A stretch of DNA of 64,000 nucleotides from NCBI GenBank assembly GCA_001657395.1, contig LYSY01000008.1, positions 62,001 through 126,000 on the forward strand, written 5' to 3'. The notes under the pieces were generated by a model that did no database searches, had not been told where the DNA came from, and saw only the letters and a program-made list of their open reading frames with translations. This DNA is from Rhodospirillales bacterium BBD 1991-14. GTDB taxonomy: Bacteria; Pseudomonadota; Alphaproteobacteria; Kiloniellales; Kiloniellaceae. The position numbers and the translations under genes were made by a program. Below are positions 1-64,000 of the stretch, piece after piece; positions within the stretch are counted from its first letter, which is position 1; each line of letters opens with the position of its first letter.

Positions 1-1
1 G

Positions 2-328
2 ATTGCTTTTGAAATCAGTCATGCGGAGTCACTGCCCCTCTTGAGCATCGGGATCCTTACGAGTTGGGCGCACTTGAAAGTGGACCTTGGGGACAGCTGG
101 TCGGCCAGAGAATTAATCGACCTCCAGGCACAAATCGTCGAGGATCACCTCGACAAGAAGCCGCAAAGCCCGGTGCGAACTAGCCGCCTTGTCCACGCCC
201 TGCGCGATCAAGCTTACATCTATGATGTCATCGGCTTGAGCCGCGAAGCGGCAGCGCTCAATGAACGCGCTGCAGTAATGGAAGCCCGGCTGCCCCCTTG
301 CGACACGGGTTGCATCTACACCGACTAG
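2..328 (+). CDS. C-terminal part of an unidentified helical protein
   Basis: The reading frame is open from the first complete codon of the window to the stop at 326-328, so this is the tail of a gene that begins upstream. A TTG at 41 could be a start, but no ribosome binding site stands out there and the frame continues upstream of it. The visible 108 residues are mostly helical and end in a stretch (ALRDQAYIYDVIGLSREAA) that looks like a tetratricopeptide-type repeat. No catalytic motif is visible and I do not recognise the family. The next gene lies on the opposite strand and converges on it. Confidence 0.5.
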   Translation: MAFEISHAESLPLLSIGILTSWAHLKVDLGDSWSARELIDLQAQIVEDHLDKKPQSPVRTSRLVHALRDQAYIYDVIGLSREAAALNERAAVMEARLPPCDTGCIYTD

Positions 329-431
329 AAAAGGGGAGACGAGCCGATCTTCTACGACTCATCTGCCTCATACCCAGTCGCCACCATCTCCAGTTCCTGA
401 TCGCCGGCGACGCTCTTTCAGGCGATGGCGC

Positions 432-1097
432 CTATCCCTGACCGCCCGAGCCAAGAATCTGCGCGGCCCGCATCGCCGCGGCGGTCCGGTTGGTGACGCC
501 CAGCACCCGCAGGATCACCGACACGTGGTAGCGGACGGTGTAAGGAGAGACTCCGAGCACAGCGGCAATCTCGCGGTTGGTCCGCCCGTCCCGCAGCTGT
601 TCCAGGATCTCCATCTGCTGGAGGCTGAGCTTGCCGTCCGACGGCCCCGGCACAGCGGCAGGGTCCGACAGCTTCGTGGTCATCTTCTGCGCGTCGCTTT
701 CCGGCTGACCGTCCGGTGGCGGCACCCAGACGTCACCGTCGATAACACGCCGCAAGGCAGCCACCGTCTGGTCTTCCGATGCACTGCGGTTCAGACAGCC
801 GGCGGCGCCGACCTCGAGAGTCCGCACGGCGCTCTGCCGGTTGACGGCGTCACAAATCACAAGAACCGGAGCCGGGCGCACCGCATCGCTGACAACCTTG
901 AGCTGGCGCAACGGCTCCCCGTTACAGGCCTCCAGGTCCAAAACGACAAGACCGAAGTCCGGTGCGTGAAGAACCTCATCGACCGCGTCTTGCAGCGACG
1001 GGGCTTCGCAGACCTCCGCGTCGTCGACGACCTGCCTTAGAAAAGTTGCGATTCCGGCCCGGTGAACGGCGGACCGCCCCCCAATCAGAGCCCTCAT
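432..1097 (-). CDS. LuxR/NarL-type response regulator with atypical receiver
   Basis: The 221-residue protein has an N-terminal receiver-like domain (about 1-120) and a C-terminal LuxR helix-turn-helix (about 155-215; core GRTNREIAAVLGVSPYTVRYH). It should be a DNA-binding transcription regulator. Asp54 (VVLDLE) sits where the phosphoacceptor is expected. The paired acidic residues normally found after the first strand are replaced by GGRS at 6-9, and the conserved Lys near residue 105 is Arg (GCLNR). Phosphorylation by the usual chemistry is therefore doubtful, and the domain may work as a phosphate-independent switch. It reads away from the chemotaxis receptor gene at 1472, sharing an AT-rich intergenic region with it. 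No kinase is adjacent. Confidence 0.85.
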   Translation of the reverse strand: MRALIGGRSAVHRAGIATFLRQVVDDAEVCEAPSLQDAVDEVLHAPDFGLVVLDLEACNGEPLRQLKVVSDAVRPAPVLVICDAVNRQSAVRTLEVGAAGCLNRSASEDQTVAALRRVIDGDVWVPPPDGQPESDAQKMTTKLSDPAAVPGPSDGKLSLQQMEILEQLRDGRTNREIAAVLGVSPYTVRYHVSVILRVLGVTNRTAAAMRAAQILGSGGQG

Positions 1098-1471
1098 TGT
1101 CTGACCGCCCCACTAAACCCATGAGCGAGCCACGCCCGCTTGAATTCCTCATTACGTAGGTAAACCCATCGGTCCGATCAAGACAAATTGGCAAGTCCTT
1201 ATCCCACAAGATTCATAAGGATTACATGTCGGATATTTACACAATAAGTCAGCTATACATCTGTACAAACCCGATACAATATAACTATACAATACTATAA
1301 ATATACGATTCATCAATATTTAAATGAAAAGACGTACTACTCCAAACACCTTGCATTAGACCTTGTTTGTTTACGTCAGATTTTGGATCACCCAAATCGC
1401 GTCGCAGTATTGCAAGGACAGCGACAGGCTTCATCCCGCCTTGGCAAAGGCAAGCCAGAGGAGAGCAAGAC
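1098..1471. promoter_or_regulatory. AT-rich divergent intergenic region
   Basis: This 374-base gap separates the LuxR-type regulator from the chemotaxis receptor. The segment about 1210-1350 is strikingly AT-rich compared with the rest of the window. It carries several imperfect copies of a TATACAAT-like word at about 1271-1305. It probably contains promoters for both divergent genes, but I cannot assign individual -35/-10 boxes. No gene is visible in it. Confidence 0.5.
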
Positions 1472-3547
1472 ATGTCCGTCCGTGCACGATTGGGTCAGGT
1501 CAGGATCGGGGCTTCCGTCGCCCAGAAGTTTCTCGGCATCGTCGCCATCTGCATCGCCCTGCTGCTGGTCACGGCCGGCTACGCGATCTTCCAGATCGAC
1601 AGCATCGGCAAGGAACTGGCCGAGGTTGCGGAGCGCGACATCCCCCTGACGGAGGTCATCTCGCGCATCACCGCCCATCAACTGGAGCAGTCGACCAAGC
1701 TGGAGCGCGCCCTGCGCTACGGCACCATCCTTGCGGGCGACGGGGGCGGGAACGGCGGCGAGAGCACCGGCGCCCGCGAGCGCTTCGCCGAGGCCAGCCA
1801 GCGCTTCACGGCCCTTGAAGAAACCGTCGGGAATGACTTCGCCGAGGCCGGAGAAATGGCCGCTCTGGCCGTCGCAACGGCCACAACCGCCGCTGCCCGG
1901 ACGGAGTTCGAACAGCTTTCCGCCCTGCTGTCCGAGGCAGAGACGGCCTATGGTGCCTTCGCCGAGCACGCCGCCGAACTGCTCGCCAAGCTGGAAGCCG
2001 GCCGGATCGGCGAAGCGCAGCAGGCGATCTATGCGATCGAGGCCGAAGAGAGTGCCCTCAACGCCGGTCTCCAGGCAATGGTTCAGAAGATTCAGGCGTT
2101 TACCGCAAGCGCCGCTGCGGCGGCGCTGGCGCATGAGCGCAGTGCCCTGAAGACCCTCACCGCGCTCTCGCTGCTGGCCGCCGTTTCGGGCTTCGGGCTG
2201 ACCATCTTCATGTCGCAGCGCTTGGTCGCGGGCCCCCTGGCCCAGGTCACGGCGGCCCTCACCGCGCTCACCAAGGGCGATACCTCGGTGGCGCTTTCCG
2301 TGCGCTCGCGCGATGAGGTCGGCCGCCTCGCCGAGGCTTATGAAGTCTTTCGCGAGAAGCAGGTCGAGGTTCAGCGCCTCGCCAGAATGATCGAGGACAT
2401 GCCCCTCGGCGTCATGACCTGCAATCCGGAGAGCTTCGAGATCGACTACATGAACCGGCACAGCACGGAGGTGCTGACCGGCCTGCAGGAACACCTGCCC
2501 GTACCGGTCGACCAGATCGTTGGCTCCAGCATCGACGTCTTCCACAAGGAGGCGTCGGGAAAGCGCGACCTTATCGCCGATCCGCAAAGGCTGCCGCACC
2601 GTGCCCGTGTGTGCGTCGGCGAAGAGACCATCGAACTTCAGATTTCGCCGATCCATGCCCTGGACGGGCGCTATCTCGGCCCCATGGTGAGCTGGAAGGT
2701 GGTGACCGAGCAGGTGCGCCTGGCGGCGGATTTCGAGGCCAACGTCCTCGGCATCGTCGAGGGCGTGGCCTCCGCAGCCAACGACATGAAGGGCGTCGCC
2801 GGAACGTTGTCCGCCGCAGCCGAAGAAACCACGCGGCAGTCTGCGGCGGTGGCCGCCGCCTCCGAGCAGGCCTCGGCCAACGTTCAGACCGTGGCCAGTG
2901 CCGCGGAGGAGCTGTCCAGCGCGGTGCAGGAAATCGGCCGCCAGGTCGAACAGGGAAAGGTCGTCTCGCGGCAGGCCGTAGAGACCAGCGAAGAGGCAAC
3001 GGCGACCGTGCAGACCATGTCGGAGAACGCGCAGAAGATCGGCGACGTGGTGACCCTGATCCAGGACATCGCGGAACAGACCAACCTGCTGGCGCTCAAC
3101 GCGACGATCGAAGCGGCGCGCGCCGGCGAGGCGGGCAAGGGCTTTGCCGTGGTGGCCAGCGAGGTCAAGGCGCTGGCCACTCAGACGGCCAAGGCGACCG
3201 AGGAAATCGCCCAGCAGATCAGCGGCATGCAGCAGATCACCGGGGACACGGTGGGCGCCATCGATCAGATCCGCAGCGTGATGGGGCAGATCGACGAGAT
3301 GACCGCCGCCATCGCCTCGGCCGTCGAGGAGCAGTCCGCCGCCACCGGTGAGATCGCGCAGAACGCCCACGAAGCGTCGAAAGGAACACAAGAAGTCTCC
3401 AGCAACATCGACGGGGTGCGCAAGGCAGCCGACGACAGCGGAGCTTCGGCAGGCGGCGTCCTGGACTCGGCGACCGGCCTGTCCGAACAGTCGGAGGGCC
3501 TGCGCGCGCAGGTTCAGCGTTTCCTCGAGCAGATCCGGGCGGCCTGA
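1472..3547 (+). CDS. Methyl-accepting chemotaxis protein with PAS domain
   Basis: Transmembrane chemoreceptor of about 691 residues that would signal to CheW/CheA. The start at 1472 follows GAGGAGAG and gives a short cationic leader before the first membrane segment. An in-frame ATG at 1367 would add 35 residues from AT-rich intergenic DNA and is less likely. Order of parts: membrane segment about 20-41, a long helical periplasmic sensor, membrane segment about 228-250, HAMP linker, a PAS-like domain about 305-410 ([13 protein letters not shown]), then the coiled-coil signalling domain with the conserved hairpin tip ([19 protein letters not shown]). No che genes lie nearby, so it is an orphan receptor. 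The ligand cannot be read from the sequence. Confidence 0.93.
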
Positions 3548-3605
3548 ACCCTATGGGCCCGCACCGCGGCATTGCGCGCGTTGGACGAGGGGCCAAAAAG
3601 GCGAA

Positions 3606-3630
3606 GGGCGGCGCCTCTGCGGCACCGCCC
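3606..3630. terminator. Bidirectional terminator between chemoreceptor and ilvE
   Basis: GGGCGGCGCC and GGCACCGCCC form a 10-bp stem with one mismatch around TCTGC. It is followed by TCTTGAA on the plus strand and by TTCGCCTTTTT on the minus strand. It lies between two convergent genes. Confidence 0.6.
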
Positions 3631-3657
3631 TCTTGAACGCCAATCGGCGATGGATTG

Positions 3658-4551
3658 TCAGGCCACCTTGGCCGCCGCGTGCTGGCGCACCAGGGCGTCG
3701 TAGTCGGTCATCAGGTTGCGGGTGATCTCGCCCGGGGTGAAGTGGCGGCCCTCGATCTCCGAGACCGGGGTCACCTCGACGGCGGTGCCGGTGAGGAAGA
3801 CCTCCTGCGTGCGGTCCAGTTCCTCCGGCATCAGCACCCGCTCGATCACCTCGTAGCCGCGGCGCTTGGCGAGATCGATCACCGTGCGCCGGGTGATGCC
3901 GTCCAGGAAGCAGTCGGGGATCGGCGTGTGCAGCTTGCCGTCCTGCACCAGGAAAACGTTGGCGCCGGTCGCCTCGGCGATCTGGCCGCGGTGGTCCAGC
4001 ATCAGCGCGTCGGCGTAGCCCTTGGCCTCGGCGGCGTGCTTGGAGAGCGTGCAGATCATGTAGAGGCCGGCGGCCTTGGACTTGCAGGGCGCAGTCTCCG
4101 GCGCCGGGCGGCGCCACTCGGCCCAGGCCATGCGGATGCCCTTGAGGCGCGCTTCCGGCGTGAAGTAGGCCGGCCACTGCCAGGCGGCGACGGCGACGTG
4201 GATCCGGGTATGCTGGGCAGAGACCGCCATCATCTCGCTGCCGCGCCAGGCCACCGGGCGGACGTAGCCGTCAACGATGCCGTTGGCCTCCAGCACCGCC
4301 ATCGACGCATCGTCGATTTCCTTGCGGCTGTAGGGGATCTCGAAGCCCAGCAGCGTGCCGGAATCCAGCAGGCGCTGATGGTGCTCTTCCATCTTGAAGA
4401 TGCGCCCGGCATAGGAGCGCTCGCCCTCGAACACACAGCTGCCGTAATGCAGCCCGTGGCTCAGGACGTGCACCTTGGCATCGCGCCAGGGCAGCATCTC
4501 GCCGTTGTACCAGATGACGCCGTCACGGTCGTCGAAGGGAAGTATGGACAT
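3658..4551 (-). CDS. ilvE: Branched-chain amino acid aminotransferase
   Basis: PLP-dependent class IV aminotransferase that interconverts branched-chain 2-oxo acids with valine, leucine and isoleucine, using glutamate as amino donor. The 297-residue length is normal. Lys159 in CKSKAAGLYM matches the PLP-binding lysine of the E. coli enzyme, and family motifs GSCVFEG (37-43), EATGANVF and LDGITRRTVIDLAKRRG are present. The ATG at 4551 is the natural start. D-amino acid and aminodeoxychorismate enzymes share the fold, but the motif set fits IlvE. It is divergent from the MarR gene at 4899. Confidence 0.95.
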   Translation of the reverse strand: MSILPFDDRDGVIWYNGEMLPWRDAKVHVLSHGLHYGSCVFEGERSYAGRIFKMEEHHQRLLDSGTLLGFEIPYSRKEIDDASMAVLEANGIVDGYVRPVAWRGSEMMAVSAQHTRIHVAVAAWQWPAYFTPEARLKGIRMAWAEWRRPAPETAPCKSKAAGLYMICTLSKHAAEAKGYADALMLDHRGQIAEATGANVFLVQDGKLHTPIPDCFLDGITRRTVIDLAKRRGYEVIERVLMPEELDRTQEVFLTGTAVEVTPVSEIEGRHFTPGEITRNLMTDYDALVRQHAAAKVA

Positions 4552-4835
4552 CGCTCTCTTCGTCCTTAAAACTCGGCCGCTCTAAAGGCGGCTCGTTTGC
4601 GTTCCCGGGCAGCTGCGGCAGGCGATCCGGCTCAATCCGGCCCGTGCCGCCCGCATGGCTAACCCCCAGACCCCCAGTGGATGATCCTCATTTTGCCGGT
4701 CCCCTTTTGCATGGAACGCTTCGGCGTAGATCACGGACATAATGCTCGACAGAAACTTCGCAGCGGCCTTCAATCCGCCCGGAAAATCAGTCAGTATTGC
4801 TCACCAAACAGAGATTTTATTCATCAGATAGTCTC

Positions 4836-4858
4836 GAATTGATACTTTTTATCAATTC
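4836..4858. promoter_or_regulatory. Palindromic operator, probably for the MarR regulator
   Basis: GAATTGATA and TATCAATTC are perfect 9-bp inverted arms around CTTTT. The TTGAT-N-ATCAA core is typical of MarR-family operators. It lies 40 bases upstream of the MarR start at 4899, in the AT-rich part of the 347-base ilvE-MarR gap. The rest of that gap shows nothing I can name. Confidence 0.6.
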
Positions 4859-4898
4859 CGGTCCCTCAGGTGTAACAAGATTAGGCAGATATGTCAAC

Positions 4899-5429
4899 AT
4901 GGCTGACGTAAAAGGCGGACCCAACCCCCTCTTCCTGCGCGAGGAGGAGCTGCGGCAGGCGATGGAGCTGCTGTTTTTCGCCTATCGCGACTTCACCGGA
5001 GAGCCGGATCAGATCCTGGTGGACTATGGCTTCGGGCGGGCCCACCACCGGGTGATCTACTTCGTCGGACGCCACCCCGGCATCACCGTTTCCGAGCTGC
5101 TGGCGATCCTGAGGATCACCAAGCAGTCGCTGTCGCGGGTGCTGGGCCAGCTGGTGCGCGAGGGCTTCATCACCCAGCGCCCGGGCCTGCGCGACCGGCG
5201 CCAGCGCCTGCTGGAACTGACCGAGAAGGGCCGCGAGCTGGAAGGCAAGCTGAGCGAACGCCAGCGGGTGCGCATCGCCCGGGCCTACCGCAAGGCCGGG
5301 GCCGCGGCGGTGGAAGGCTTTCGCACGGTGCTGACCAACATCATCGACGAGCCGGACCGCGCCCGCTTCGAACGGCCCGAAGCGCCGGCCTCCAAGCAGC
5401 CCGCCCCAAAGCAACCCGCCCGGCGCTAG
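4899..5429 (+). CDS. MarR-family regulator, PetP-like
   Basis: Winged-helix transcription regulator of 176 residues. The core about 55-120 has the MarR pattern (ISTVSELL-type helix, KQSLSRVLGQL recognition helix, RDRRQR wing). The ATG at 4899 is chosen because an in-frame TTG at 4797 would place the 4836 palindrome inside the gene. The C-terminus is a Lys/Pro/Ala tail. It is followed by an OmpR-type response regulator and a histidine kinase. A MarR plus OmpR pair of this type (petP-petR) sits upstream of petABC in Rhodobacter capsulatus, so a role in respiratory gene control is plausible but is inferred from order only. Confidence 0.88.
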   Translation: MADVKGGPNPLFLREEELRQAMELLFFAYRDFTGEPDQILVDYGFGRAHHRVIYFVGRHPGITVSELLAILRITKQSLSRVLGQLVREGFITQRPGLRDRRQRLLELTEKGRELEGKLSERQRVRIARAYRKAGAAAVEGFRTVLTNIIDEPDRARFERPEAPASKQPAPKQPARR

Positions 5430-5520
5430 GATTGCCCGATGCTAGACTTGCCAGGCGCTAGGATTGCCAGGCGCTAGGATTGACGGGCGCTAGGATTGAC
5501 GGGCGCTAGGATTGACGGGC
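5425..5520. repeat. Six 16-bp tandem repeats
   Basis: Six head-to-tail copies of GCTAGGATTG(A/C)C(G/A)GGC. The last three are identical and the first two diverged. The array begins at the stop codon of the MarR gene (TAG at 5427-5429) and ends 22 bases before the response regulator start. It fills almost the whole intergenic space. There are no spacers, so it is not a CRISPR. Confidence 0.95.
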
Positions 5521-5542
5521 CGCACAACCTATACTTTGAGCC

Positions 5543-6237
5543 ATGAGAGCCTCCGCCAGCGAGCCCGCGCACATCCTGGTCGTCGATGACGACACGCGGC
5601 TGCGCGATCTGCTGCAGCGCTATCTCAGCGAACAGGGCTTTCGCGTCACCACCGCCGTCGATGCCGCCGATGCGCGCGCCAAACTGGCCTCCTTCGCCTT
5701 CGACCTGCTGGTGCTCGACATCATGATGCCCGGCGAGACCGGCCTGCAGCTGACCCAGACCCTGCGCCGGGAGAGCAGCGTGCCGATCCTGCTGTTGACC
5801 GCCATGAACGAGAGCGAGGACCGCATCGCCGGCTTCGAGTCCGGCGCCGACGACTATCTGCCCAAACCCTTCGAGCCGCGCGAGCTGGTGCTGCGCGTGA
5901 ATGCCATCCTGCGCCGGGTGCCGGCGGCGGCGCCCAAGACTTCCTCGGCCATTACCTTCGGCGAGTTCAGTTTCGACCTCGACCGCGAGGAGCTCACACG
6001 CGCGGGACTCTATGTGCGTCTCACCACCGCAGAGACCTCCCTCTTGAAGGCCCTGGCACGGCACGCGGGCGAGCCCATCACCCGGCAGGTGCTCTCCGAT
6101 GAAAGTCAGGTCAGCGGCAACGCGCGCACCATCGACGTGCAGGTCACGCGGCTGCGGCGCAAGATCGAGAGCGATCCGAAGTTTCCACGCTATCTGCAGA
6201 CCGTGCGGGGCACCGGCTACGTGCTGATGACCGACTG

Positions 6238-6238
<1 letters not shown>
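5543..6238 (+). CDS. OmpR-family response regulator, PetR-like
   Basis: DNA-binding response regulator of 231 residues with an intact receiver (acidic pocket Asp15-Asp17, phosphoacceptor Asp59 in LVLDIMMPG, Lys108 in LPKPF) and a C-terminal OmpR winged helix (about 130-228). The kinase gene overlaps its stop (TGATG at 6236-6240), which indicates translational coupling and a cognate pair. Family and position after a MarR gene match PetR of Rhodobacter. OmpR with EnvZ-like kinases is the alternative reading, and target genes are unknown. Confidence 0.92.
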
Positions 6239-7683
<1,445 letters not shown>

Positions 7684-7777
7684 CAGAGCCCGCAGTCCCA
7701 GCGGCGCCTTTAGACAGCCTTAACCACTGCCTCCCTATGCTGCCGGCCGCAAGACCCCTGCCCGGACGGAGTGACCG

Positions 7778-8560
7778 ATGAACCCCACGAATGCGCTGAT
7801 TTCCGAAGAAGCCGTCGACTCGCAGAGCGAGAGCGAGGCGCTCGACGAGGCCCGCGATCTGGTGTCGAACCTGGAACTGCGCGTTCAGCAGGTGAAGAAC
7901 GGCGTTCTGGATCCCCGCGAGGCGGCGCGGACCCTGGCCATGGAGTCGGCCAACCTGCGCATGAAGGCCCGCGCGGTGAACCTCGTCGGCTTCGGTCCCC
8001 TGACCCATCGCCTCGATGAGTACCTCAGCGAAATCGAAGCGGTCGAAGAGCGTCACGCCAACGACCTCATCGCCTTTGCCGACCGCATCGGCAGCCTGCT
8101 GGACGGCGAGGCCGTGGACGCGGAAAACGTCTCCGAGGTGCTGCACGCTCTGCCGCAGCAAAGCGCCTTCAACGTCGATGACGTGGAGATCACCGACAAG
8201 GACGTGACGGTCATCATCCCACAGCGCGCCGCCGCCAAGGTGGTGGGCCGCGAGCTGGCCGCCTGCGGCTACCGGGTGACCAGCGTCACCAACCCGATCG
8301 AGGCGCTGGAACTGATCCTGGAAACCAAGCCCGACCTGGTGATCACCGCCCAGGTGATGCCGCGGCTGAGCGGGGTCGATCTGGCCTGTGCCCTCTCCGC
8401 CATGCCGTCGACCCGTTCCATCCCCATCGCGCTCCTGACGAGCCTGGATCCGGATCATCCGGACCTGAAGTCGCTGCCGATGAACGTCGGGCTGATCCGC
8501 CGCGGCGCCCAGTTCGGCGACGACCTGGCCGACGTGCTGCAACGCTTCAACATCACCTGA
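7778..8560 (+). CDS. Protein with degenerate HPt-like and degenerate receiver domains
   Basis: This 260-residue cytosolic protein follows the two-component pair by 94 bases. Residues about 20-110 are helical and resemble a histidine phosphotransfer domain (RMKARAVNLVGFGPLTHRLD), but no His is found at the phosphoacceptor site. Residues about 142-258 have the receiver fold pattern, with Ala191 in place of the phosphoacceptor Asp (DLVITAQVMPRLSG), no acidic residues after the first strand, and Arg in place of the conserved Lys (LIRRG). Neither half should carry phosphate. A scaffold or inhibitory role toward the neighbouring kinase is possible but is inference. Confidence 0.7.
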   Translation: MNPTNALISEEAVDSQSESEALDEARDLVSNLELRVQQVKNGVLDPREAARTLAMESANLRMKARAVNLVGFGPLTHRLDEYLSEIEAVEERHANDLIAFADRIGSLLDGEAVDAENVSEVLHALPQQSAFNVDDVEITDKDVTVIIPQRAAAKVVGRELAACGYRVTSVTNPIEALELILETKPDLVITAQVMPRLSGVDLACALSAMPSTRSIPIALLTSLDPDHPDLKSLPMNVGLIRRGAQFGDDLADVLQRFNIT

Positions 8561-8574
8561 TCCTTTCCGGGACC

Positions 8575-8623
8575 GCCGCAGTCTGATTGCCGCGGTCTGA
8601 TTGCCGCGGTCTGATTGCCGCAG
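8575..8623. repeat. 14-bp tandem repeat, 3.5 copies
   Basis: Three copies of GCCGC(A/G)GTCTGATT and a half copy follow the stop of the preceding gene at once. It is part of the 356-base gap 8561-8916, which holds this array, the 8661-8756 array and no gene. Confidence 0.93.
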
Positions 8624-8660
8624 CCCGGCCGGCGTAGTCGTCTGGCCGGCGCAATCTCCC

Positions 8661-8756
8661 TGCCCGAACCTCCGCCTGCCCCAACCCCCGCCTGCCCCAA
8701 CCCCCGCCTGCCCCAACCTCTGCCTGCCCCAACCTCTGCCTGCCCCAACCTCTGCC
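8661..8756. repeat. Six 16-bp tandem repeats
   Basis: Six contiguous copies of TGCCC(C/G)AACC(T/C)C(C/T)GCC, in three sub-variants that run in blocks (1, 2, 3 copies), as expected from stepwise duplication. The unit length and copy number equal those of the 5425-5520 array, although the sequences differ. There are no spacers. Confidence 0.95.
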
Positions 8757-8916
8757 TGCAACGCGCGGGCGGCCCGCACTGAAGGCGGGCAATACCCCGG
8801 AATAACTCGCCCGCGCCACCAAGGTGTCATGGCGGAGGCCTTGACTCCCGCAGCCCTTGGGCGAACCCTGACGGCATTGGGGCAGGGTGATTTCAATCAC
8901 TTGCGGAGGCGGTCCA

Positions 8917-9375
8917 ATGAAATTGTCGAACATCTTTGCGGTGGGACTCTGTGCCGCTCTTGGCGGCGCGCCCCTCGGTCTGGCGGTCACGGCGCTCGCC
9001 CAGTCGAGTATGCCCAACGCCTGTCCGGTCGACGGCTGCGTGGTAAAGATCGCAGGCATCGCCAAGGCGGGGACGGAACTGGCCGTGACCTTCGATGCCA
9101 ACTTCATGCCCGATCTGTCGAAGAACCACATCCATATCTGGTGGGGCGAAAGCTATACGGTCGAGCAGGTCAGCAACAACGCCGAGCCCACCTACGGCGT
9201 GAAGCAGGGCGACTGGCACCCCACCGATGCCTACCCGGCCTACACCACGCAAAGCGCCGTATCGACGGGCGCGCGCAACGGCGCCCACACGCTCTGCGTG
9301 ACGGCGGCCGATAGGAACCACGACATTCTCGATGCCAAGGCCTATCACTGCGTGGACGTGCGTGACCACCTGTAG
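8917..9375 (+). CDS. Small secreted protein of unknown function
   Basis: The product has 152 residues. The start at 8917 is preceded by GGAGGCGG. An upstream in-frame start at 8887 would bury the signal peptide and is rejected. Residues 1-29 are a Sec signal peptide ending near ALAQ. The mature part contains CPVDGC near its start and two more Cys near the end (LCV, HC), which suggests disulfide bonds in the periplasm or outside. Aromatic and His residues (HIHIWWG, DWHPTDAYP) are frequent. I do not recognise the family. Only 8 bases separate it from the kinase-STAND gene, so the two are probably co-transcribed. Confidence 0.75.
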   Translation: MKLSNIFAVGLCAALGGAPLGLAVTALAQSSMPNACPVDGCVVKIAGIAKAGTELAVTFDANFMPDLSKNHIHIWWGESYTVEQVSNNAEPTYGVKQGDWHPTDAYPAYTTQSAVSTGARNGAHTLCVTAADRNHDILDAKAYHCVDVRDHL

Positions 9376-9383
9376 ACCTGCCG

Positions 9384-12300
9384 ATGACGCTGCCCACCTA
9401 CGTCGGCCGCTACAGGGTTTGCGATGAGATTGCGAAAGGCGGCTTCGCGACCGTCGTGCGGGCTTGGGATGAAGAGCTTGAATCGTCCGTAGCGGTCAAG
9501 ATCCTTCATCCCAATCTCGCCGAGGACGAAGCCCTGCAGGCGCGCTTCGTTGAAGAGGCCCGCCTCCTGCGGCGGGTTCGCTCGGCCCAGGTGGTAACCG
9601 TCCACGACGTCGGGCGTCTGAACGACGGCCGACCCTACTTCGTGATGGACTTCGCCGACCGCGGAACCCTGGCGCAGCGTATCCGCCCGGACGACGGGAC
9701 CGGCCCGGACCCGCGGGAGGTCACCGTGCTGGTGGACGCCCTGGCCGACGGCCTGGCAGCGATCCACGAAGCCGGACTGGTGCACCGCGACGTCAAGCCG
9801 GCCAACATTCTGTTCCAGCTTGCGCGCCGCGCGCCGGTCGAAGCCGATGCGACGCTGGTGAACGAGCAGCTTCCGCCGCAGGCTCCGCCGCGCCGGCTCG
9901 TGGCCGCAGACGAGCGCGTTCTGGTCGGCGACCTCGGCATCGCCAAGGACCTCGTCAAGCATGGACCGCTGGCGACGATCGTCGGCGGGACCCCGCTCTA
10001 TGAAGCGCCGGAGCAGCGCGACGGGGTCGGCGATGTACTGCCGGCTGCGGACATCTACTCGGCGACCGCTCTGTTGTGGCACGTTCTCACGGGCCAGCGC
10101 CCGCCCCATGCAGAGGTGGTCGCAAGCCACCTGCCGACCTTGGCCGCCGCGTGGCATCCGGTGATCGAACAGGGCATGGCTCTCGATCCCGCGGCGCGCT
10201 TCACCGGCATCGAAAGCTGGCGCGCGGCAATCCACGATGTGCTGGCACAACAGGTTGCCGAGGCCGAGGAAGAGATCCCGACCCGCATCGTCCCCGAGGC
10301 CGGCGGCCGCGACACGGCCTGCCCCTACAAGGGCCTGGCGGCCTATCAGCCGGAAGATGCCGGAGACTTCTTCGGCCGCGAGGCGCTGGTCGACGAGCTG
10401 GTGCGGCGGATCCAGTTGGAGCGGGTGCTTGTGGTCGGCGGCCCTTCGGGCAGCGGCAAGTCCTCCCTCGTGCGCGCCGGTCTGGTGCCGGCGCTGAAAG
10501 CCGGCGCTCTGCTCGGCAGCGATGCCTGGCGCACCATCCTGATGACGCCGGGCCGCGACCCGCTGGCGGAGCTGCACTATGCCCTTACGAGTGCCCTGCC
10601 CGCCGGCAAGAGCGCCATTCCGGTGGCCGACCTGCTGGCACGTCCCGGCCTCGCCCGGCATCTGGGGCGCAGCGACGAGACCGACGCACCGGTCCTGCTG
10701 TGCATCGATCAGTTCGAGGAGCTTTTCACCCTGGCACCGGAAAGCCAGCGCCAGGCCTTTATCGGCGCCCTCTCGGCCATGACCGATCCGGCCGACAGCG
10801 CCGTGCGGGTGGTGATCGCCGTGCGGGCCGATTTCTATGCGGCCTGCGCCGAAGTGCCCTGGCTTGCGGAGCGCATCTCCGGCAACCAGGTCCTGGTCGG
10901 ACCGATGACCCGGTCCGAGCTGCGCCGCGCCATCAGCGAACCGGCGCGCCGCGCCGGCCTCTACGTCGAGCGCAATCTGATCGAGGCGATCATCGACGAG
11001 GCGGGCGAAGAAGCCGGCTCCCTGCCGCTGGTCGCCCACGCGCTGGTGGAAACCTGGCTGCGGCGCCAGGGCAACCGCCTGACGGTCGCCGGATATCGGG
11101 AAGCCGGCGGCGTCGCGGGTGCGATCAGCCAGACCGCCGAGGCCACCTACCAGAGCAGCTTCGGCAATGCCGAGCGCGACGCCACGCGGCGTCTCTTTCT
11201 GCGTCTGGTCACGCCGGGCGAAGAGACACCCGATACGCGCCGCATCCTCGCACGCAATGAGATCGAACACGACAGCAGCCCGAAGGTCCTGCAGCGTGTC
11301 GTCGAGCGCCTGACCGAGGCCAGGCTTCTGACCGTCGACGCCCAGAACGTCCAGATCGCCCACGAAGCGCTGCTGCGCACCTGGCCGCGGCTGCGCGACT
11401 GGATCGAGGAGAGTCGCGACGACCTGCGCACGCGCCAACGTCTCGCCCGCGCTGCGGCGGAGTGGGATGCCGCCGGCCGCGATGCCGACCTGCTGTACCG
11501 CGGCACCCCCCTGCTGACCGCGCAGGACTGGGCGGCCAAGCGGCCCGACCTGCCGGGAGAACTCGACCGCGCCTTTATCGAGGCCTCGGCCAAGGCCAAG
11601 GCCGAAGCCGTTGCAACAGCCGCCGAGCGGCGGCGGCGCCAGCGGCGCACCCGCCGCATAGCAGTATCGATGTTGTCGTTTCTGGCGGCCGGCGCCTCGG
11701 TCGCCTCGGTCGTTGCCTTCCTGGCTCTGCGCGAGGCCCAGGAGAACGAGGAGCGGGCCGAGCGCGCAACCGCCCAAGCGACCGAACGTTTCGCCGGGGC
11801 GCTGGGCGCTGCAGCCAACGGCCTGGTCGAGGCCGACCCGCTGCTCGCCCTGGCCCTGGCCGCCGAGGCGGTCGCCCGTGCCGGGCCGGGCGCCGAGGGC
11901 TTCGACGCCCGCGCCTCCATGATCGCCGCGCGCGATGCTCTCACCGGCGAAGGCCCCTTTCTCGTCGGCAGCCCCATCCCCGCCGGGGATGCCCTGGCCA
12001 TCGCCATGACACCGGACGGGACACTGCTGGCCACCGGCCGGCGCGACGGCACCATAGAGATCATCGACGTCGCCATGCGCCGGCCCGTCGGCCCCAGCCT
12101 GCAGGGCCACAGCGGTGGCATCCAGGATCTTCAGTTCACGCCCGACGCGCGCCACCTGGTCTCCGCCGGCGACGACGGCGCCGTCCACATCCGGGCTGTC
12201 GGCGACGGCCTGGGCGGCCAGGCACGCACCATCGCCCAGTCGCAGGACATCGTCTGGGGCGTAAGGGTCGATCCGGCGGGAGATCGGCTCGCCGCCGCCG

Positions 12301-13898
12301 GCGAAGACGGCAGCGTCCGGCTCTGGGACCTGCCGAAGGGGGACCTGCCGAAGGGGGACCTGCCGAAGGGGGACGTGCCAAAGGGGGATATGGCGGAGGG
12401 CGCCCCGCCACGCCCACCGCTGATCGATCGCGCCAGCGATTTTCTGAGCGTCCGGTTCACCCCCGACGGCAATGGGCTGGTCGCGGGCACCGGAGCCGGC
12501 GACATCTTCGCCTGGGCGCTGCCGACGGCGGAGTTCGTCTTCGAGCCGATCCGCAGCGCGCATACCAGCGACGTCTGGAGCCTGGCCTTCAGCCCGCAGG
12601 GCGACCGCTTCGCCACCGCCAGCAGCGATGCCACCTCGATGCTGGTCGACTATCCCGGCGGCCGGATCATCGGCCAGGCTTTCACCGGCGCCGGGGCGAT
12701 CAACGAAGTGGCCTTTGCCCCCGACGGAGAGACCCTGTTCGGGGGCGGGGGCGACGGCGCCCTGCACCTCTGGCAACCGATCCGCAACGAACCCATCGCC
12801 TCGACGCCCAGCGGACACAGCCGCGGCATCATCGACATCGAGGTCAGCCGCGACGGCCACCGCCTGGCGACCCTCGGCCGCGACCAGCTTGTCCGTCTCT
12901 GGCAGATGGGGGTCGAACGGCCCCTGGCCAGCGCACAGCGGGTGCCGGGTGCGGCGGCCAAGGGGTTGGCGGTCAGCGCCGACGGGCGCCGGCTGGCCGC
13001 CGGAGACGACAGCGGCGTGGTCACGGTCTGGGACCCTGAGGCCCCCGGCAACGCCCAGCACCTCACCGGCCACCGCCACCAGGTCTGGGCGCTGGCCTTC
13101 GCACCGGACGGGCGCCTGCTGGCCGCCGGCGACCGCAGCGGGGAGGTCCGGCTCTGGGACCTCGAAAGCGGCGGCCAGCGCAGTCTGCTGAAGGTCGATC
13201 AGGGCGCGGTCTGGTCGCTGGCCTTTGCCGCCGGCGGCCAGCGGCTGATCGCGGCCAGCGACGGCGGCGTCAGCCTCTGGGACGTCGCGGAGGCAGCCCG
13301 CGAGACAGTGCTGGATCATGACGGCGGCGCGGTGACCCGCGCCGCGCTGGCCCCCGACGAAAGGGTGCTGGCGGTGGCCGCGACCGACGGACGCATCCAA
13401 CTCTGGGATCTGGACGACGCCAGCCTGCGGCGCGAATTCCAGGCCGAAGACGACGTGGTCTGGAGCCTTGCCTTCAGCCCGGACGGGCGCAGCCTCGCCA
13501 CCGCGTCCAGCGACGAGGTGGTGACGCTCTGGGACGTCGAGACCGGCGAAAGACTCGGCGTCTTGACCGGTCACCCCGGCGGCGCCACCGATCTGGCCTA
13601 TCTCGCCGACGGCGTGACACTGGTGGTCACCGACCGCAGCGGGCAGCTTCATCTCTGGGATGTCCCGACGGGCCGGCGCCTGGCGGAAGGACGGCGGGGC
13701 CACGACGGCGCCAGTTGGCGGGTGGCGGTCCATCCGGACGGCCAGCGATTTGCCACCAGCGGCGACGACGGCCGGGTGCTGCTCTGGGACAGCTTGAGCG
13801 TGGCCCGGGCCTGCACCATCAGCGGCCCTGCCTTCGACCCGACCCGGCGCGATCAATACCTGGGCAGGGGCGAAGCCTCCCGCGCCTGCGCGCCGTGA
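9384..13898 (+). CDS. Ser/Thr kinase - STAND ATPase - transmembrane - WD40 protein
   Basis: A single 1504-residue polypeptide. Residues 8-290 are a Hanks-type kinase: Lys39 (VAVKIL), HRDVKPAN with Asp136, Asp183 in DLG instead of DFG, and Glu210 in APE. About 28 extra residues sit between the catalytic loop and DLG. Residues 315-740 are a STAND-type ATPase (FFGRE, Walker A GPSGSGKSS at about 353-361, Walker B LLCIDQFEEL at 438-447). An Arg-rich stop and one membrane helix (759-782) precede a short coiled coil. Residues about 870-1490 are a chain of WD40 blades (repeated LWDL/LWDV ends). With a cytosolic kinase, the WD40 propeller would be periplasmic or extracytoplasmic. It probably senses a ligand or partner by the propeller and signals by the kinase. 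The ligand is unknown. Confidence 0.93.
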   Translation: MTLPTYVGRYRVCDEIAKGGFATVVRAWDEELESSVAVKILHPNLAEDEALQARFVEEARLLRRVRSAQVVTVHDVGRLNDGRPYFVMDFADRGTLAQRIRPDDGTGPDPREVTVLVDALADGLAAIHEAGLVHRDVKPANILFQLARRAPVEADATLVNEQLPPQAPPRRLVAADERVLVGDLGIAKDLVKHGPLATIVGGTPLYEAPEQRDGVGDVLPAADIYSATALLWHVLTGQRPPHAEVVASHLPTLAAAWHPVIEQGMALDPAARFTGIESWRAAIHDVLAQQVAEAEEEIPTRIVPEAGGRDTACPYKGLAAYQPEDAGDFFGREALVDELVRRIQLERVLVVGGPSGSGKSSLVRAGLVPALKAGALLGSDAWRTILMTPGRDPLAELHYALTSALPAGKSAIPVADLLARPGLARHLGRSDETDAPVLLCIDQFEELFTLAPESQRQAFIGALSAMTDPADSAVRVVIAVRADFYAACAEVPWLAERISGNQVLVGPMTRSELRRAISEPARRAGLYVERNLIEAIIDEAGEEAGSLPLVAHALVETWLRRQGNRLTVAGYREAGGVAGAISQTAEATYQSSFGNAERDATRRLFLRLVTPGEETPDTRRILARNEIEHDSSPKVLQRVVERLTEARLLTVDAQNVQIAHEALLRTWPRLRDWIEESRDDLRTRQRLARAAAEWDAAGRDADLLYRGTPLLTAQDWAAKRPDLPGELDRAFIEASAKAKAEAVATAAERRRRQRRTRRIAVSMLSFLAAGASVASVVAFLALREAQENEERAERATAQATERFAGALGAAANGLVEADPLLALALAAEAVARAGPGAEGFDARASMIAARDALTGEGPFLVGSPIPAGDALAIAMTPDGTLLATGRRDGTIEIIDVAMRRPVGPSLQGHSGGIQDLQFTPDARHLVSAGDDGAVHIRAVGDGLGGQARTIAQSQDIVWGVRVDPAGDRLAAAGEDGSVRLWDLPKGDLPKGDLPKGDVPKGDMAEGAPPRPPLIDRASDFLSVRFTPDGNGLVAGTGAGDIFAWALPTAEFVFEPIRSAHTSDVWSLAFSPQGDRFATASSDATSMLVDYPGGRIIGQAFTGAGAINEVAFAPDGETLFGGGGDGALHLWQPIRNEPIASTPSGHSRGIIDIEVSRDGHRLATLGRDQLVRLWQMGVERPLASAQRVPGAAAKGLAVSADGRRLAAGDDSGVVTVWDPEAPGNAQHLTGHRHQVWALAFAPDGRLLAAGDRSGEVRLWDLESGGQRSLLKVDQGAVWSLAFAAGGQRLIAASDGGVSLWDVAEAARETVLDHDGGAVTRAALAPDERVLAVAATDGRIQLWDLDDASLRREFQAEDDVVWSLAFSPDGRSLATASSDEVVTLWDVETGERLGVLTGHPGGATDLAYLADGVTLVVTDRSGQLHLWDVPTGRRLAEGRRGHDGASWRVAVHPDGQRFATSGDDGRVLLWDSLSVARACTISGPAFDPTRRDQYLGRGEASRACAP
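12327..12401 (+). repeat. In-frame 15-bp repeat inside the WD40 region
   Basis: Three exact copies of GACCTGCCGAAGGGG plus two diverged copies encode DLPKG-DLPKG-DLPKG-DVPKG-DMAEG at residues 982-1006. They lie in a loop directly after a blade ending in LWD. Unit length is a multiple of three, so copy changes keep the frame. Confidence 0.95.
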
Positions 13899-13920
13899 CG
13901 GCGAAGAGAACCGCTAAGGG

Positions 13921-14268
13921 TCAGTAGAGGCGTCCGCCATTGGGCACCGGCTTGTCGGCGGTCACCAGCACCACCTCGCCCGCATCATCGGGAAAGCCGA
14001 GCACCAGGATCTCCGACATGAACTTGCCGATCTGCTTGGGCGGGAAGTTCACGACCGCGGCCACCTGCTTGCCGAGCAGGTCTTCGACGGCGTAGTGGAC
14101 GGTGATCTGGGCCGAAGTCTTCTTGACCCCAAGAGGCGCGCCGAAGTCCACCCAAAGCTTGATCGCCGGACGCCGCGCCTCGGGAAAGGGCTGCGCATCC
14201 ACAATGGTGCCGACGCGCACGTCGACCTTGAGAAAGTCATCGAAAGTGATGGGGGCGGTCTCGGTCAT
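13921..14268 (-). CDS. csaA: tRNA-binding protein, CsaA family
   Basis: The 115-residue OB-fold protein matches CsaA in length and motifs (DFLKVDVRVGTI at the start, AQITVHY, VVNFPPKQIGKFMSEILVLG). CsaA homodimers bind tRNA and have been linked to a chaperone or secretion role in Bacillus. The domain is also the C-terminal part of MetG, but here it is free-standing. It converges with the kinase-STAND gene and shares its strand with the LysR gene upstream. Confidence 0.93.
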   Translation of the reverse strand: MTETAPITFDDFLKVDVRVGTIVDAQPFPEARRPAIKLWVDFGAPLGVKKTSAQITVHYAVEDLLGKQVAAVVNFPPKQIGKFMSEILVLGFPDDAGEVVLVTADKPVPNGGRLY

Positions 14269-14384
14269 GATCGGCTCTGAGGGTCGCGGGGAGCGTTCGG
14301 CGGGGCGGCGCGGGCGACGCTATCACCGGCGCCCGGCACCGGGCAAGGGAGCAACCCCGGATACACGGCGCTCGGCCCGCGCGA

Positions 14385-15308
14385 TCAGATCTCGAGTCCG
14401 CGCTCCCAGGGCGGCTGCGGTTGCCACTGCGCCAGCAGAAAGTCGATGAAGCTGCGGACCTTCGCCACGCCACGCCGGTTCTCGAGGTAGACGGCGTGGA
14501 TGCCGGTCTCCATGGCTCCCGGATTGGCCTGCCACCCGGTCAGCACGGGGACCAGCCTGCCCGCAGCCACCTCCGCACCGACCAGCCAGGTCGGCATCAT
14601 GACGAAGCCGAGACCGGAGAGCGCGAGTTGGACCAGGGTCTCGGAGCTGTTGGCCCGCACCCGGGCCGCCAGCTCGACAGCTTCGGGCCCGGCATCCGCC
14701 TGGAAGCGCCAGACGTCGCGGCCGGGGCCATAGGCGAAGGTCAGGCAGCTGTGGTCGGCCAGGTCGCGCGGCGTCTCCGGGCGGCCCTGCTGTTGCAGAT
14801 AGGCCGGGCTGGCGCAGACGAGGCGCCTGTGGCCGGCCAGCTTGCGCGCGATCAGGGCACCGTCCTCCAGCCCTCCCAGGCGAATGGCGACATCGATGTT
14901 CAAAGCCACCAGATCGGTCAGGGCGTCGGTGAACAGAAGGTCCAGCCGTACTTCGGGACAGGCTTCGAGATAGGCGCCCAAGACCGGCGCCAGGTGCAGA
15001 CGGCCGAACGCCAGGGGGGCACTGACCCGCAGGACCCCGTGCGGCCGCTCGCCGCCGGCGACGGAGCGGTCGGCCTCCTCCAGGTCCCCCAGCAACCGCA
15101 CGGCCCTCTCGTAGTAGCCCCGCCCGGCATCGGTCAGGGTCACCTTGCGGGTCGAGCGGTTCAGCAGCCGGGCCGACAGCCTGGCTTCCAAGGCGTCGAC
15201 CTGGCGCGTCACCGAGGAGGTGGCGCGCCCCATGCGCCGCGCGGCCGGGGCGAAACCGCCGGCCTCGACGACAGAAACGAAGGCTTTCATAGAGGCGAAC
15301 TGATCCAT
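14385..15308 (-). CDS. LysR-family regulator
   Basis: The 307-residue protein has the LysR winged helix at about 4-62 (FVSVVEAGGFAPAARRMGRATSSVTRQVDALE) and a periplasmic-binding-like effector domain from about 90. It is divergent from the FAD monooxygenase at 15427, the usual arrangement for a regulator and its target. The 15334-15366 inverted repeat lies between them. The family pattern is that of the DhlR/CrgA-like group without a known ligand. Confidence 0.92.
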   Translation of the reverse strand: MDQFASMKAFVSVVEAGGFAPAARRMGRATSSVTRQVDALEARLSARLLNRSTRKVTLTDAGRGYYERAVRLLGDLEEADRSVAGGERPHGVLRVSAPLAFGRLHLAPVLGAYLEACPEVRLDLLFTDALTDLVALNIDVAIRLGGLEDGALIARKLAGHRRLVCASPAYLQQQGRPETPRDLADHSCLTFAYGPGRDVWRFQADAGPEAVELAARVRANSSETLVQLALSGLGFVMMPTWLVGAEVAAGRLVPVLTGWQANPGAMETGIHAVYLENRRGVAKVRSFIDFLLAQWQPQPPWERGLEI

Positions 15309-15333
15309 CGGATCTCAGCTTTGCGTATGATGC

Positions 15334-15366
15334 AATGATAATGCCCGAATTCTCGATATTATCATT
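15334..15366. promoter_or_regulatory. Inverted repeat between LysR and monooxygenase genes
   Basis: AATGATAAT and ATTATCATT are perfect 9-bp arms separated by 15 bases. The span and the T-N11-A type symmetry suit a LysR-type recognition site controlling one or both divergent genes. Confidence 0.5.
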
Positions 15367-15426
15367 CTTCATGACAAGGGCGATCTTCCGGAGCAGGCAC
15401 AGCTCCCCCCAACAAGGAGATCCCCC

Positions 15427-16614
15427 ATGTCCACAACCCCCACCCTGGTTTCGACGACGCCATCCACGGCCTCAAGGCGCCGCGCCCTTGTTGCCGGCGG
15501 CTCCCTGGCCGGGCTCTTCGCCGGCACCCTGCTGCGGCAGCAGGGTTGGACCGTCGACATTTTCGAACGCTCCCCCCGCAGCCTGGAGAGCCAGGGCGCC
15601 GGGCTGGTCGAGCAGGCCGATCTGGTGCGGGCGCTGCATACCCTGGGGGTGTCAGCGGTCGAGTCCCTGGGGGTGACCGCCTTTGAACGGGTGACGCTGG
15701 ACCGGCAGGGCCGCTTCATCACGCAGGATCGCGGCCATCAGACCCAGCATGCCTGGGACCGGATCTACCGCATCCTGCGGGAGCGCTTTCCCGAAGCGCA
15801 CTATCATCTGGACCATACAGTCACCGGCTTGTCCCAGAACGACAGCGAAGTCCGGCTCGAGTTTGCCGACGGCGGCAGCGCGGCGGGCGACCTGCTGATC
15901 GGCGCCGACGGCACACTGTCCGCAGTGCGGGACCTCGTCGCGCCCGGGGTGGCGCCCCGCTATGCCGGCTACGTCGCCTGGCGCGGCCTGATTCCCGAAT
16001 CCGCGCTGGGGGCAGAGGCCCATCGTGACCTCGCCGGGCGCTTTGCGTTCTATCGCCTGGACGGCTCGCACATCCTGGGCTACCTGGTTCCCGGCGCGGA
16101 CGGAGCCACGGAACCCGGCGCCCGGCGCTACAACTGGGTCTGGTACCGGCAGGCCCCGGGCGGTGCGCCGCTGGACCGGCTGCTGACGGACCGCAACGGT
16201 CACCGCCACAGGATTTCCATGACTCCGGACAGGCTGGATCCGGCGGTCGCCGCAGAGATGCAAGCCGCGGCAGCCGACCTTCTGCCGCCCGCCTTTGCCG
16301 AGGCGGTGGCGGCAACGCCGGCGCCCTTCATCCAGGCGATCCACGACCTCCAGGCGCCGCGCCTGCTCTATGGGCGGGTCGCCCTGATCGGCGATGCGGC
16401 CGCCGTGGTCAGGCCTCATACGGCACGCGGCATCGACAAGGCGGCGGGAGATGCGTTTGCCCTGGCGCAGGCGCTCGCGTCCCGGCCGGCACTCCTGCCC
16501 GAAGCCCTTCAGGACTGGGAGATTGCGCGGCTCACAGAAGCCCAGGCCATCGTCCGGCATGGCCGGCGCCTCGGCGCCCCCCTGGAGCCGGAACGCAACA
16601 GCCAGCAGGCTTGA
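15427..16614 (+). CDS. FAD-dependent aromatic-ring monooxygenase
   Basis: Flavoprotein hydroxylase of 395 residues in the p-hydroxybenzoate/salicylate hydroxylase superfamily. It has the N-terminal dinucleotide-binding turn (ALVAGGSLAGLFAGTLL) followed by an acidic residue (DIFER), an internal LIGADGTLSAVR motif and the C-terminal ALIGDAAAVVRP motif for the FAD ribityl. It should use NAD(P)H and O2 to hydroxylate an aromatic or N-heterocyclic ring. The GGSLAG variant resembles 2,6-dihydroxypyridine hydroxylase-like enzymes, but the substrate cannot be fixed. It follows AAGGAGA and is divergent from the LysR gene, which probably regulates it. Confidence 0.88.
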   Translation: MSTTPTLVSTTPSTASRRRALVAGGSLAGLFAGTLLRQQGWTVDIFERSPRSLESQGAGLVEQADLVRALHTLGVSAVESLGVTAFERVTLDRQGRFITQDRGHQTQHAWDRIYRILRERFPEAHYHLDHTVTGLSQNDSEVRLEFADGGSAAGDLLIGADGTLSAVRDLVAPGVAPRYAGYVAWRGLIPESALGAEAHRDLAGRFAFYRLDGSHILGYLVPGADGATEPGARRYNWVWYRQAPGGAPLDRLLTDRNGHRHRISMTPDRLDPAVAAEMQAAAADLLPPAFAEAVAATPAPFIQAIHDLQAPRLLYGRVALIGDAAAVVRPHTARGIDKAAGDAFALAQALASRPALLPEALQDWEIARLTEAQAIVRHGRRLGAPLEPERNSQQA

Positions 16615-16649
16615 GCCCGGCCGGAAGCCCCGCCGGCCCGGCAAAGCAA

Positions 16650-16673
16650 AAGGGCCGTCCGGAGACGGCCCTT
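16650..16673. terminator. Bidirectional terminator
   Basis: AAGGGCCGTC and GACGGCCCTT form a perfect 10-bp stem with a CGGA loop. T-rich sequence follows on the minus strand (TTTGCTTTGC). It separates the convergent monooxygenase and phasin genes. Confidence 0.8.
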
Positions 16674-16706
16674 CTTGGAGGCTTTCGGAAAAAGCGTCCG
16701 CGAAAC

Positions 16707-17213
16707 TTACTTCTTCTTCGCGGTCTTCTTCACTTCGCTGGTGAACTCACCGAAGCTCTCGCTGACGCGGGAGGTCAGCAGCTCGGCGGCTTCGCCGTTG
16801 GACTTGGTCGCCATCTCGGTCAGCTCACGCAGGTTGGCGAGAGAGGCTTCGTAAGCCTGCTTCATCAGCTCGGCCTGCTTGGCCAGCTTGTCCTGCGGGG
16901 TGCCGGCAGCGTTCAGCTCGCTGAAAGCCTTGGAGGCTTCCTCGATGGACTGACGCAGGATCTCGGCCTGACGGCGGACCACCGCCTGGGCGCCTTCCAG
17001 CGCGATCTTGTTGGCAGAGGCCACAGCTTCGATGTTGCGCTTCTGCGCCTGCACCAGAGCCTGGGCGTCAACGCCGGGGACCTTGAACTGCTCCGGAACG
17101 GCGGTGAAGTCGATCTTCTCCCACTGCTCTGCGAGCTTGCTGGGATCCATCAGCGACGCAAAGTCGAACTTGGCGAACTCACCGTTCAGGAAAGGGTTAC
17201 CAGAAACAGCCAT
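16707..17213 (-). CDS. Phasin family protein
   Basis: The 168-residue protein is almost entirely amphipathic helix and has the phasin 2 pattern (QWEKIDFTAVPEQFKVPGVDAQALV, QKRNIEAVASANKIALEG). Phasins coat polyhydroxyalkanoate granules. Start at 17213 (MAVSGNP); an upstream GTG at 17261 would include an operator-like sequence. The C-terminus is Lys-rich (KKTAKKK). Two copies of a TTGCAC-type palindromic motif precede it. No phaC or phaA genes are in the window, so the synthase is elsewhere. Confidence 0.93.
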   Translation of the reverse strand: MAVSGNPFLNGEFAKFDFASLMDPSKLAEQWEKIDFTAVPEQFKVPGVDAQALVQAQKRNIEAVASANKIALEGAQAVVRRQAEILRQSIEEASKAFSELNAAGTPQDKLAKQAELMKQAYEASLANLRELTEMATKSNGEAAELLTSRVSESFGEFTSEVKKTAKKK

Positions 17214-17255
17214 CACTCGAACTCCTCGATCTGTGCGGGCGCGGCCCGCCTTATG

Positions 17256-17268
17256 TTGCACCGCACAA
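17256..17268. promoter_or_regulatory. Operator-like motif, copy 1
   Basis: TTGCACCGCACAA lies 43 bases upstream of the phasin start. A 12/13 match occurs at 17324. The TGC...GCA symmetry is like sites of the PHA repressor PhaR. Assignment to PhaR is inference. Confidence 0.5.
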
Positions 17269-17323
17269 TACCTGTGGTGACGCTGATATAAGAGGAGCCC
17301 GTCTGACGGTCAAGCAGTTTTTA

Positions 17324-17336
17324 TTGCACTGCACAA
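17324..17336. promoter_or_regulatory. Operator-like motif, copy 2
   Basis: TTGCACTGCACAA, with the same orientation as the copy at 17256 and 68 bases away from it. The pair brackets the probable phasin promoter. Confidence 0.5.
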
Positions 17337-17484
17337 AAAAATCACGAAACCGGCAGAAAACCTGGCCTTTCAGCCGCTAGCGACCGCAGCGAAAAGAGGT
17401 ACGGGAGGGCCTCGGCTGCGGGCACGGGAACGGCTGAAGGTCCCGGTGGCTATGCGACCGGAGGTTTTCCAGAGCGGGTCGGCT

Positions 17485-18090
17485 CTAGGCGGTCTGACCC
17501 TCACCCCGCCCGGCCATGCGCCCGGCCATACGGCTGGCCAGACCGTCGATGCGACGCAACTGCTTGTCGAGGCTCGCCATGGTCTTGGCCATGTCCTCGC
17601 TTTCGTCGCGCAGCCAGACCCTGAGGGTGGCCAGATAGACGGCGGAGATGCCCTCGACCCGGATCACCCCGCGCAGGCCGCTGGTGGAAAAGCCGGCGAT
17701 CTCCAGCATCGCGGCCATGGACCGCTTGAAGCGGGACAGCCCGCAGAACAGCGAAAGGGGGTCGCGCATCTGGTCCTGCAGGATGGCGCCTATGGCCTCG
17801 CGCTGGGGCTGCATCGCCTCGAAGCGGCGCATCAGCACGTCGAACAGCCGGTCGTGCGCCGGCGCCTCGCTGCGCTCGGCATCCTCCTCGGCCATGACGG
17901 CCGCATCGACCTGGTCGGCGAAGCCCCGGATGATGGCCTGCTTGGAGGGGAACAGCGGATAGAGGCTGGAGAGCGGAACCTTGGCCGCCTCGGCGATCTC
18001 CGCCAGCGACAGGTCGCGCCAGCCGCGCTCCGCCGCCAGCGCAAAGGCGGTGTCGATGATGTGCTTGGGGAGGTCGGCTTTCTTGACCAT
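17485..18090 (-). CDS. TetR-family regulator with COQ9-like C-terminus
   Basis: The product has 201 residues from the ATG at 18090 (MVKKADLPKH). It carries the TetR helix-turn-helix at about 8-50 (LAEIAEAAKVPLSSLYPLFPSK). The C-terminal part (GFSTSGLRGVIRVEGISAVYLATLRVWLRDES) is the pattern seen in the alphaproteobacterial TetR group whose C-terminus resembles COQ9. The gene lies 271 bases upstream of the phasin start on the same strand, so control of granule or lipid metabolism is possible but unproven. Confidence 0.87.
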   Translation of the reverse strand: MVKKADLPKHIIDTAFALAAERGWRDLSLAEIAEAAKVPLSSLYPLFPSKQAIIRGFADQVDAAVMAEEDAERSEAPAHDRLFDVLMRRFEAMQPQREAIGAILQDQMRDPLSLFCGLSRFKRSMAAMLEIAGFSTSGLRGVIRVEGISAVYLATLRVWLRDESEDMAKTMASLDKQLRRIDGLASRMAGRMAGRGEGQTA

Positions 18091-18258
18091 GGTTTCCGCT
18101 CCTCGGTTTCCGCTACTCTGGCGTCTCAACCCCTTGGGACTGCTGTCTCCATCTCCCTATCTTAGGCATGGAGACCTGCCGCGGGAAGCCCGCGCCCGGA
18201 TGCCGTGCTGCGGCCTCCTGACGCGGAACCGCGCCCGGCCGCCCGGCTCTCCTGACTT

Positions 18259-18747
18259 CTAAGCCTGCTTGATGTCCGCGACGGTTCCCTCGGTGATGCG
18301 GCAGAGCGCCTCGGGGGTGAGCGCGAAGACGGCGTTGGGGGTGCCGGCCGCAGCCCAGATCTCCTCCAGGGCCATCAGGTCGCGGTCGATCAGCGCGGTG
18401 GGTTTCCGGCTATGGCCGACCGGCGGCACGCCGCCGATGGCAAAGCCGGTGACTTCGCGCACGAAGTCCGGCTTGGCGCGCACGATCGGCTCGCCCAGCA
18501 GCCGCCCCACCGCAGCCTCGTCGACCCGGTTGGCACCGCTGGCCAGGATCAGCACCGGCCCGCCGCTCTCCGCGGCCTGGAAGATCAGCGATTTGACGAT
18601 CTGCGCCACCGAGCAGCCGATGGCGGCGGCGGCATCCTCGGCGCTGCGCGTGGAGGCCGGGAATTCCCGGACCCGGAAGTCGAAGCCGAAGCCTTCCAGC
18701 GCCACCTGCACGCGCTTGGCGCTGTCCTTCAAAGCCGGTTCGCTCAT
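18259..18747 (-). CDS. YbaK/ProX-type aminoacyl-tRNA deacylase
   Basis: The 162-residue protein belongs to the YbaK/EbsC family, which hydrolyses mischarged tRNAs (Cys-tRNAPro or Ala-tRNAPro in characterised members). Family motifs are present: AAAIGCSVAQIVKSLIF, ANRVDEAAVGRLLG, the GGVPPVGH loop and the Lys in IVKSLIF. The start at 18747 follows GGAGGAGCGG. Substrate identity within the family cannot be told from sequence alone. Confidence 0.9.
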   Translation of the reverse strand: MSEPALKDSAKRVQVALEGFGFDFRVREFPASTRSAEDAAAAIGCSVAQIVKSLIFQAAESGGPVLILASGANRVDEAAVGRLLGEPIVRAKPDFVREVTGFAIGGVPPVGHSRKPTALIDRDLMALEEIWAAAGTPNAVFALTPEALCRITEGTVADIKQA

Positions 18748-18811
18748 CCGCTCCTCCCCCGACAAACCTGATTGCAGAGGTGTTAGCGGAAGTTGGCGCG
18801 GCTGCAAAGGT

Positions 18812-19378
18812 TTACCCGGCCATGGCGGCGCTGCGGCGCCAACGCAAGGCAACCGCATAGAGCCCAAAGCCGGCCGCCAGAGACAGCTCGACGGCCGTCA
18901 CCCAGTGTCCGCCGAAGGCCGGATCCCAGTGGCTGACCGGGCCAGCGAGACGCAGGCTTTCATTGAGCGGCCAGAACAGCAGCGGACCGTCGGTGACATG
19001 ACTGGCGATATCCACAAGCGCGTGGGTCATGGCGCCGCCCAGGAAGGCCAGGCAGAGGCGGCGGCAGACCGGGCTGCGGCAGAAGGCCAGCAGGGCGAGA
19101 GCCGCCAGACCCAAGAGACTGAGCGGCGAATGCAGCAGGTTGTGGAGGCCGATGACCAGAGGGTGGGAGAAGTAAAGCGCGTCCATTCCGGCCTGGACCT
19201 GGCTTTGGACGTAGCCGCCGTTCTGCCAGGTCACCTTGGCGGCGATCACCGACCACAGGGCGATGACAGGAACGTCGGGCACCACCGCGCCAATGACGCA
19301 GGCCCGCCGCAGGGCGCCGTCCCAGCCGAAGGCCGCGGCGCAGCCCCATCCGATCAGAATGTGTGTCGGGGTCTTCAA
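18812..19378 (-). CDS. Inner-membrane YdjM-like metal-dependent hydrolase family protein
   Basis: The 188-residue protein has several hydrophobic segments, about 20-45, 84-103, 110-130 and 160-178. It begins with the family signature MKTPTHILIGWG and contains HALVDIASH, both of which supply conserved His/Asp residues. This is the YdjM group, whose E. coli member is SOS-controlled. Its enzymatic activity is not established. It lies between the DOMON gene and the YbaK-type gene on the same strand, possibly one transcript. Confidence 0.8.
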   Translation of the reverse strand: MKTPTHILIGWGCAAAFGWDGALRRACVIGAVVPDVPVIALWSVIAAKVTWQNGGYVQSQVQAGMDALYFSHPLVIGLHNLLHSPLSLLGLAALALLAFCRSPVCRRLCLAFLGGAMTHALVDIASHVTDGPLLFWPLNESLRLAGPVSHWDPAFGGHWVTAVELSLAAGFGLYAVALRWRRSAAMAG

Positions 19379-19455
19379 GGCACAGGCATCCTTTCCCCCG
19401 ACCCCTGAGAGGCCGGGACGCGGGTATTGCGGTGACTGCGGCGGTGAACAGCGGG

Positions 19456-20016
19456 TTAGAGCACGACGCCCCTGTGGTCGCGGAACGCCGAGTGATGGGC
19501 GAAGTCCGGCGAGCGGCTCCAGGCCATCATCAGATACGTCGTTGCGCCGGGCGAAAGGTTCACCCCAAGGGTGTCCCCAACGGCGTGCAACAGGCGGAAG
19601 TCGAGCTGGGACCGCCCCGTGGCATAGCTGCGGCGGCGGACCTGCAAAGCCTCCTGCACGGCCGGGTCGTCGATGCGGATGTGGTCCGGAACGAGGGCGC
19701 GGCGCAGCTCCACTCGGGCTGGAGGAACAGAAAGCTGCGCCATGACGAAGCAGGTGCCCTTCAGGCTGTCGGTGTCATTGAAGCCGACGGCCATCCAGCC
19801 GGCGGTCGCGGCGCTCACCTCTCCCAGCAAGGAGTCCTCTTCGTGGCGCCAACGGAACAGCATGCCGCCGCGGAAAAGGCTGCGCCATTCCCCATCCTCG
19901 CGCAGGAGGGCCTGGCGTCCCGGGGCTAGGGGCTCTGCCACGGCTGAGCCGGTCAGGCCCGGGGCCGCCGCGGCGGCGGCTCCGGCAAGAAAGCAGCGTC
20001 GGTCGAACCCTGGCAT
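19456..20016 (-). CDS. Tat-exported DOMON-domain protein
   Basis: The 186-residue protein has an N-terminal twin-Arg signal (DRRCFLAG with an Ala-rich stretch) and then a DOMON-type beta domain (FRWRHEEDSLLGEVSAATAGWMAVGFND, ending in the YLMMAWS region). DOMON domains bind heme or sugars in extracytoplasmic redox proteins. A Met in GWMAVGFN lies at a position used as a heme ligand in related proteins. It is divergent from a MarR gene, with three inverted repeats between them, and is its likely target. Confidence 0.82.
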   Translation of the reverse strand: MPGFDRRCFLAGAAAAAAPGLTGSAVAEPLAPGRQALLREDGEWRSLFRGGMLFRWRHEEDSLLGEVSAATAGWMAVGFNDTDSLKGTCFVMAQLSVPPARVELRRALVPDHIRIDDPAVQEALQVRRRSYATGRSQLDFRLLHAVGDTLGVNLSPGATTYLMMAWSRSPDFAHHSAFRDHRGVVL

Positions 20017-20036
20017 CGTCAGCCCTTGCGCTTTTG

Positions 20037-20088
20037 GTCAAGATGCTTGACTATATGTCACGACGATCATATCGTCAAGTATCTTGAC
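20037..20088. promoter_or_regulatory. Three stacked inverted repeats between DOMON and MarR genes
   Basis: GTCAAGATGCTTGAC at 20037-20051 and GTCAAGTATCTTGAC at 20074-20088 are the same operator (6-bp arms, 3-base centre) in two copies 37 bases apart. A third palindrome, GACGAT-CAT-ATCGTC, spans 20062-20076 and overlaps the second copy. They sit between the divergent starts at 20016 and 20109 and are probably sites for the MarR protein. Confidence 0.75.
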
Positions 20089-20108
20089 TAAAATCAGAGC
20101 AGACCGCC

Positions 20109-20576
20109 TTGAGCGAAGCGGACGACGATGCGGACCTGTTGCCCGACCACATCGGATGGCCGCTGTGGCAGGCCGCCTTTCTGTGGAAGGAGGCCTTCAT
20201 CACCGCCATGCAGGCGGCGGGGCACGAATGGTATGGCCGGGCCCAGAGCAACATCACGGCTTTCCTGAATCCGAAGGGCGGCACCCGGCAGCGAGACCTC
20301 GTGGAACGCTCTGGCCTCACCAAGCAGGCTGTGCAGCAACTGGTGGACGATCTGGAGGCCGCCGGGGTGGTCGTCCGCAGTCTGGACCCGGCAGACCGGC
20401 GGGCGAAAGTCATTCACTACACGGCCAAGGGCAAGGCTGCGCTGAAGGACGGTGTGCGCATCAAGCGGCAGATCGAGGCGCGCCTGGCCGAAGGCCTGGG
20501 CGAAGACGGCATGGCCCAACTCCGCGCCCTGCTCGAGCGTGCCATCGAAAAGGGATTCGACCGGGACGGGTCCTAA
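20109..20576 (+). CDS. MarR-family regulator
   Basis: The 155-residue winged-helix regulator has recognition helix SGLTKQAVQQLVDDLEAAG and wing DPADRRAKVIHYT. TTG at 20109 is the best visible start, 20 bases past the last operator, with no ATG in the right place. Its 3' end overlaps the convergent DUF6064 gene by four bases. It probably represses itself and the divergent DOMON gene. Confidence 0.88.
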   Translation: MSEADDDADLLPDHIGWPLWQAAFLWKEAFITAMQAAGHEWYGRAQSNITAFLNPKGGTRQRDLVERSGLTKQAVQQLVDDLEAAGVVVRSLDPADRRAKVIHYTAKGKAALKDGVRIKRQIEARLAEGLGEDGMAQLRALLERAIEKGFDRDGS

Positions 20577-21220
20577 GCAGGGTTGCGGCCGAGCCTGCGA
20601 TTATGAAGCACCCCTGCGGCCAGCGCCGCAGCCCCGAGAACCGGCTGCGCCAAGTCCGCCGGCATCTCCAGCTCCCAGGCCGTGGCGCCGGCGATGAGGG
20701 TCCAGACAAAGGGCAGCACCATCAGGTGGAGCGGGCAGCGCCCCGCGCTCAGCAGCAGAACCCCGAGAGTGAAGACCGCCGTGGGGCCCGGCGCGAGGCC
20801 GACGATCCGCGCCGTCTCCAGGCCCTCGCCCAGAGACGCCTGCAAGGGCGGCGCCAGCAACGCCGCCGCCAGCAGCGCAACGCCGAGACGCGCCGCCACG
20901 CCGCGGCCCACCGCAAAGGCCCCGCCGCCACGCAGTATCAGGCTCCAGGCCAGAAGCGCGGCCTGCGCCAGGAACAGCGCGCCGAAGGCCGGCGCGGTGA
21001 AGCTGAGCTGGGCAAAGTAGTGCAGATGGAAGATCAGGCCGCAGGCGAGCCAGCCGGCGGCCAGGATCGCCCCGGTAGCACGGCCCGCAGAACGTCGGCC
21101 GGAGGCGGCGAGGCCGAGCACAGCCAGAGCCGCCGCCAGAAAGGCGATCTGCCAGGGCCAGAGCGCGCGGTTGATCTGGGCGAAAAGCGCAGCCAGCACC
21201 TCCACGTCAAAGGCCAGCAC
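20573..21220 (-). CDS. DUF6064-type multi-pass membrane protein
   Basis: The 215-residue hydrophobic protein has six or seven membrane segments over its whole length, with QINRALWPWQIAFL at the start and LIFHLHYFAQL in the middle. This matches the DUF6064 family, of unknown function. It begins 12 bases after the aldo-keto reductase stop, so the two form an operon. No catalytic motif is visible. Confidence 0.78.
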   Translation of the reverse strand: MLAFDVEVLAALFAQINRALWPWQIAFLAAALAVLGLAASGRRSAGRATGAILAAGWLACGLIFHLHYFAQLSFTAPAFGALFLAQAALLAWSLILRGGGAFAVGRGVAARLGVALLAAALLAPPLQASLGEGLETARIVGLAPGPTAVFTLGVLLLSAGRCPLHLMVLPFVWTLIAGATAWELEMPADLAQPVLGAAALAAGVLHNRRLGRNPA

Positions 21221-21232
21221 CGGCGGGCGGTC

Positions 21233-22165
21233 CTAGAGCGCTTCGATGTCCGCGGCCATGCGGGCACGCAGCGCGGCGTCCGGCAGGCGGCCGTGCAGCG
21301 CGCCCATGTTCTCCGCCATGTGGTCGACCCGCGAGGTCGCGGGGATCGCACAGGTGACCGCCGGGTGGGAGACAATGAACTTCAGGAAGACCTGGGCCCA
21401 GTTGGCGCAGTCGATCTCCGCCGCCCAGCCCGGCAGCGGGTTGGCGGCATAGCGGTCGAACAGGGCGCCGCGGCGGAACGGCCGGTTGACGATGACCGCC
21501 AGACCGCGCTCGGCAGCCAGCGGCAGCAGGCGCTGCTCGGCCTCCCGGTCCACCACGTTGTAGGTGAACTGGACGAAGTCGATATCCTCCGCGCGCATGA
21601 TCGCCTCGAAGTCGCCGTGGCGGCGGCCGTGGGAGGTGGTGATGCCGATGTAGCGCACCTGACCCTCGGCCTTCATGGCGCGCAGGGTCTCCAGGTGGTC
21701 CTCCCAGGCGAGCAGGTTGTGGATCTGCAGCAGGTCGAAACGCTCGACGCCCCAGAGGCGGCGCGATTCCGCCATCTGCTCGACGCCGTCCGACTGACCC
21801 CAGGTCCAGACCTTGGTCGCGGAGAACAGCCCGGGCGGCTGTCCCGTGCGCTCCAGGCCGTGGCCGATCACCGCCTCGGCCGAGCCGTACATGGGCGAGG
21901 AATCGACCATGCCGCCGCCGGCATCGAAGAAAGCCTGCAGCACGTCGCTGCGCGCATCGCGCAGGCGCTGGTCGCCGCCGACGTTGAAGGTGATCCAGGT
22001 GCCCATGCCGATGACCGGCAGCCGCTCGCCGCTTGCCGGGATCGGCCGGGTCATGAGCCCGTTGGCCCGCACCGCCCGGGGAAACACGAGAGGGCCGGCG
22101 AACGGCAGCGCCGCCAGGCCGCCCAGCAACGCACGCCGCGAAATCTGCCAGGACTTTTCCGTCAT
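21233..22165 (-). CDS. Tat-exported aldo/keto reductase
   Basis: The 310-residue AKR-family protein begins at 22165 (MTEKSWQIS) with a twin-Arg signal (SRRALLGG and a hydrophobic run), so it acts in the periplasm. A longer start at 22237 is rejected because it buries the signal. Catalytic residues can be seen: Asp and Tyr in GMVDSSPMYGSAE, Lys in ATKVW, His in LLQIHNLL. NADPH-dependent reduction of an aldehyde or ketone is expected, although a periplasmic AKR needs a cofactor loaded before export. Substrate unknown. Confidence 0.87.
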   Translation of the reverse strand: MTEKSWQISRRALLGGLAALPFAGPLVFPRAVRANGLMTRPIPASGERLPVIGMGTWITFNVGGDQRLRDARSDVLQAFFDAGGGMVDSSPMYGSAEAVIGHGLERTGQPPGLFSATKVWTWGQSDGVEQMAESRRLWGVERFDLLQIHNLLAWEDHLETLRAMKAEGQVRYIGITTSHGRRHGDFEAIMRAEDIDFVQFTYNVVDREAEQRLLPLAAERGLAVIVNRPFRRGALFDRYAANPLPGWAAEIDCANWAQVFLKFIVSHPAVTCAIPATSRVDHMAENMGALHGRLPDAALRARMAADIEAL

Positions 22166-22433
22166 CGCCGCCGCTCCTCCCAATTGGATGAGGCTAACCC
22201 TCCAGCATTTACATGGCGAGCCAGGCGGGGAAGTCAAAGGCTCCTGAAGCCCGGAACCGCATCAAGAACGCGGCCCCGCCGCGCGGGGGCCGAAGCAAGT
22301 GGCGCTTTCATCTCATCGAGCAAGGCCACTCGAGCCTCCTCAGCCAGATCAGACTTTTTTGACCGCCCGCCGCCGAAATCCAACCCATGGCCATACACGC
22401 AGCCGTTGCGGCCAAAACAAGGAACAGAGTGAT

Positions 22434-24635
22434 ATGAGCAGAACTCGTTTTCGGTACCAGACATCGCGCCATGCGCTGTATCTCGCCGCCGCGATGGCAG
22501 CCGGCCTTGGCACAACAGGTTTAGCTCTGGCGGATACCGTATCCGATGAAGTTCAGTGGATCGTTGCCCCCAGCGTCAAGGTCGAATCGAGCGGGAATAC
22601 CTACAACTCGGCAGTGCCCGGCGCTGGCAGCATGATCACCGCTTCGGTAAAGATCTCGATCAACTCCGGGGTATCGGGTCGGATAAGGTCCTGGAGTTAT
22701 ACACCGTATTTGATGTACCAGCGGCATGACATGGAACCTAGGAGGGTTCCCATTTCATCCGAGGTGAAATCGAAGAGTTATTCCTTCCCCCGTCCGAAGA
22801 AAGTCAATGAAGAACATACCGTCACACTTTTTGTGTCGGACTACGCACAGGCCACGATCGCTGCTTGCAACGCATATGCCGACAGCCTGCGCAGTAATGG
22901 GTTGAGTAATACGCAGATTTTCAGCAGCGACCATGTAATAGAAGTTGCTGTTGATGGGGCTTTGATCGCTGACCTTTCGGGCCCGAGCGGCCCACCTGAC
23001 GAGGTTGAAGAGGTGCTGTGGGAGAGTTACAAGCACTTTCAGGTCACCTGTCTTGCCGACCCGGACCTGCTGGAACCATACGTCTCTGAAGTTGTCCTCG
23101 ACGCCTCCACGGCGCAGGCAAACAATCTGAGCGGGGCCTGCGAACTGAATCTCACCGGGTCGTTAGCCTCGAACATGCCGAACACGCAGATCCACCTTCG
23201 TTATGTCGATGAGACCGGCAAGCAGAGCGATCTGAAATCCATCACGACCGACAGCTTTGGCGAGGCCGAGTTCGAGCACAGCTATGCGCTGGACCTGCAG
23301 ACCAAGACCGGCGGCAAGATCCGCATCGTTGGCGGCAGCCACGCGTTCACGTCGAATTGGGCCGACTATCAGGTGGACTGCGGCCCGGCCGACGGTCTTG
23401 TCTCTCTTCTGCCTCCAAAGGCGAGCCTGGAGGTGGAGACTATGCAAAATACGATGCACCATGGATTCATCTGCCCGGTAGGCTTGAACATCATTGCCGA
23501 GCTCAATGGCCGCGGAACAGCGTCGGGCACCTTTTCCATCTGGGCGGACGGTGTCTTGAAGACAGAAGACAGCTACGACATCGAGGATGGCGAAGAGTTG
23601 CTGCGCACCACGCTCCACGATCTGACCTGGGGCACGCCCGGCGGTATCGGCGGTGGCTTCGTTGGTACGGGCCAAGCGGGCCAACAGGTGTCCAGCGGCC
23701 AGGAGCCGCCAGAGCAATCGCGCCTGTTCCAGGTAAAGGTGTTCAACGCCGCCGGCGACCAGGTCGATATCGTCAACAAGAACCTGAAGTTCGTCTGCCG
23801 GCGGCCGGCAACGACCGGCGTTGCCGATGGTGCGGCCGGCGGCTTCGCGCCGACCCCGGAAGTGCCGGCCGAGGCAGCGGTGGTGACCCATGCCGTCAGG
23901 ACGGAAACCATGCACGAGGGCCACGCCTGCCCGGCAGAGGTGCAGGTCATCGGCAGGGTCAAGACCGCGGGAGGGCCGGCTTCAGGGACCGCCTGGCTGG
24001 GCACGAAGGACGAGATCATCGCGCAGCAACCCTACGACCTTGAAGAAGGAGAAAGCTCCCTCATTGCGACCATTCACAAGATCTCCTGGGGGAATGTCAT
24101 CACCCTGAGCGGCGGCATCCCGCGGCAGTCGGTGGCCTTCAATCTGTTCGTCACCAACAGCAAAGACGAGCAGGTCGACAAGAAGACGCTGAAAATACAG
24201 TTCAGCTGCCGAAAGGCCCCAGCGGTCAGCCAGCCCACATTTGGCGGAGGCTTGGCGGGCCAGTTCGACCAGCCGACGCACAGTCAGCAGGCCGGCGGCA
24301 TCTCGAACCAGCAGGTCGTCAAGCCTTCTGCCAGCTTCTCCATCCAGGCACCGAAGGGCCAGATCAGCAAAGGCGAGATCCGTCTGTCCGGCGGTCAGCC
24401 CAGCATGAAGTACAACCTGAACTTCTTCCATAAGACCGACAAAGGTTATCGCGTGGTGCGGCTCGGTCTGCCCAAGGGCATGACGGGCAACAACCACACC
24501 TTCAAGCTGAGCGGGATGAAGGACGGCGACTGGCGCCTGCGGGTCTGCCCGGCCAACCAGGGCCAACAGGCCTGCAAGACCAGCGACTTCAAGGTTCCGA
24601 AGATCAAGCAACCGGGCGGCTTGACCAACAACTAG
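22434..24635 (+). CDS. Large secreted protein with duplicated domain, unknown function
   Basis: The 733-residue protein starts at 22434 after AAGGAAC and has a Sec signal peptide ending around residue 33 (GLALADT). Two homologous domains of about 125 residues follow in the middle: one from about residue 333 (ETMQNTMHHGFICPVG), the other from about 485 (ETMHEGHACPAEV). Both contain an ASGT turn, a YD-(I/L)-E-(D/E)-GE motif, a conserved HxxxWG and a final CR. The last part (about 640-720) is a beta-rich domain (GQISKGEIRLSGGQPSMKYNLNF). The N-terminal third has a lower GC content than its neighbours. I know no function. Confidence 0.75.
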   Translation: MSRTRFRYQTSRHALYLAAAMAAGLGTTGLALADTVSDEVQWIVAPSVKVESSGNTYNSAVPGAGSMITASVKISINSGVSGRIRSWSYTPYLMYQRHDMEPRRVPISSEVKSKSYSFPRPKKVNEEHTVTLFVSDYAQATIAACNAYADSLRSNGLSNTQIFSSDHVIEVAVDGALIADLSGPSGPPDEVEEVLWESYKHFQVTCLADPDLLEPYVSEVVLDASTAQANNLSGACELNLTGSLASNMPNTQIHLRYVDETGKQSDLKSITTDSFGEAEFEHSYALDLQTKTGGKIRIVGGSHAFTSNWADYQVDCGPADGLVSLLPPKASLEVETMQNTMHHGFICPVGLNIIAELNGRGTASGTFSIWADGVLKTEDSYDIEDGEELLRTTLHDLTWGTPGGIGGGFVGTGQAGQQVSSGQEPPEQSRLFQVKVFNAAGDQVDIVNKNLKFVCRRPATTGVADGAAGGFAPTPEVPAEAAVVTHAVRTETMHEGHACPAEVQVIGRVKTAGGPASGTAWLGTKDEIIAQQPYDLEEGESSLIATIHKISWGNVITLSGGIPRQSVAFNLFVTNSKDEQVDKKTLKIQFSCRKAPAVSQPTFGGGLAGQFDQPTHSQQAGGISNQQVVKPSASFSIQAPKGQISKGEIRLSGGQPSMKYNLNFFHKTDKGYRVVRLGLPKGMTGNNHTFKLSGMKDGDWRLRVCPANQGQQACKTSDFKVPKIKQPGGLTNN

Positions 24636-24696
24636 AACGATGGGCACAAGCCGGCCCCCCACCGGCCTGCCCGCAAAACCCGAAGCATCTTATCCA

Positions 24697-24721
24697 GGGC
24701 GGCTGCCAGTGGCAGCCGCCC
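24697..24721. terminator. Strong hairpin terminator
   Basis: GGGCGGCTGCC and GGCAGCCGCCC are perfect 11-bp arms around AGT, followed by TTCTCGTTCG. It lies downstream of the secreted protein, facing the proC end. Confidence 0.82.
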
Positions 24722-24785
24722 TTCTCGTTCGTCAAAAGCCGCCGCCATCCGGGTTCGGCTGCACGGTTGACTGTCGATTAGCGGC

Positions 24786-25601
24786 CTACCCCAGCTCCCG
24801 GCTGCGGGCCGTGGCCGCGGCAATGGCCTTGGTGAGCAGCGGCTGCAGGCCGTCTTCGGCCATCAGCACCCGGAGTGCCTCCTGGGTGGTGCCGCCGGGG
24901 GAGGTGACGTTCTGGCGCAGGGTGGCGGCGGGCTCGGTGGACTGGTCGACCAGGGCGCCGGAGCCAGCCACCGTCACGCGGGCAAGCTGCATGGCGAGGT
25001 CGGCGGGCAGGCCCGCCTCGACGCCGGCCTCGGCCAGGCATTCGATCAGCAGGAAGACATAGGCCGGGCCGCCGCCGGACACCGCGGTCACCGCGTCCAT
25101 CAGGCCTTCGTCGTCGATCCAGGCGGCGGCGCCGACGGCCATCAGCAGGTCGGCGGCCAGGTCGCGCAGCTCCTGGTCGCAGCGGGCATTGGCGCTCAGC
25201 ACGGTCATGCCCCGGCCGACGGCGGCCGGGGTGTTGGGCATGGCACGGACGATGGGGGTTTCGGCGCCCAGCACCGCTTCAAAGGCGGCGACGCGCCAAC
25301 CGGCGGCGATGGAGAGCGCCGCCGCGCCCCTTTCCGCGAAACCGCGGTAGGCCGGCAGGGCATCGGCCAGCATCTGGGGTTTGACGGCGAAGACCATCAG
25401 CGCCGGCTGCAGCTCCGCCGGCAGCTCCGCCGGGCCGGCGACCAGATGGGCGCCCCGCGCCAGATAGGCCTGCAAGGCGTCCTGATGGGGCTCGACGATC
25501 CAGACTAGGTCCGGGTCGAGCCCCTGGCCCAGCCAGCCTTCCAGAAGGGCGCCGCCCATCTTGCCGCAGCCGACCAGCAGCAGCGGACCGGCCAGTTTCA
25601 T
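24786..25601 (-). CDS. proC: Pyrroline-5-carboxylate reductase
   Basis: NAD(P)H-dependent last step of proline synthesis. The 271-residue length is normal. Motifs seen: Rossmann turn GCGKMGGALLEGWL, VFAVKPQ, MPNTPAAVG, and the C-terminal VSGGGPAYVFLLIE and SPGGTTQEALRVL of the dimer core. Start at 25601 (MKLAGPLLLVG). The YbjN-type gene lies 71 bases upstream on the same strand. Confidence 0.96.
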   Translation of the reverse strand: MKLAGPLLLVGCGKMGGALLEGWLGQGLDPDLVWIVEPHQDALQAYLARGAHLVAGPAELPAELQPALMVFAVKPQMLADALPAYRGFAERGAAALSIAAGWRVAAFEAVLGAETPIVRAMPNTPAAVGRGMTVLSANARCDQELRDLAADLLMAVGAAAWIDDEGLMDAVTAVSGGGPAYVFLLIECLAEAGVEAGLPADLAMQLARVTVAGSGALVDQSTEPAATLRQNVTSPGGTTQEALRVLMAEDGLQPLLTKAIAAATARSRELG

Positions 25602-25672
25602 AAGATCGCTCCTGCACCTCGCTTTGGGGGCGGCCCTTGGCAGGGCCGGGGGCGGACCGTTGCCCGCGCCGC

Positions 25673-26173
25673 TCAGGCTTCGCCGACGGTCTCCATCAAG
25701 GCCGCGTCCAACGCCTCGTCGACCGTCGAGCCGCCCCAGATCACCATCTGCAGCGCCGGATAGATCCGGTCGCATTCCATCAGCGCCGCCTCGACCAGAT
25801 CCTCCAACTGCTCCAGGGAGGCGCCGGAAAGGCCGCGCAGGGGAATGGTATGACGGTACATCAGGGCGCCCTCCTCGGCCATGAGGTCGAAGTGGCCGAG
25901 CCAGAGCCGCTCGTTGGCGCGGGCCAGAAGGGCGCAGATTTCCTTTTGCTGCGCTTTGGGGACTTTGAGATCGAAGTGGCAGGAGAAGAACATCGAGCTC
26001 ACCTGAGCCTGCCAGACGGAATACATGTGGTACTCGCACCAATGACCGGACATTTCGATCAGAAGCTCGGACTCGCTGTGGCGGTCGCAGGTCCAGTCAT
26101 TGGCGCTGCCGAGCTCTTCGAGAAGGTCGAGGGGGTTGATCGGCTGGTGGGAATCCTGAACGAGTTCTACCAT
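25673..26173 (-). CDS. YbjN domain protein
   Basis: The 166-residue cytosolic protein has the YbjN fold pattern (PLDLLEELGSANDWTCDRHSES and FFSCHFDLKVP). Its ATG at 26173 follows GAAGAGG. YbjN-type proteins are linked to stress responses and motility in E. coli, but mechanism is unknown, and some resemble type III chaperones. It is upstream of proC and downstream of the UbiK-like gene on the same strand, an order often seen in alphaproteobacteria. Confidence 0.87.
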   Translation of the reverse strand: MVELVQDSHQPINPLDLLEELGSANDWTCDRHSESELLIEMSGHWCEYHMYSVWQAQVSSMFFSCHFDLKVPKAQQKEICALLARANERLWLGHFDLMAEEGALMYRHTIPLRGLSGASLEQLEDLVEAALMECDRIYPALQMVIWGGSTVDEALDAALMETVGEA

Positions 26174-26381
26174 GTCGACGCAGCCTCTTCGGTTGGCAGT
26201 GGCAGGGCTCGAGCGCCTCAATCGCCCCGACATATGGAATACTGCGACGCCGCCGCTACCACATGTAGCGTGCCTCATTCGATTCCGCTGTGCAACAATG
26301 GAATTTCCGCGACGCAGCGCCGCGGCCAAGAAAGCTGTGGACGAGATGGCGCGGTTGGACTCGGCGCCTTGCGGCGCCTCT

Positions 26382-26741
26382 TCAGTCCGACTCTTTCGGT
26401 TCGGACTCTTTCTGTGTCGCAGCTTTCTTGGCGGTGGCTTTCCTGCTGGTGGCGTTCTGGGCCGGCTTCCCGGCCGCCGTCTTGCCGCCTTCCAGGGCCG
26501 CCAGACGCGCTTCCAGGGCCGCGAGCTTCTGGCTCAACGCCTCCTGCTCCTCGCGGGCGGCAATGGCGACGGCCTTCATGGCGTCGAACTCCTCGCGGGG
26601 GACCAGATCCATCTGGGCGAGCAGCCGTTCGAGCTGTTCGCGCAGGCGTGCTTCGACCTCACTGCGCATGCCCACGGCCACGCCCATGGCACTGCTGGCG
26701 AGACGGGCGAAGTCGTCGAGGATCTTGTTTTCACTCTGCAT
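26382..26741 (-). CDS. UbiK-type accessory factor (BMFP domain)
   Basis: The 118-residue protein has an N-terminal amphipathic helix (KILDDFARLASSAMG) and a coiled coil (LVPREEFDAM...LEARLAALE), the BMFP/YqiC pattern. E. coli UbiK supports aerobic ubiquinone synthesis by binding lipids and UbiJ. The tail is Lys/Ala/Thr-rich. The start at 26741 is the ATG after the GGGGGCACC stretch; a longer form from 26813 lacks family similarity. Confidence 0.85.
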   Translation of the reverse strand: MQSENKILDDFARLASSAMGVAVGMRSEVEARLREQLERLLAQMDLVPREEFDAMKAVAIAAREEQEALSQKLAALEARLAALEGGKTAAGKPAQNATSRKATAKKAATQKESEPKESD

Positions 26742-26938
26742 GACGGTGCCCCCCTTTCGCTGCGCACCCGGTAGCTGAGCGCTCACTATGGCCCGGCGCC
26801 CCGGCGGCTTCAACCGGGCCGCAGCCTCCGCGGCCTTGCGCCGCAGTTTCGAAGCGGCTTCACTTCTGCGCGGGCGAATCGCCGGCAGGGCCTGCAGTCC
26901 AAGGTTTGGAGATGCCAGGGTTTGGGGAACGGAGCGGC

Positions 26939-27949
26939 ATGATCATTCATCGCGAACTGCGGCGCGCTGCGCTGACCGGGGTCCTTCTGATCGCCACGGC
27001 CTGCGCTGCCTCCGCGGCCGAGCGCGAACGCCTGCAGATCGTCGGTTCCAAGGTGGTCTTTCCCCTGGCCGTCGCGGCGGCGGAGGCCTTTCACCTGAAG
27101 ACGGGGCGGCCGACACCGGTGGTGGAAGCCAACGGCACGGGCGAAGGCTTCGCCCTGTTCTGCGCCGGCAAGGGGGCCGAGCATCCGGACATCGCCACCG
27201 CCGAGCGGCGGATGACGGCAAGCGAGCAGCAGGGCTGCCGCAGCAGAGGAATCAGCGTCGCCGAGATCAAGATCGGCCACCGTGCCGTCGTGGTCGCGAA
27301 GGCGCGGCGCGGGCCCGCCCTGGCCCTGACGCACGCGCAGCTCTTCCAGGCCCTGGCGGCCCAGGTGCGGATCGACGGCCGCCCGGCTGACAATCCCTAC
27401 CGGCTGTGGAGTGACATCGACTTCTCCCTGCCGGTCACGCCGATTGCGGCCTTCGGCCCGCCGCCGACCAGCGCCCAGCGCGGCAGCTTCGATCGCCTGA
27501 TCATGACCGGGAACGGGCGCGCCGGGCGGAGCGCACAAGACAGCTCTGTCGAGATCAGAGGCGACGGCGTCTTCACCGAAATGCCCGCCGACGACCCGCA
27601 AAGCCTGTCACGGCTGGAGGCCAATCCGGCGGCCCTGGGCATCTTCGGCTTCACCTTCGCGCTGCAGAACAGCGCGCGTCTGCAGGCCGTCGCCATCGAC
27701 GGCGTCATCCCCAGCCCCGAGACCATCGCCGACGGCCGCTACCGCGCGGCCGAGCCGCTCTATATCTATGTGAAACGCGAACAGGTCGGGGCGGTGCCCG
27801 GCCTTGCCGACTACGCCGCCGAGATTTCGAGCGAGGCCGCGTCCGGCGACGGCGGCTACCTGGTGTGCCTCGGCCTCGTGCCGCTGCCGCCGGGCGAGCG
27901 CGACGCCCAACGCCAGTCCGCGGCCCGCCTTCCGGCTGCCAGGATGTAG
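26939..27949 (+). CDS. PstS-like phosphate-binding periplasmic protein (orphan)
   Basis: The 336-residue protein has a Sec signal peptide (ending near ASAAE) and the PstS-type binding motifs GSKVVFPLA, ANGTGEGFALFC and AERRM (usually NASR). It should bind phosphate or a similar oxyanion in the periplasm. The start at 26939 follows GGAGC. No pstC, pstA or pstB genes follow; the next gene is rfaD. It may serve a transporter elsewhere or act in sensing. Confidence 0.85.
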   Translation: MIIHRELRRAALTGVLLIATACAASAAERERLQIVGSKVVFPLAVAAAEAFHLKTGRPTPVVEANGTGEGFALFCAGKGAEHPDIATAERRMTASEQQGCRSRGISVAEIKIGHRAVVVAKARRGPALALTHAQLFQALAAQVRIDGRPADNPYRLWSDIDFSLPVTPIAAFGPPPTSAQRGSFDRLIMTGNGRAGRSAQDSSVEIRGDGVFTEMPADDPQSLSRLEANPAALGIFGFTFALQNSARLQAVAIDGVIPSPETIADGRYRAAEPLYIYVKREQVGAVPGLADYAAEISSEAASGDGGYLVCLGLVPLPPGERDAQRQSAARLPAARM

Positions 27950-28070
27950 AGACGCTCCTCAGGGCCGGGTTGGCGCCGGCCGACACCGGACTTGCCCCGG
28001 CTTTGCCCGGCCACCTATAAGGAGCGGCGCCCGAAACGGGCCTTCGTGCGACTGGAGGACCTGCCTGCCC

Positions 28071-29054
28071 ATGCTTCTCGTCACCGGCGGTGCCGGCTTC
28101 ATCGGCTCCAACCTCGTGGCCGCCCTGGCGGAACGGGATCGGCCGGTGGTGGTCTGCGACCGCCTGGGCCAGGGCGACAAGTGGCGCAATCTGGCCCACC
28201 ACGCGATCGAGGACGTGATCCCGCCGGAGGAACTGCCGGACTTCCTGCGCTGGGCCGAGGGCCGGCTGAGCGCGGTCTTCCACATGGGCGCCATCTCCGC
28301 AACGACCGAGACCGACGGCGATGCGCTGATGGCCAACAACTTCCGGCTCTCCAAGGTGTTCTGGGACCACTGCGCGCGCGAGGAAATCCCGCTGATCTAC
28401 GCTTCTTCCGCCGCCACCTACGGCGACGGCGCGGAGGGTTTCGACGACAGCGCCGAAAGCGCCCATCTGGCACGCCTCCGGCCGCTGAACGGCTACGGCT
28501 GGAGCAAGCATCTCTTCGACCGCTGGGTGCAGCGCCGCCTCGCCGCCGAGGCCCCGGCACCGCCGCAGTGGGCGGGCCTGAAGTTCTTCAACGTCTACGG
28601 GCCCAACGAGTACCACAAGGGCGGCCAGGCCAGCGTCGCCTGGCACCTCTTCGGCCAGCTCAGCCGCGGCGAGCCGGCCCGCCTCTTCCAATCGCACCAC
28701 CCGGACTATCCGGACGGCGGCCAGCTGCGCGATTTCATCTGGGTCGGGGACTGCGTTCAGGTGATGCTCTGGCTGCTGGACAGCCCCGCGGTGAGCGGCC
28801 TCTTCAACGTCGGCACCGGCAAGGCGCGCAGCTTCGCCGATCTCGCGCGCGCCGTCTTTTCCGCCATGGACCGGCCGGAGAACATCCGCTACGTACCGAC
28901 CCCGGAGGAGATCCGCGAAAAGTATCAGTACTTCACCGAAGCGAAGATGGCGCGCCTGCGCAGCGCCGGCTACGACCGGCCCTTCACCGAACTGGAGGAT
29001 GGGGTGGCGCGCTACGTGAAAGACTATCTCCAGAAGCCCGACCCCTATCTCTGA
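28071..29054 (+). CDS. rfaD: ADP-L-glycero-D-manno-heptose 6-epimerase
   Basis: Short-chain dehydrogenase-type epimerase (RfaD/HldD) of 327 residues, last step of heptose nucleotide synthesis for the LPS core. NADP turn TGGAGFIGSN (at 5-14), Ser/Tyr/Lys triad in YASSAATYGDG and YGWSK, and family stretches FFNVYGPNEYHKG and RDFIWVGD. The start at 28071 follows CTGGAGGA. It is first in a co-directional run with lgt, the MidA-like gene and pgeF, though the other heptose genes are absent. Confidence 0.95.
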   Translation: MLLVTGGAGFIGSNLVAALAERDRPVVVCDRLGQGDKWRNLAHHAIEDVIPPEELPDFLRWAEGRLSAVFHMGAISATTETDGDALMANNFRLSKVFWDHCAREEIPLIYASSAATYGDGAEGFDDSAESAHLARLRPLNGYGWSKHLFDRWVQRRLAAEAPAPPQWAGLKFFNVYGPNEYHKGGQASVAWHLFGQLSRGEPARLFQSHHPDYPDGGQLRDFIWVGDCVQVMLWLLDSPAVSGLFNVGTGKARSFADLARAVFSAMDRPENIRYVPTPEEIREKYQYFTEAKMARLRSAGYDRPFTELEDGVARYVKDYLQKPDPYL

Positions 29055-29060
29055 GGCTCC

Positions 29061-29891
29061 ATGGCCGAGACCCCGATCCCGACCTTCCTGGTTCTGCAGC
29101 ATCCGAACTTCGATCCGGTCGCCGTCAGTATCTGGATCTTCGATGTGCGCTGGTATGCGCTGGCCTATATCGCCGGCCTCATCCTCGCCTGGCTCTACTG
29201 CCGCTGGATGACAAAGTTGCCGCCCAACCGCCTCAAGCCCGTCGACTTCGACGATTTCCTGCTCTGGGCGACACTGGGCGTGGTGCTGGGCGGGCGGCTC
29301 GGCTACGTGCTGTTCTACAAACCCGGCTACTACCTGCAGAACCCGCTGGAGATCCTCATCATTTGGCAGGGCGGCATGAGCTTTCACGGCGGCATGCTGG
29401 GGGTTCTGGCAGCCATCCTGTTGTTCACGCGCAGCCGCGGCGTCAGCTACTTCACCCTCTCGGACATCGTCGGGGCCGCCACGCCCATCGGGCTGTTCCT
29501 CGGCCGCGTCGCCAACTTCATCAACGGAGAACTCTTCGGACGGGCTGCCGATCCCGAGACCGTGCCCTGGGCCATGATCTTCCCTCATCCCGAGGCCGGC
29601 CCCATCGCGCGCCACCCCAGCCAACTCTACGAAGCTCTGCTGGAAGGCCTGCTGCTCTTCGTCGTGCTCTACCTCATGGTGCGCCGCGGCGCCCTGCAGC
29701 GCACCGGGCTGATCTCCGGCGTCTTCATGATGGGCTACGCCGTAACGCGCAGCGTGGCGGAAATCTACCGCGAGCCCGACGCTTTCCTTGGCTTCATCGT
29801 CCAGGGCATCACCATGGGCCAGGTGCTCTCGCTGCCCATGTTCCTGGTCGGCCTGGTGGTCACGGTCTGGGCGCTGCGGCAGCGCGCCTGA
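29061..29891 (+). CDS. lgt: Prolipoprotein diacylglyceryl transferase
   Basis: Inner-membrane enzyme that moves diacylglycerol from phosphatidylglycerol to the lipobox Cys of prolipoproteins. The 276-residue protein has about seven membrane segments, the family signature GRVANFINGELFGR and the conserved SFHGGMLG. It starts six bases after the rfaD stop, so translation is probably coupled. Confidence 0.96.
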   Translation: MAETPIPTFLVLQHPNFDPVAVSIWIFDVRWYALAYIAGLILAWLYCRWMTKLPPNRLKPVDFDDFLLWATLGVVLGGRLGYVLFYKPGYYLQNPLEILIIWQGGMSFHGGMLGVLAAILLFTRSRGVSYFTLSDIVGAATPIGLFLGRVANFINGELFGRAADPETVPWAMIFPHPEAGPIARHPSQLYEALLEGLLLFVVLYLMVRRGALQRTGLISGVFMMGYAVTRSVAEIYREPDAFLGFIVQGITMGQVLSLPMFLVGLVVTVWALRQRA

Positions 29892-29933
29892 TCCGGCCCG
29901 CGCCCCGAACCGCCCCCGAACCGCTGGCCCGAC

Positions 29934-31058
29934 ATGGCTCTCCTGGACGAACTGCTGACCCGGATCGAGCGCCAGGGCCCGCTCACGCTCGCCGACTACA
30001 TGGGGCTCTGCCTCACCCATCCGCAGCACGGCTACTACATGGCGGGCGACCCCTTCGGCGCGCCGCGCGCGGCGGGCGGCGACTTCGTGACGGCGCCGGA
30101 GATCAGCCAGATGTTCGGCGAACTGATCGGCCTGTGGTGCGCCGATACCTGGCTGCGCCTGGGCAGCCCCGACCCCTGCCTGCTGGTGGAGCTGGGGCCG
30201 GGCCGCGGCACCCTGATGGCCGATGCGCTGCGGGCCGCACGCGCCCTGCCCGGCTTTCCGGAGGCGCTGCGGATCCACCTGGTGGAGGTCAGTCCGGCCC
30301 TGCGCCGGCAGCAGGAGGCGGCCCTGGCCCCCTATTCGGCCGGCCGGGCAGTGACCTGGATGGATTCCCTGGCCGCACTGCCCGACGGCCCGCTGTTGCT
30401 GATCGCCAACGAGTTCTTCGATGCCCTGCCGGTGCGCCAGTTCGAGCAGACCGCCGATGGCTGGGCGGAGCGGGTCGTGGTGGCGGACGGCGAGGACGGC
30501 CTGGCCATGGCTCTGGCGGCGCCCTCCCCGCTCAACGCGTCGCTAATTCCGCCGGGCCTGCGCGGCGCGCCGGCCGGCAGCCTGGCCGAGCTTTGCCCCC
30601 AGGGCCTCAGCCTTGCAGCCTATCTGGGCGCGCGGCTGGCACAACAGGGCGGCGCAGCCCTGATCGTCGACTACGGCCCCGCCGTCCCCACCGCCGGCGC
30701 CACGCTCCAGGCGCTCCGCCGCCACCGCCGCCATGACGTGCTGGCCGATCCCGGCAGCGCGGATCTGACCGCCCACGTCGACTTCCAAAGCCTCGCCGAA
30801 GCCGCCGAGGCCAAAGGTGCGCGGGCCTTCGGGCCTGTCGAACAGGGCGTTTTCCTGCAAGCGCTGGGCATCGACGCCCGCGCCGAGGCCCTGGCCGAAG
30901 CCGCACCGGCCAAGGCTGAGGAGATCACGGCGGCGCGGCGGCGGCTGACGGCGTCCGAACAGATGGGCAGTCTCTTCAAGGCGCTGGCGCTGACCGCGCC
31001 CGGTCTGGAAACGCCTGCCGGTTTTCCCGAGCGGCATCCAGGCAGGGACCCAACATGA
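29934..31058 (+). CDS. Class I SAM methyltransferase, MidA/NDUFAF7 family
   Basis: The 374-residue protein has the SAM motif LVELGPGRGTLMADALRA and the MidA signatures YYMAGDPFGAPRAAGGDFVTAPEIS and ANEFFDALPVRQF. The mitochondrial homologue NDUFAF7 dimethylates an Arg of a complex I subunit. Whether bacterial members do the same is inferred. It follows lgt by 42 bases and precedes pgeF, a common alphaproteobacterial order. Confidence 0.92.
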   Translation: MALLDELLTRIERQGPLTLADYMGLCLTHPQHGYYMAGDPFGAPRAAGGDFVTAPEISQMFGELIGLWCADTWLRLGSPDPCLLVELGPGRGTLMADALRAARALPGFPEALRIHLVEVSPALRRQQEAALAPYSAGRAVTWMDSLAALPDGPLLLIANEFFDALPVRQFEQTADGWAERVVVADGEDGLAMALAAPSPLNASLIPPGLRGAPAGSLAELCPQGLSLAAYLGARLAQQGGAALIVDYGPAVPTAGATLQALRRHRRHDVLADPGSADLTAHVDFQSLAEAAEAKGARAFGPVEQGVFLQALGIDARAEALAEAAPAKAEEITAARRRLTASEQMGSLFKALALTAPGLETPAGFPERHPGRDPT

Positions 31059-31103
31059 ACGCAGCCCTATCGCCGGCCGCAAGACGGGGATAGAGTCGCC
31101 GGC

Positions 31104-31871
31104 ATGCTTACGGTCGCAGCCCTCAATGACACCGCCTCGGTCAGGCACGGATTCTTCTCGCGCAACGGCGGGGTGAGCGAAGGCCTCTTCGCCAGCCTCA
31201 ACTGCGGCTACGGCTCGGGCGATGCGCCCGAACACGTGACCGAGAACCGCCGCCGCGCCATGGCGCGGATCGACCTGGAAGAGGCGCGGCTGGTGACCGC
31301 CTATCAGGTCCACTCCCCCGATGTGGTTGAGGTGAAAGAGCCCTGGCGGCGCGAGGACGCCCCCAAGGCCGACGCCATGGTGACCCGCGCGCGCGGCGTT
31401 GCGCTGGGCATCCTGACCGCCGACTGCGTGCCGGTGCTGCTGGCCGACCCGGAGGCCGAAGTGATCGGCGCCGCCCATGCCGGCTGGAAGGGCGCGCTGA
31501 CCGGCGTGCTGGAGGCGACCGTCTCTGCGATGACGGCGCTCGGCGCGCGACCTGCGGCGATCCAGGTGGGCATCGGCCCTGCGATCTCCCAGCGCTCCTA
31601 CGAAGTGGGGCCGGAGTTTCCGGACCCTTTTCTGGAGCAGGACGACCGCAACGCCGACTTCTTCTGCCCCGGCAAGCGCGCCGGCCATTCCCATTTCGAC
31701 CTCAAGGGCTACGTCGCCCGCCGCCTGGTCGGCGCGGGGCTGACGGCCATCCAGACCCTGCCCTGCGACACCTGCGCCGAAGACGGCCGCTTCTTCAGCT
31801 ATCGCCGCGCCTGCCTGCGCCGGGAGCCGGACTACGGCCGCGGCCTCTCCGCCATTTACCTGGAACCCTGA
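31104..31871 (+). CDS. pgeF: Peptidoglycan editing factor, laccase-domain protein
   Basis: The 255-residue PgeF/YfiH family protein has metal ligands visible as His in AYQVHSPDV, Cys in TADCVPVLLAD and His in AAHAGWKG. In E. coli it removes wrongly incorporated residues from peptidoglycan precursors, and related proteins act on nucleosides or polyphenols. It lies 45 bases after the MidA-like gene. Confidence 0.94.
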   Translation: MLTVAALNDTASVRHGFFSRNGGVSEGLFASLNCGYGSGDAPEHVTENRRRAMARIDLEEARLVTAYQVHSPDVVEVKEPWRREDAPKADAMVTRARGVALGILTADCVPVLLADPEAEVIGAAHAGWKGALTGVLEATVSAMTALGARPAAIQVGIGPAISQRSYEVGPEFPDPFLEQDDRNADFFCPGKRAGHSHFDLKGYVARRLVGAGLTAIQTLPCDTCAEDGRFFSYRRACLRREPDYGRGLSAIYLEP

Positions 31872-31907
31872 GTCCGCCCAACCCCGATACCCTGAAAGCC
31901 GAGCACG

Positions 31908-33059
31908 ATGCCCCTGCACTTCTCCGAGGAGGAGCTGGCCGAGCGCCGGGCCAGAACCTGCCGCCTGCTGGACGACCGCGGCCTGGACGGCCTTTTGATG
32001 TTCCGCCAGGAATCCATGTACTACCTGACCGGCTACGACACCTTCGGCTATTGCTTCGTCCAGTGCCTCTACCTGGGCGCCGACGGCCGGACCGTGCTGC
32101 TGACCCGGGCGCCGGACCTGCGCCAGGCGCAGCAGACCTCCACCATCGAGGACATCCGCGTCTGGGTCGACCATCCGGAGGCCGAGCCGTTCCGGGACCT
32201 GCGGGCCATCCTTGAGGAGGCCGGCTGCGCCGGCAAAAAGCTGGGTGTGGAGTACGAGGCCTACGGCCTGACCGCCGCCAACGGCAAGCGCCTGGACACC
32301 GCGCTGGACGGCTTCTGCCACCTCGGCGATGCCTCGGACCTGGTGACCCGCCTGCGGGCGGTGAAGAGCCCGCAGGAGATCGCCTATGTCCGCGAGGCCG
32401 CGAAGCTGGCCGATGCGGCCTGGCAGGCGGCCCTGGACACCGCCGGCCCCGGGGCCTTCGAGGGCGCGATCCTGGCCGCCATGCACGGGGCCATTTTCTC
32501 AGGCGGCGGCGACGACCCGGGCAACGAGTTCATCATCGGCTCCGGCCCCCAGGCGCTGCTCTGCCGCTACCACACGGGCCGTCGCCACCTGGACACCCGG
32601 GACCAGCTGACCCTGGAGTGGGCCGGCACCTACCGCCACTACCACGCCGCCATGATGCGTACCCTGCCGATCGGCCAGCCGCTGCCCCTGCACCGGGAGA
32701 TGCATGCCGTCGCCCACGACGCCCTGCTGGCGGTGGAGGAGCGCCTCAAGCCCGGCAACACCTTCGGCGAGGCCTTCGATGCCCATGGAACGGTGATGGA
32801 CGCTGCCGGCTATGCCGCCCACCGCCTGAACGCCTGCGGCTACTCCCTGGGCACGACCTTCGCACCGACCTGGATGGACTGGCCCATGCTCTATCACGGC
32901 AATCCGGCGGTTTTGGTTCCCGGCATGGTGGTGTTCTGCCATATGATCATCTTCAATTCCGAGGCCGGGGTTGCCATGACCCTGGGCCGCACGAATCTAG
33001 TGACCGAGGGCGGCGCGGAGCCGCTCTCCCACGCCGGGCTGGATCTGGAAAGCCGCTGA
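31908..33059 (+). CDS. M24-family hydrolase lacking the usual metal ligands
   Basis: The 383-residue protein has the creatinase/prolidase two-domain layout: an N-terminal domain (LDGLLMFRQESMYYLTGYDTFG) and a C-terminal pita-bread domain. In metal-dependent members the first Asp ligand lies in a VxxDxG stretch and the second in a DxTR. Here they read LEWAGTYRHYHAAMMRT, so the first is Glu and the second Met or Ala. The usual metal-binding His is replaced in GYSLGTTFAP. It is more like creatinase or ectoine-hydrolase relatives than like aminopeptidase P. It probably hydrolyses a small C-N bond substrate without two metals. Confidence 0.82.
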   Translation: MPLHFSEEELAERRARTCRLLDDRGLDGLLMFRQESMYYLTGYDTFGYCFVQCLYLGADGRTVLLTRAPDLRQAQQTSTIEDIRVWVDHPEAEPFRDLRAILEEAGCAGKKLGVEYEAYGLTAANGKRLDTALDGFCHLGDASDLVTRLRAVKSPQEIAYVREAAKLADAAWQAALDTAGPGAFEGAILAAMHGAIFSGGGDDPGNEFIIGSGPQALLCRYHTGRRHLDTRDQLTLEWAGTYRHYHAAMMRTLPIGQPLPLHREMHAVAHDALLAVEERLKPGNTFGEAFDAHGTVMDAAGYAAHRLNACGYSLGTTFAPTWMDWPMLYHGNPAVLVPGMVVFCHMIIFNSEAGVAMTLGRTNLVTEGGAEPLSHAGLDLESR

Positions 33060-33113
33060 CCCGGCTGAGGAACCAGGGCTGAAGAATCAGGGCCCAACAG
33101 TTAGGGAGGTCCC

Positions 33114-33182
33114 ATGCCTCATATGGCCTTCTTTGTCATGTTCCTGCTGCTGGGCCTGCTGGCGAGCTGCTTCCTGATGTAG
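33114..33182 (+). CDS. Candidate 22-residue membrane peptide
   Basis: ATG at 33114 follows AGGGAGGT (33102-33109) with 4 bases between, and opens a 22-codon frame ending in TAG at 33180-33182. The peptide (MPHMAFFVMFLLLGLLASCF and two more residues) is one hydrophobic helix long enough to cross the membrane. It lies after the M24 gene and 281 bases before prs. The LLASC stretch looks like a lipobox, but so little follows the Cys that lipoprotein processing is improbable. The ribosome site and the composition make it a good small-protein candidate. Function is unknown. Confidence 0.45.
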   Translation: MPHMAFFVMFLLLGLLASCFLM

Positions 33183-33463
33183 CGGCGGCCCCGCGCCACG
33201 GCCCCCGCAGCAGCGGTCGAGGCTTCGGATTTCGGGGCGCGTTGACCGTTATCGGGCGCCCCCGGAACTCTGTCACATTTTGTCCATCCAAGGACGTTTA
33301 CAGGCCCCAAGCGCGTTGATATGGTCCCGCCGCCCGGGCCGGAGAGACCGATCGGGACAAGGGGGAAAGCCAGGGGAAATCTCCGGGGGAGCCTCTTTGC
33401 CGGCGCCCTCTCTTCCCTGCCCGCAGATCCGCGCAGTGCCAAGGCCCAGCTAGGGGTGTAGCG

Positions 33464-34408
<945 letters not shown>

Positions 34409-34504
34409 CGCCCGGCAGGAACGCAGGTTTCAGTCATCCGACGCCGGCACCCCTGGAGGCCGGGTCGGACCAGCGGGCAGAGCCTTTGTGTCCCTGCCCT
34501 TCGT

Positions 34505-34520
34505 GCCTCCCGCGGGAGGC
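34505..34520. repeat. Perfect 16-bp palindrome before rplY
   Basis: GCCTCCCGCGGGAGGC is its own reverse complement and is followed by TTTGTGTG. It lies 23 bases upstream of the rplY start, in the prs-rplY gap. It may be a short hairpin in the leader or the prs terminator. Confidence 0.5.
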
Positions 34521-34543
34521 TTTGTGTGTAAGGAGAGACAGCG

Positions 34544-35224
34544 ATGTCTGAGATTGTCGATCTTCCCGCCAGCGCGCGGGAACGGGCCGGGAAGGGGCCA
34601 GCCCGGGCAGCACGTCGCGCCGGCCAGGTGCCGGGCGTGATCTATGGTGCCAAAAAAGACCCCATCATGATTGCCGTGGAAAACCGGCAGCTGAACAAGC
34701 TGCTGCACAGCGGCGGTTTCTTTTCCACCCTGTTCAACATCAAGGTGGGCAGCGCTTCCGAGCGCGTGCTGCCGCGTGACGTGCAGTTCGACCCGGTGAC
34801 CGACCAGCCGGTCCATGTCGACTTCCTGCGCGTCTCCGCCGCCACGACGGTGACCGTTCAGGTGCCCGTCACCTTCCTGAACGAAGACCAGTCCCCGGGC
34901 CTGGTCGGCGGCGGCGTGCTGAACGTGGTGCGCTACGAGGTCGAGCTGACCTGCCGCGCCGACGCCATTCCCCAGCAGATCGAGATCGATCTCGCGGGCC
35001 TGGAAATCGGCGACGGCGTGCACATCTCCATGGTCAGTCTGCCGGACGGCGTCGAGCCGACCATCACCGACCGCGACTTCACCATCGCCACCATCGCCGC
35101 GCCGACGGTGGTGAAGGACGAGGCTGCCGAAGCGGCTGCCGAAGCCGCGGCGGAAGGCGAAGCGGCCGGCGAGGCCGAAGCACCGGCGGAAGCCACGGGC
35201 GAGAGCGAGGGCGGCGAGAGCTAA
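34544..35224 (+). CDS. rplY: Ribosomal protein L25 (CTC/TL5 type)
   Basis: 5S rRNA-binding protein of the large subunit. The 226-residue protein has the L25 domain (about 1-92; RRAGQVPGVIYGAKKD), the CTC/TL5 beta domain (about 95-185) and an acidic, Ala/Glu-rich tail. The start at 34544 follows AAGGAGAGA. It lies before pth, a conserved pairing. Confidence 0.96.
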   Translation: MSEIVDLPASARERAGKGPARAARRAGQVPGVIYGAKKDPIMIAVENRQLNKLLHSGGFFSTLFNIKVGSASERVLPRDVQFDPVTDQPVHVDFLRVSAATTVTVQVPVTFLNEDQSPGLVGGGVLNVVRYEVELTCRADAIPQQIEIDLAGLEIGDGVHISMVSLPDGVEPTITDRDFTIATIAAPTVVKDEAAEAAAEAAAEGEAAGEAEAPAEATGESEGGES

Positions 35225-35233
35225 GCCTGCTCC

Positions 35234-35262
35234 CGGCGGCTCCGGTCTGCCCGGAGCCGCCG
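35234..35262. terminator. Perfect 12-bp hairpin between rplY and pth
   Basis: CGGCGGCTCCGG and CCGGAGCCGCCG are perfect 12-bp arms around TCTGC. It is followed by CCTTACG, not a T-run, so it is a weak intrinsic terminator at best, or an mRNA-stabilising hairpin. It ends 22 bases before the pth start. Confidence 0.55.
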
Positions 35263-35284
35263 CCTTACGCTACGGGAGGCCCGC

Positions 35285-36013
35285 ATGCTGCTGCTTGTCG
35301 GGCTCGGCAATCCGGGCCCCCGCTATGCGCAGAACCGGCACAACATCGGCTTCATGGCGGTGGACGAGATCGTCCGCCGCTACGGCTTTTCGCCCTGGCG
35401 CAAGCGCTTCCAGGCGGAGACCGCCGAAGGCCGGATGGCCGGCGACAAGGTGCTGGCGATGAAGCCGCAGACCTACATGAACGAGTCCGGCCGCGCGGTC
35501 GGCGAGGCCCTGCGCTTTTTCAAGCTGGAGCCCGAAGACGTCATCGTGCTCTACGACGAGATCGACCTGGCGCCCGGCAAGCTGCGGGTCAAGTGCGGCG
35601 GCGGCAGCGGCGGCCACAACGGCATCCGCAGCCTGGAGTCCCACATCGGCAAGGAGTTCTGGCGCGTGCGCCTGGGCGTCGGTCATCCCGGCGACAAGGA
35701 GCGGGTGCATGGACACGTCCTGAGCGACTTCGCCAAGGCGGACCAGCCCTGGCTGGAGAAGCTGCTCGACGCCGTGGCGGCGGAGCTGCCGACACTCGCG
35801 CGCGGCGATGCGCCCCACTTCATGACCAAGGTGGCCGAGGCCATCAACCCGCGGCCTCCCAAGAAAGAGCGCCCGGTCAAAAAAGAAGGCCCGGCCAAAC
35901 AGGAGCGCCGGGCCGAGAAAGAAGGCCCTAAGCCGCCCCAACGTGACCCCGCCGAGCCCGGAGGCAAGTCTCCAGCCAAGGACGGCGAAACCCCTTCCAC
36001 AGAGACCGGCTGA
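35285..36013 (+). CDS. pth: Peptidyl-tRNA hydrolase
   Basis: Releases peptides from peptidyl-tRNA that has dropped off ribosomes. Motifs: [19 protein letters not shown] with catalytic His19 and Asn10, then [11 protein letters not shown] and the [18 protein letters not shown] stretch. The core ends near residue 190. A further 50 residues are a Lys/Pro/Glu-rich tail, longer than the usual 190-200 residue protein. ychF follows 3 bases later. Confidence 0.95.
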
Positions 36014-36016
36014 CCC

Positions 36017-37114
36017 ATGGGATTCAATTGCGGTATCGTCGGCCTGCCCAACGTCGGCAAGTCGACCCTCTTCAACGCGCTGACCGAGACCGCTGCCGCC
36101 GAGGCCGCGAACTATCCCTTCTGCACCATCGAGCCCAACGTCGGGCGCGTGCCGGTGCCGGACCCGCGCCTCGACCGTCTGGCGGAGATCGGCAAGTCGG
36201 CCAAGGTCATTCCCACCTACCTGGAATTCGTCGACATCGCCGGCCTGGTGCGCGGCGCCTCCAAGGGCGAGGGCCTGGGCAACCAGTTCCTCGCCAACAT
36301 CCGCGAGGTCGACGCCATCGTCCATGTGCTGCGCTGCTTCGAAGGTGAGGTCACCCATGTCGACGGCTCGGTCGACCCGATCCGCGATGCCGAGACCGTG
36401 GAGACCGAACTGCTGCTGGCCGACCTGGAGTCGGCCGAGAAGCAGCGTGACGCCGGCGTGAAGCGGGCGCGCGGCAACGACAAGGAAGCCAAGGAGCGCC
36501 TGGCCGTGCTGGAGCCGGTCATCGCGGCGCTGCAGGACGGCAAGCCGGCCCGCAGCGTCACCCTCAGCGACGACCAGCAGCCGGCCTTCCGCCAGTTGCA
36601 GCTCCTCACCGCCAAGCCGGTGCTCTATGCGGCCAACGTGGAAGAGGAAAACGCCGCGTCAGGCAACGCCCACTCCGCCCGGGTGGCCGAGCGCGCGGCG
36701 GCGGAGGGCGGCGCCTGCGTCGTGGTCTCCGCGGCCATCGAGGCGGAGGTGGCGGCCCTGGAAGATCCGGAAGAAAAGCGCGAGTTCCTGGAAACCCTTG
36801 GCCTGGAGGAGACCGGCCTCGCCCGCATCATCCGCGCCGGCTACGAATTGCTGGACCTCGTCACCTTCTTCACCGTCGGCCCCAAGGAAGCGCGCGCCTG
36901 GACCGTCAAGCGCCACAGCCGCGCGCCGCAGGCCGCCGGCGTCATCCACACCGACTTCGAGCGCGGCTTCATCCGCGCCGAGACCATCGCCTACGACGAC
37001 TTCGTCGCCTGCAACGGCGAACAGGGGGCCAAGGAAGCCGGCAAGATGCGCGCCGAAGGCAAGGACTACGTCGCCTCCGACGGCGACGTCTTCCACTTCC
37101 GCTTCAACGTGTGA
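36017..37114 (+). CDS. ychF: Ribosome-binding ATPase YchF
   Basis: OBG-family P-loop protein of 365 residues. G1 is GLPNVGKST (9-17), the switch motif is [20 protein letters not shown], and the NKxD position reads NVEEEN, the change that makes YchF prefer ATP. A C-terminal TGS domain ([21 protein letters not shown]) completes the family layout. Paired with pth in many alphaproteobacteria. Confidence 0.97.
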
Positions 37115-37187
37115 ACGCCCGATAGGGGATTTGCGACAAAGGCCCGGTGCACCCAGCGATCCTTAAGCCCGTCGAAGGAGCAGAGAG

Positions 37188-37721
37188 TTGGCGATCTACC
37201 AGACGAAGCCGCCGGGCCGCGCGAACCACCTGCAGATGCTGACCCGCTACAAGGCCTGGGCCAACGACCTCATCTTCGGGGCGGTGTCCGCCCTGCCGGC
37301 GGAGGAGGTCGTCAAAGAGCGGCAGACTCTCTTCAAGAGCATGCTGATGACGCTCAACCATGTCTATGTGGTCGACGACATCTTCAAGGCGCACCTGGAA
37401 GGCCGCGAGCATGGCTACGCCGCACGCAACACGGAGACGGCGCCGGCCCTCGCGGATCTCTGGGAGGCCACCCGGCAAATGGACCGCTGGTACATCGACC
37501 TCGCCGATACGCTCAGTGAAGATGCACTGTCAGAGACCGTGACCTTCACCTTCGTCGGCGGCGGCGAGGGTGCCATGACGCGGCAGGACATCCTGCTCCA
37601 TGTCGTCAATCACGGGACCTATCACCGCGGCTTCGTCAGCGACATGATGTATCAGGTCCCGGCCAGGCCGCCGGCCAACGACCTGCCCGTCTTCCTGAGG
37701 GACGTCTGGACCAGGGCCTGA
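37188..37721 (+). CDS. DinB-family metal-dependent protein
   Basis: The 177-residue four-helix protein has the three metal-binding His of the DinB/YfiT family, visible in MTLNHVYVVDD and VVNHGTYHRG. The TTG start at 37188 is supported by GAAGGAGCAGAGAG just upstream. Members include thiol-dependent S-transferases (mycothiol or bacillithiol), so a thiol transferase or hydrolase role is possible. The next gene is a dienelactone hydrolase-type protein 43 bases on. Confidence 0.87.
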   Translation: MAIYQTKPPGRANHLQMLTRYKAWANDLIFGAVSALPAEEVVKERQTLFKSMLMTLNHVYVVDDIFKAHLEGREHGYAARNTETAPALADLWEATRQMDRWYIDLADTLSEDALSETVTFTFVGGGEGAMTRQDILLHVVNHGTYHRGFVSDMMYQVPARPPANDLPVFLRDVWTRA

Positions 37722-37764
37722 TCGCCTGATGCAGAGCGTCTGATGGCGACAACGGGAGAAAGAC

Positions 37765-38460
37765 ATGGGTGAACTGGTTTCATTGACCGCCACCGACGGA
37801 CACAGGCTGGGCGCCTACGTTGCCCGGCCGGAAGGTCCGGCGAAAGGCGGCCTGGTTGTGGTGCAGGAGATCTTCGGCGTGAATGCGCACATCCGCGCGG
37901 TGACCGACGGCTTCGCAAAGGACGGCTACCTGGCCGTCGCCCCCGCCCTCTTCGACCGCATCCGCCCGGGCATCGAACTGGGCTACGAGGCCGACGCTGT
38001 CGCCGAAGGCCGGGCCCTGCGCCCGCAGGTGTCCTGGGAAGCGACGATGCATGACGTCGCGGCCGCGATGGGCCTTGCGGCCTCAATGCGCAACGAGGGG
38101 GCAGGCAAGGTCGGCGTGATCGGCTACTGCTGGGGCGGCTCCGTCGCCTGGCTTTCAGCCTGCCGTCTCTCCCCGGCCGCCGCCGTCTGCTACTACGGCG
38201 GCCACATCCACGAATTTCGGGACGAGAAACCCGCCTGCCCGGTGATGTTCCACTTTGGGGAAGAGGATACGGGGATACCCCTGGACCAGGCGGAGGCGGT
38301 CCGCGATGCCCATCCGGACTGCCCCTTCTTCACCTATCCAGCGGGCCACGGCTTCAACTGCGACCTGCGCGGCTCCTATCACGCCGAAAGCGCCGCCCTG
38401 GCGCGGCAGCGCAGTCTGGATTTCCTGGCGCCGCTGCTGGGGCAGAGCGCCCGCGCCTGA
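37765..38460 (+). CDS. Dienelactone hydrolase family protein
   Basis: Alpha/beta hydrolase of 231 residues with nucleophilic Cys in GYCWGG, Asp in the FHFGEEDTGIPL region, and His in PAGHGFNC. The Cys-Asp-His set is typical of dienelactone hydrolase. The family includes enzymes of aromatic ring breakdown and several general esterases. No aromatic pathway genes lie close by, so the substrate is open. Confidence 0.92.
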   Translation: MGELVSLTATDGHRLGAYVARPEGPAKGGLVVVQEIFGVNAHIRAVTDGFAKDGYLAVAPALFDRIRPGIELGYEADAVAEGRALRPQVSWEATMHDVAAAMGLAASMRNEGAGKVGVIGYCWGGSVAWLSACRLSPAAAVCYYGGHIHEFRDEKPACPVMFHFGEEDTGIPLDQAEAVRDAHPDCPFFTYPAGHGFNCDLRGSYHAESAALARQRSLDFLAPLLGQSARA

Positions 38461-38476
38461 GCGAGCCGGCGCGGTG

Positions 38477-39673
38477 CTATGCGCAGGACGTGGATGGCCG
38501 CGCATGGTCGCTTTGCTGCGACGGCCAGAGGATACGCGAGCCGGGAAAGCGCACCGTCACACAGGTTCCCTTGCCGACCTCGCTTTCAAGGCTCAACGTA
38601 CCGCCGTGGAGTTCCGCAAGCGACATGCTTAACGGCAGGCCAAGGCCTGTGCCCTGATGTTTGCGGTTCATGCTGCTGCTGACCTGTCCGAACTGCGACA
38701 GGGCCACGGGAATGTCCGCGCCGGCAATCCCGATTCCGTTGTCCTCCACCTGAAGAACAAAGCCCTGCTGCGGCGAGCACAGAGCACGGACAACGATGCG
38801 GCCTCCGGGTACGGTAAACTTCACGGCGTTGGTCAGGAGGTTGACGAGGATCTGCCTGACCTTGCATGGGTCGGCCTTGAGCGCGGGCAGATGATTAGCC
38901 AGGGAAACCTCGATGGCAATCTGGCCGGCCGCCGCACGCTGCTGGACAAGCACCACCGCAGCCGACACGGCCCCGGCCACGTCGATGGGTTCATCACGAA
39001 GTTCGGCGGAACCGGCCTCGACTTTCGAGAGATCGAGAATGTCGTTAATGACGTCCAGCAAGTGACGTCCGGACTCGTAAATGCCCTGCGCGTAGTCCTG
39101 ATAGCGCCCGCTTTCCGGCGGGATCCGGTCTCGGTCCTTCATCAGTTCCGAAAACCCGATGATCGCGTTCAGCGGTGTCCTCAGTTCATGGCTCATGTTG
39201 GCCAGAAACTCTGACTTCGCGCGGTTCGCGGCTTCTGCCTGATCGCGCGCGACCTGCAACTGACCGGCAACCAGACCCAGGCTGGTCTTCTGGTCTTCCA
39301 ACCGACGGCGCGTTTCCTGCAACTCGGCAATCTGAAGCTGAAGGTTCGTTTCACTCCTGCGCAACGCGTCTTCGGCACGGTTCACCTGTCTGAAGATTTC
39401 GCCGACCAGGACGACGCCAAGCAACATCAAGGCGGAGATCACCAGGGCAACAGACTCAGCCGTCAGGTCGGCCGGAAAGGCTGTGCTGTCGCTGAGGTGA
39501 CGAAACAGGGTGATCGACCGCCGCCCGGCCATCAGCAAAAGCGCCACGGCAATAGCGACCCAGGCCAAACGCCAGCCGGTGACGCGCGTCAGCAAAAGGG
39601 CCTTCAACGCCGCCGCAACCTGCAACGTCAGGGAAAGCCCAATCACCGCAACAGTTAAAGTGACACCAAACAC
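38477..39673 (-). CDS. Membrane sensor histidine kinase
   Basis: The 398-residue kinase has three membrane segments (about 2-24, 33-50 and 74-92), a coiled coil, and the HisKA site His162 in ANMSHELRTPLNAIIGFSELM. The ATPase domain carries the N box (NLLTNAVKF), VEDNGIGI and the GTGLGLPLS region. GTG start at 39673. Its N-terminus has no recognisable periplasmic sensor. No response regulator is adjacent. It sits beside the AT-rich stretch at 39716-39775. Confidence 0.91.
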   Translation of the reverse strand: MFGVTLTVAVIGLSLTLQVAAALKALLLTRVTGWRLAWVAIAVALLLMAGRRSITLFRHLSDSTAFPADLTAESVALVISALMLLGVVLVGEIFRQVNRAEDALRRSETNLQLQIAELQETRRRLEDQKTSLGLVAGQLQVARDQAEAANRAKSEFLANMSHELRTPLNAIIGFSELMKDRDRIPPESGRYQDYAQGIYESGRHLLDVINDILDLSKVEAGSAELRDEPIDVAGAVSAAVVLVQQRAAAGQIAIEVSLANHLPALKADPCKVRQILVNLLTNAVKFTVPGGRIVVRALCSPQQGFVLQVEDNGIGIAGADIPVALSQFGQVSSSMNRKHQGTGLGLPLSMSLAELHGGTLSLESEVGKGTCVTVRFPGSRILWPSQQSDHARPSTSCA

Positions 39674-39723
39674 TAAACTCGGAGTCTCCGGGAGAAGACG
39701 GGAATACCTGCCCAGCTAGATCG

Positions 39724-39746
39724 AATATAATCATATAAATTATATT
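39724..39746. promoter_or_regulatory. AT-rich inverted repeat
   Basis: AATATAAT and ATTATATT are perfect 8-bp arms around CATATAA, in an AT-rich island of about 60 bases between the histidine kinase and the PPOX gene. It is probably a promoter or operator for the kinase, whose start is at 39673. Confidence 0.45.
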
Positions 39747-39912
39747 TGTAATCTAATTGTTATGTTTTGAGTGTTTTTCGGCGGAAGCCATCGCCGACCC
39801 TCCGCGCCAAAGTCAATTTACGCGACTGCTTCTGCCAATTGCGCGCACAACGCGTAAATCTGTCGCCGTCATCTTGGAGGCGGCGCGCCTTCCTCCGCCG
39901 CCGGCAAGGCCG

Positions 39913-40524
39913 TTACCCGATGCCGCGGTCCTTCAGCCGGGCAACCTCTGTCTCCAGCTCGGCGATACGCTGGCGCAGCTTGTCGACGGCGAGCGCGATC
40001 AGGTCCTCGCTGTAGCGCGGCGTGATGTGCTGCGGGCAGTTGATGTCCCAGGCCGCGATGTCGAAGAGGATCACCCGCTCCGGCCGGCCGTCGGCGCCCG
40101 GGTCGGCCAGGCGCCCGAGCAGATCCGGATCGTCCTCGACCACCCGGGCCCGGCCCCAGAGCTTCACCCTCTGGCGGCCGGCGTAGTCCATCAGGAAGAT
40201 GTGCGCCCGGTCGTTTTCCGAGAGGTTGCCCAGGGTGATGTACTGCTTGTTGCCACCGAAGTCGGCGAAGCCCAGGGTTTGGTCGTCGAGCACCTTCAGA
40301 AAGCCCTTGGGTCCGCCGCGGTGCTGGATGTAGGGCTGGCCGGTGGCGCTGGCGGTGGCGAGGTAGAAGGAGTCCCGCTCGGCGAGGAAGGCGGCGAGGT
40401 CCGGCGTGACCCGGTCCCGCCAGTCCTGCTTTTCCGCCATGCGGGCGTAGCCGGTGCGGGAGCCGCGGCGTGCCTGCTCCGCCTTGACGGCATCGCTGAA
40501 GGCAACGTCGCTGACCCGCTTCAC
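39913..40524 (-). CDS. Pyridoxamine 5'-phosphate oxidase-family flavoprotein
   Basis: The 203-residue protein has the split-barrel flavin fold (SFYLATASATGQPYIQHRGGPKGFLKVLDD, then MDYAGRQRVKLWGRARVVEDDP). It starts with GTG at 40524, overlapping the stop of the 52-residue frame upstream (GTGA). A longer start at 40686 is in frame, but its extra 54 residues are basic and lack family similarity. Members bind FMN or F420 and reduce various substrates, and some react with nitroaromatics. It ends the operon that starts at 41331. Confidence 0.88.
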   Translation of the reverse strand: MKRVSDVAFSDAVKAEQARRGSRTGYARMAEKQDWRDRVTPDLAAFLAERDSFYLATASATGQPYIQHRGGPKGFLKVLDDQTLGFADFGGNKQYITLGNLSENDRAHIFLMDYAGRQRVKLWGRARVVEDDPDLLGRLADPGADGRPERVILFDIAAWDINCPQHITPRYSEDLIALAVDKLRQRIAELETEVARLKDRGIG

Positions 40525-40679
40525 GGCTCGCCCTGCCGGCCTGCGGCCCGCGCACCGGCGAGCCTGTCCAGGCAGTCCGGCGGCGCGCTCACGCTGCCGT
40601 AGTGCTCGTAGCCCTGCAGCAGGCAGACCAGGGCATCCAGGTCTCTTTTGACTCTTGGTTTTGGGGTCAGGTCTTGCAT
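40521..40679 (-). CDS. Candidate 52-residue protein, coupled to the PPOX gene
   Basis: An ATG at 40679 lies 7 bases after a perfect AAGGAGGT (40687-40694) and opens a 52-codon frame (MQDLTPKPRVKRDLDALVCL and more) that ends in TGA overlapping the GTG start of the PPOX gene. The peptide has two Cys, a stretch LLQGYEHYGS and an Ala/Gly/Arg-rich end. The ribosome site is placed for this frame and not for the overlapping ATG at 40686, which is only one base from it. Function unknown. It lies 97 bases after the AhpD-like gene. Confidence 0.6.
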   Translation of the reverse strand: MQDLTPKPRVKRDLDALVCLLQGYEHYGSVSAPPDCLDRLAGARAAGRQGEP

Positions 40680-40686
40680 TTCTCAT

Positions 40687-40694
40687 ACCTCCTT
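40687..40694 (-). promoter_or_regulatory. Perfect Shine-Dalgarno deciding a start
   Basis: AAGGAGGT on the minus strand. Its 7-base spacing to the ATG at 40679 favours the 52-residue frame. It leaves only one base to the ATG at 40686, which argues against a longer PPOX protein. Confidence 0.8.
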
Positions 40695-40776
40695 GGCACG
40701 GAGCCCGGCCGCAGGCGCTGGAGGCGAAGCCTGCAGCCGGGACCCCTTGCCTGGATCTGCCGTTGGGCGGGCGGCC

Positions 40777-41331
40777 CTATGCCGCCGCGCTGGCGCCAGC
40801 GGTCGAGACTTCCGGGAAGTCGATCTCGGTCTCGGCCACATGGTTCACGTAGTTGGTCAGCAGATTCAAGGCCACGGTGACTACGATCTCGATGGCCGCG
40901 GCATCGTCGTGGCCGGCCTGCTTCAGAGCGGCCAGGTCCTCGTCGCTGACCAGTCCGCGCTTACGGGTCACCGCCGCCGCGAAGTCCAAGGCCGCGGCCA
41001 GCCTTGCATCGCCCGAGCGGCCGGCCAGGTTGTCGGCCAGTTCCTCGGCACCGATGCCCAGACTGCCGCCGATGGCGGTGTGGGCGGAGGCGCAGTAGTC
41101 GCAGCCGTTCACGCCGGCCACGGTGAGCGCGATGGACTCGCGGGTCTTGGCGTCCAGCCCTGCCCCGCCCAGCGCCTGGCTGAAGCCCAGGTAGGCCTCC
41201 AGCGCCGCCGGCGAGGCGCCCAGGGTGCGCAACAGGTTGGGCACGACGCCCAGTTTCTTTTCGACCGCTTCGAAGAGGGTCTTGGTCTTGCCCTCGGCGG
41301 CGGCGGGATCAACAGCGGCAATGCGAGCCAT
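40777..41331 (-). CDS. Carboxymuconolactone decarboxylase family (AhpD-like) protein
   Basis: The 184-residue helical protein has the peroxidase-type motif of AhpD: Glu65, Cys77 and Cys80 in CDYC and His84. It may reduce peroxides or protect thiols. True carboxymuconolactone decarboxylases lack this CxxC pair, so a peroxidase-related role is favoured. First gene of the operon with the 52-residue frame and the PPOX gene, and divergent from the TetR gene at 41652, with two shared operators between. Confidence 0.9.
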   Translation of the reverse strand: MARIAAVDPAAAEGKTKTLFEAVEKKLGVVPNLLRTLGASPAALEAYLGFSQALGGAGLDAKTRESIALTVAGVNGCDYCASAHTAIGGSLGIGAEELADNLAGRSGDARLAAALDFAAAVTRKRGLVSDEDLAALKQAGHDDAAAIEIVVTVALNLLTNYVNHVAETEIDFPEVSTAGASAAA

Positions 41332-41488
41332 GGTCTTCGCTCCTTCAGGTACCGGCCCCGGGACGTCACGATGCTCTTGCGCGATTCCCTTGGGGACCGG
41401 GGTTCGATCGCGCCGCCTCAGCGGGCGGCACCGATCATCGGGGGGTTCGTTTCACGACCGCCGCGGAACGCTGCGGTTTCTAGGAAAT

Positions 41489-41502
41489 AGACAGACTTGT
41501 CT
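41489..41502. promoter_or_regulatory. TetR operator, copy 1
   Basis: AGACAGACTTGTCT matches the 41617 palindrome at 13 of 14 bases. It lies on the AhpD-like gene side of the 320-base gap 41332-41651. The gap contains no gene. Confidence 0.72.
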
Positions 41503-41616
41503 GTTTATCAAGACCAAAAGCGTTCACAGCCGCGTGAACGGTGCCGGCCCCTCCACCGCGCTCAGATTGCCTGCTCCTGGCGGTCCATCTTGACCCGCGA
41601 CGCAGACACCCAATAT

Positions 41617-41634
41617 TTAGACAGACCTGTCTAA
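41617..41634. promoter_or_regulatory. TetR operator, copy 2
   Basis: TTAGACAG and CTGTCTAA are perfect 8-bp arms around AC. It ends 17 bases upstream of the TetR start at 41652, where binding would block its own expression. Confidence 0.78.
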
Positions 41635-41651
41635 CCGCATTGAGAACGCTG

Positions 41652-42239
41652 ATGGTCTCCAGCAGACGCGAGCACTTGGTCGAAACCGCGACGCAGTTGT
41701 TTTCCCAGCACGGCTTTCGCGCCACCGGGATCGACACCATCCTGGCCGAGGCCGGGGTCGCCAAGATGACGCTCTACAATCACTTCAAGTCCAAGGACGA
41801 GCTGATCCTGGCCTCCCTGAGGCGCGCCGACGAGCAGACAAGGGCGCACCTGGCGCAGGACATCGCCGCGCGCGGCGGATCGGCCCGCACGCGCCTGTTG
41901 GCGGTGTTCGAGGATCTGGCCCGCTGGGTGGAAGAGCCCGCCTTCAATGGCTGCCTTTTCACCAAGGCTGCCGCCGACTATCCCGACGCCCGGGACCCCA
42001 TCCACGCCCTGGCGGCCGAGCACAAGCGCCTGCTGCGCGGCTTCCTGGAGGGTCTGGCACGTGAGGCCGGCGCCACCGACCCGGCGGCCCTGGCCTGGCA
42101 GCTGCAGCTGCTGTTCGACGGAGCGACGGTACAGGCACAGATCTGCGGCGACAGCGGCGCGGCCACCCAGGCGCTGCAGGCGGCGGAAAGGCTGATCGAC
42201 TCGGCTGCACCCTCTGCAGCCGTGATTCGAGAAGCGTGA
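41652..42239 (+). CDS. TetR/AcrR-family regulator
   Basis: The 195-residue protein starts at 41652 (MVSSRREHLVETATQLFSQ). The helix-turn-helix is IDTILAEAGVAKMTLYNHFKSKDELI (about 25-50). The rest is an all-helical ligand domain. It is divergent from the AhpD-like gene and lies next to two AGACAG palindromes, so it probably represses itself and the operon. The effector may be an oxidised compound, given the AhpD-like and PPOX genes, but that is inference. Confidence 0.92.
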   Translation: MVSSRREHLVETATQLFSQHGFRATGIDTILAEAGVAKMTLYNHFKSKDELILASLRRADEQTRAHLAQDIAARGGSARTRLLAVFEDLARWVEEPAFNGCLFTKAAADYPDARDPIHALAAEHKRLLRGFLEGLAREAGATDPAALAWQLQLLFDGATVQAQICGDSGAATQALQAAERLIDSAAPSAAVIREA

Positions 42240-42361
42240 TTTGAAAGGCGGGTCTGCCGGGCGCGCGTGCTGCGGGTCCCGGCAGAGCCACCGCTGCCGG
42301 CCAAACCCAACCGAAGCTCTCACGGGCTTTGGAGCGCCTCGGCAGAGCCTTGAGTTGGCCG

Positions 42362-42706
42362 TCAGTTCAGCGTTACCGTCTCGCCGTCCGCGCGCACGAT
42401 CTGCTGGGCATAGATCTCCGGCCGGAAATAGTCGACCAGGTCGTCATCGACGAATCCCTTCACCGTGACCTCCTCGCCCACCTCGACCATGACCCGGTTG
42501 CGCCAGCCGATGTAGATGCGCACGCTGCCTGTCTCGTCCTGCAGACGGAACTCGTCCTCATCCAGGATGCGTGTGACCTCGCCCTGCAGTGTGACGCTGG
42601 CGCCCCGTTCAATGTCCCCGATCTTGGTGATCTCGGCCGCCATGGCGGCGGGCGCAACGAGGGGAAGGGCGAAAAGGGCAACGACAGCCAGGGGCAAAAC
42701 CCGCAT
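42362..42706 (-). CDS. YgiW/YdeI-type periplasmic OB-fold protein
   Basis: The 114-residue protein has a signal peptide (MRVLPLAVVALFALPLVAP) and the BOF-family pattern: a short beta strand start (IGDIERGASVTLQGEVTRILDEDEFRLQD) and VEVGEEVTVKGFVDDD. Members of this family support stress tolerance in E. coli and Salmonella. Start at 42706 after AAGGAGAG. It is divergent from the lipoprotein gene at 42916. Confidence 0.89.
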   Translation of the reverse strand: MRVLPLAVVALFALPLVAPAAMAAEITKIGDIERGASVTLQGEVTRILDEDEFRLQDETGSVRIYIGWRNRVMVEVGEEVTVKGFVDDDLVDYFRPEIYAQQIVRADGETVTLN

Positions 42707-42915
42707 CCTGCGACTCTCCTTCGGAAGTGATCGTGAAACCGGGGCCCTCACTGGCCCGCGGTGCGGTGCCGTGCTTCGGCCCCGTTCCCATAGATCTGGG
42801 CCCGGGGAATGCGGTTTACAGAACCGTGATTGATCGAATTCAGCGATCAGCGCCGTCCCGAGCGCGTCGCGAACCACAGCTTGCCAAGGAACGCGGGGGC
42901 GCCCATCTTTGGCGC

Positions 42916-43446
42916 ATGGCGCGTCACGCTGTCCTTCTGGTCGCCGCCTTCCTGCTGGCCGCCTGTGCCGGCCCGCAGCCCAGCTTCTATGCGCCCAAAG
43001 AGGGCCGCGACGGCTATGCCGAGGAGACCCTGCCGAAGGGGCTGTACAAGGTTTCCTTTCAGGGCAACCGGGTCACCGCGCGCGAGCAGGCGGAAACCTA
43101 CGCCCTGTTCCGCGCAGCGGAGCTGACCCTGGAACTGGAGGCGGAGGCCTTCGTCGTCCACGACACGCTGATCGAGCAGCTCACCACGATTACCAGGGAC
43201 TGGAGCCACGACCCCTGGGCCTACTCCGGCTTTTCGCGGCGCTACCGCTACTACAGCTATCGCCCGTTGACGCCGATCGAGCGGGAATCGACCACCTACC
43301 GCGCCGTCCTGACCATCGAGCCCTATTCCGGCGCGCCGCCGCCCGAAGGCGGCAAGCGTCACGACGCCCGCGCCGTGGTGGAGCGCCTGACCGACCGGGT
43401 TGTCCGTCCGCCCGCGGAGGATAGTCAGAAGGCCGAAGGTCCTTAA
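42916..43446 (+). CDS. CC0125/CC1285-type lipoprotein
   Basis: The 176-residue protein has a lipobox (FLLAAC, Cys at 17) and the GYAEETLPKGLYKVSFQGNRVT and ALFRAAELTLE stretches of the alphaproteobacterial lipoprotein family first named for Caulobacter CC0125/CC1285. Anchored in the outer membrane or inner membrane, function unknown. The start at 42916 is preferred over upstream ones because they would bury the signal peptide. Confidence 0.82.
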   Translation: MARHAVLLVAAFLLAACAGPQPSFYAPKEGRDGYAEETLPKGLYKVSFQGNRVTAREQAETYALFRAAELTLELEAEAFVVHDTLIEQLTTITRDWSHDPWAYSGFSRRYRYYSYRPLTPIERESTTYRAVLTIEPYSGAPPPEGGKRHDARAVVERLTDRVVRPPAEDSQKAEGP

Positions 43447-43582
43447 GAAGACACAGCCCCCAGGCCCGCGGAACACAAGGATGTGACCCCCCCGGCCGCC
43501 CCCGGCGGGCTACCTTGGCCGCCCAAGTCACAGGTCATTTTCCAAGGGCCACTTTCCGCCGATCAACGAGGGAGCCTCTTCC

Positions 43583-44065
43583 GTGTCCAAGCTGCATGCG
43601 CTCTGCCTTGCCCTGACCCTGCTCGCCGCCGCCTTCACCTTTGCCACCCCCGGAATGGCCGCCTCGGGCGTCGCCGCTGAAGGCACCGTCGTGAAGAAAA
43701 GCAACCACTCGGTCGCTGCGACCATCGACCGGCTGGAGGCGATCCTGAAGGAAAAGGGTCTGACGATCTTCGCCAAGGTCGACCATCAGGCCGGCGCCCA
43801 GAAAGCCGGGCTGGAGCTGAGGCCGACGATGCTGCTGGTTTTCGGCAATCCCAAGCTGGGCACCCCGCTGATGCAGAGCGGCCAGACCATCGGCCTCGAC
43901 CTGCCGCAGAAGGCTCTCGCCTACGAGGATGCCGCAGGCGACGTCTATCTCGCCTACAACGATCCGGCTTACCTCGCCGGGCGCCATGCCATCACCGACC
44001 GGGAGGAGGTCTTCCAGCGGATCAGCGGCGCCCTCGGCAACTTCACCGACGCTGCCGTCAAATAG
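43583..44065 (+). CDS. Secreted DUF302 protein
   Basis: The 160-residue protein has a Sec signal peptide (ending near GMAA) and the DUF302 fold (KKSNHSVAATIDRLEAILKEKGLTIFAKVDH and LELRPTMLLVFGNPKLGTPLMQ). GTG start at 43583 after GAGGGAGCC. Members are found in the periplasm, sometimes with a metal or haem partner. Function unknown. Confidence 0.89.
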   Translation: MSKLHALCLALTLLAAAFTFATPGMAASGVAAEGTVVKKSNHSVAATIDRLEAILKEKGLTIFAKVDHQAGAQKAGLELRPTMLLVFGNPKLGTPLMQSGQTIGLDLPQKALAYEDAAGDVYLAYNDPAYLAGRHAITDREEVFQRISGALGNFTDAAVK

Positions 44066-44080
44066 GGCCCTGCAGGGGCG

Positions 44081-44968
44081 TCAGACAGGCTCCGCGAACT
44101 CCAGCAGAACCCCGCAGGCGACATGGGGCGGCAGGCGCAACACCTGCTTGCCGTCCCAGTGGACCGGCAGGCCGGAGCGTTCCAGCACCGTTGCGGTGCG
44201 TGCCAGATCCTCGACGGCGATGCGCAGCGCCGCCAGCCAGGGGGTCGGCAGGCGGGGGGCGCCGGCCAGCCCGGGATGCAGCAGCGGCAGCATCTCGGCC
44301 GTGGTGAATCGCAGCCAGGTGCCCAGGCAGTCCACCTCCACCACCCCGTCGCCGGCGCGCACCCGGTCGAAGCCGAAGAGCTCGGCATAGGGGATCGCCA
44401 GAGCCGAAGGGTCCTTCACCACCGAGGTCATGGCAATCAGGCCGGTGGCCCCGTTGGCGTGTTCGCTCCAGCCGTTCTGCCAGACCAGCTCCGGTGTCAG
44501 GTGCTGGCAGACGAAGGCCGAGGTGCCGGGGGTCGCCTCCGGCGGCAGATGCAGCAGCTTGAAGCGCGGCCAGACCTCGCCCTCCGGATCCTCCAGAATG
44601 CGCTTCAGATCGCGCATGTCGCCGGGCTGAATCCCGGCCCGGCTGAGCGCGCGTGCGGCCAGGGACACGTCGTCGCTGGCGAAGGCCAGCCCCAGCAGCC
44701 CTTCGCGGGATTCCAGAAAGCGGTTCAGGTTATTGGTGAACTGGCTGGGGTCGATGATGCCCAGCAGTTCGATGTAGTCGTCGCGGAACATCACGCAGTA
44801 GTTGGCGGTGCCCCAGCCGATATGGCGGCCGCGCGGCGACAGGGTGAAACCCAGGCGCTGATAGGCGTCGTGCGCCGCTTCCAGGCCGCGCACCCCGACC
44901 AGAACATGATCGATCCCGCGGATCGGCCGGGCCGCCTCAACGCCCCGGTCAGTGACCACCAGCTTCAT
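44081..44968 (-). CDS. VOC/glyoxalase-like superfamily protein
   Basis: The 295-residue protein has two glyoxalase-type modules (IDHVLVGVRGLEAAHDAYQRLGF near the start, and GTSAFVCQHLTPELVWQN in the middle) with His18 and Glu residues as likely metal ligands. It resembles the glyoxalase-like domain group PF13468. The substrate is unknown. It converges with the DUF302 gene with 15 bases between the stops. Confidence 0.82.
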   Translation of the reverse strand: MKLVVTDRGVEAARPIRGIDHVLVGVRGLEAAHDAYQRLGFTLSPRGRHIGWGTANYCVMFRDDYIELLGIIDPSQFTNNLNRFLESREGLLGLAFASDDVSLAARALSRAGIQPGDMRDLKRILEDPEGEVWPRFKLLHLPPEATPGTSAFVCQHLTPELVWQNGWSEHANGATGLIAMTSVVKDPSALAIPYAELFGFDRVRAGDGVVEVDCLGTWLRFTTAEMLPLLHPGLAGAPRLPTPWLAALRIAVEDLARTATVLERSGLPVHWDGKQVLRLPPHVACGVLLEFAEPV

Positions 44969-45049
44969 CGGCTGTGCGCCCTCCCTTCGGACAGGTCAGT
45001 CGAGCCGCCCCCGATTCGGCTTCCCTATTCTATCGACTCCGGCCTGCCG

Positions 45050-45943
45050 TTACAGAACCCGACCTGCAACGGCATCCAGACGGGCCATGACCTCCGGATC
45101 GCGCGCCTCCGCAGGGGTGATCACCGCCGCATCCAGGGCGCGGTGGCAGCCGCGGTCGCAGAGCGTGTCGCGGGCGGCCAGCTTCGGCACCACCTGCTTG
45201 ATCAGCGCCCGCGCCTTGTCGGCGTTGGCCAGCAGGGTCTGCACCACCTGGTCGACCGTGACGTCGTCATGCCCGTCGTGCCAGCAGTCATAGTCGGTCA
45301 CCATGGCCACCGTCGCGTAGCAAATTTCGGCCTCCCGGGCGAGCTTGGCCTCCGGCATGTTGGTCATACCGATGACGTCGCAGCCCCAGGAGCGGTAAAG
45401 CTCCGATTCCGCCCGGGTCGAGAACTGCGGGCCCTCCATGACCATGTAGGTGCCGCCGCGGTGGCAGGGCAGGTCCAGCGCGCCGGCCGCCGCCTCCAGG
45501 TGATCGCCCAGGCGCCCGCAGACCGGGTCGGCCATGGAGACATGGGCCACCATGCCCGGCCCGAAAAAGGTCTTCTGCCGGGCAAAGGTCCGGTCGATGA
45601 ACTGGTCGACGACCACGAAATGGCCCGGCGGCAGGTCCTCGCGCAGCGACCCCACCGCGCTGAGCGAGAGGATCTCGGTCACCCCGGCGCGTTTCATCGC
45701 GTCGATGTTGGCGCGGAAGTTCAGGTCCGTCGGCGGCACCTTGTGGCCGCGGCCGTGGCGCGGCAGGAACACCAGGCGCTGGCCGTCCAGCTCCCCGAAC
45801 AGCAGCGCGTCCGAAGGCTCGCCGAAGGAAGAGACCATCCGGCGCCATTCGGCGTTCTGCAGGCCGTCGATCTCATAGATGCCGCTGCCGCCGATGATCC
45901 CGATCACCGGTGGCAGGCCGGCTTCCGCCCCGGGCTGCGCCAT
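45050..45943 (-). CDS. mtnP: S-methyl-5'-thioadenosine phosphorylase
   Basis: The 297-residue trimeric purine phosphorylase cleaves methylthioadenosine to adenine and methylthioribose 1-phosphate in the methionine salvage pathway. Motifs: GIIGGSGIYEIDGL (14-27), phosphate-site HKVPPT and LSAVGSLRE, and MTNMPEAKLAREAEI plus VTDYDCWH. The other salvage genes are not in this window. Confidence 0.94.
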   Translation of the reverse strand: MAQPGAEAGLPPVIGIIGGSGIYEIDGLQNAEWRRMVSSFGEPSDALLFGELDGQRLVFLPRHGRGHKVPPTDLNFRANIDAMKRAGVTEILSLSAVGSLREDLPPGHFVVVDQFIDRTFARQKTFFGPGMVAHVSMADPVCGRLGDHLEAAAGALDLPCHRGGTYMVMEGPQFSTRAESELYRSWGCDVIGMTNMPEAKLAREAEICYATVAMVTDYDCWHDGHDDVTVDQVVQTLLANADKARALIKQVVPKLAARDTLCDRGCHRALDAAVITPAEARDPEVMARLDAVAGRVL

Positions 45944-46013
45944 GCTCCGTTCCTTTCCTCTCGTTCGATCCTGCCATCCGGTCCTGCCGTCCGGACCTTC
46001 CCGCTGGGCCCCC

Positions 46014-46081
46014 CGTCCATTGGAGGCTGCCGTCTATTGGAGGCTCCATCTGTTGGAGTCTCCCGTGTACTGGACGCTGCC
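46014..46081. repeat. Degenerate 17-bp tandem repeat, four copies
   Basis: Four decayed copies of CGTCTATTGGAGGCTCC-type units lie in the 283-base gap between mtnP and petC. The gap holds this array, the 46120 array and the terminator at 46162. Confidence 0.7.
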
Positions 46082-46119
46082 CTGCTTGCCAAGGACCCGC
46101 CGTCCAATCGGCCATTCTG

Positions 46120-46150
46120 AAAGCGCGCCAGGAAAGCGCGCCAGGAAAGC
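46120..46150. repeat. 13-bp tandem repeat, about 2.4 copies
   Basis: AAAGCGCGCCAGG occurs twice exactly and is followed by AAAGC. It lies 12 bases before the terminator stem. Confidence 0.85.
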
Positions 46151-46161
46151 GTAAACGAAGA

Positions 46162-46187
46162 AGGGCCGCCCAGGAGCGGGCGGCCCT
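46162..46187. terminator. Bidirectional terminator after petC
   Basis: AGGGCCGCCC and GGGCGGCCCT are perfect 10-bp arms around AGGAGC, followed by TTT on the plus strand and by CTTCTTCGTTT on the minus strand. It ends the petABC transcript, whose last stop codon is at 46227. Confidence 0.8.
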
Positions 46188-46226
46188 TTTGCTTCAGAGG
46201 CTCAGCGCCGGATCAGTGGGGGAAGG

Positions 46227-47186
46227 TCAGTGAACGTCCGCCCAGACCTTGCGCTTGGCCGCGTAGAGAATGCCGGTGAAGACCAGCAGGAAGAGGATGA
46301 CCTTGATACCCATGCCCTTGCGGTCTTCCAGCTTCGGCTCTGCCGTCCACATCAGGAAGTTGGCGACGTCGGTGGCCATCTGCTCCACCGTCGCCGGCGT
46401 CCCGTCGGCATATTCGACACCGTCGTCGAACAGCGGCATCGCCATGGCAATGCCGTAGCCCGGGAAGTAGGCATTGAAGCTCAAGCCCTCGGAAAGGCCG
46501 AGATCCTCGATGCTCTCGACCGGCTGCGGCTCCTCCGGCGGGTCGGGTCGGTTCGCGTCCTCGCCGGCCTCGACGCGCTCTTCGTAGACCTCCAGCATGG
46601 TCTCGTAGTTCTCGAGAGCGGCCTCGTACTGCACCTGCCGCTTCTCGGTTTCGAGCGCGAAGATCTGCTGCAGGGTTTCGTCGGAAACCTGATCCTCGTA
46701 GCCGTGCCCCATCAGCGCCAGCAGATAGTTCGGCCCGTTCGCACGAGCCTTGGCCATCAGCGAGAGATCCGGCGGCAGAGCACCGCCGTTGGCGAAGGCG
46801 GCAGCCTGCGGATTCGGGAAAGGCGCCGGGAAGTAGTCGAAGGGCAGGCCTGCCCGTTCGAACATCTCGCCCTCGTCGTTCGGGCCGTCAATGACGATGG
46901 CCTCCGCCGCCATGGCCTTGATCTCGTCCTCGGAGTAGCCGAGCTCGGCGAGATTACGGAAGGCGATGTAGTCCATGCTGTGGCAGCCGGCGCAGACAGC
47001 CCGATAGACCTGAAGACCGCGCTGCACGGAGGCCCGGTCGTAGGTTCCGAAGATGCCGTCGAAAGACCATTCAAAACTGGGCAGGGGAATGCCTTCGCCG
47101 GCTGCGCGGGCGGTGCCGGGCGCCGCGACGGTCGCACCGGCGGCAGCGGCCAGCGCCGCCAGACCAAAAATCATACCCTTGCGCAT
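46227..47186 (-). CDS. petC: Cytochrome c1 with a long acidic insertion
   Basis: Heme-carrying subunit of the bc1 complex, which passes electrons from the Rieske centre to soluble cytochrome c. The 319-residue protein has a signal peptide (to about residue 29), the heme motif CAGCH (65-69), the axial Met (probably Met248 in YGIAMAM) and a C-terminal membrane anchor (about 295-311). The part from about 168 to 232, rich in Glu, Gln and Pro, has no counterpart in the usual c1 of about 250-270 residues and may form a helix pair. The start overlaps the cytochrome b stop (TGATG). Confidence 0.95.
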   Translation of the reverse strand: MRKGMIFGLAALAAAAGATVAAPGTARAAGEGIPLPSFEWSFDGIFGTYDRASVQRGLQVYRAVCAGCHSMDYIAFRNLAELGYSEDEIKAMAAEAIVIDGPNDEGEMFERAGLPFDYFPAPFPNPQAAAFANGGALPPDLSLMAKARANGPNYLLALMGHGYEDQVSDETLQQIFALETEKRQVQYEAALENYETMLEVYEERVEAGEDANRPDPPEEPQPVESIEDLGLSEGLSFNAYFPGYGIAMAMPLFDDGVEYADGTPATVEQMATDVANFLMWTAEPKLEDRKGMGIKVILFLLVFTGILYAAKRKVWADVH

Positions 47187-48490
47187 CAGGCTTTCTCCAT
47201 CGGCTTGGCGGGGGCCCCGGCCATAGCGCCGCCGCCGCCTTTCAGGACGGGCTCGCTGATCGAGGTGGGCAGCGGCTTGGGCGTCTCGAAGACACTGAGC
47301 AGCGGCAACACGACCAGGAAGTGGAGGAAGTAGTAGGCCGTCGACACCTGAGCTATCAGCAGCCAGAGGCCCTCCGCCGGCTTGGCGCCGGCAAAGCCCA
47401 GCAGCACGACGTCGATCGCCAGCAGCACGAAGAAGAGGCGGAAGATCGGCCGGAAGCGCCCGCTGCGCACCGGCGAACGGTCGAGCCAGGGCAGGACGAA
47501 GAGCACCGCGATGGACCCGAACATGGCGATCACGCCGCCCAGCTTGGCCTCGATGATGACCACGCCGGTGAAGGGGATGCCGACGTCGAAGGTGATGGCG
47601 CGCAGGATCGCGTAGAACGGCAGGAAGTACCACTCGGGCACGATATGCGCCGGGGTCGACAGCGGGTTGGCGGGAATGTAGTTGTCCGCGTGCCCCATGT
47701 AGTTCGGGAGGTAGAACACCACCGCCGAGAAAACGACCAGGAAGGCGCCCAGACCGAAGGCGTCCTTCACCGTGTAGTACGGATGGAAGGGAATGGTGTC
47801 CTGCGGGCCCTTGGTGTCGATGCCGATCGGGTTGTTGGAGCCGAAGCGGTGCAGCGCCCAGATGTGCAGGATCACCACGCCGACGATCACGAAAGGCAGC
47901 AGATAGTGCAGGGCGAAAAAGCGGTTGAGCGTCGGGTTGTCCACCGAGAAGCCGCCCCAGAGCCAGACCACGATGCCGTCGCCGAAGAAGGGAATGGCGG
48001 AGAACAGGTTGGTGATGACCTTGGCGCCCCAGAAGCTCATCTGGCCCCAGGGCAGCACATAGCCCATGAAGGCGGTGGCCATCATCAGCAGAAGGATGAC
48101 GACGCCGAGCATCCATAGCAGTTCGCGGGGCGCTTTGTAGGAGCCGTAGTAGAGGCCGCGGAAAATGTGGATATAGACCACGATGAAGAAAAAGTGTGCG
48201 CCGTTCATGTGAACATAGCGCAGCAGCCAGCCGTAGTTCACGTCGCGCATGATGCGCTCGACCGACTCGAAAGCGTGATCGACATGGGCCGTGTACTGCA
48301 TCGCCATCAAGACGCCGGTGACGATCATGATCACCAGGGTGATCCCGGCCAGGGAACCGAAGTTCCAGAAGTAGCTGAGATTCTTCGGCGACGGGTAGCC
48401 GGAGCCGACGGAGTGATCGAGGAACGAGAAGATCGGCAGGCGATGCTCGATCCACTTGATCACCGTGTTGTTGGTCTGAAAACCGCTCAT
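47186..48490 (-). CDS. petB: Cytochrome b of the bc1 complex
   Basis: Membrane subunit with two b hemes and the Qo and Qi sites. 434 residues with about eight membrane helices, His ligand stretches [22 protein letters not shown] and [20 protein letters not shown], the Qo motif PEWY, and the [10 protein letters not shown] loop. Shares one base with petC and follows petA by 13 bases. Confidence 0.97.
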
Positions 48491-48503
48491 GGCCTGTTCT
48501 CCC

Positions 48504-49052
48504 CTAGCCGATCACGATGGTCGTGTCGCCCGTAAACTCATAGGGCGGCACCGGCAGGTTGGTGGGGGCCGGGCCCCTGCGGATCCGTCCGGAGGTGTCG
48601 TAGTGCGAGCCGTGGCAGGGGCAGAACCAGCCGCCGAACTCGCCGCGGTTCTGGCCGGTCTTCTGCCCCAGCGGCACGCAGCCGAGGTGGGTGCAGACGC
48701 CGATCACCACCAGCCACTCGGACCGCTGGACCCGGTCCGCATCGCTCTCGGGATCCGGCAGGGTGGCGACCGCCACGTCCTCGGCCTGGGTGATCTGGTC
48801 TGCCGTGCGGTGGTCGATGAAGACCGGGCTGCCGCGCCAGGTGACTGTAATCCTCTGGCCTTCGGCGATCGGCGAGAGATCGACCTCGGTGGATGAGAGA
48901 GCCAGCACCTCGGCCGAAGGATTCATCGAATCGATCAGCGGCCAGGCGACCGCACCGGCGCCGACGGCGCCCATGGCACCGGCAGCCAAGTAGAGAAAAT
49001 CGCGCCGCGTTTCGCCCGTTTCGACCTGGGCAGGTGTGGCGGTATCAGCCAT
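48504..49052 (-). CDS. petA: Rieske iron-sulfur subunit
   Basis: 182 residues. A twin-Arg signal ([15 protein letters not shown]) leads to Tat export with the membrane anchor kept. [2Fe-2S] ligands are Cys120, His122, Cys144 and His147, with Cys125 and Cys146 forming the usual disulfide (CTHLGC and CPCHGS). First gene of petABC, preceded by a 304-base gap to trmL. Confidence 0.97.
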
Positions 49053-49356
49053 ACGTCTTCCCCTAGAGATCCCACTGATGGCGCTCTACCGGCCACGAGC
49101 CCATGTTGCAGAACCACGGGCCGAAAGCGCCGCCTTGTACGAACTTATCGTCTCTGGGGGCATCAGACATGTGGCAAGCTGCCGCAGCGCGACGCCCCCA
49201 TCGCTCGCTTACCGGGGTCGATATAGAGTAATTTCCGTGGGAACGCAAAGCCCCTGAATTCGGCCCCGCCCCCCAGGACTCGCTAGGGACTCACCGGTGA
49301 CTCCGGCGGGACTCGCCAGATCCGCGAACCATCTGAAGCTGCAATTCCACCGTCCT
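49053..49356. promoter_or_regulatory. Divergent petA-trmL intergenic region
   Basis: This 304-base gap separates two divergent genes. It must hold the petABC promoter. I see a Shine-Dalgarno (AGGGGAAG) just upstream of petA and no clear inverted repeat or sigma-70 box. Nothing else can be supported. Confidence 0.4.
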
Positions 49357-49833
49357 ATGCGCCTTGCCCTCTTCCAGCCCGATATCCCGCAAAACACCGG
49401 CGCCCTGATCCGCCTGACGGCCTGTCTGGGCGTCCCGCTGGATATCATCGAACCCTGCGGGTTTTTGCTCGACGACAAGCGCCTGCGGCGGGCCGGGCTG
49501 GACTACCATGACCAAGCGGAACTCCGCCGCCACAGCTCCTGGGAAGCCTATCAGCAACACCTTAACGGCCGGTTGCTGCTCTTGACGACCCGGGGCGGCA
49601 CCGCCTACACCGACTTCGAGTACCAGACGGGCGATACCCTTTTGCTGGGGCGGGAGTCGGCCGGGGTTCCGGATGCCGTGCACGATGCCGCCACGGCCAG
49701 ACTGGTGATCCCCTTGCGCCCGGAAACGCGGTCGCTGAACGTCGCCCTGGCCGGCGCCATGGCTCTGGGCGAGGCGCTGCGGCAGACGGCTGGCTTTCCC
49801 GGCGGCTTTCCCGGGAAGGACACGGAAACCTAG
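49357..49833 (+). CDS. trmL: tRNA (cytidine/uridine-34 2'-O)-methyltransferase TrmL
   Basis: SPOUT-class methyltransferase of 158 residues that 2'-O-methylates the wobble base of tRNALeu isoacceptors. Motifs: LFQPDIPQNTGALIRL, LLLGRESAGVPD, and LNVALAGAMALGEALRQ of the trefoil knot. Start at 49357, with a longer form from 49297 lacking family similarity. It leads into hemF by 39 bases, with petABC divergent, an order common in alphaproteobacteria. Confidence 0.94.
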   Translation: MRLALFQPDIPQNTGALIRLTACLGVPLDIIEPCGFLLDDKRLRRAGLDYHDQAELRRHSSWEAYQQHLNGRLLLLTTRGGTAYTDFEYQTGDTLLLGRESAGVPDAVHDAATARLVIPLRPETRSLNVALAGAMALGEALRQTAGFPGGFPGKDTET

Positions 49834-49872
49834 CTCCGGGCAACGGCAGGACTTTGGGGGAACAGCGGGCCG

Positions 49873-50736
49873 ATGACAGACCCGAACGAAGACCACAAGC
49901 AGCAGGCAAAGGCCTGGTTCGAGGACCTGCGCGACCGGATCTGCACCGCCTTCGAAGCCCTGGAGGACGAAATCGAAGGCCCCAACGCGGAGCGTTTCGC
50001 GGACCGCGCGCCGGGGCGCTTCGAGCGCAAGGCCTGGGACCGGCCGGACGGGGGCGGCGGGGTCATGGCCCTGATGCGCGGCCGGGTCTTCGAGAAGGTC
50101 GGCGTGAACGTCTCCACGGTGTTCGGCAGCTTTTCGCCGGAGTTCGCCAAGCAGATCCCCGGGGCCGATGAAGACCCCCGATTCTGGGCCAGCGGCATCT
50201 CGCTGGTCGCGCACATGCAGTCGCCCCTGGTTCCCGCGGTGCACATGAACACCCGCCACATCGTCACCACCAAGAGCTGGTTCGGCGGCGGCAGCGATCT
50301 CAACCCGATGTTTCCCGACGACGGCGACACCGCCGACTTCCACGCTGCCTTCAAGGCCGCCTGCGACCGCCACGACGCGGACTACTACCCGCGCTTCAAG
50401 AAGTGGTGCGACGAATACTTCTTCATCCCCCACCGCGGCGAGGCGCGCGGCGTCGGCGGCATCTTCTACGACTACATCGACAGCGGCGACTGGGGGCAGG
50501 ACTTCGCCTTTACCCGGGACGTCGGCAGCGCCTTCCTGGAGATCTATCCCCAGCTCGTGCGCCGCCATATGCACGCGCCCTGGAGCGACGAACAGCGCCG
50601 CCACCAGCTCTTCCGCCGCGGCCGCTACGCCGAGTTCAACCTGCTCTACGACCGCGGCACCAAGTTCGGCCTGCAGACCGGCGGCAACGTCGAGGCCATC
50701 CTCATGAGCCTGCCCCCCGAAGCCGCCTGGCCCTAA
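49873..50736 (+). CDS. hemF: Oxygen-dependent coproporphyrinogen III oxidase
   Basis: Makes protoporphyrinogen IX in heme synthesis, using O2. 287 residues with motifs [44 protein letters not shown] and [24 protein letters not shown] of the active-site pocket. Its position by the bc1 genes fits co-need for heme. It converges with cca with 25 bases between the stops. Confidence 0.97.
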
Positions 50737-50761
50737 GCGGCCTGCTTTAGGCTGCCCGGTG

Positions 50762-52018
50762 CTAAGCGGCCCGCCTTGAGAGTTCGGCGAGGCAGGCCTT
50801 GCGGTCCGGCGCGAAGTCGCGCTCGATCCACCAGGTCTCGACGGCCTCCAGCAGGTCGCCGACCTGTGGGCCGGGCTGGACGCCAAGCGCCAGCACGTCG
50901 CTGCCGTTCAAGGGAAAGCGCCGCGGCGTCCAGGTCACGACCTGGCCGAGCGCGGCCTGCAGCTGCTCCACATCGCTGTTATCCCGCGCCGCCTGCAGGA
51001 CCAGATCGTCGGCCACGGCCGATGCGCCGGCCCGGTAGAGGGCACCACGCAGGGCCACCCGGACCGCTTCCGCATCGGTTGCCGCGTCGAGGCCGCGCCG
51101 TGCCGCCTTCACAGCCGGTGGCGGGTCGGCGAGGCGCTCCAGCTTTTCCGTCTGGGCCCCGGAAAACCGCAGCCGCCCGGCCACCGCCGCGGCGGGCGGG
51201 CGCTGCGCCGGCAACAGGGCGGCCAGGCGCATGACCGGGTCGTCGTGGCCGACCTCGCCCTGGGTCAGGAGACGTTCCAGCGTCGCAAGATCCCCGGCCT
51301 CCGGGAGAAACGCCTGAAGGATCGCGTGGTCGCGCATCAACGCCAGCGCCGGCAGCGGATCGCCTGCGGCGAGCAGCTTCAGGAACTCCACCCGCAGCCG
51401 CTCGCCCGAGAGGCTGCGCAGCCGCGGCGCCAGCGCCGTCATCGCCGCCAGCAGCGCCTCGTCCGGCCGGACCCGGCCGTAGTGGGCGTGGAAGCGGAAG
51501 AACCGCAGCAGGCGCAGATAGTCCTCCTCGATGCGGGCGCGGGGGTCGCCGACGAAGCGGACCCGCCCGGCGGCCAGGTCCGCCCGCCCGCCGAAGGGGT
51601 CGAAGAGGTGTCCGTCGGGGCTGCAGGACATGGCATTGAAGGTGAGGTCCCGGCGCGAGGCGTCGGCCATCCAGTCGTCGGTGAAGGCGACGACCGCGCG
51701 CCGCCCGTCGGTCTCCACGTCCTCGCGCAGGGTGGTGATCTCAAAGGGTTTGTGTCCGGCAACGGCGGTGACCGTGCCGTGATCCAGTCCGGTCGGGATG
51801 ACCTTGATGCCGGCGTCGCGCAGCAGGGCCATCACGCTCTCCGGCTTGTCGGCGGTAGCGATGTCGACGTCGTTGACGGGCCGCCCGGCCAGGGCGTCGC
51901 GCACGCAGCCGCCGACGAAGCGCACCTCGCCGCCGCCCGCTGTCAGAGCAGCGACCACCTGGCGCGTCTCCGCTGCGACCATCCAATCCTGGATTTCCAG
52001 CCGGTCCGGCTGAGACAT
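50762..52018 (-). CDS. cca: CCA tRNA nucleotidyltransferase
   Basis: Adds or repairs the tRNA 3' CCA. Class II enzyme of 418 residues with FVGGCVRDALAGRPVNDVDIA (GG and DxD metal motif), RRDLTFNAMSCSPDG and RFVGDPRARIEEDYLRLLRFFRF. A C-terminal helical part follows. An alphaproteobacterial form without an HD domain is likely, and a split-specificity enzyme cannot be excluded. It leads 196 bases to DUF6111, a gap that holds the 52080-52216 hairpins. Confidence 0.94.
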   Translation of the reverse strand: MSQPDRLEIQDWMVAAETRQVVAALTAGGGEVRFVGGCVRDALAGRPVNDVDIATADKPESVMALLRDAGIKVIPTGLDHGTVTAVAGHKPFEITTLREDVETDGRRAVVAFTDDWMADASRRDLTFNAMSCSPDGHLFDPFGGRADLAAGRVRFVGDPRARIEEDYLRLLRFFRFHAHYGRVRPDEALLAAMTALAPRLRSLSGERLRVEFLKLLAAGDPLPALALMRDHAILQAFLPEAGDLATLERLLTQGEVGHDDPVMRLAALLPAQRPPAAAVAGRLRFSGAQTEKLERLADPPPAVKAARRGLDAATDAEAVRVALRGALYRAGASAVADDLVLQAARDNSDVEQLQAALGQVVTWTPRRFPLNGSDVLALGVQPGPQVGDLLEAVETWWIERDFAPDRKACLAELSRRAA

Positions 52019-52079
52019 GATGCTTTGGCCCCGCAGCCCCTCATCATTCCGACGCGGCCCCTGACGGCGCCGACGAGCC

Positions 52080-52141
52080 AGAGCAGATCAGGGTTTGCTG
52101 GATCGCCGAAGACGATCCAGCAAACCCTGTGAATCTGCTCT
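52080..52141. repeat. Long inverted-repeat element A
   Basis: Perfect 17-bp arms CAGGGTTTGCTGGATCG (52089-52105) and CGATCCAGCAAACCCTG (52113-52129) with a 7-base loop. They are flanked by an outer pair AGAGCAGAT/ATCTGCTCT (52080-52088 and 52133-52141). It lies between cca and the DUF6111 gene, and is probably a mobile palindromic repeat unit. Confidence 0.85.
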
Positions 52142-52154
52142 GACTCTTACAAAT

Positions 52155-52216
52155 AGAGCGGATTCACATGATTAAATGAAACCACAAAGTGCTTTCGTTT
52201 AATCATGACCCGCTCT
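52155..52216. repeat. Long inverted-repeat element B
   Basis: AGAGCGG (52155-52161) pairs with CCGCTCT (52210-52216), and CATGATTAAA (52167-52176) pairs with TTTAATCATG (52198-52207), with further A/T pairs inside. Its outer edge, AGAGCGGATTCAC, is the mirror image of the last 13 bases of element A (GTGAATCTGCTCT, 52129-52141) at 12 of 13 positions. The DUF6111 stop (52215-52217) lies at its end. Confidence 0.85.
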
Positions 52217-52499
52217 AGTCGGCGGGATGGGCCGGCACCACTTCGCCATCGACGAAGGCCGGCGGCAAGACTTTCGTGCCGGGGGCCACGCCGCGGTCGA
52301 AGCCGACCAGCAGCAGGGAGGCTGTCATCAGAACCACGCCGGCCAGCGCCATCCACAGCCAGGGCACGGGCTCCTCGCCCGGCAGCACGCGGCCGTCAGC
52401 GGCGGCGGCGCGCTGGCGGCGCGCCCACCAGACGTAGAGACCGTAGAGAATGAAAGGCGCCAGCATCGGCAGGATGACGACCAGAAAGACTCGGATCAT
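52215..52499 (-). CDS. DUF6111 membrane protein
   Basis: The 94-residue protein has membrane helices at about 3-25 and 48-66 around a short basic, Ala-rich loop. It fits the DUF6111 family, of unknown function, which in alphaproteobacteria often lies between a NUDIX gene and cca. The start overlaps the NUDIX stop (ATGA at 52496-52499), so translation is coupled. Confidence 0.84.
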   Translation of the reverse strand: MIRVFLVVILPMLAPFILYGLYVWWARRQRAAAADGRVLPGEEPVPWLWMALAGVVLMTASLLLVGFDRGVAPGTKVLPPAFVDGEVVPAHPAD

Positions 52500-53146
52500 G
52501 GGTTCAACAAATCCCGGTCCTCCAGGACCTCGACAAGGTTGGAAAGCATTCCCGCGGTGGCGCCCCAGATAAAGTAGTCACCAAAGGGATAGGCGTAGAA
52601 GTAGCGGGTCTTGCCGTGAAACACACGGCTGTGTGTCTGGCGGTTGGCAGGGTCCAGGAAGAACGTCAGCGGGACCTCGAAGATCTCGTCCACCTCCCCG
52701 GCCTCGGCCTGCAGGATCAGGGGCGGCGTGACCAGGCCGATCACGGGAATGACGCAATAACCCGTGCGCACCACATAGCTGTCCAGGCGGCCGACAAGGC
52801 GCACGCTTTCGCGGCTCAGCCCCACCTCTTCCTGGGCTTCCCGAAGGGCGGCGGCTTCCGGCCCGTCGTCGCCCGGGTCGATCCGGCCCCCGGGAAAGCT
52901 GATCTGGCCGGGATGATCGGGCAGATCCTTGCTGCGGCGGGTGAGCATGACCGTCACCTCGGCGCCGCGGTTGACGATGGGCACCAGAACCGCCGCGTCG
53001 CGCAGCGGGCTGGCGGGATCGTAGAGGTCCGGGTTGAGATCGTGATCCCCGCGCGGCGCAGCGGCGGTGGCCGGCGACTCCGGCGCGCCCCGCCGGGACG
53101 GCTCCGGCAGATCCGCCAGACGCAGCAGGATATCGTCCAATCTCAC
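52496..53146 (-). CDS. CoA pyrophosphatase, NUDIX
   Basis: The 216-residue hydrolase splits CoA or NADH-type substrates. It has the NUDIX box (GGRIDPGDDGPEAAALREAQEEVGL) and the CoA-specific upstream motif (LTRRSKDLPDHPGQISFPGG). It follows the DUF1285 gene by 44 bases and overlaps DUF6111. These three genes and cca form a conserved alphaproteobacterial cluster. Confidence 0.93.
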   Translation of the reverse strand: MRLDDILLRLADLPEPSRRGAPESPATAAAPRGDHDLNPDLYDPASPLRDAAVLVPIVNRGAEVTVMLTRRSKDLPDHPGQISFPGGRIDPGDDGPEAAALREAQEEVGLSRESVRLVGRLDSYVVRTGYCVIPVIGLVTPPLILQAEAGEVDEIFEVPLTFFLDPANRQTHSRVFHGKTRYFYAYPFGDYFIWGATAGMLSNLVEVLEDRDLLNP

Positions 53147-53190
53147 GCCGCTGGCCCTCTCACGTCCGCATCGTGCCTCTTTTTCATGCC

Positions 53191-53745
53191 TCAGGCCGCG
53201 CTTCCCAGCGGGAAGAACAGCCCGCCGCTCCAGACGCCGAGGGTGCCCGGCGGCGCTCCGTCATCAGCCGGCGCGCTCACCGCCAGCTCGGCAAGCTCAT
53301 AGTAGACCGGGCGCAGGATGCGCGCCTCAAGCCCGTCCCGTACTTCTATATAGGGCCTGGGTCCGGCCCTTTCATCGCCGTTCCCCTCATCGGCGTTTTG
53401 GGCTGCACCCGCCGCAATCCGCAGCGGATGGGCCGCGCCGGCCTCTACCCAGTCGTCCAGATTTGTACGGAAACTGAGGGTCTGGCCCCTGTCGCGGCCC
53501 TTCACGGAAAGTTCAACGGCCACGAAGGGCACGTCTTCGACCGAGATGCGCCCCTTTTCCACCGGTGTCTGCAGCCAGTAGGCCCCCTCGCCGTCGCGCC
53601 GCAGCACCGAAGCGAAGAGTTTCACCAGGGCTTTGCGATGAATCACCGAACCCTGATGAAACCAGGTGCCGTCGCGGGCGATTCGAATGTCCAAATCGTT
53701 CGCTTCTGCGAACACTTCGGCGCCTGGTGACTGGTCAGCGGCCAT
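53191..53745 (-). CDS. DUF1285 protein
   Basis: The 184-residue protein begins at 53745 (MAADQSPGAEV), after AAGGATAAGG. A longer start at 53772 is possible. The DUF1285 family pattern is present (LDIRIARDGTWFHQGSVIHRKALVKLF and YWLQTPVEKGRISVEDVPFVAVEL). Function unknown. It is divergent from the MoxR operon at 53894 and probably shares its promoter region. Confidence 0.9.
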   Translation of the reverse strand: MAADQSPGAEVFAEANDLDIRIARDGTWFHQGSVIHRKALVKLFASVLRRDGEGAYWLQTPVEKGRISVEDVPFVAVELSVKGRDRGQTLSFRTNLDDWVEAGAAHPLRIAAGAAQNADEGNGDERAGPRPYIEVRDGLEARILRPVYYELAELAVSAPADDGAPPGTLGVWSGGLFFPLGSAA

Positions 53746-53794
53746 CGAAAGCCTTATCCTTAACGTTAACATATCAGCGGTCGGCCGCGCCCCG

Positions 53795-53854
53795 GCGCTT
53801 CAGGCATCGGTGCTTCAGGCATCGGTGCTTCGCGGATCAGCGCTTGGGCAAGGG
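53795..53854. repeat. Decaying 15-bp tandem repeat
   Basis: Two near-identical copies of G(C/T)GCTTCAGGCATCG, then two diverged copies, run between the divergent DUF1285 and MoxR genes. It may be a remnant of repeated duplication. Confidence 0.7.
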
Positions 53855-53893
53855 TCTGCCTGAACCCATCTTACCGTTGGGAGACGCTGCCAC

Positions 53894-54907
53894 GTGACGA
53901 CAACCCCGACCCAACAGGCCCCTGCGGACTCCGCCGCGCTGGCCGAACACATCGAGGAACTGGGCGACAAGCTTGCCCGGGTGCGCGAGAGCATCGGCCA
54001 GGTCATTTTCGGCCAACAGGAGGTCGTCGATCAAACCCTTATCACGCTGCTGGCGGGCGGCCATGCCCTGCTGATCGGCGTGCCGGGACTGGCCAAAACG
54101 CGCCTGGTGGAGACCCTGGGCGCCGTCTTCGGGCTGGAAGACAAGCGCGTGCAGTGCACGCCGGACCTGATGCCGGCCGACATCCTGGGCTCGGAGGTGC
54201 TGGAGGAGGGCGAATCGGGGCGCCGCTCGTTCCGCTTCATCCCGGGGCCGGTGTTCTGCCAGCTGCTGATGGCCGACGAGATCAACCGCGCGAGCCCGCG
54301 GACCCAGTCCGCCCTGCTGCAGGCGATGCAGGAGCACCGGATCACCGTGGCCGGCCATGGCCACGACCTGCCCCGGCCGTTCCACGTTCTGGCGACCCAG
54401 AACCCCCTGGAACAGGAAGGCACCTATCCCCTGCCGGAAGCGCAGCTTGACCGCTTTCTCCTGGAAATCGACGTCGGCTATCCGGAACTGGACGCTGAGC
54501 GGCGCATCCTGCTGGAGACCACCGGTCCGGAGCAGGCCAATGCGGAAGCGGTGATGGACGCGAACGAATTGATGGAGGTCCAGCGCCTGGTGCGGCGCGT
54601 GCCGGTGGGCGAAAGCGTGGTCGAGGCCATCCTCGCCATCGTGCGCAACGGCCGGCCCGTGACCAGCGACCTGGAGGAGGTCCGCAGCCAGGTCGCCTGG
54701 GGGCCGGGGCCGCGCGCCAGCCAGGCCCTGATGCTCGCCGTCAGGGCCCGCGCCCTGATCGACGGGCGCTTCTCGCCCTCGGTGGAAGATGTCGTGCATC
54801 TGGCCGGTCCGGTGCTGAGGCACCGTATGGCGCTCAGCTTCGCCGCGCGGGCCGACGGCGTGACGCTGGACCACATCATCGCACATCTGACCGCCCCCTA
54901 TGGCTGA
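53894..54907 (+). CDS. MoxR-type AAA ATPase
   Basis: The 337-residue ATPase carries Walker A (GVPGLAKT), Walker B (LLMADEINRA) and sensor 1 (ATQNPL), all of the MoxR family. GTG start at 53894. MoxR proteins act with DUF58 and other vWA-type proteins to mature metal enzymes or stress complexes. It is the first gene of the operon to 60837. Confidence 0.93.
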   Translation: MTTTPTQQAPADSAALAEHIEELGDKLARVRESIGQVIFGQQEVVDQTLITLLAGGHALLIGVPGLAKTRLVETLGAVFGLEDKRVQCTPDLMPADILGSEVLEEGESGRRSFRFIPGPVFCQLLMADEINRASPRTQSALLQAMQEHRITVAGHGHDLPRPFHVLATQNPLEQEGTYPLPEAQLDRFLLEIDVGYPELDAERRILLETTGPEQANAEAVMDANELMEVQRLVRRVPVGESVVEAILAIVRNGRPVTSDLEEVRSQVAWGPGPRASQALMLAVRARALIDGRFSPSVEDVVHLAGPVLRHRMALSFAARADGVTLDHIIAHLTAPYG

Positions 54908-55012
54908 TCGGCGAAGGGACACCATGGGCAAGACTGGGGCCAGGATCAGGCTGCAAACAGGCGACGTGAAGAAAACCGACGTGGAGACAAGGCGCGGGGT
55001 CGTTAAGCGCGC

Positions 55013-55888
55013 ATGAGCGCAACCCTTCCGCTGCGGCATCGCGCCGAGCAGTTGGCGGCAACCCTGCCGCCGCTTCTGGTCGCGGCTGAACGGGTTGCCT
55101 CGACCGTGGCCCAGGGTGTGCACGGCCGCCGCCGGGTGGGCCAGGGCGAGACGTTCTGGCAGTTCCGCCACTACGACATGGGCGACCAGCCGCAGTCCAT
55201 CGACTGGCGCCAGTCGGCCAAGTCCGACATGGTCTTCGTCCGCGAGATGGAGTGGGAAGCTGCCCAGTCGGTCTGGATCTGGCGCGACACCTCGCGCTCC
55301 ATGTCCTGGACCTCGGACCGCAATCATCCCACCAAGCGGGAGCGCAGCGACCTGCTGGCGCTGGCCCTTTCGGTGCTGCTGATGCGCGGCGGGGAGCATG
55401 TGGCGCTGCTCGGCTCCGGCTTCCGGCCCTCCAGCAGCCGCGCAACGCTCTCGCGCATTGCCCATATGCTGGAAAACCAGGACCTTTCGGAGGAGGAACT
55501 GCCGCCGGCCTTTCCGCTGCCGCGCAGCGCGCAGATCGTGCTGATCGGCGACTTTCTGGCGCCGCTGGAACAGATCGACCGGGCGCTGCGCTACTACGGC
55601 GAAAGCGGCCTCAGGGGCACGGTCCTGCAGGTGCTCGATCCGGCCGAGGAGAGCCTGCCCTACGAGGGCCGGGTCAACTTCGAGGGACTGGAAGAGGAAG
55701 CGCCCTGGCTGGTGTCGCGGGTCGAATCGGTGCGCGACAGCTACGGCAAGCGCCTGGCAGAACAGCGCGAGGGACTGCGGGACATCACCCGCGCCCTCGG
55801 CTGGGGCTGTGACTTCCATCACAGCGATCAGCCGCCGCAGGCGGCGCTGTTGCGTCTCTACACCACCCTGTCGCAGGTCCCGGTATGA
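55013..55888 (+). CDS. DUF58-domain protein
   Basis: The 291-residue protein has the DUF58 hallmark (GETFWQFRHYDMGDQPQSIDWRQSAKSD) and a vWA-like Asp-x-Ser motif (DTSRSMSW) nearby. It is the usual MoxR partner, 105 bases after it. The start at 55013 is the ATG in TTAAGCGCGCATG. Substrate of the pair is unknown. Confidence 0.92.
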   Translation: MSATLPLRHRAEQLAATLPPLLVAAERVASTVAQGVHGRRRVGQGETFWQFRHYDMGDQPQSIDWRQSAKSDMVFVREMEWEAAQSVWIWRDTSRSMSWTSDRNHPTKRERSDLLALALSVLLMRGGEHVALLGSGFRPSSSRATLSRIAHMLENQDLSEEELPPAFPLPRSAQIVLIGDFLAPLEQIDRALRYYGESGLRGTVLQVLDPAEESLPYEGRVNFEGLEEEAPWLVSRVESVRDSYGKRLAEQREGLRDITRALGWGCDFHHSDQPPQAALLRLYTTLSQVPV

Positions 55889-55915
55889 GGGCGGAACGAT
55901 TATGAGGGCGGCCCC

Positions 55916-58711
55916 ATGATGAACCTCGGCCTGCTCGCCTTCGCCCAGCCCTGGCTGCTGCTGGCCCTGCTGGGACTGCCGGTGCTCTGGCTGCTCCTGC
56001 GGCTGACACCGCCGGCGCCGCGGCGCCTGTCGTTTCCCGCCATCCGCCTGCTGATCGGCCTGCGGGTTCCCGAGGAAACCCCGGCGCGCACGCCCTGGTG
56101 GCTGCTGCTGCTGCGCCTGCTGATCGCCGCGCTGATCATCCTCGGCCTCGCCCAGCCGCTGCTGAACCCGGCGGCCCAGCTTTCCGGCAACGGGCCCATG
56201 CTGCTGGTGGTCGACGACGGCTGGTCGTCGGCGCGCTTCTGGCAGGCACGCCAGATCATCGGCGGCAACCTGCTGGCCCAGGCCGAACGCGAGGGCCGCG
56301 CGGCCGCCATCCTGACCACCGCCCCCGATGCCCAGGGCGACCCGCCCACGGTTTCCAGCCTGCTGCCGGCGGCCGAGGCACGGCGCGTGCTGCAGGGCAT
56401 GCGCCCGAAGCCCTGGCCCAGCGACCGGGCGGCGGCGCTGGAGGCTTTGGACGCCTTCGCCGGCGAGGGGTCCTCGCCGGTGGTCTGGCTGTCCGACGGT
56501 CTCGGCGACAGCGACGCGCGGGCCCTGGCGGAAGCCCTGCAGCGGCTCGGCAGCCTGCATGTGCTGCGCGAGCAGGGCAGCGCCCTGCCCCACCTGATGC
56601 TGCCGCCGGAAACCGAGGGCGTCGACCTGGTGGCCCGTGCCCTGCGGGCCGATGCCAGCGGGCCCGGACGGGCCGAGGCCCTGGGGCTTGCCGCCGACGG
56701 CCGTATCCTGGTCAAGGCCCCCCTGCTCTTCGCCCCCGGCGAGGCCGAGGCCCGGACGCTCCTGGACCTGCCGACGGAGATGCGCAACCGCATCGCCCGC
56801 ATCGCGATCGAGGGCGAGACCACGGCCGGCGCCACGGTTCTGCTGGACGAGCGCTGGCGGCGGCGGCCCGTCGGGCTGGTCGACGCCGGCAGCCAGGAAA
56901 ACCAGCCCCTGCTCAGCGAGACATACTTCCTCGCCCGCGCGCTGGAGCCCTTCACGGAACTGCGCCAGGGCCGCGTGGAGACGCTGCTGCAGCGCCAGCT
57001 TGCCGTCATGGTAGTGCCCGACGCCGTCAGCCTCAGCGAAACCGACCGCGAGGCCATCACCGCCTGGGTCGGCCGCGGCGGCCTGCTGCTGCGCTTTGCC
57101 GGGCCGCGCATCGTCTCCCTGTCACCGGAGGCCGCGGCAGCCGAACAACAGAGCGACCTGCTGCCGGTAAGCCTGCGCGGCGGCGACCGGGTTCTGGGCG
57201 GCGCCCTGACCTGGGATACGCCGGCCCAGCTTGCGCCCTTTGCGGGCGACAGCCCCTTTGCGGAACTGGCCCTGCCGGACGACGTACTGATCCGCCGCCA
57301 GGTGCTGGCCGAACCCTCCCTCGATCTTGCCGAAAAGACCTGGGCGCGCCTGGCCGACGGCACGCCGCTGGTCACCGCCGACCGGCGCGGTGAAGGCTGG
57401 GTGGTGCTGTTCCACACGACCGCCAACACCGACTGGTCCAACCTGCCGATCTCCGGCCTTTTCGTTGACATGCTGCGCAGCGTGATGGCGGTGAGCCAGG
57501 GCATCAGCGGCAGCGCCAGCGGACAGGCCCTGCCGCCCATCGAGGTCATGGACGGCTTCGGCAGCCTCGGTCTGCCCTCTGCCGCGGTCCTGGCGATCGA
57601 ACCGGATGAGGACCGCCCGGCCGTGGTCACCGCACAGCAGCCGCCCGGCTACTACGGCAACGACAGTCTGCGCCAGGCCCACAACATGAGCACCAGCGTC
57701 ACCGCGCTGGAACCGCTCGGCGACCTGCCGGGCGGCGCCACCGAGGGGCTCTACCACGAGAGCCCGGAAACCGATCTGAAGCCCTGGCTGCTGACTGCGG
57801 CGCTGATTCTGGCGCTGGCGGACCTGCTGATTTCCCTGGCCCTGCGCGGCCTGCTGCCGCTGGCGGGCCGGCGCGCCGCCGGCGGTGCCGCCGCCGCGCT
57901 GCTGCTCGCCGTCGTGGCCATGGGTGCAAGCCCGGGGGCTTTGGCGCAAAGCGGGCCCCAGAGCGGGGGCCAGAACGTTGCCGGCAACGACGACAGGGCG
58001 CTGGAAGCGACGCTCACCACCCGCCTCGCCTTCATCGAGACCGGCAGTTCCTCGATCGACGAGATCAGCCGCGCCGGCCTTGCCGGGCTGACCCGCGTGC
58101 TCGAACTGCGCACCTCGGTGGAAGCCGGCCAGCCGCTCGGCATCGTTTTGGGCCGCGACGACCTCTCCTTCTTCCCGCTGATCTACTGGCCGGTGACCGC
58201 CGAGCAGCCTGACCTGAATGCCGGAGCAGTGGAAGAGGTGAACCGCTACCTGGCCAACGGCGGCACGATCCTCTTCGACCTGCGCGAAGCAAGCAGCGGC
58301 ATGCAGCTCTTCGGCGCCAGCAGCCAGGGCACCCGCGACCTGCAACGCCTGACCCGCGGCATCTCGATCCCGCCGCTGGAGCCGGTTCCCACCGACCATG
58401 TGCTGCGCAAGTCGTTCTATCTGATGGAGGAGTTCCCCGGCCGCTTTACCGGCGGCGCGCTGTGGCTCGAGGCCCAGAGCGAGAACATCAACGACGGCGT
58501 GGCCTCGGTGCTGATCGGCAGCAACGACTGGGCCGGTGCCTGGGCGGTCAACCGCCTGGGCCGGCCGATGAACGCCGTGGTGCCCGGCGGCCCGCGCCAG
58601 CGCGAAATGGCCTATCGCTTCGGCGTCAACCTGGTGATGTACGCGCTGACCGGAAACTACAAGGCCGATCAGGTGCACATCCCCTTCATTCTTGAAAGGC
58701 TCGGCCAGTGA
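55916..58711 (+). CDS. DUF4159 protein with BatA-like N-terminus
   Basis: The 931-residue membrane protein has an N-terminal BatA-type helix pair (about 12-90; FAQPWLLLALLGLPVLWLLL, RRLSFPAIRL), then a vWA-like region (LLVVDDGWSSARFWQAR). A second pair of membrane helices (about 625-685) is followed by a periplasmic DUF4159 domain ending in KADQVHIPFILERLGQ. The last four bases overlap the next start (GTGA). It fits the MoxR operon. Confidence 0.9.
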   Translation: MMNLGLLAFAQPWLLLALLGLPVLWLLLRLTPPAPRRLSFPAIRLLIGLRVPEETPARTPWWLLLLRLLIAALIILGLAQPLLNPAAQLSGNGPMLLVVDDGWSSARFWQARQIIGGNLLAQAEREGRAAAILTTAPDAQGDPPTVSSLLPAAEARRVLQGMRPKPWPSDRAAALEALDAFAGEGSSPVVWLSDGLGDSDARALAEALQRLGSLHVLREQGSALPHLMLPPETEGVDLVARALRADASGPGRAEALGLAADGRILVKAPLLFAPGEAEARTLLDLPTEMRNRIARIAIEGETTAGATVLLDERWRRRPVGLVDAGSQENQPLLSETYFLARALEPFTELRQGRVETLLQRQLAVMVVPDAVSLSETDREAITAWVGRGGLLLRFAGPRIVSLSPEAAAAEQQSDLLPVSLRGGDRVLGGALTWDTPAQLAPFAGDSPFAELALPDDVLIRRQVLAEPSLDLAEKTWARLADGTPLVTADRRGEGWVVLFHTTANTDWSNLPISGLFVDMLRSVMAVSQGISGSASGQALPPIEVMDGFGSLGLPSAAVLAIEPDEDRPAVVTAQQPPGYYGNDSLRQAHNMSTSVTALEPLGDLPGGATEGLYHESPETDLKPWLLTAALILALADLLISLALRGLLPLAGRRAAGGAAAALLLAVVAMGASPGALAQSGPQSGGQNVAGNDDRALEATLTTRLAFIETGSSSIDEISRAGLAGLTRVLELRTSVEAGQPLGIVLGRDDLSFFPLIYWPVTAEQPDLNAGAVEEVNRYLANGGTILFDLREASSGMQLFGASSQGTRDLQRLTRGISIPPLEPVPTDHVLRKSFYLMEEFPGRFTGGALWLEAQSENINDGVASVLIGSNDWAGAWAVNRLGRPMNAVVPGGPRQREMAYRFGVNLVMYALTGNYKADQVHIPFILERLGQ

Positions 58712-60837
58712 GCGCGCTTTCCCTGCAGTGGGCACCGTTGATCCCGGCCGCCCTGCTGGCGGTGCTCGCGGGCCTCGCCGTCGTGCTGCTGGCCCTCGCG
58801 CTCTGGCGGCGTGCCTCCGGCGTGTTCTGGCGGGGCACGGCCTTTGCCGTGCTGCTGCTGGCGCTGGCCAATCCCTCCCTGGTGGAGGAGCAGCGCGACC
58901 CCCTGAGCGACGTCGTCTTCGTGGTCGCCGACGAGAGCAGCAGCCAGGCCATCGGCGAGCGGCGCGGGCAGACGGAAACGGCGGTCGATCACCTGCTCGA
59001 AGAGCTGGCGCTGCTGCCGGATACGGAGGTGCGGCTGGTGCGCGCCGGTGCCGGGCGCAGCACCCTGGAGGACGCGGGCACGCGCCTTTTCGCACCGCTG
59101 CGCCAGGCCCTCGCCAAGGTGCCGCGGCAACGCATCGCCGGTATCATCCTGGTCAGCGACGGACAGATCCACGATCTGCCGGAAACCGTCGAGAGCCTGG
59201 GGATCGAGGCGCCCGTTCATCTTCTGCTCACCGGCGAAGAGAACGAAGGCGACCGCCGCCTGATGGTGACCCAGGCGCCCAGCTTCGGCATCGTCGGCGA
59301 TCAGCTGACGGTCAAGGTGCGGGTCGACGACCTGATCGGCGAAGTCGGCGAAGAGGACACCGGGCCGCGCGGCAGCGGGCGCGTCATCCTGCGCCAGGAC
59401 GGTGAGGTCACCCAGAGCCTGGAGGTGCGCATCGGCGTCGAGCAGGAAATCCCCTTCGAGCTCGATCACCGTGGGCCGAGCGTCCTGGAGATCGAGGCCT
59501 CGCCGGGCCCGGAGGAGCTGACCCTGGCCAACAACCGCGCCGCCCTGGTGGTGAACGGGGTGCGCGACCGCCTGCGGGTGCTGCTGGTCTCCGGCGAGCC
59601 CCATGCGGGCGAGCGCGCCTGGCGCAATATCCTGAAGTCCGACCCCTCGGTCGATCTCGTGCACTTCACCATCCTGCGGCCGCCGGAAAAGCAGGACGGC
59701 ACCCCGATCCGCGAGCTGTCGCTGATCGCCTTTCCGACGCGCGAACTCTTCGAGATCAAGCTCGACGAATTCGACCTCATCATCTTCGACCGCTACCGCC
59801 GCCGCGGCGTGCTGCCGAGCATCTACCTGGAGAACGTCGCCGACTATGTCGAAAAGGGCGGCGCCCTCTTCGAGGCGGTGGGCCCCACCTTCGCGACCCC
59901 CCTGTCGCTCTACCGCACGCCGCTGGGGCGCGTGCTGCCGGGCGAACCGACGGGCCAGATCTTCGAGGGCGGCTTCTATCCGGAGGTGACGGAGCTGGGC
60001 CGGCGCCACCCGGTCACCGCGGGTCTGGATGGCGGCAGTCTGACCGACGGTGCCACCCTGACCGACGGCACGGAGGCACCGGAAGCGCCGCCCTGGGGCC
60101 GCTGGTTCCGCCACATCGATGCCGACCGCAGCCGCGGCGCCATCGTGATGCAAGGCGTCGAGGACCGCCCGCTGCTGCTGCTGGACCGCGTCGGCGAGGG
60201 CCGGGTCGCCCAGTTGATGAGCGATCACATGTGGCTCTGGTCGCGGGGCTTCGAGGGCGGCGGTCCGCAGGCGGAACTGCTGCGCCGCATCTCCCACTGG
60301 CTGATGAAAGAGCCGGATCTGGAAGAGGAAGACCTGCGCGCCCGGGTGCGCGGCGGCCAGCTCCAGATCACCCGGCGCTCCCTGGCCGAGGAGCTGCCCG
60401 GCATCACCGTGACCCTGCCGTCCGGCGAGCAGCGCAGCCTGACCCTGACGCCCGACGGGCCGGGCCGGGCCGGCGCCCTGCTGGCGGTCGAGGAAGACGG
60501 CCTCTATCAGATCACCGACGGCACCCTGACCACCCTGGCCGCCGCCGGCCCGCTCAATCCGCTGGAACTGCGCGACCCGCGCTCTTCGGGCGCCCTGGTG
60601 CAGCCGCTCACCCGCGAGAGCGGCGGTACGGTGCGCCGCCTGGCCGGGCAGGACCTGCCGGAACTGCGCAAGGTCAGCGCCACCCGCGACCGTTTCGGCC
60701 GCAACTGGATCGGCGTGAAGCGCGGCGACGGCTACGTCGTCACCGGCGTGCTCCAGATCCCCTTGCTGCCCGCGCTGCTTGTGCTCCTGGTTGCATTGGG
60801 CACCGCGGTTCTTGCGTGGCAGCGCGAAGGGCGCTAG
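58708..60837 (+). CDS. Membrane protein, vWA/glutamine-amidotransferase-like
   Basis: The 709-residue protein has two N-terminal membrane helices (about 6-50), a vWA-like region (VVFVVADESSSQAIGERRG), a class I amidotransferase-like domain (about 280-430; VLLVSGEPHAGERAWRN and EFDLIIFDRYRRRGVLP) without a Cys-His-Glu triad, and one C-terminal helix. GTG start shares GTGA with the DUF4159 stop. Function unknown. It closes the MoxR operon. Confidence 0.85.
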   Translation: MSALSLQWAPLIPAALLAVLAGLAVVLLALALWRRASGVFWRGTAFAVLLLALANPSLVEEQRDPLSDVVFVVADESSSQAIGERRGQTETAVDHLLEELALLPDTEVRLVRAGAGRSTLEDAGTRLFAPLRQALAKVPRQRIAGIILVSDGQIHDLPETVESLGIEAPVHLLLTGEENEGDRRLMVTQAPSFGIVGDQLTVKVRVDDLIGEVGEEDTGPRGSGRVILRQDGEVTQSLEVRIGVEQEIPFELDHRGPSVLEIEASPGPEELTLANNRAALVVNGVRDRLRVLLVSGEPHAGERAWRNILKSDPSVDLVHFTILRPPEKQDGTPIRELSLIAFPTRELFEIKLDEFDLIIFDRYRRRGVLPSIYLENVADYVEKGGALFEAVGPTFATPLSLYRTPLGRVLPGEPTGQIFEGGFYPEVTELGRRHPVTAGLDGGSLTDGATLTDGTEAPEAPPWGRWFRHIDADRSRGAIVMQGVEDRPLLLLDRVGEGRVAQLMSDHMWLWSRGFEGGGPQAELLRRISHWLMKEPDLEEEDLRARVRGGQLQITRRSLAEELPGITVTLPSGEQRSLTLTPDGPGRAGALLAVEEDGLYQITDGTLTTLAAAGPLNPLELRDPRSSGALVQPLTRESGGTVRRLAGQDLPELRKVSATRDRFGRNWIGVKRGDGYVVTGVLQIPLLPALLVLLVALGTAVLAWQREGR

Positions 60838-60849
60838 CTAGAAGCCATC

Positions 60850-61347
60850 ATGCAACGCCAGAAGCGACTCGCGCCGCTGACGAGCCCTATCATGCTGCTC
60901 GTCTTCGTTATCCTCTGCCTGCTTGCCGGGCGGCTGGGGGCGATGATCACCGCGCCGGCGCTGGACACCTGGTACCCGACCCTGGTCAAACCGGACTGGA
61001 CGCCGCCCAACGTCGTCTTCCCCGTGGCCTGGTCGCTGATCTTCCTGGCCATCGGGATTGCCGCCTGGCTGGTTTGGAAACACGCGGAGCGCGGCGAACT
61101 CGGCCTCCCGCTCGGGCTGTTCTTCCTGCAGCTCGGACTGAATGTTGCCTGGTCCTTCGCCTTCTTCGGCCTGCAGGACCCGCTGCTGGGGCTCCTCGTT
61201 CTGGCCGCGCTGATCGGCGCGGTGGTGGCGACCACGCTCTCCTTTGCGAAGATCCAGAGCGCCGCAGGCTGGCTCTTTCTGCCCTACATCCTCTGGCTCG
61301 GCTATGCGGGAGCCCTCAACCTCGCCATCTGGCGCCTCAACAGCTAG
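60850..61347 (+). CDS. TspO/MBR family membrane protein
   Basis: The 165-residue protein has five membrane helices and the TspO signatures (WYPTLVKPDWTPPNVVFPVAW, FFLQLGLNVAWSFAFFGL, WLFLPYILWLGYAGALNLAIWRLN). TspO binds porphyrins and regulates stress or photosynthesis genes in alphaproteobacteria. The start follows the MoxR operon by 12 bases, and could be part of it. Confidence 0.95.
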   Translation: MQRQKRLAPLTSPIMLLVFVILCLLAGRLGAMITAPALDTWYPTLVKPDWTPPNVVFPVAWSLIFLAIGIAAWLVWKHAERGELGLPLGLFFLQLGLNVAWSFAFFGLQDPLLGLLVLAALIGAVVATTLSFAKIQSAAGWLFLPYILWLGYAGALNLAIWRLNS

Positions 61348-61350
61348 CCG

Positions 61351-61890
61351 TTAAGCGACGGAGCGGCGAAGACGCCTCCGTGAAGAGCCGCTGGCTTTGC
61401 CGGCACGGGCGATGACCCCGTAGACCTCCTCCAGGGCCCCGGCCACCAGGGCCTTCACCTGAAAGCGCTCCGGCTCCACCGGGCCGGGCAGGGAAAGGCC
61501 CGCCGCCGCCGCGGAGGAAAAGCCGAAAGCGCCGTAGTAGACCGGGTCGCCGACCACGACACAGATCCGGTGCTTCCTCTTCGCGGCCGTCTCCAGACTG
61601 TGGGCAACCAGGGCGCGCCCGATGCCGCGGCCCTGCTGCGCCGGCTCCACCGCCAGGGGGCCGAGCAGGATCGCCGGAGTTTCGTCGATGCGGATCGGCC
61701 AGTAGCGGATCGAGCCCAGCAGGCCGCCGTCTTCGGCGATGGCGGAAAAGCAGAGCTCGGCCAGCGGGTCGATGCCCCGGCGCAGGCGATAGACCGTGCG
61801 CTTGGTCCGGTCGAAGCCGAAGGTCCGGTCAAGAAGGGGAGTATTGAGGGCGGCGTCGTCGGGCCGCTCGGGCACCAGGGTGAAGGTCAT
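61351..61890 (-). CDS. GNAT-family N-acetyltransferase
   Basis: The 179-residue protein has the acetyl-CoA site (VEPAQQGRGIGRALVAHSLE) and GPLAVEP strand. It is similar to the YhbS-like group. The substrate is unknown. Its stop lies 3 bases after the TspO stop, convergent. The next 250 bases (61891-62140) hold nothing I can name. Confidence 0.92.
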   Translation of the reverse strand: MTFTLVPERPDDAALNTPLLDRTFGFDRTKRTVYRLRRGIDPLAELCFSAIAEDGGLLGSIRYWPIRIDETPAILLGPLAVEPAQQGRGIGRALVAHSLETAAKRKHRICVVVGDPVYYGAFGFSSAAAAGLSLPGPVEPERFQVKALVAGALEEVYGVIARAGKASGSSRRRLRRSVA

Positions 61891-62140
61891 GATCTCTTGT
61901 CCAGGATGGCCGGCCCCGTTGTGTCGGGGGAAACGGCGCAGGGAAACTGCAGGCGTGAGGGCGCGCGCAAGGCGCGGTGGCTCAACGTCGTCGTCGCAGT
62001 CTCTCCTGGGTCCTCAAGGGATCGTCCTCTTCCTTCAAATCCTTGCCGCGTCAGCGCGAATCGGCATGCGACCAGCGGCACTGGCGGGCTGCATTATCAC
62101 AGTTCGCTAAAAGATGCCAGTCCCGCCGTATCGGCTGCAC

Positions 62141-63073
62141 TCACGGCCGCGGGCGCAGGACCGCTTCCAGACCTTGGTCCCAATAGGGCTCCGGGCCGAA
62201 GCGCTCGATCAGGAAGTCGACGAAGGCCCGCACCTTGACCGAGAGATTGCGGTGATGGGGATAGACCGCATAGATCCCCTGCTCGCCCAGGGGAAAGCCG
62301 CACATCACCGGCACCAGACGGCCGCTCAGCAGGTGCGGGCTGACGATGAAGCTGGGCAGCAGGGCGATGCCCATGCCGGCCAGGGCGGCGCTGCAGAGCG
62401 CATCGCCGTTGTTGGCGAGGAAGGGCCCCTTCACCTTGACCCGCAGTGGCCCGCGCGGCCCCTGGAAGCGCCAGAGATCGCGCTGGTCGACGTTGGAGTA
62501 GATCAGGCAGTCGTGCTCGGCCAGCTCCGCCGGCTGCCGCGGTTCGCCGCGGCGCGCCAGGTAGTCCGGGCTGGCGCAGAGCAGCGCGCGGCTGGGCGCC
62601 AGGCGCCGGGCGATGAGGCTGGAGTCGCGCAGGCCGCCGATGCGGATCGCCAGGTCGTAGCCCTCCTCGATCAGGTCGACGAAACGGTCGTTCATCACCG
62701 CGTCGACGACGATCTGCGGATAGCGGGCATGGAACTCCGGGATCGCCCGGGCGAGGTGGAGAAAGCCGAAGGACATGGGCGCGTTCAGCTTGAGGAGGCC
62801 ATGCGGCGCCTCGGCCAGGTTGCTGACCGCCGTCTCCGCCGCCTCGGCCTCGTCCAGCACCCGGCGGCTGGCCTCGTAGAAGGTGGCGCCGGCCTCGGTC
62901 AGCGACAGGCGGCGCGTGGTCCGGTTCAGCAGCCGCACGCCCAGGCGGTCCTCCAGCCGGCCGATCTGCTTGGAGACCGCGGATTTGCTGATCCCCAGGC
63001 TCCGGGCGGCCGCTGAAAAGCCCTCCGCCTCAACGACTTCGGCAAAAACCTCCATGGCATCCAGACGCGGCAT
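62141..63073 (-). CDS. LysR-family regulator
   Basis: The 310-residue protein (from the ATG at 63073, MPRLDAMEVFAEVVEAEGF) has the LysR winged helix (SAAARSLGISKSAVSKQIGRLEDRLG) and effector domain. A slightly longer start at 63097 is possible. It is divergent from wrbA (63217) and the pirin gene, its probable targets. Confidence 0.93.
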   Translation of the reverse strand: MPRLDAMEVFAEVVEAEGFSAAARSLGISKSAVSKQIGRLEDRLGVRLLNRTTRRLSLTEAGATFYEASRRVLDEAEAAETAVSNLAEAPHGLLKLNAPMSFGFLHLARAIPEFHARYPQIVVDAVMNDRFVDLIEEGYDLAIRIGGLRDSSLIARRLAPSRALLCASPDYLARRGEPRQPAELAEHDCLIYSNVDQRDLWRFQGPRGPLRVKVKGPFLANNGDALCSAALAGMGIALLPSFIVSPHLLSGRLVPVMCGFPLGEQGIYAVYPHHRNLSVKVRAFVDFLIERFGPEPYWDQGLEAVLRPRP

Positions 63074-63216
63074 GGCACTGTTTCTCCCTGGAAACAATCA
63101 TGTTCCGTAACACAGTATTATTATCCTAAAGAGAACGCCTTAGCTATGGTCCATCGCGCGGCGCAGGAGCCGCCGAGACACAGAGGAACACATACGAACC
63201 AAGGGGACAGGCGAAG

Positions 63217-63819
63217 ATGACCAAGATACTCGTGCTCTACTACAGCAGCTATGGACACGTGGAAACGATGGCCGGTGCCATCGCCGAGGGCGCGCGCGAG
63301 GTCGAGGGCGTCGAGGTCACGGTCAAGCGCGTCCCTGAATTGATGCCCGAGGACGTGGCCAAGAACGCCGGGGTGAAGCTGGACCAGGCCGCCCCCATCG
63401 CCGAGCCGGGCGAACTGGGGGACTACGACGCCATCATCTTCGGCACGCCGACCCGCTTCGGCAACATGGCCGCGCAGATGCGCAACTTCCTGGACCAGAC
63501 CGGCGGGCTGTGGATGAAGGGCGCGCTGATCGGCAAGGTCGGCAGCGTCTTCGCCTCCACCGCCACCCAGCACGGCGGGCAGGAGACGACGATCACCTCC
63601 TTCCACACGACCCTGCTGCATCAGGGCATGGTCATCGTCGGCCTGCCCTACAGCTGCCAGGACCAGATGACCCTGGACGAGATCGCCGGCGGCTCGCCCT
63701 ACGGCGCGACGACCATCGCCGCGGGCGATGGCAGCCGCCAGGTCAGCGAGAAGGAGCTGGGCATGGCCCGCTTCCAGGGCCGCCACGTGGCGGAGATCGC
63801 GGCCAAGCTGGCCAAGTAG
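63217..63819 (+). CDS. wrbA: NAD(P)H:quinone oxidoreductase, WrbA type
   Basis: The 200-residue flavodoxin-like protein reduces quinones by two electrons. FMN site motifs [12 protein letters not shown] and [24 protein letters not shown] and the GGQETT stretch identify WrbA. The start follows GACAGGCGAAG. The pirin gene follows 57 bases later. A LysR-wrbA-pirin order is seen in several proteobacteria. Confidence 0.94.
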
Positions 63820-63832
63820 TACGAAATGAACC

Positions 63833-63856
63833 GGGCGCGGCCCGCCTGCCGCGCCC
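63833..63856 (+). terminator. Hairpin between wrbA and the pirin gene
   Basis: GGGCGCGG and CCGCGCCC are 8-bp arms with an 8-base loop, followed by CCTTTT. It may partly end the wrbA transcript. Confidence 0.55.
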
Positions 63857-63876
63857 CCTTTTCCGGGACAAGAGCG

Positions 63877-64000
63877 ATGATTGAGATCAAACCCTTCGAC
63901 GGCCTCGGCCAGTTCCAGAACGAGTGGCTGGCGGCCCGCTATCACTTCAGCTTCGCCAACTACTACGACCCGGCGCAGATGGGCGTCGGCAGCCTGCGCG
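63877..64000 (+). CDS. Pirin-family protein, N-terminal part
   Basis: The window ends after 41 codons. The start at 63877 (MIEIKPFDGLGQFQNEWL) and the motif HFSFANYYDPAQMGVGSLR are the pirin/quercetinase (YhaK) signature, with the first metal-binding His visible. Pirins are iron dioxygenases or regulators. It continues past the end. Confidence 0.9.
   Translation, partial: MIEIKPFDGLGQFQNEWLAARYHFSFANYYDPAQMGVGSLR

Follow-up and report, generated by a model that had tools for sequence, protein, structure and literature searches.

In a 64,000-nucleotide stretch of genome of Rhodospirillales bacterium BBD 1991-14 (here called the window), a gene for a small secreted protein lies directly upstream of a gene for a large membrane protein that joins a Ser/Thr kinase, a STAND NTPase and a WD40 propeller region, and comparison with other genomes supports the two genes as a real, conserved unit. 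Whether the pair is a transmembrane signalling unit, in which an envelope-sensing receptor kinase works with a periplasmic partner and, in many relatives, has a cyclase as its output, is in our judgement an evenly balanced proposition. The unit looks like a new receptor system because the small protein adjoins and is co-inherited with one kinase across bacteria that are only distant relatives, often near a candidate cyclic-nucleotide gene.

Layout of the gene pair and architecture of the large protein

The small protein of 152 amino acids is encoded on the forward strand at 8917..9375 from an ATG start; an alternative in-frame GTG upstream, at 8887, would give a protein of 162 amino acids. After 8 intergenic bases (9376..9383), the large protein of 1504 amino acids follows on the same strand at 9384..13898, also from an ATG. 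Both open reading frames are present as the first-pass annotation had described them, with the small gene ending 8 bases before a kinase-STAND-WD40 gene of 1504 residues. The gap between the two genes is 7–15 bases in 18 of 22 loci, and a promoter and terminator scan of 8500–9450 in the window found nothing.

Residues 10–242 of the large protein (9411..10109, forward strand) form a Hanks-type Ser/Thr kinase domain, which scores 94.9 bits against Pfam Pkinase (cut-off 31.7; E 7e-27) and in which K39, the HRDxKPxN motif with D136 and the DLG motif with D183 are invariant in 16/16 aligned rows, the window included. An nSTAND1 NTPase (PF20703; 435.1 bits versus a curated 27.1) occupies residues 314–701 (10323..11486, forward strand), and its Walker A motif GGxSGSGKSS and Walker B-like DQFEE are likewise invariant in 16 rows; intact catalytic motifs in the large protein are thereby supported by sequence. 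Hydropathy predicts a single membrane helix at residues 764–782 (11673..11729, forward strand), the sole hydrophobic segment that stands out, with an Arg/Lys-rich stretch before it: 8 Lys/Arg in the 20 residues before and 4 after in the window, and 6–9 versus 2–4 across 16/16 rows. The WD40 region, at about residues 860–1470 (11961..13793, forward strand), was matched by Pfam in 13 repeats, the matches considered for the large protein being the best 25 of 67 families, and probably comprises two propellers. It is followed by a C-terminal tail (13794..13895, forward strand) with invariant C1477 and C1502. The cysteines of the ectodomain are limited to these two in 13 of the 16 rows, with C961 also present in three, and the C-terminal pair, which likely forms a disulphide, is found in 21/21 aligned tails. 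Hydropathy, the charge bias and the placing of the cysteines all point the same way: the large protein is predicted to be N-in/C-out with its WD40 ectodomain outside the cytosol, as the first-pass annotation had also predicted for the propeller.

Conservation and co-inheritance of the pair

The large gene lies directly downstream of the small gene, on the same strand, in 22 of the 23 loci where the small gene occurs (16/16 from the genome contig scan, 5/6 fetched later, and the window), one of the 16, L019, being on a contig that stops within the large gene, short of the WD40 part. The loci belong to Pelagibius/Kiloniellaceae, Ruegeria, Desulfobacterales and gammaproteobacteria, and this adjacency is far beyond chance. 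It had been suggested that the pair be sought in other genomes, and that a small protein found mostly without the kinase would speak against a unit; the genes stay adjacent and co-occur genome by genome, and the kinase gene is absent beside the small gene in a single locus, L094.

Both genes were present together or absent together in each of three taxa, without exception: the window's genus (pair in 4 of 8 genomes; Fisher p 0.03), the Ruegeria genus group (7 of 54; p 6e-9) and the order of the Desulfosarcina locus (6 of 242; p 4e-12), these p values being uncorrected for relatedness and the group frequencies not unbiased, because the six Desulfobacterales genomes and 4 of the 7 Ruegeria genomes were already known from the first scan before the group searches were made. 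The large group searches scored part of the first-look candidates in each genome, and misses are possible. The best other STAND match in the Ruegeria group is 36% identical and lies in a genome without the small gene, while the best-scoring others in the order of the Desulfosarcina locus are 39–40% identical. The small- and large-protein trees share their main clades, with a distance correlation of 0.79 by a quick method; L019 and L094 were left out of the trees, and L019 and L089–L093 out of alignment A2.

The small secreted protein

The N-terminus of the small protein is a Sec-type signal peptide of about residues 1–28, in which a hydrophobic stretch followed by ALA-Q can be seen by eye. The mature protein carries cysteines at 36, 41, 127 and 145 and a conserved core, NHxHxWWG...QGxW...ADRxH. 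No credible family was found for it in Pfam, NCBIfam, PADLOC or PDB; DUF4399 (E 0.088, 1 of 17 members) and DUF4440 (E 0.017, one member) were rejected as chance-level Pfam matches. To judge by these comparisons, the small protein is a deeply conserved family that lacks a Pfam or NCBIfam model. Two AlphaFold models give a beta-sandwich, with a mean pLDDT of 69 when the signal peptide is included and 82 for the mature part, the latter value coming from the one good model of five (82 versus 65 or less). Foldseek searches with these models returned nothing at E 0.001 or better; many of the best matches are Ig or FN3 domains, and we claim no fold homology because all of them are weak.

Across 21 loci, median pairwise identity is 63% for both the mature small protein and the STAND domain and lower, at 39–42%, for the ectodomain, and in 206 of 210 pairs the C-terminal half of the propeller has diverged further than the small protein. 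The divergences of the small protein and the propeller correlate (0.75–0.83 in the same loci), yet faster change in the propeller is not accompanied by faster change in the small protein, a link that direct surface co-evolution might have predicted. The small protein of L094 is a divergent, lipoprotein-like solo copy with no kinase gene beside it, adjoining instead the genes of a glycine-betaine-type ABC transporter; the small-protein domain may therefore work without this kinase partner. A further candidate relative from the same order (L005; E 4.6e-4, 25% identity) was rejected, since by eye its frame lacks the cysteines and the NHxHxWWG core. No relative was found among the viral contigs and plasmids searched.

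An FHA-cyclase gene that adjoins the pair in many relatives

The first-pass annotation described a two-gene unit, and the pair itself holds, but a third gene that stands beside it in many relatives was missed. This gene, a fusion of a phosphothreonine-binding FHA domain with a class III nucleotide cyclase, flanks the pair in 12 of 22 loci, and a truncated FHA end is seen in L093. Ruegeria halocynthiae DSM 27839 (L012) is one strain with all three genes. Both domains pass the Pfam curated scores in 12/12, and all twelve retain the Asp/Asn/Arg motifs of the cyclase and the GR and SRxH motifs of FHA, while the third FHA motif, NG, is replaced by SG in six Ruegeria rows and by LG in L089. The fusions occur in two opposite domain orders, and they adjoin the pair in Ruegeria, Desulfobacterales and some gammaproteobacteria.

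No FHA-cyclase gene was found beside the pair in the window or the window's genus, nor in three loci outside that genus where upstream sequence is present (L017, L018 and L019); the upstream sequence of L009 and L020 extends for 422 and 8 bases from the small ORF, too little to reveal a third gene. Each of the 8 genomes in the window's genus, whether it has the pair or not, carries an FHA-cyclase gene 1.0–1.3 kb from a match to another kinase. A cyclase-FHA gene is also found in 8 of 47 Ruegeria-group genomes that lack the pair, and in the three of these eight that were inspected (L159–L161), there was no match to the window kinase among the ORFs picked beside it. Upstream of the pair, L007 has a gene for a globin and one for a cyclase that lacks an FHA match; we do not count them in the unit, since a search of other loci did not recover them.

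Proposed mechanism and alternatives

As a signalling unit, the pair could work as follows. The small protein would be exported to the periplasm and work there on the kinase's WD40 ectodomain: it would carry an envelope signal or change state with it, or else keep the receptor competent. Engagement of the ectodomain would then cause the cytosolic nSTAND1 domain to change its nucleotide state and oligomerise, and the oligomers would bring kinase domains together and turn phosphorylation on. The most likely output in Ruegeria, Desulfobacterales and some gammaproteobacteria would be the adjacent FHA-class III cyclase, which might dock on phosphothreonine and so alter cyclic nucleotide synthesis. 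We put forward more tentatively, as possible but somewhat doubtful, a complete three-part pathway that would turn an envelope signal into cyclic nucleotide, running from a new periplasmic beta-sandwich sensor family through an NLR-like, STAND-gated receptor kinase to an FHA-cyclase recruited by phosphothreonines, the cyclase itself having been recruited at least twice, as its opposite domain orders would suggest.

The small protein might instead serve as a chaperone or stabiliser for the ectodomain in the periplasm and carry no signal, with the kinase degraded in its absence. Strict pairing, near-contact gene order and the greater conservation of the small protein relative to the ectodomain all fit such a role, and the stability of PpkA reportedly needs RtkS in the available text of PMC6082577; however, the invariant His/Trp/Asp/Arg core would look more like a binding pocket than a generic chaperone face, and the available account of Planctomycetota periplasmic-WD40 kinases mentions no such partner (PMC11032199), which counts weakly against a stabiliser; we regard this role as unlikely. 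In another alternative, which we find rather improbable, the functional output is the small protein itself, or this protein binds a ligand or acts as an enzyme independently in the periplasm; it would merely be co-transcribed with a regulator kinase and make no contact with the ectodomain. The deep conservation of a core with four cysteines and several histidines would suit such a protein, as would the solo lipoprotein-like copy beside transporter genes, but the small gene is co-inherited with one kinase clade and not with the more distant nSTAND1 proteins of the same groups.

A role in defence, which the first-pass annotation had raised from the STAND domain, finds little in the window to sustain it, and we rejected it as the main reading. 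An anti-phage or conflict system, in which an invader is sensed through the ectodomain and the STAND-kinase then brings about cell death or arrest, would agree with the patchy distribution of the pair and with the origin of the name nSTAND1 in a conflict-system study (PMC8195603, as far as its available text goes). The kinase domain also matches the PADLOC models PD-T4-6 and mad6, and the C3a189 kinase model aligns with residues 17–800 of the whole protein, or 17–144 when the kinase domain is taken alone. The PADLOC matches listed for the pair are to the kinase domain and to repeats of the propeller: those of PD-T4-6 lie within residues 4–321 of 1504 (best 25 of 35 families) and so do not span the protein, the STAND part alone has none, and the WD40 part alone matches HEAT-ARM_XIII only. 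The ten neighbouring genes in the window belong to ordinary Pfam families, and PADLOC matched two of the ten weakly, at a MarR-type winged-helix and a receiver domain (E 2.5e-5 to 2e-7). No toxin, effector or effector-associated domain is among the Pfam matches listed for the three parts of the large protein (for the propeller, the best 25 families), and no effector or effector-associated domain is among those of the ten neighbours. Since the small protein also lacks relatives in the viral contigs and plasmids, and the gene that looks like an output next to the pair in relatives encodes a nucleotide cyclase, we consider a conflict system very unlikely.

The way in which STAND NTPases are linked to extracellular signals, and what bacterial WD40 receptor kinases sense and control, are in our judgement largely open questions. 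Here a dedicated secreted partner is found where one kinase clade is found, and in Ruegeria strains this partner and a candidate second-messenger output occur together, so that both ends of the pathway are testable by simple deletions.

Comparison with known systems

In the threonine phosphorylation pathway of type VI secretion (T6SS), as described in the available text of PMC6082577, the kinase that phosphorylates Fha, PpkA, is acted on at its periplasmic domain by TagR or RtkS, which are themselves periplasmic. The arrangement proposed here, from sequence alone, is similar in having a periplasmic protein that would act on a membrane Ser/Thr kinase and, in many relatives, an FHA protein as candidate cytosolic partner (PMC6082577 and PMC3953482, in the text available). 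Unlike PpkA, the kinase has an nSTAND1 NTPase and a WD40 ectodomain; unlike TagR and RtkS, the small protein has no match to a known family; and unlike Fha, the FHA protein of the relatives is fused to a nucleotide cyclase. A gene for a candidate FHA partner is absent beside the pair in the window but adjoins it in 12 of 22 loci and, truncated, in one more. Among the neighbours of the pair that were identified, by their Pfam families, none is a T6SS gene.

The combination of a kinase with a predicted periplasmic WD40 region would be shared with Planctomycetota membrane Ser/Thr kinases, which have a cytosolic kinase, mostly one helix and WD40 repeats predicted to be periplasmic (PMC11032199), and PkwA of Thermomonospora also joins a kinase to WD40 repeats (PMC6113231, PMC6805158); in contrast to our pair, the available text of these reports mentions neither a STAND NTPase nor a dedicated secreted partner. 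The large protein has the same NTPase family (PF20703) as the nSTAND1 conflict proteins, but differs from them in that no effector-associated domain or lethal effector was found and, besides the NTPase and the kinase, no catalytic domain was matched. In PknT-EcfP (PMC8999054) and PknS-EcfK (PMC13147305), a Ser/Thr kinase activates a dedicated target by phosphorylation; according to the available text of these reports that target is an ECF sigma factor, whereas in the relatives studied here the candidate is an FHA-cyclase.

A conserved pair of a secreted-protein gene and a kinase-STAND-WD40 gene

The + strand of the window carries two consecutive ORFs in the same orientation, separated by 8 bases: a small one (8917–9375, 152 aa), encoding a predicted Sec-type secreted protein, and a large one (9384–13898, 1504 aa), just as the first-pass annotation had described. 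Pfam places in the large protein, scanned whole and again by parts, a Pkinase domain at residues 10–242 and an nSTAND1 NTPase (a name reportedly given by Kaur and colleagues) at residues 314–701, the latter scoring 435 bits where the cut-off is 27.1, both encoded on the + strand, and 13 stretches match WD40. The kinase and NTPase motifs are unchanged in all 16 aligned rows, the window counted.

When GTDB contigs were scanned with the small protein as the query, we found 16 loci: three in the Pelagibius/Kiloniellaceae group, four in Ruegeria, six in Desulfobacterales and one each in Competibacteraceae, Granulosicoccaceae and Sedimenticola. A kinase-STAND gene follows the small gene directly downstream on the same strand in 16/16, the contig of locus L019 stopping before the WD40 part. 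Searches by group brought in six more loci, three from Ruegeria and three from gammaproteobacteria; five of the six have the large gene, and overall, the window included, the pair is present in 22 of the 23 loci with the small gene. The intergenic gap is 7–15 bases in 18 of the 22 pairs and 300–400 in L017. Adjacency is thus kept in other genomes, and the small gene is found without an adjacent kinase not in most genomes, as would speak against the proposed unit, but only at locus L094 (1/23); the pairing of the two genes is well supported. The small-family member of L094 (1015–1491) is solo, divergent and lipoprotein-like, without a kinase gene at that place; glycine-betaine-type ABC transporter genes lie nearby, and a TIR-domain gene lies tail to tail with it.

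Distribution and descent

Of eight genomes in the window's genus, four have the small gene, and these same four have the orthologous large gene. Seven of 54 genomes in the Ruegeria genus group of L010 have the small gene, and the same seven have an NTPase 56–63% identical to that of the window, the best other NTPase match there reaching 36%; for the order to which the Desulfosarcina locus belongs the figures are 6/242, the same six with NTPases 68–71% identical, and 39–40% for the best-scoring other matches. Since co-presence is confined to these high-identity NTPases, the small protein follows one kinase clade and not nSTAND1 proteins at large. Among 385 sampled genomes of the window's class the small gene was found in the window's own genome only, and among 369 Gammaproteobacteria (the class of L018) in four, counts that may miss copies, as the large group searches scored part of the first-look candidates. 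The genome counts across groups therefore indicate that the unit is rare and patchy.

Trees of the small and large proteins (quick method, no bootstrap) have the same main clades, with a distance correlation of 0.79, several deep forks being weakly supported and L089 and L018 lying on long branches. In both, the window copy is closest, outside its own group, to desulfobacterial copies and not to those of Ruegeria, a placement that would fit transfer of the pair as a unit.

The small protein and the topology of its partner

The small protein gave no match in Pfam (E 1), PADLOC or the PDB and a match of chance level only in NCBIfam, and searches with the family profile and member by member brought no credible addition. 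Across 23 sequences of the mature protein, 32 of the 128 residues in the window row are invariant, including four cysteines, NHxHxWWG, QGxW and ADRxH. Compared pairwise over 21 loci, the mature small protein has a median identity of 63%, equal to that of the STAND domain and above the 53% of the kinase and the 39–42% of the ectodomain. The better structure model (17 sequences) is a small beta-sandwich with pLDDT 82 and pTM 0.79, for which a structural search returned no significant match. We infer a putative ligand or metal pocket, conserved and disulphide-braced, and the role of candidate ligand or co-receptor, proposed in the first-pass annotation, is plausible. The small-protein alignment also contains two subtypes, QVGRNA...WHRH and QVSNNA (QVSDNA in one row)...DWHPTD, the second being that of the Pelagibius/Kiloniellaceae group and of Ruegeria L089; these may mark different ligands.

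Hydropathy singles out one outstanding hydrophobic segment in the large protein, at residues 764–782. In 16/16 rows six to nine K/R precede the corresponding segment within 20 residues, and two to four follow it within 20; in 13 of the 16 the ectodomain has no cysteines besides C1477 and C1502, C961 being additional in three, and the C1477/C1502 pair is retained in all 21 aligned tails. In the simplest reading of these sequences, the kinase and STAND parts would be cytosolic and the WD40 part periplasmic, with a disulphide in the tail. Hydropathy, K/R bias and cysteine pattern are in line with the earlier prediction that the WD40 part lies outside the cytosol, and the predicted topology agrees with the DeepTMHMM-based predictions for Planctomycetota WD40 kinases in the available text of PMC11032199. 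Within a WD40 loop there is an in-frame 15-base tandem repeat (window 12325–12388, 4.3 copies, LPKGD units); it is three units shorter in the nearest relative, L006, and missing from the other rows of the large-protein alignment, which argues for recent slippage in the receptor ectodomain.

Surroundings of the pair

Ten genes that flank the pair show matches to aminotransferase class IV, MarR, an OmpR-type response regulator, a histidine kinase, a receiver-domain protein, a tRNA-binding domain, LysR, an FAD-dependent oxidoreductase, a phasin and TetR. On the evidence of these ordinary neighbours, with weak PADLOC matches in 2/10, we do not read the locus as a defence island, and a defence role for the pair is unsupported. 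The receiver-domain gene (7778–8560), upstream of the pair, has the same place in L006 and L007; it was not found upstream of the pair in L008, which has different neighbours there. Ahead of the small gene, the intergenic gap holds two tandem arrays, at 8575–8621 (14-base x 3.4) and 8659–8759 (16-base x 6.3).

Comparing the surroundings of 22 loci, we found a recurrent third gene fusing FHA and class III nucleotide cyclase domains (Pfam), both of which exceed Pfam curated scores in 12/12 such genes. It lies beside the pair in 12 of the 22 loci, plus one truncated case (L093) in which the FHA end is visible and the remainder is lost at the contig end. All seven Ruegeria loci have it adjoining the pair, in the order cyclase-FHA; six have it upstream in the pair's orientation, and in L089 it is divergent. 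Four Desulfobacterales loci have it upstream on the same strand in the reversed order FHA-cyclase, and in the gammaproteobacterial L092 it is downstream and convergent. Neighbour comparison did not find it beside the pair in the window, L006, L007, L008, L017, L018 or L019, and in L009 and L020 the upstream sequence is too short for judging. The cyclase Asp, Asn and Arg, which we take to be class III motif residues, are retained in 12/12, as are FHA GR and SRxH; at the third FHA motif, NG is retained by L092 and by the four Desulfobacterales rows, while six Ruegeria rows have SG and L089 has LG. FHA motifs are described in the available text of PMC1262709. In one Pelagibius genome, a bacterial globin gene and, after it, a gene for a class III cyclase lie upstream of the pair (L007:2606–4060).

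In the Ruegeria group the cyclase-FHA gene also occurs in pairless genomes (7/7 with the pair versus 8/47 without, Fisher p 4e-5, relatedness ignored), and in the three of those eight that were inspected no adjacent match to the window's kinase was found. All eight genomes of the window's genus, pair or no pair, have a cyclase-FHA gene 1.0–1.3 kb from a gene matching a different kinase. Because such genes occur elsewhere, also without the pair, the cyclase is not an obligatory part of the unit; from its recurrence it is likely a partner of the pair in some lineages, and cyclase output of the kinase is a new, testable lead. In the window's own genome, the cyclase-FHA locus seen throughout the genus is a separate module on contig C2 (L125:8610–14828) of cyclase-FHA, a PP2C phosphatase, a Ser/Thr kinase with Sel1 repeats and a peptidoglycan-binding domain, and an OmpA-family protein.

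Comparison with known systems

Among the open-literature papers listed on nSTAND1/STAND, WD40, PkwA, Hanks kinase, FHA-cyclase or Ruegeria, and as far as the available texts extend, we found no prior description of the pair or triplet. In the accessible parts of these papers, the name nSTAND1 is introduced in PMC8195603, and kinases related to propeller-fused versions, together with a two-gene membrane conflict system, are covered in PMC7159879. The T6SS threonine phosphorylation pathway offers the nearest working precedent: according to the portions available of PMC6082577 and PMC3953482, periplasmic TagR or RtkS acts on PpkA at its periplasmic domain, and PpkA phosphorylates Fha. The unit may work like that pathway; we do not class it as a member. 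It would follow the same logic with other parts: a small protein that belongs to no known family, a WD40 ectodomain and a STAND NTPase between kinase and membrane, and in many of its relatives the FHA protein is itself a nucleotide cyclase.
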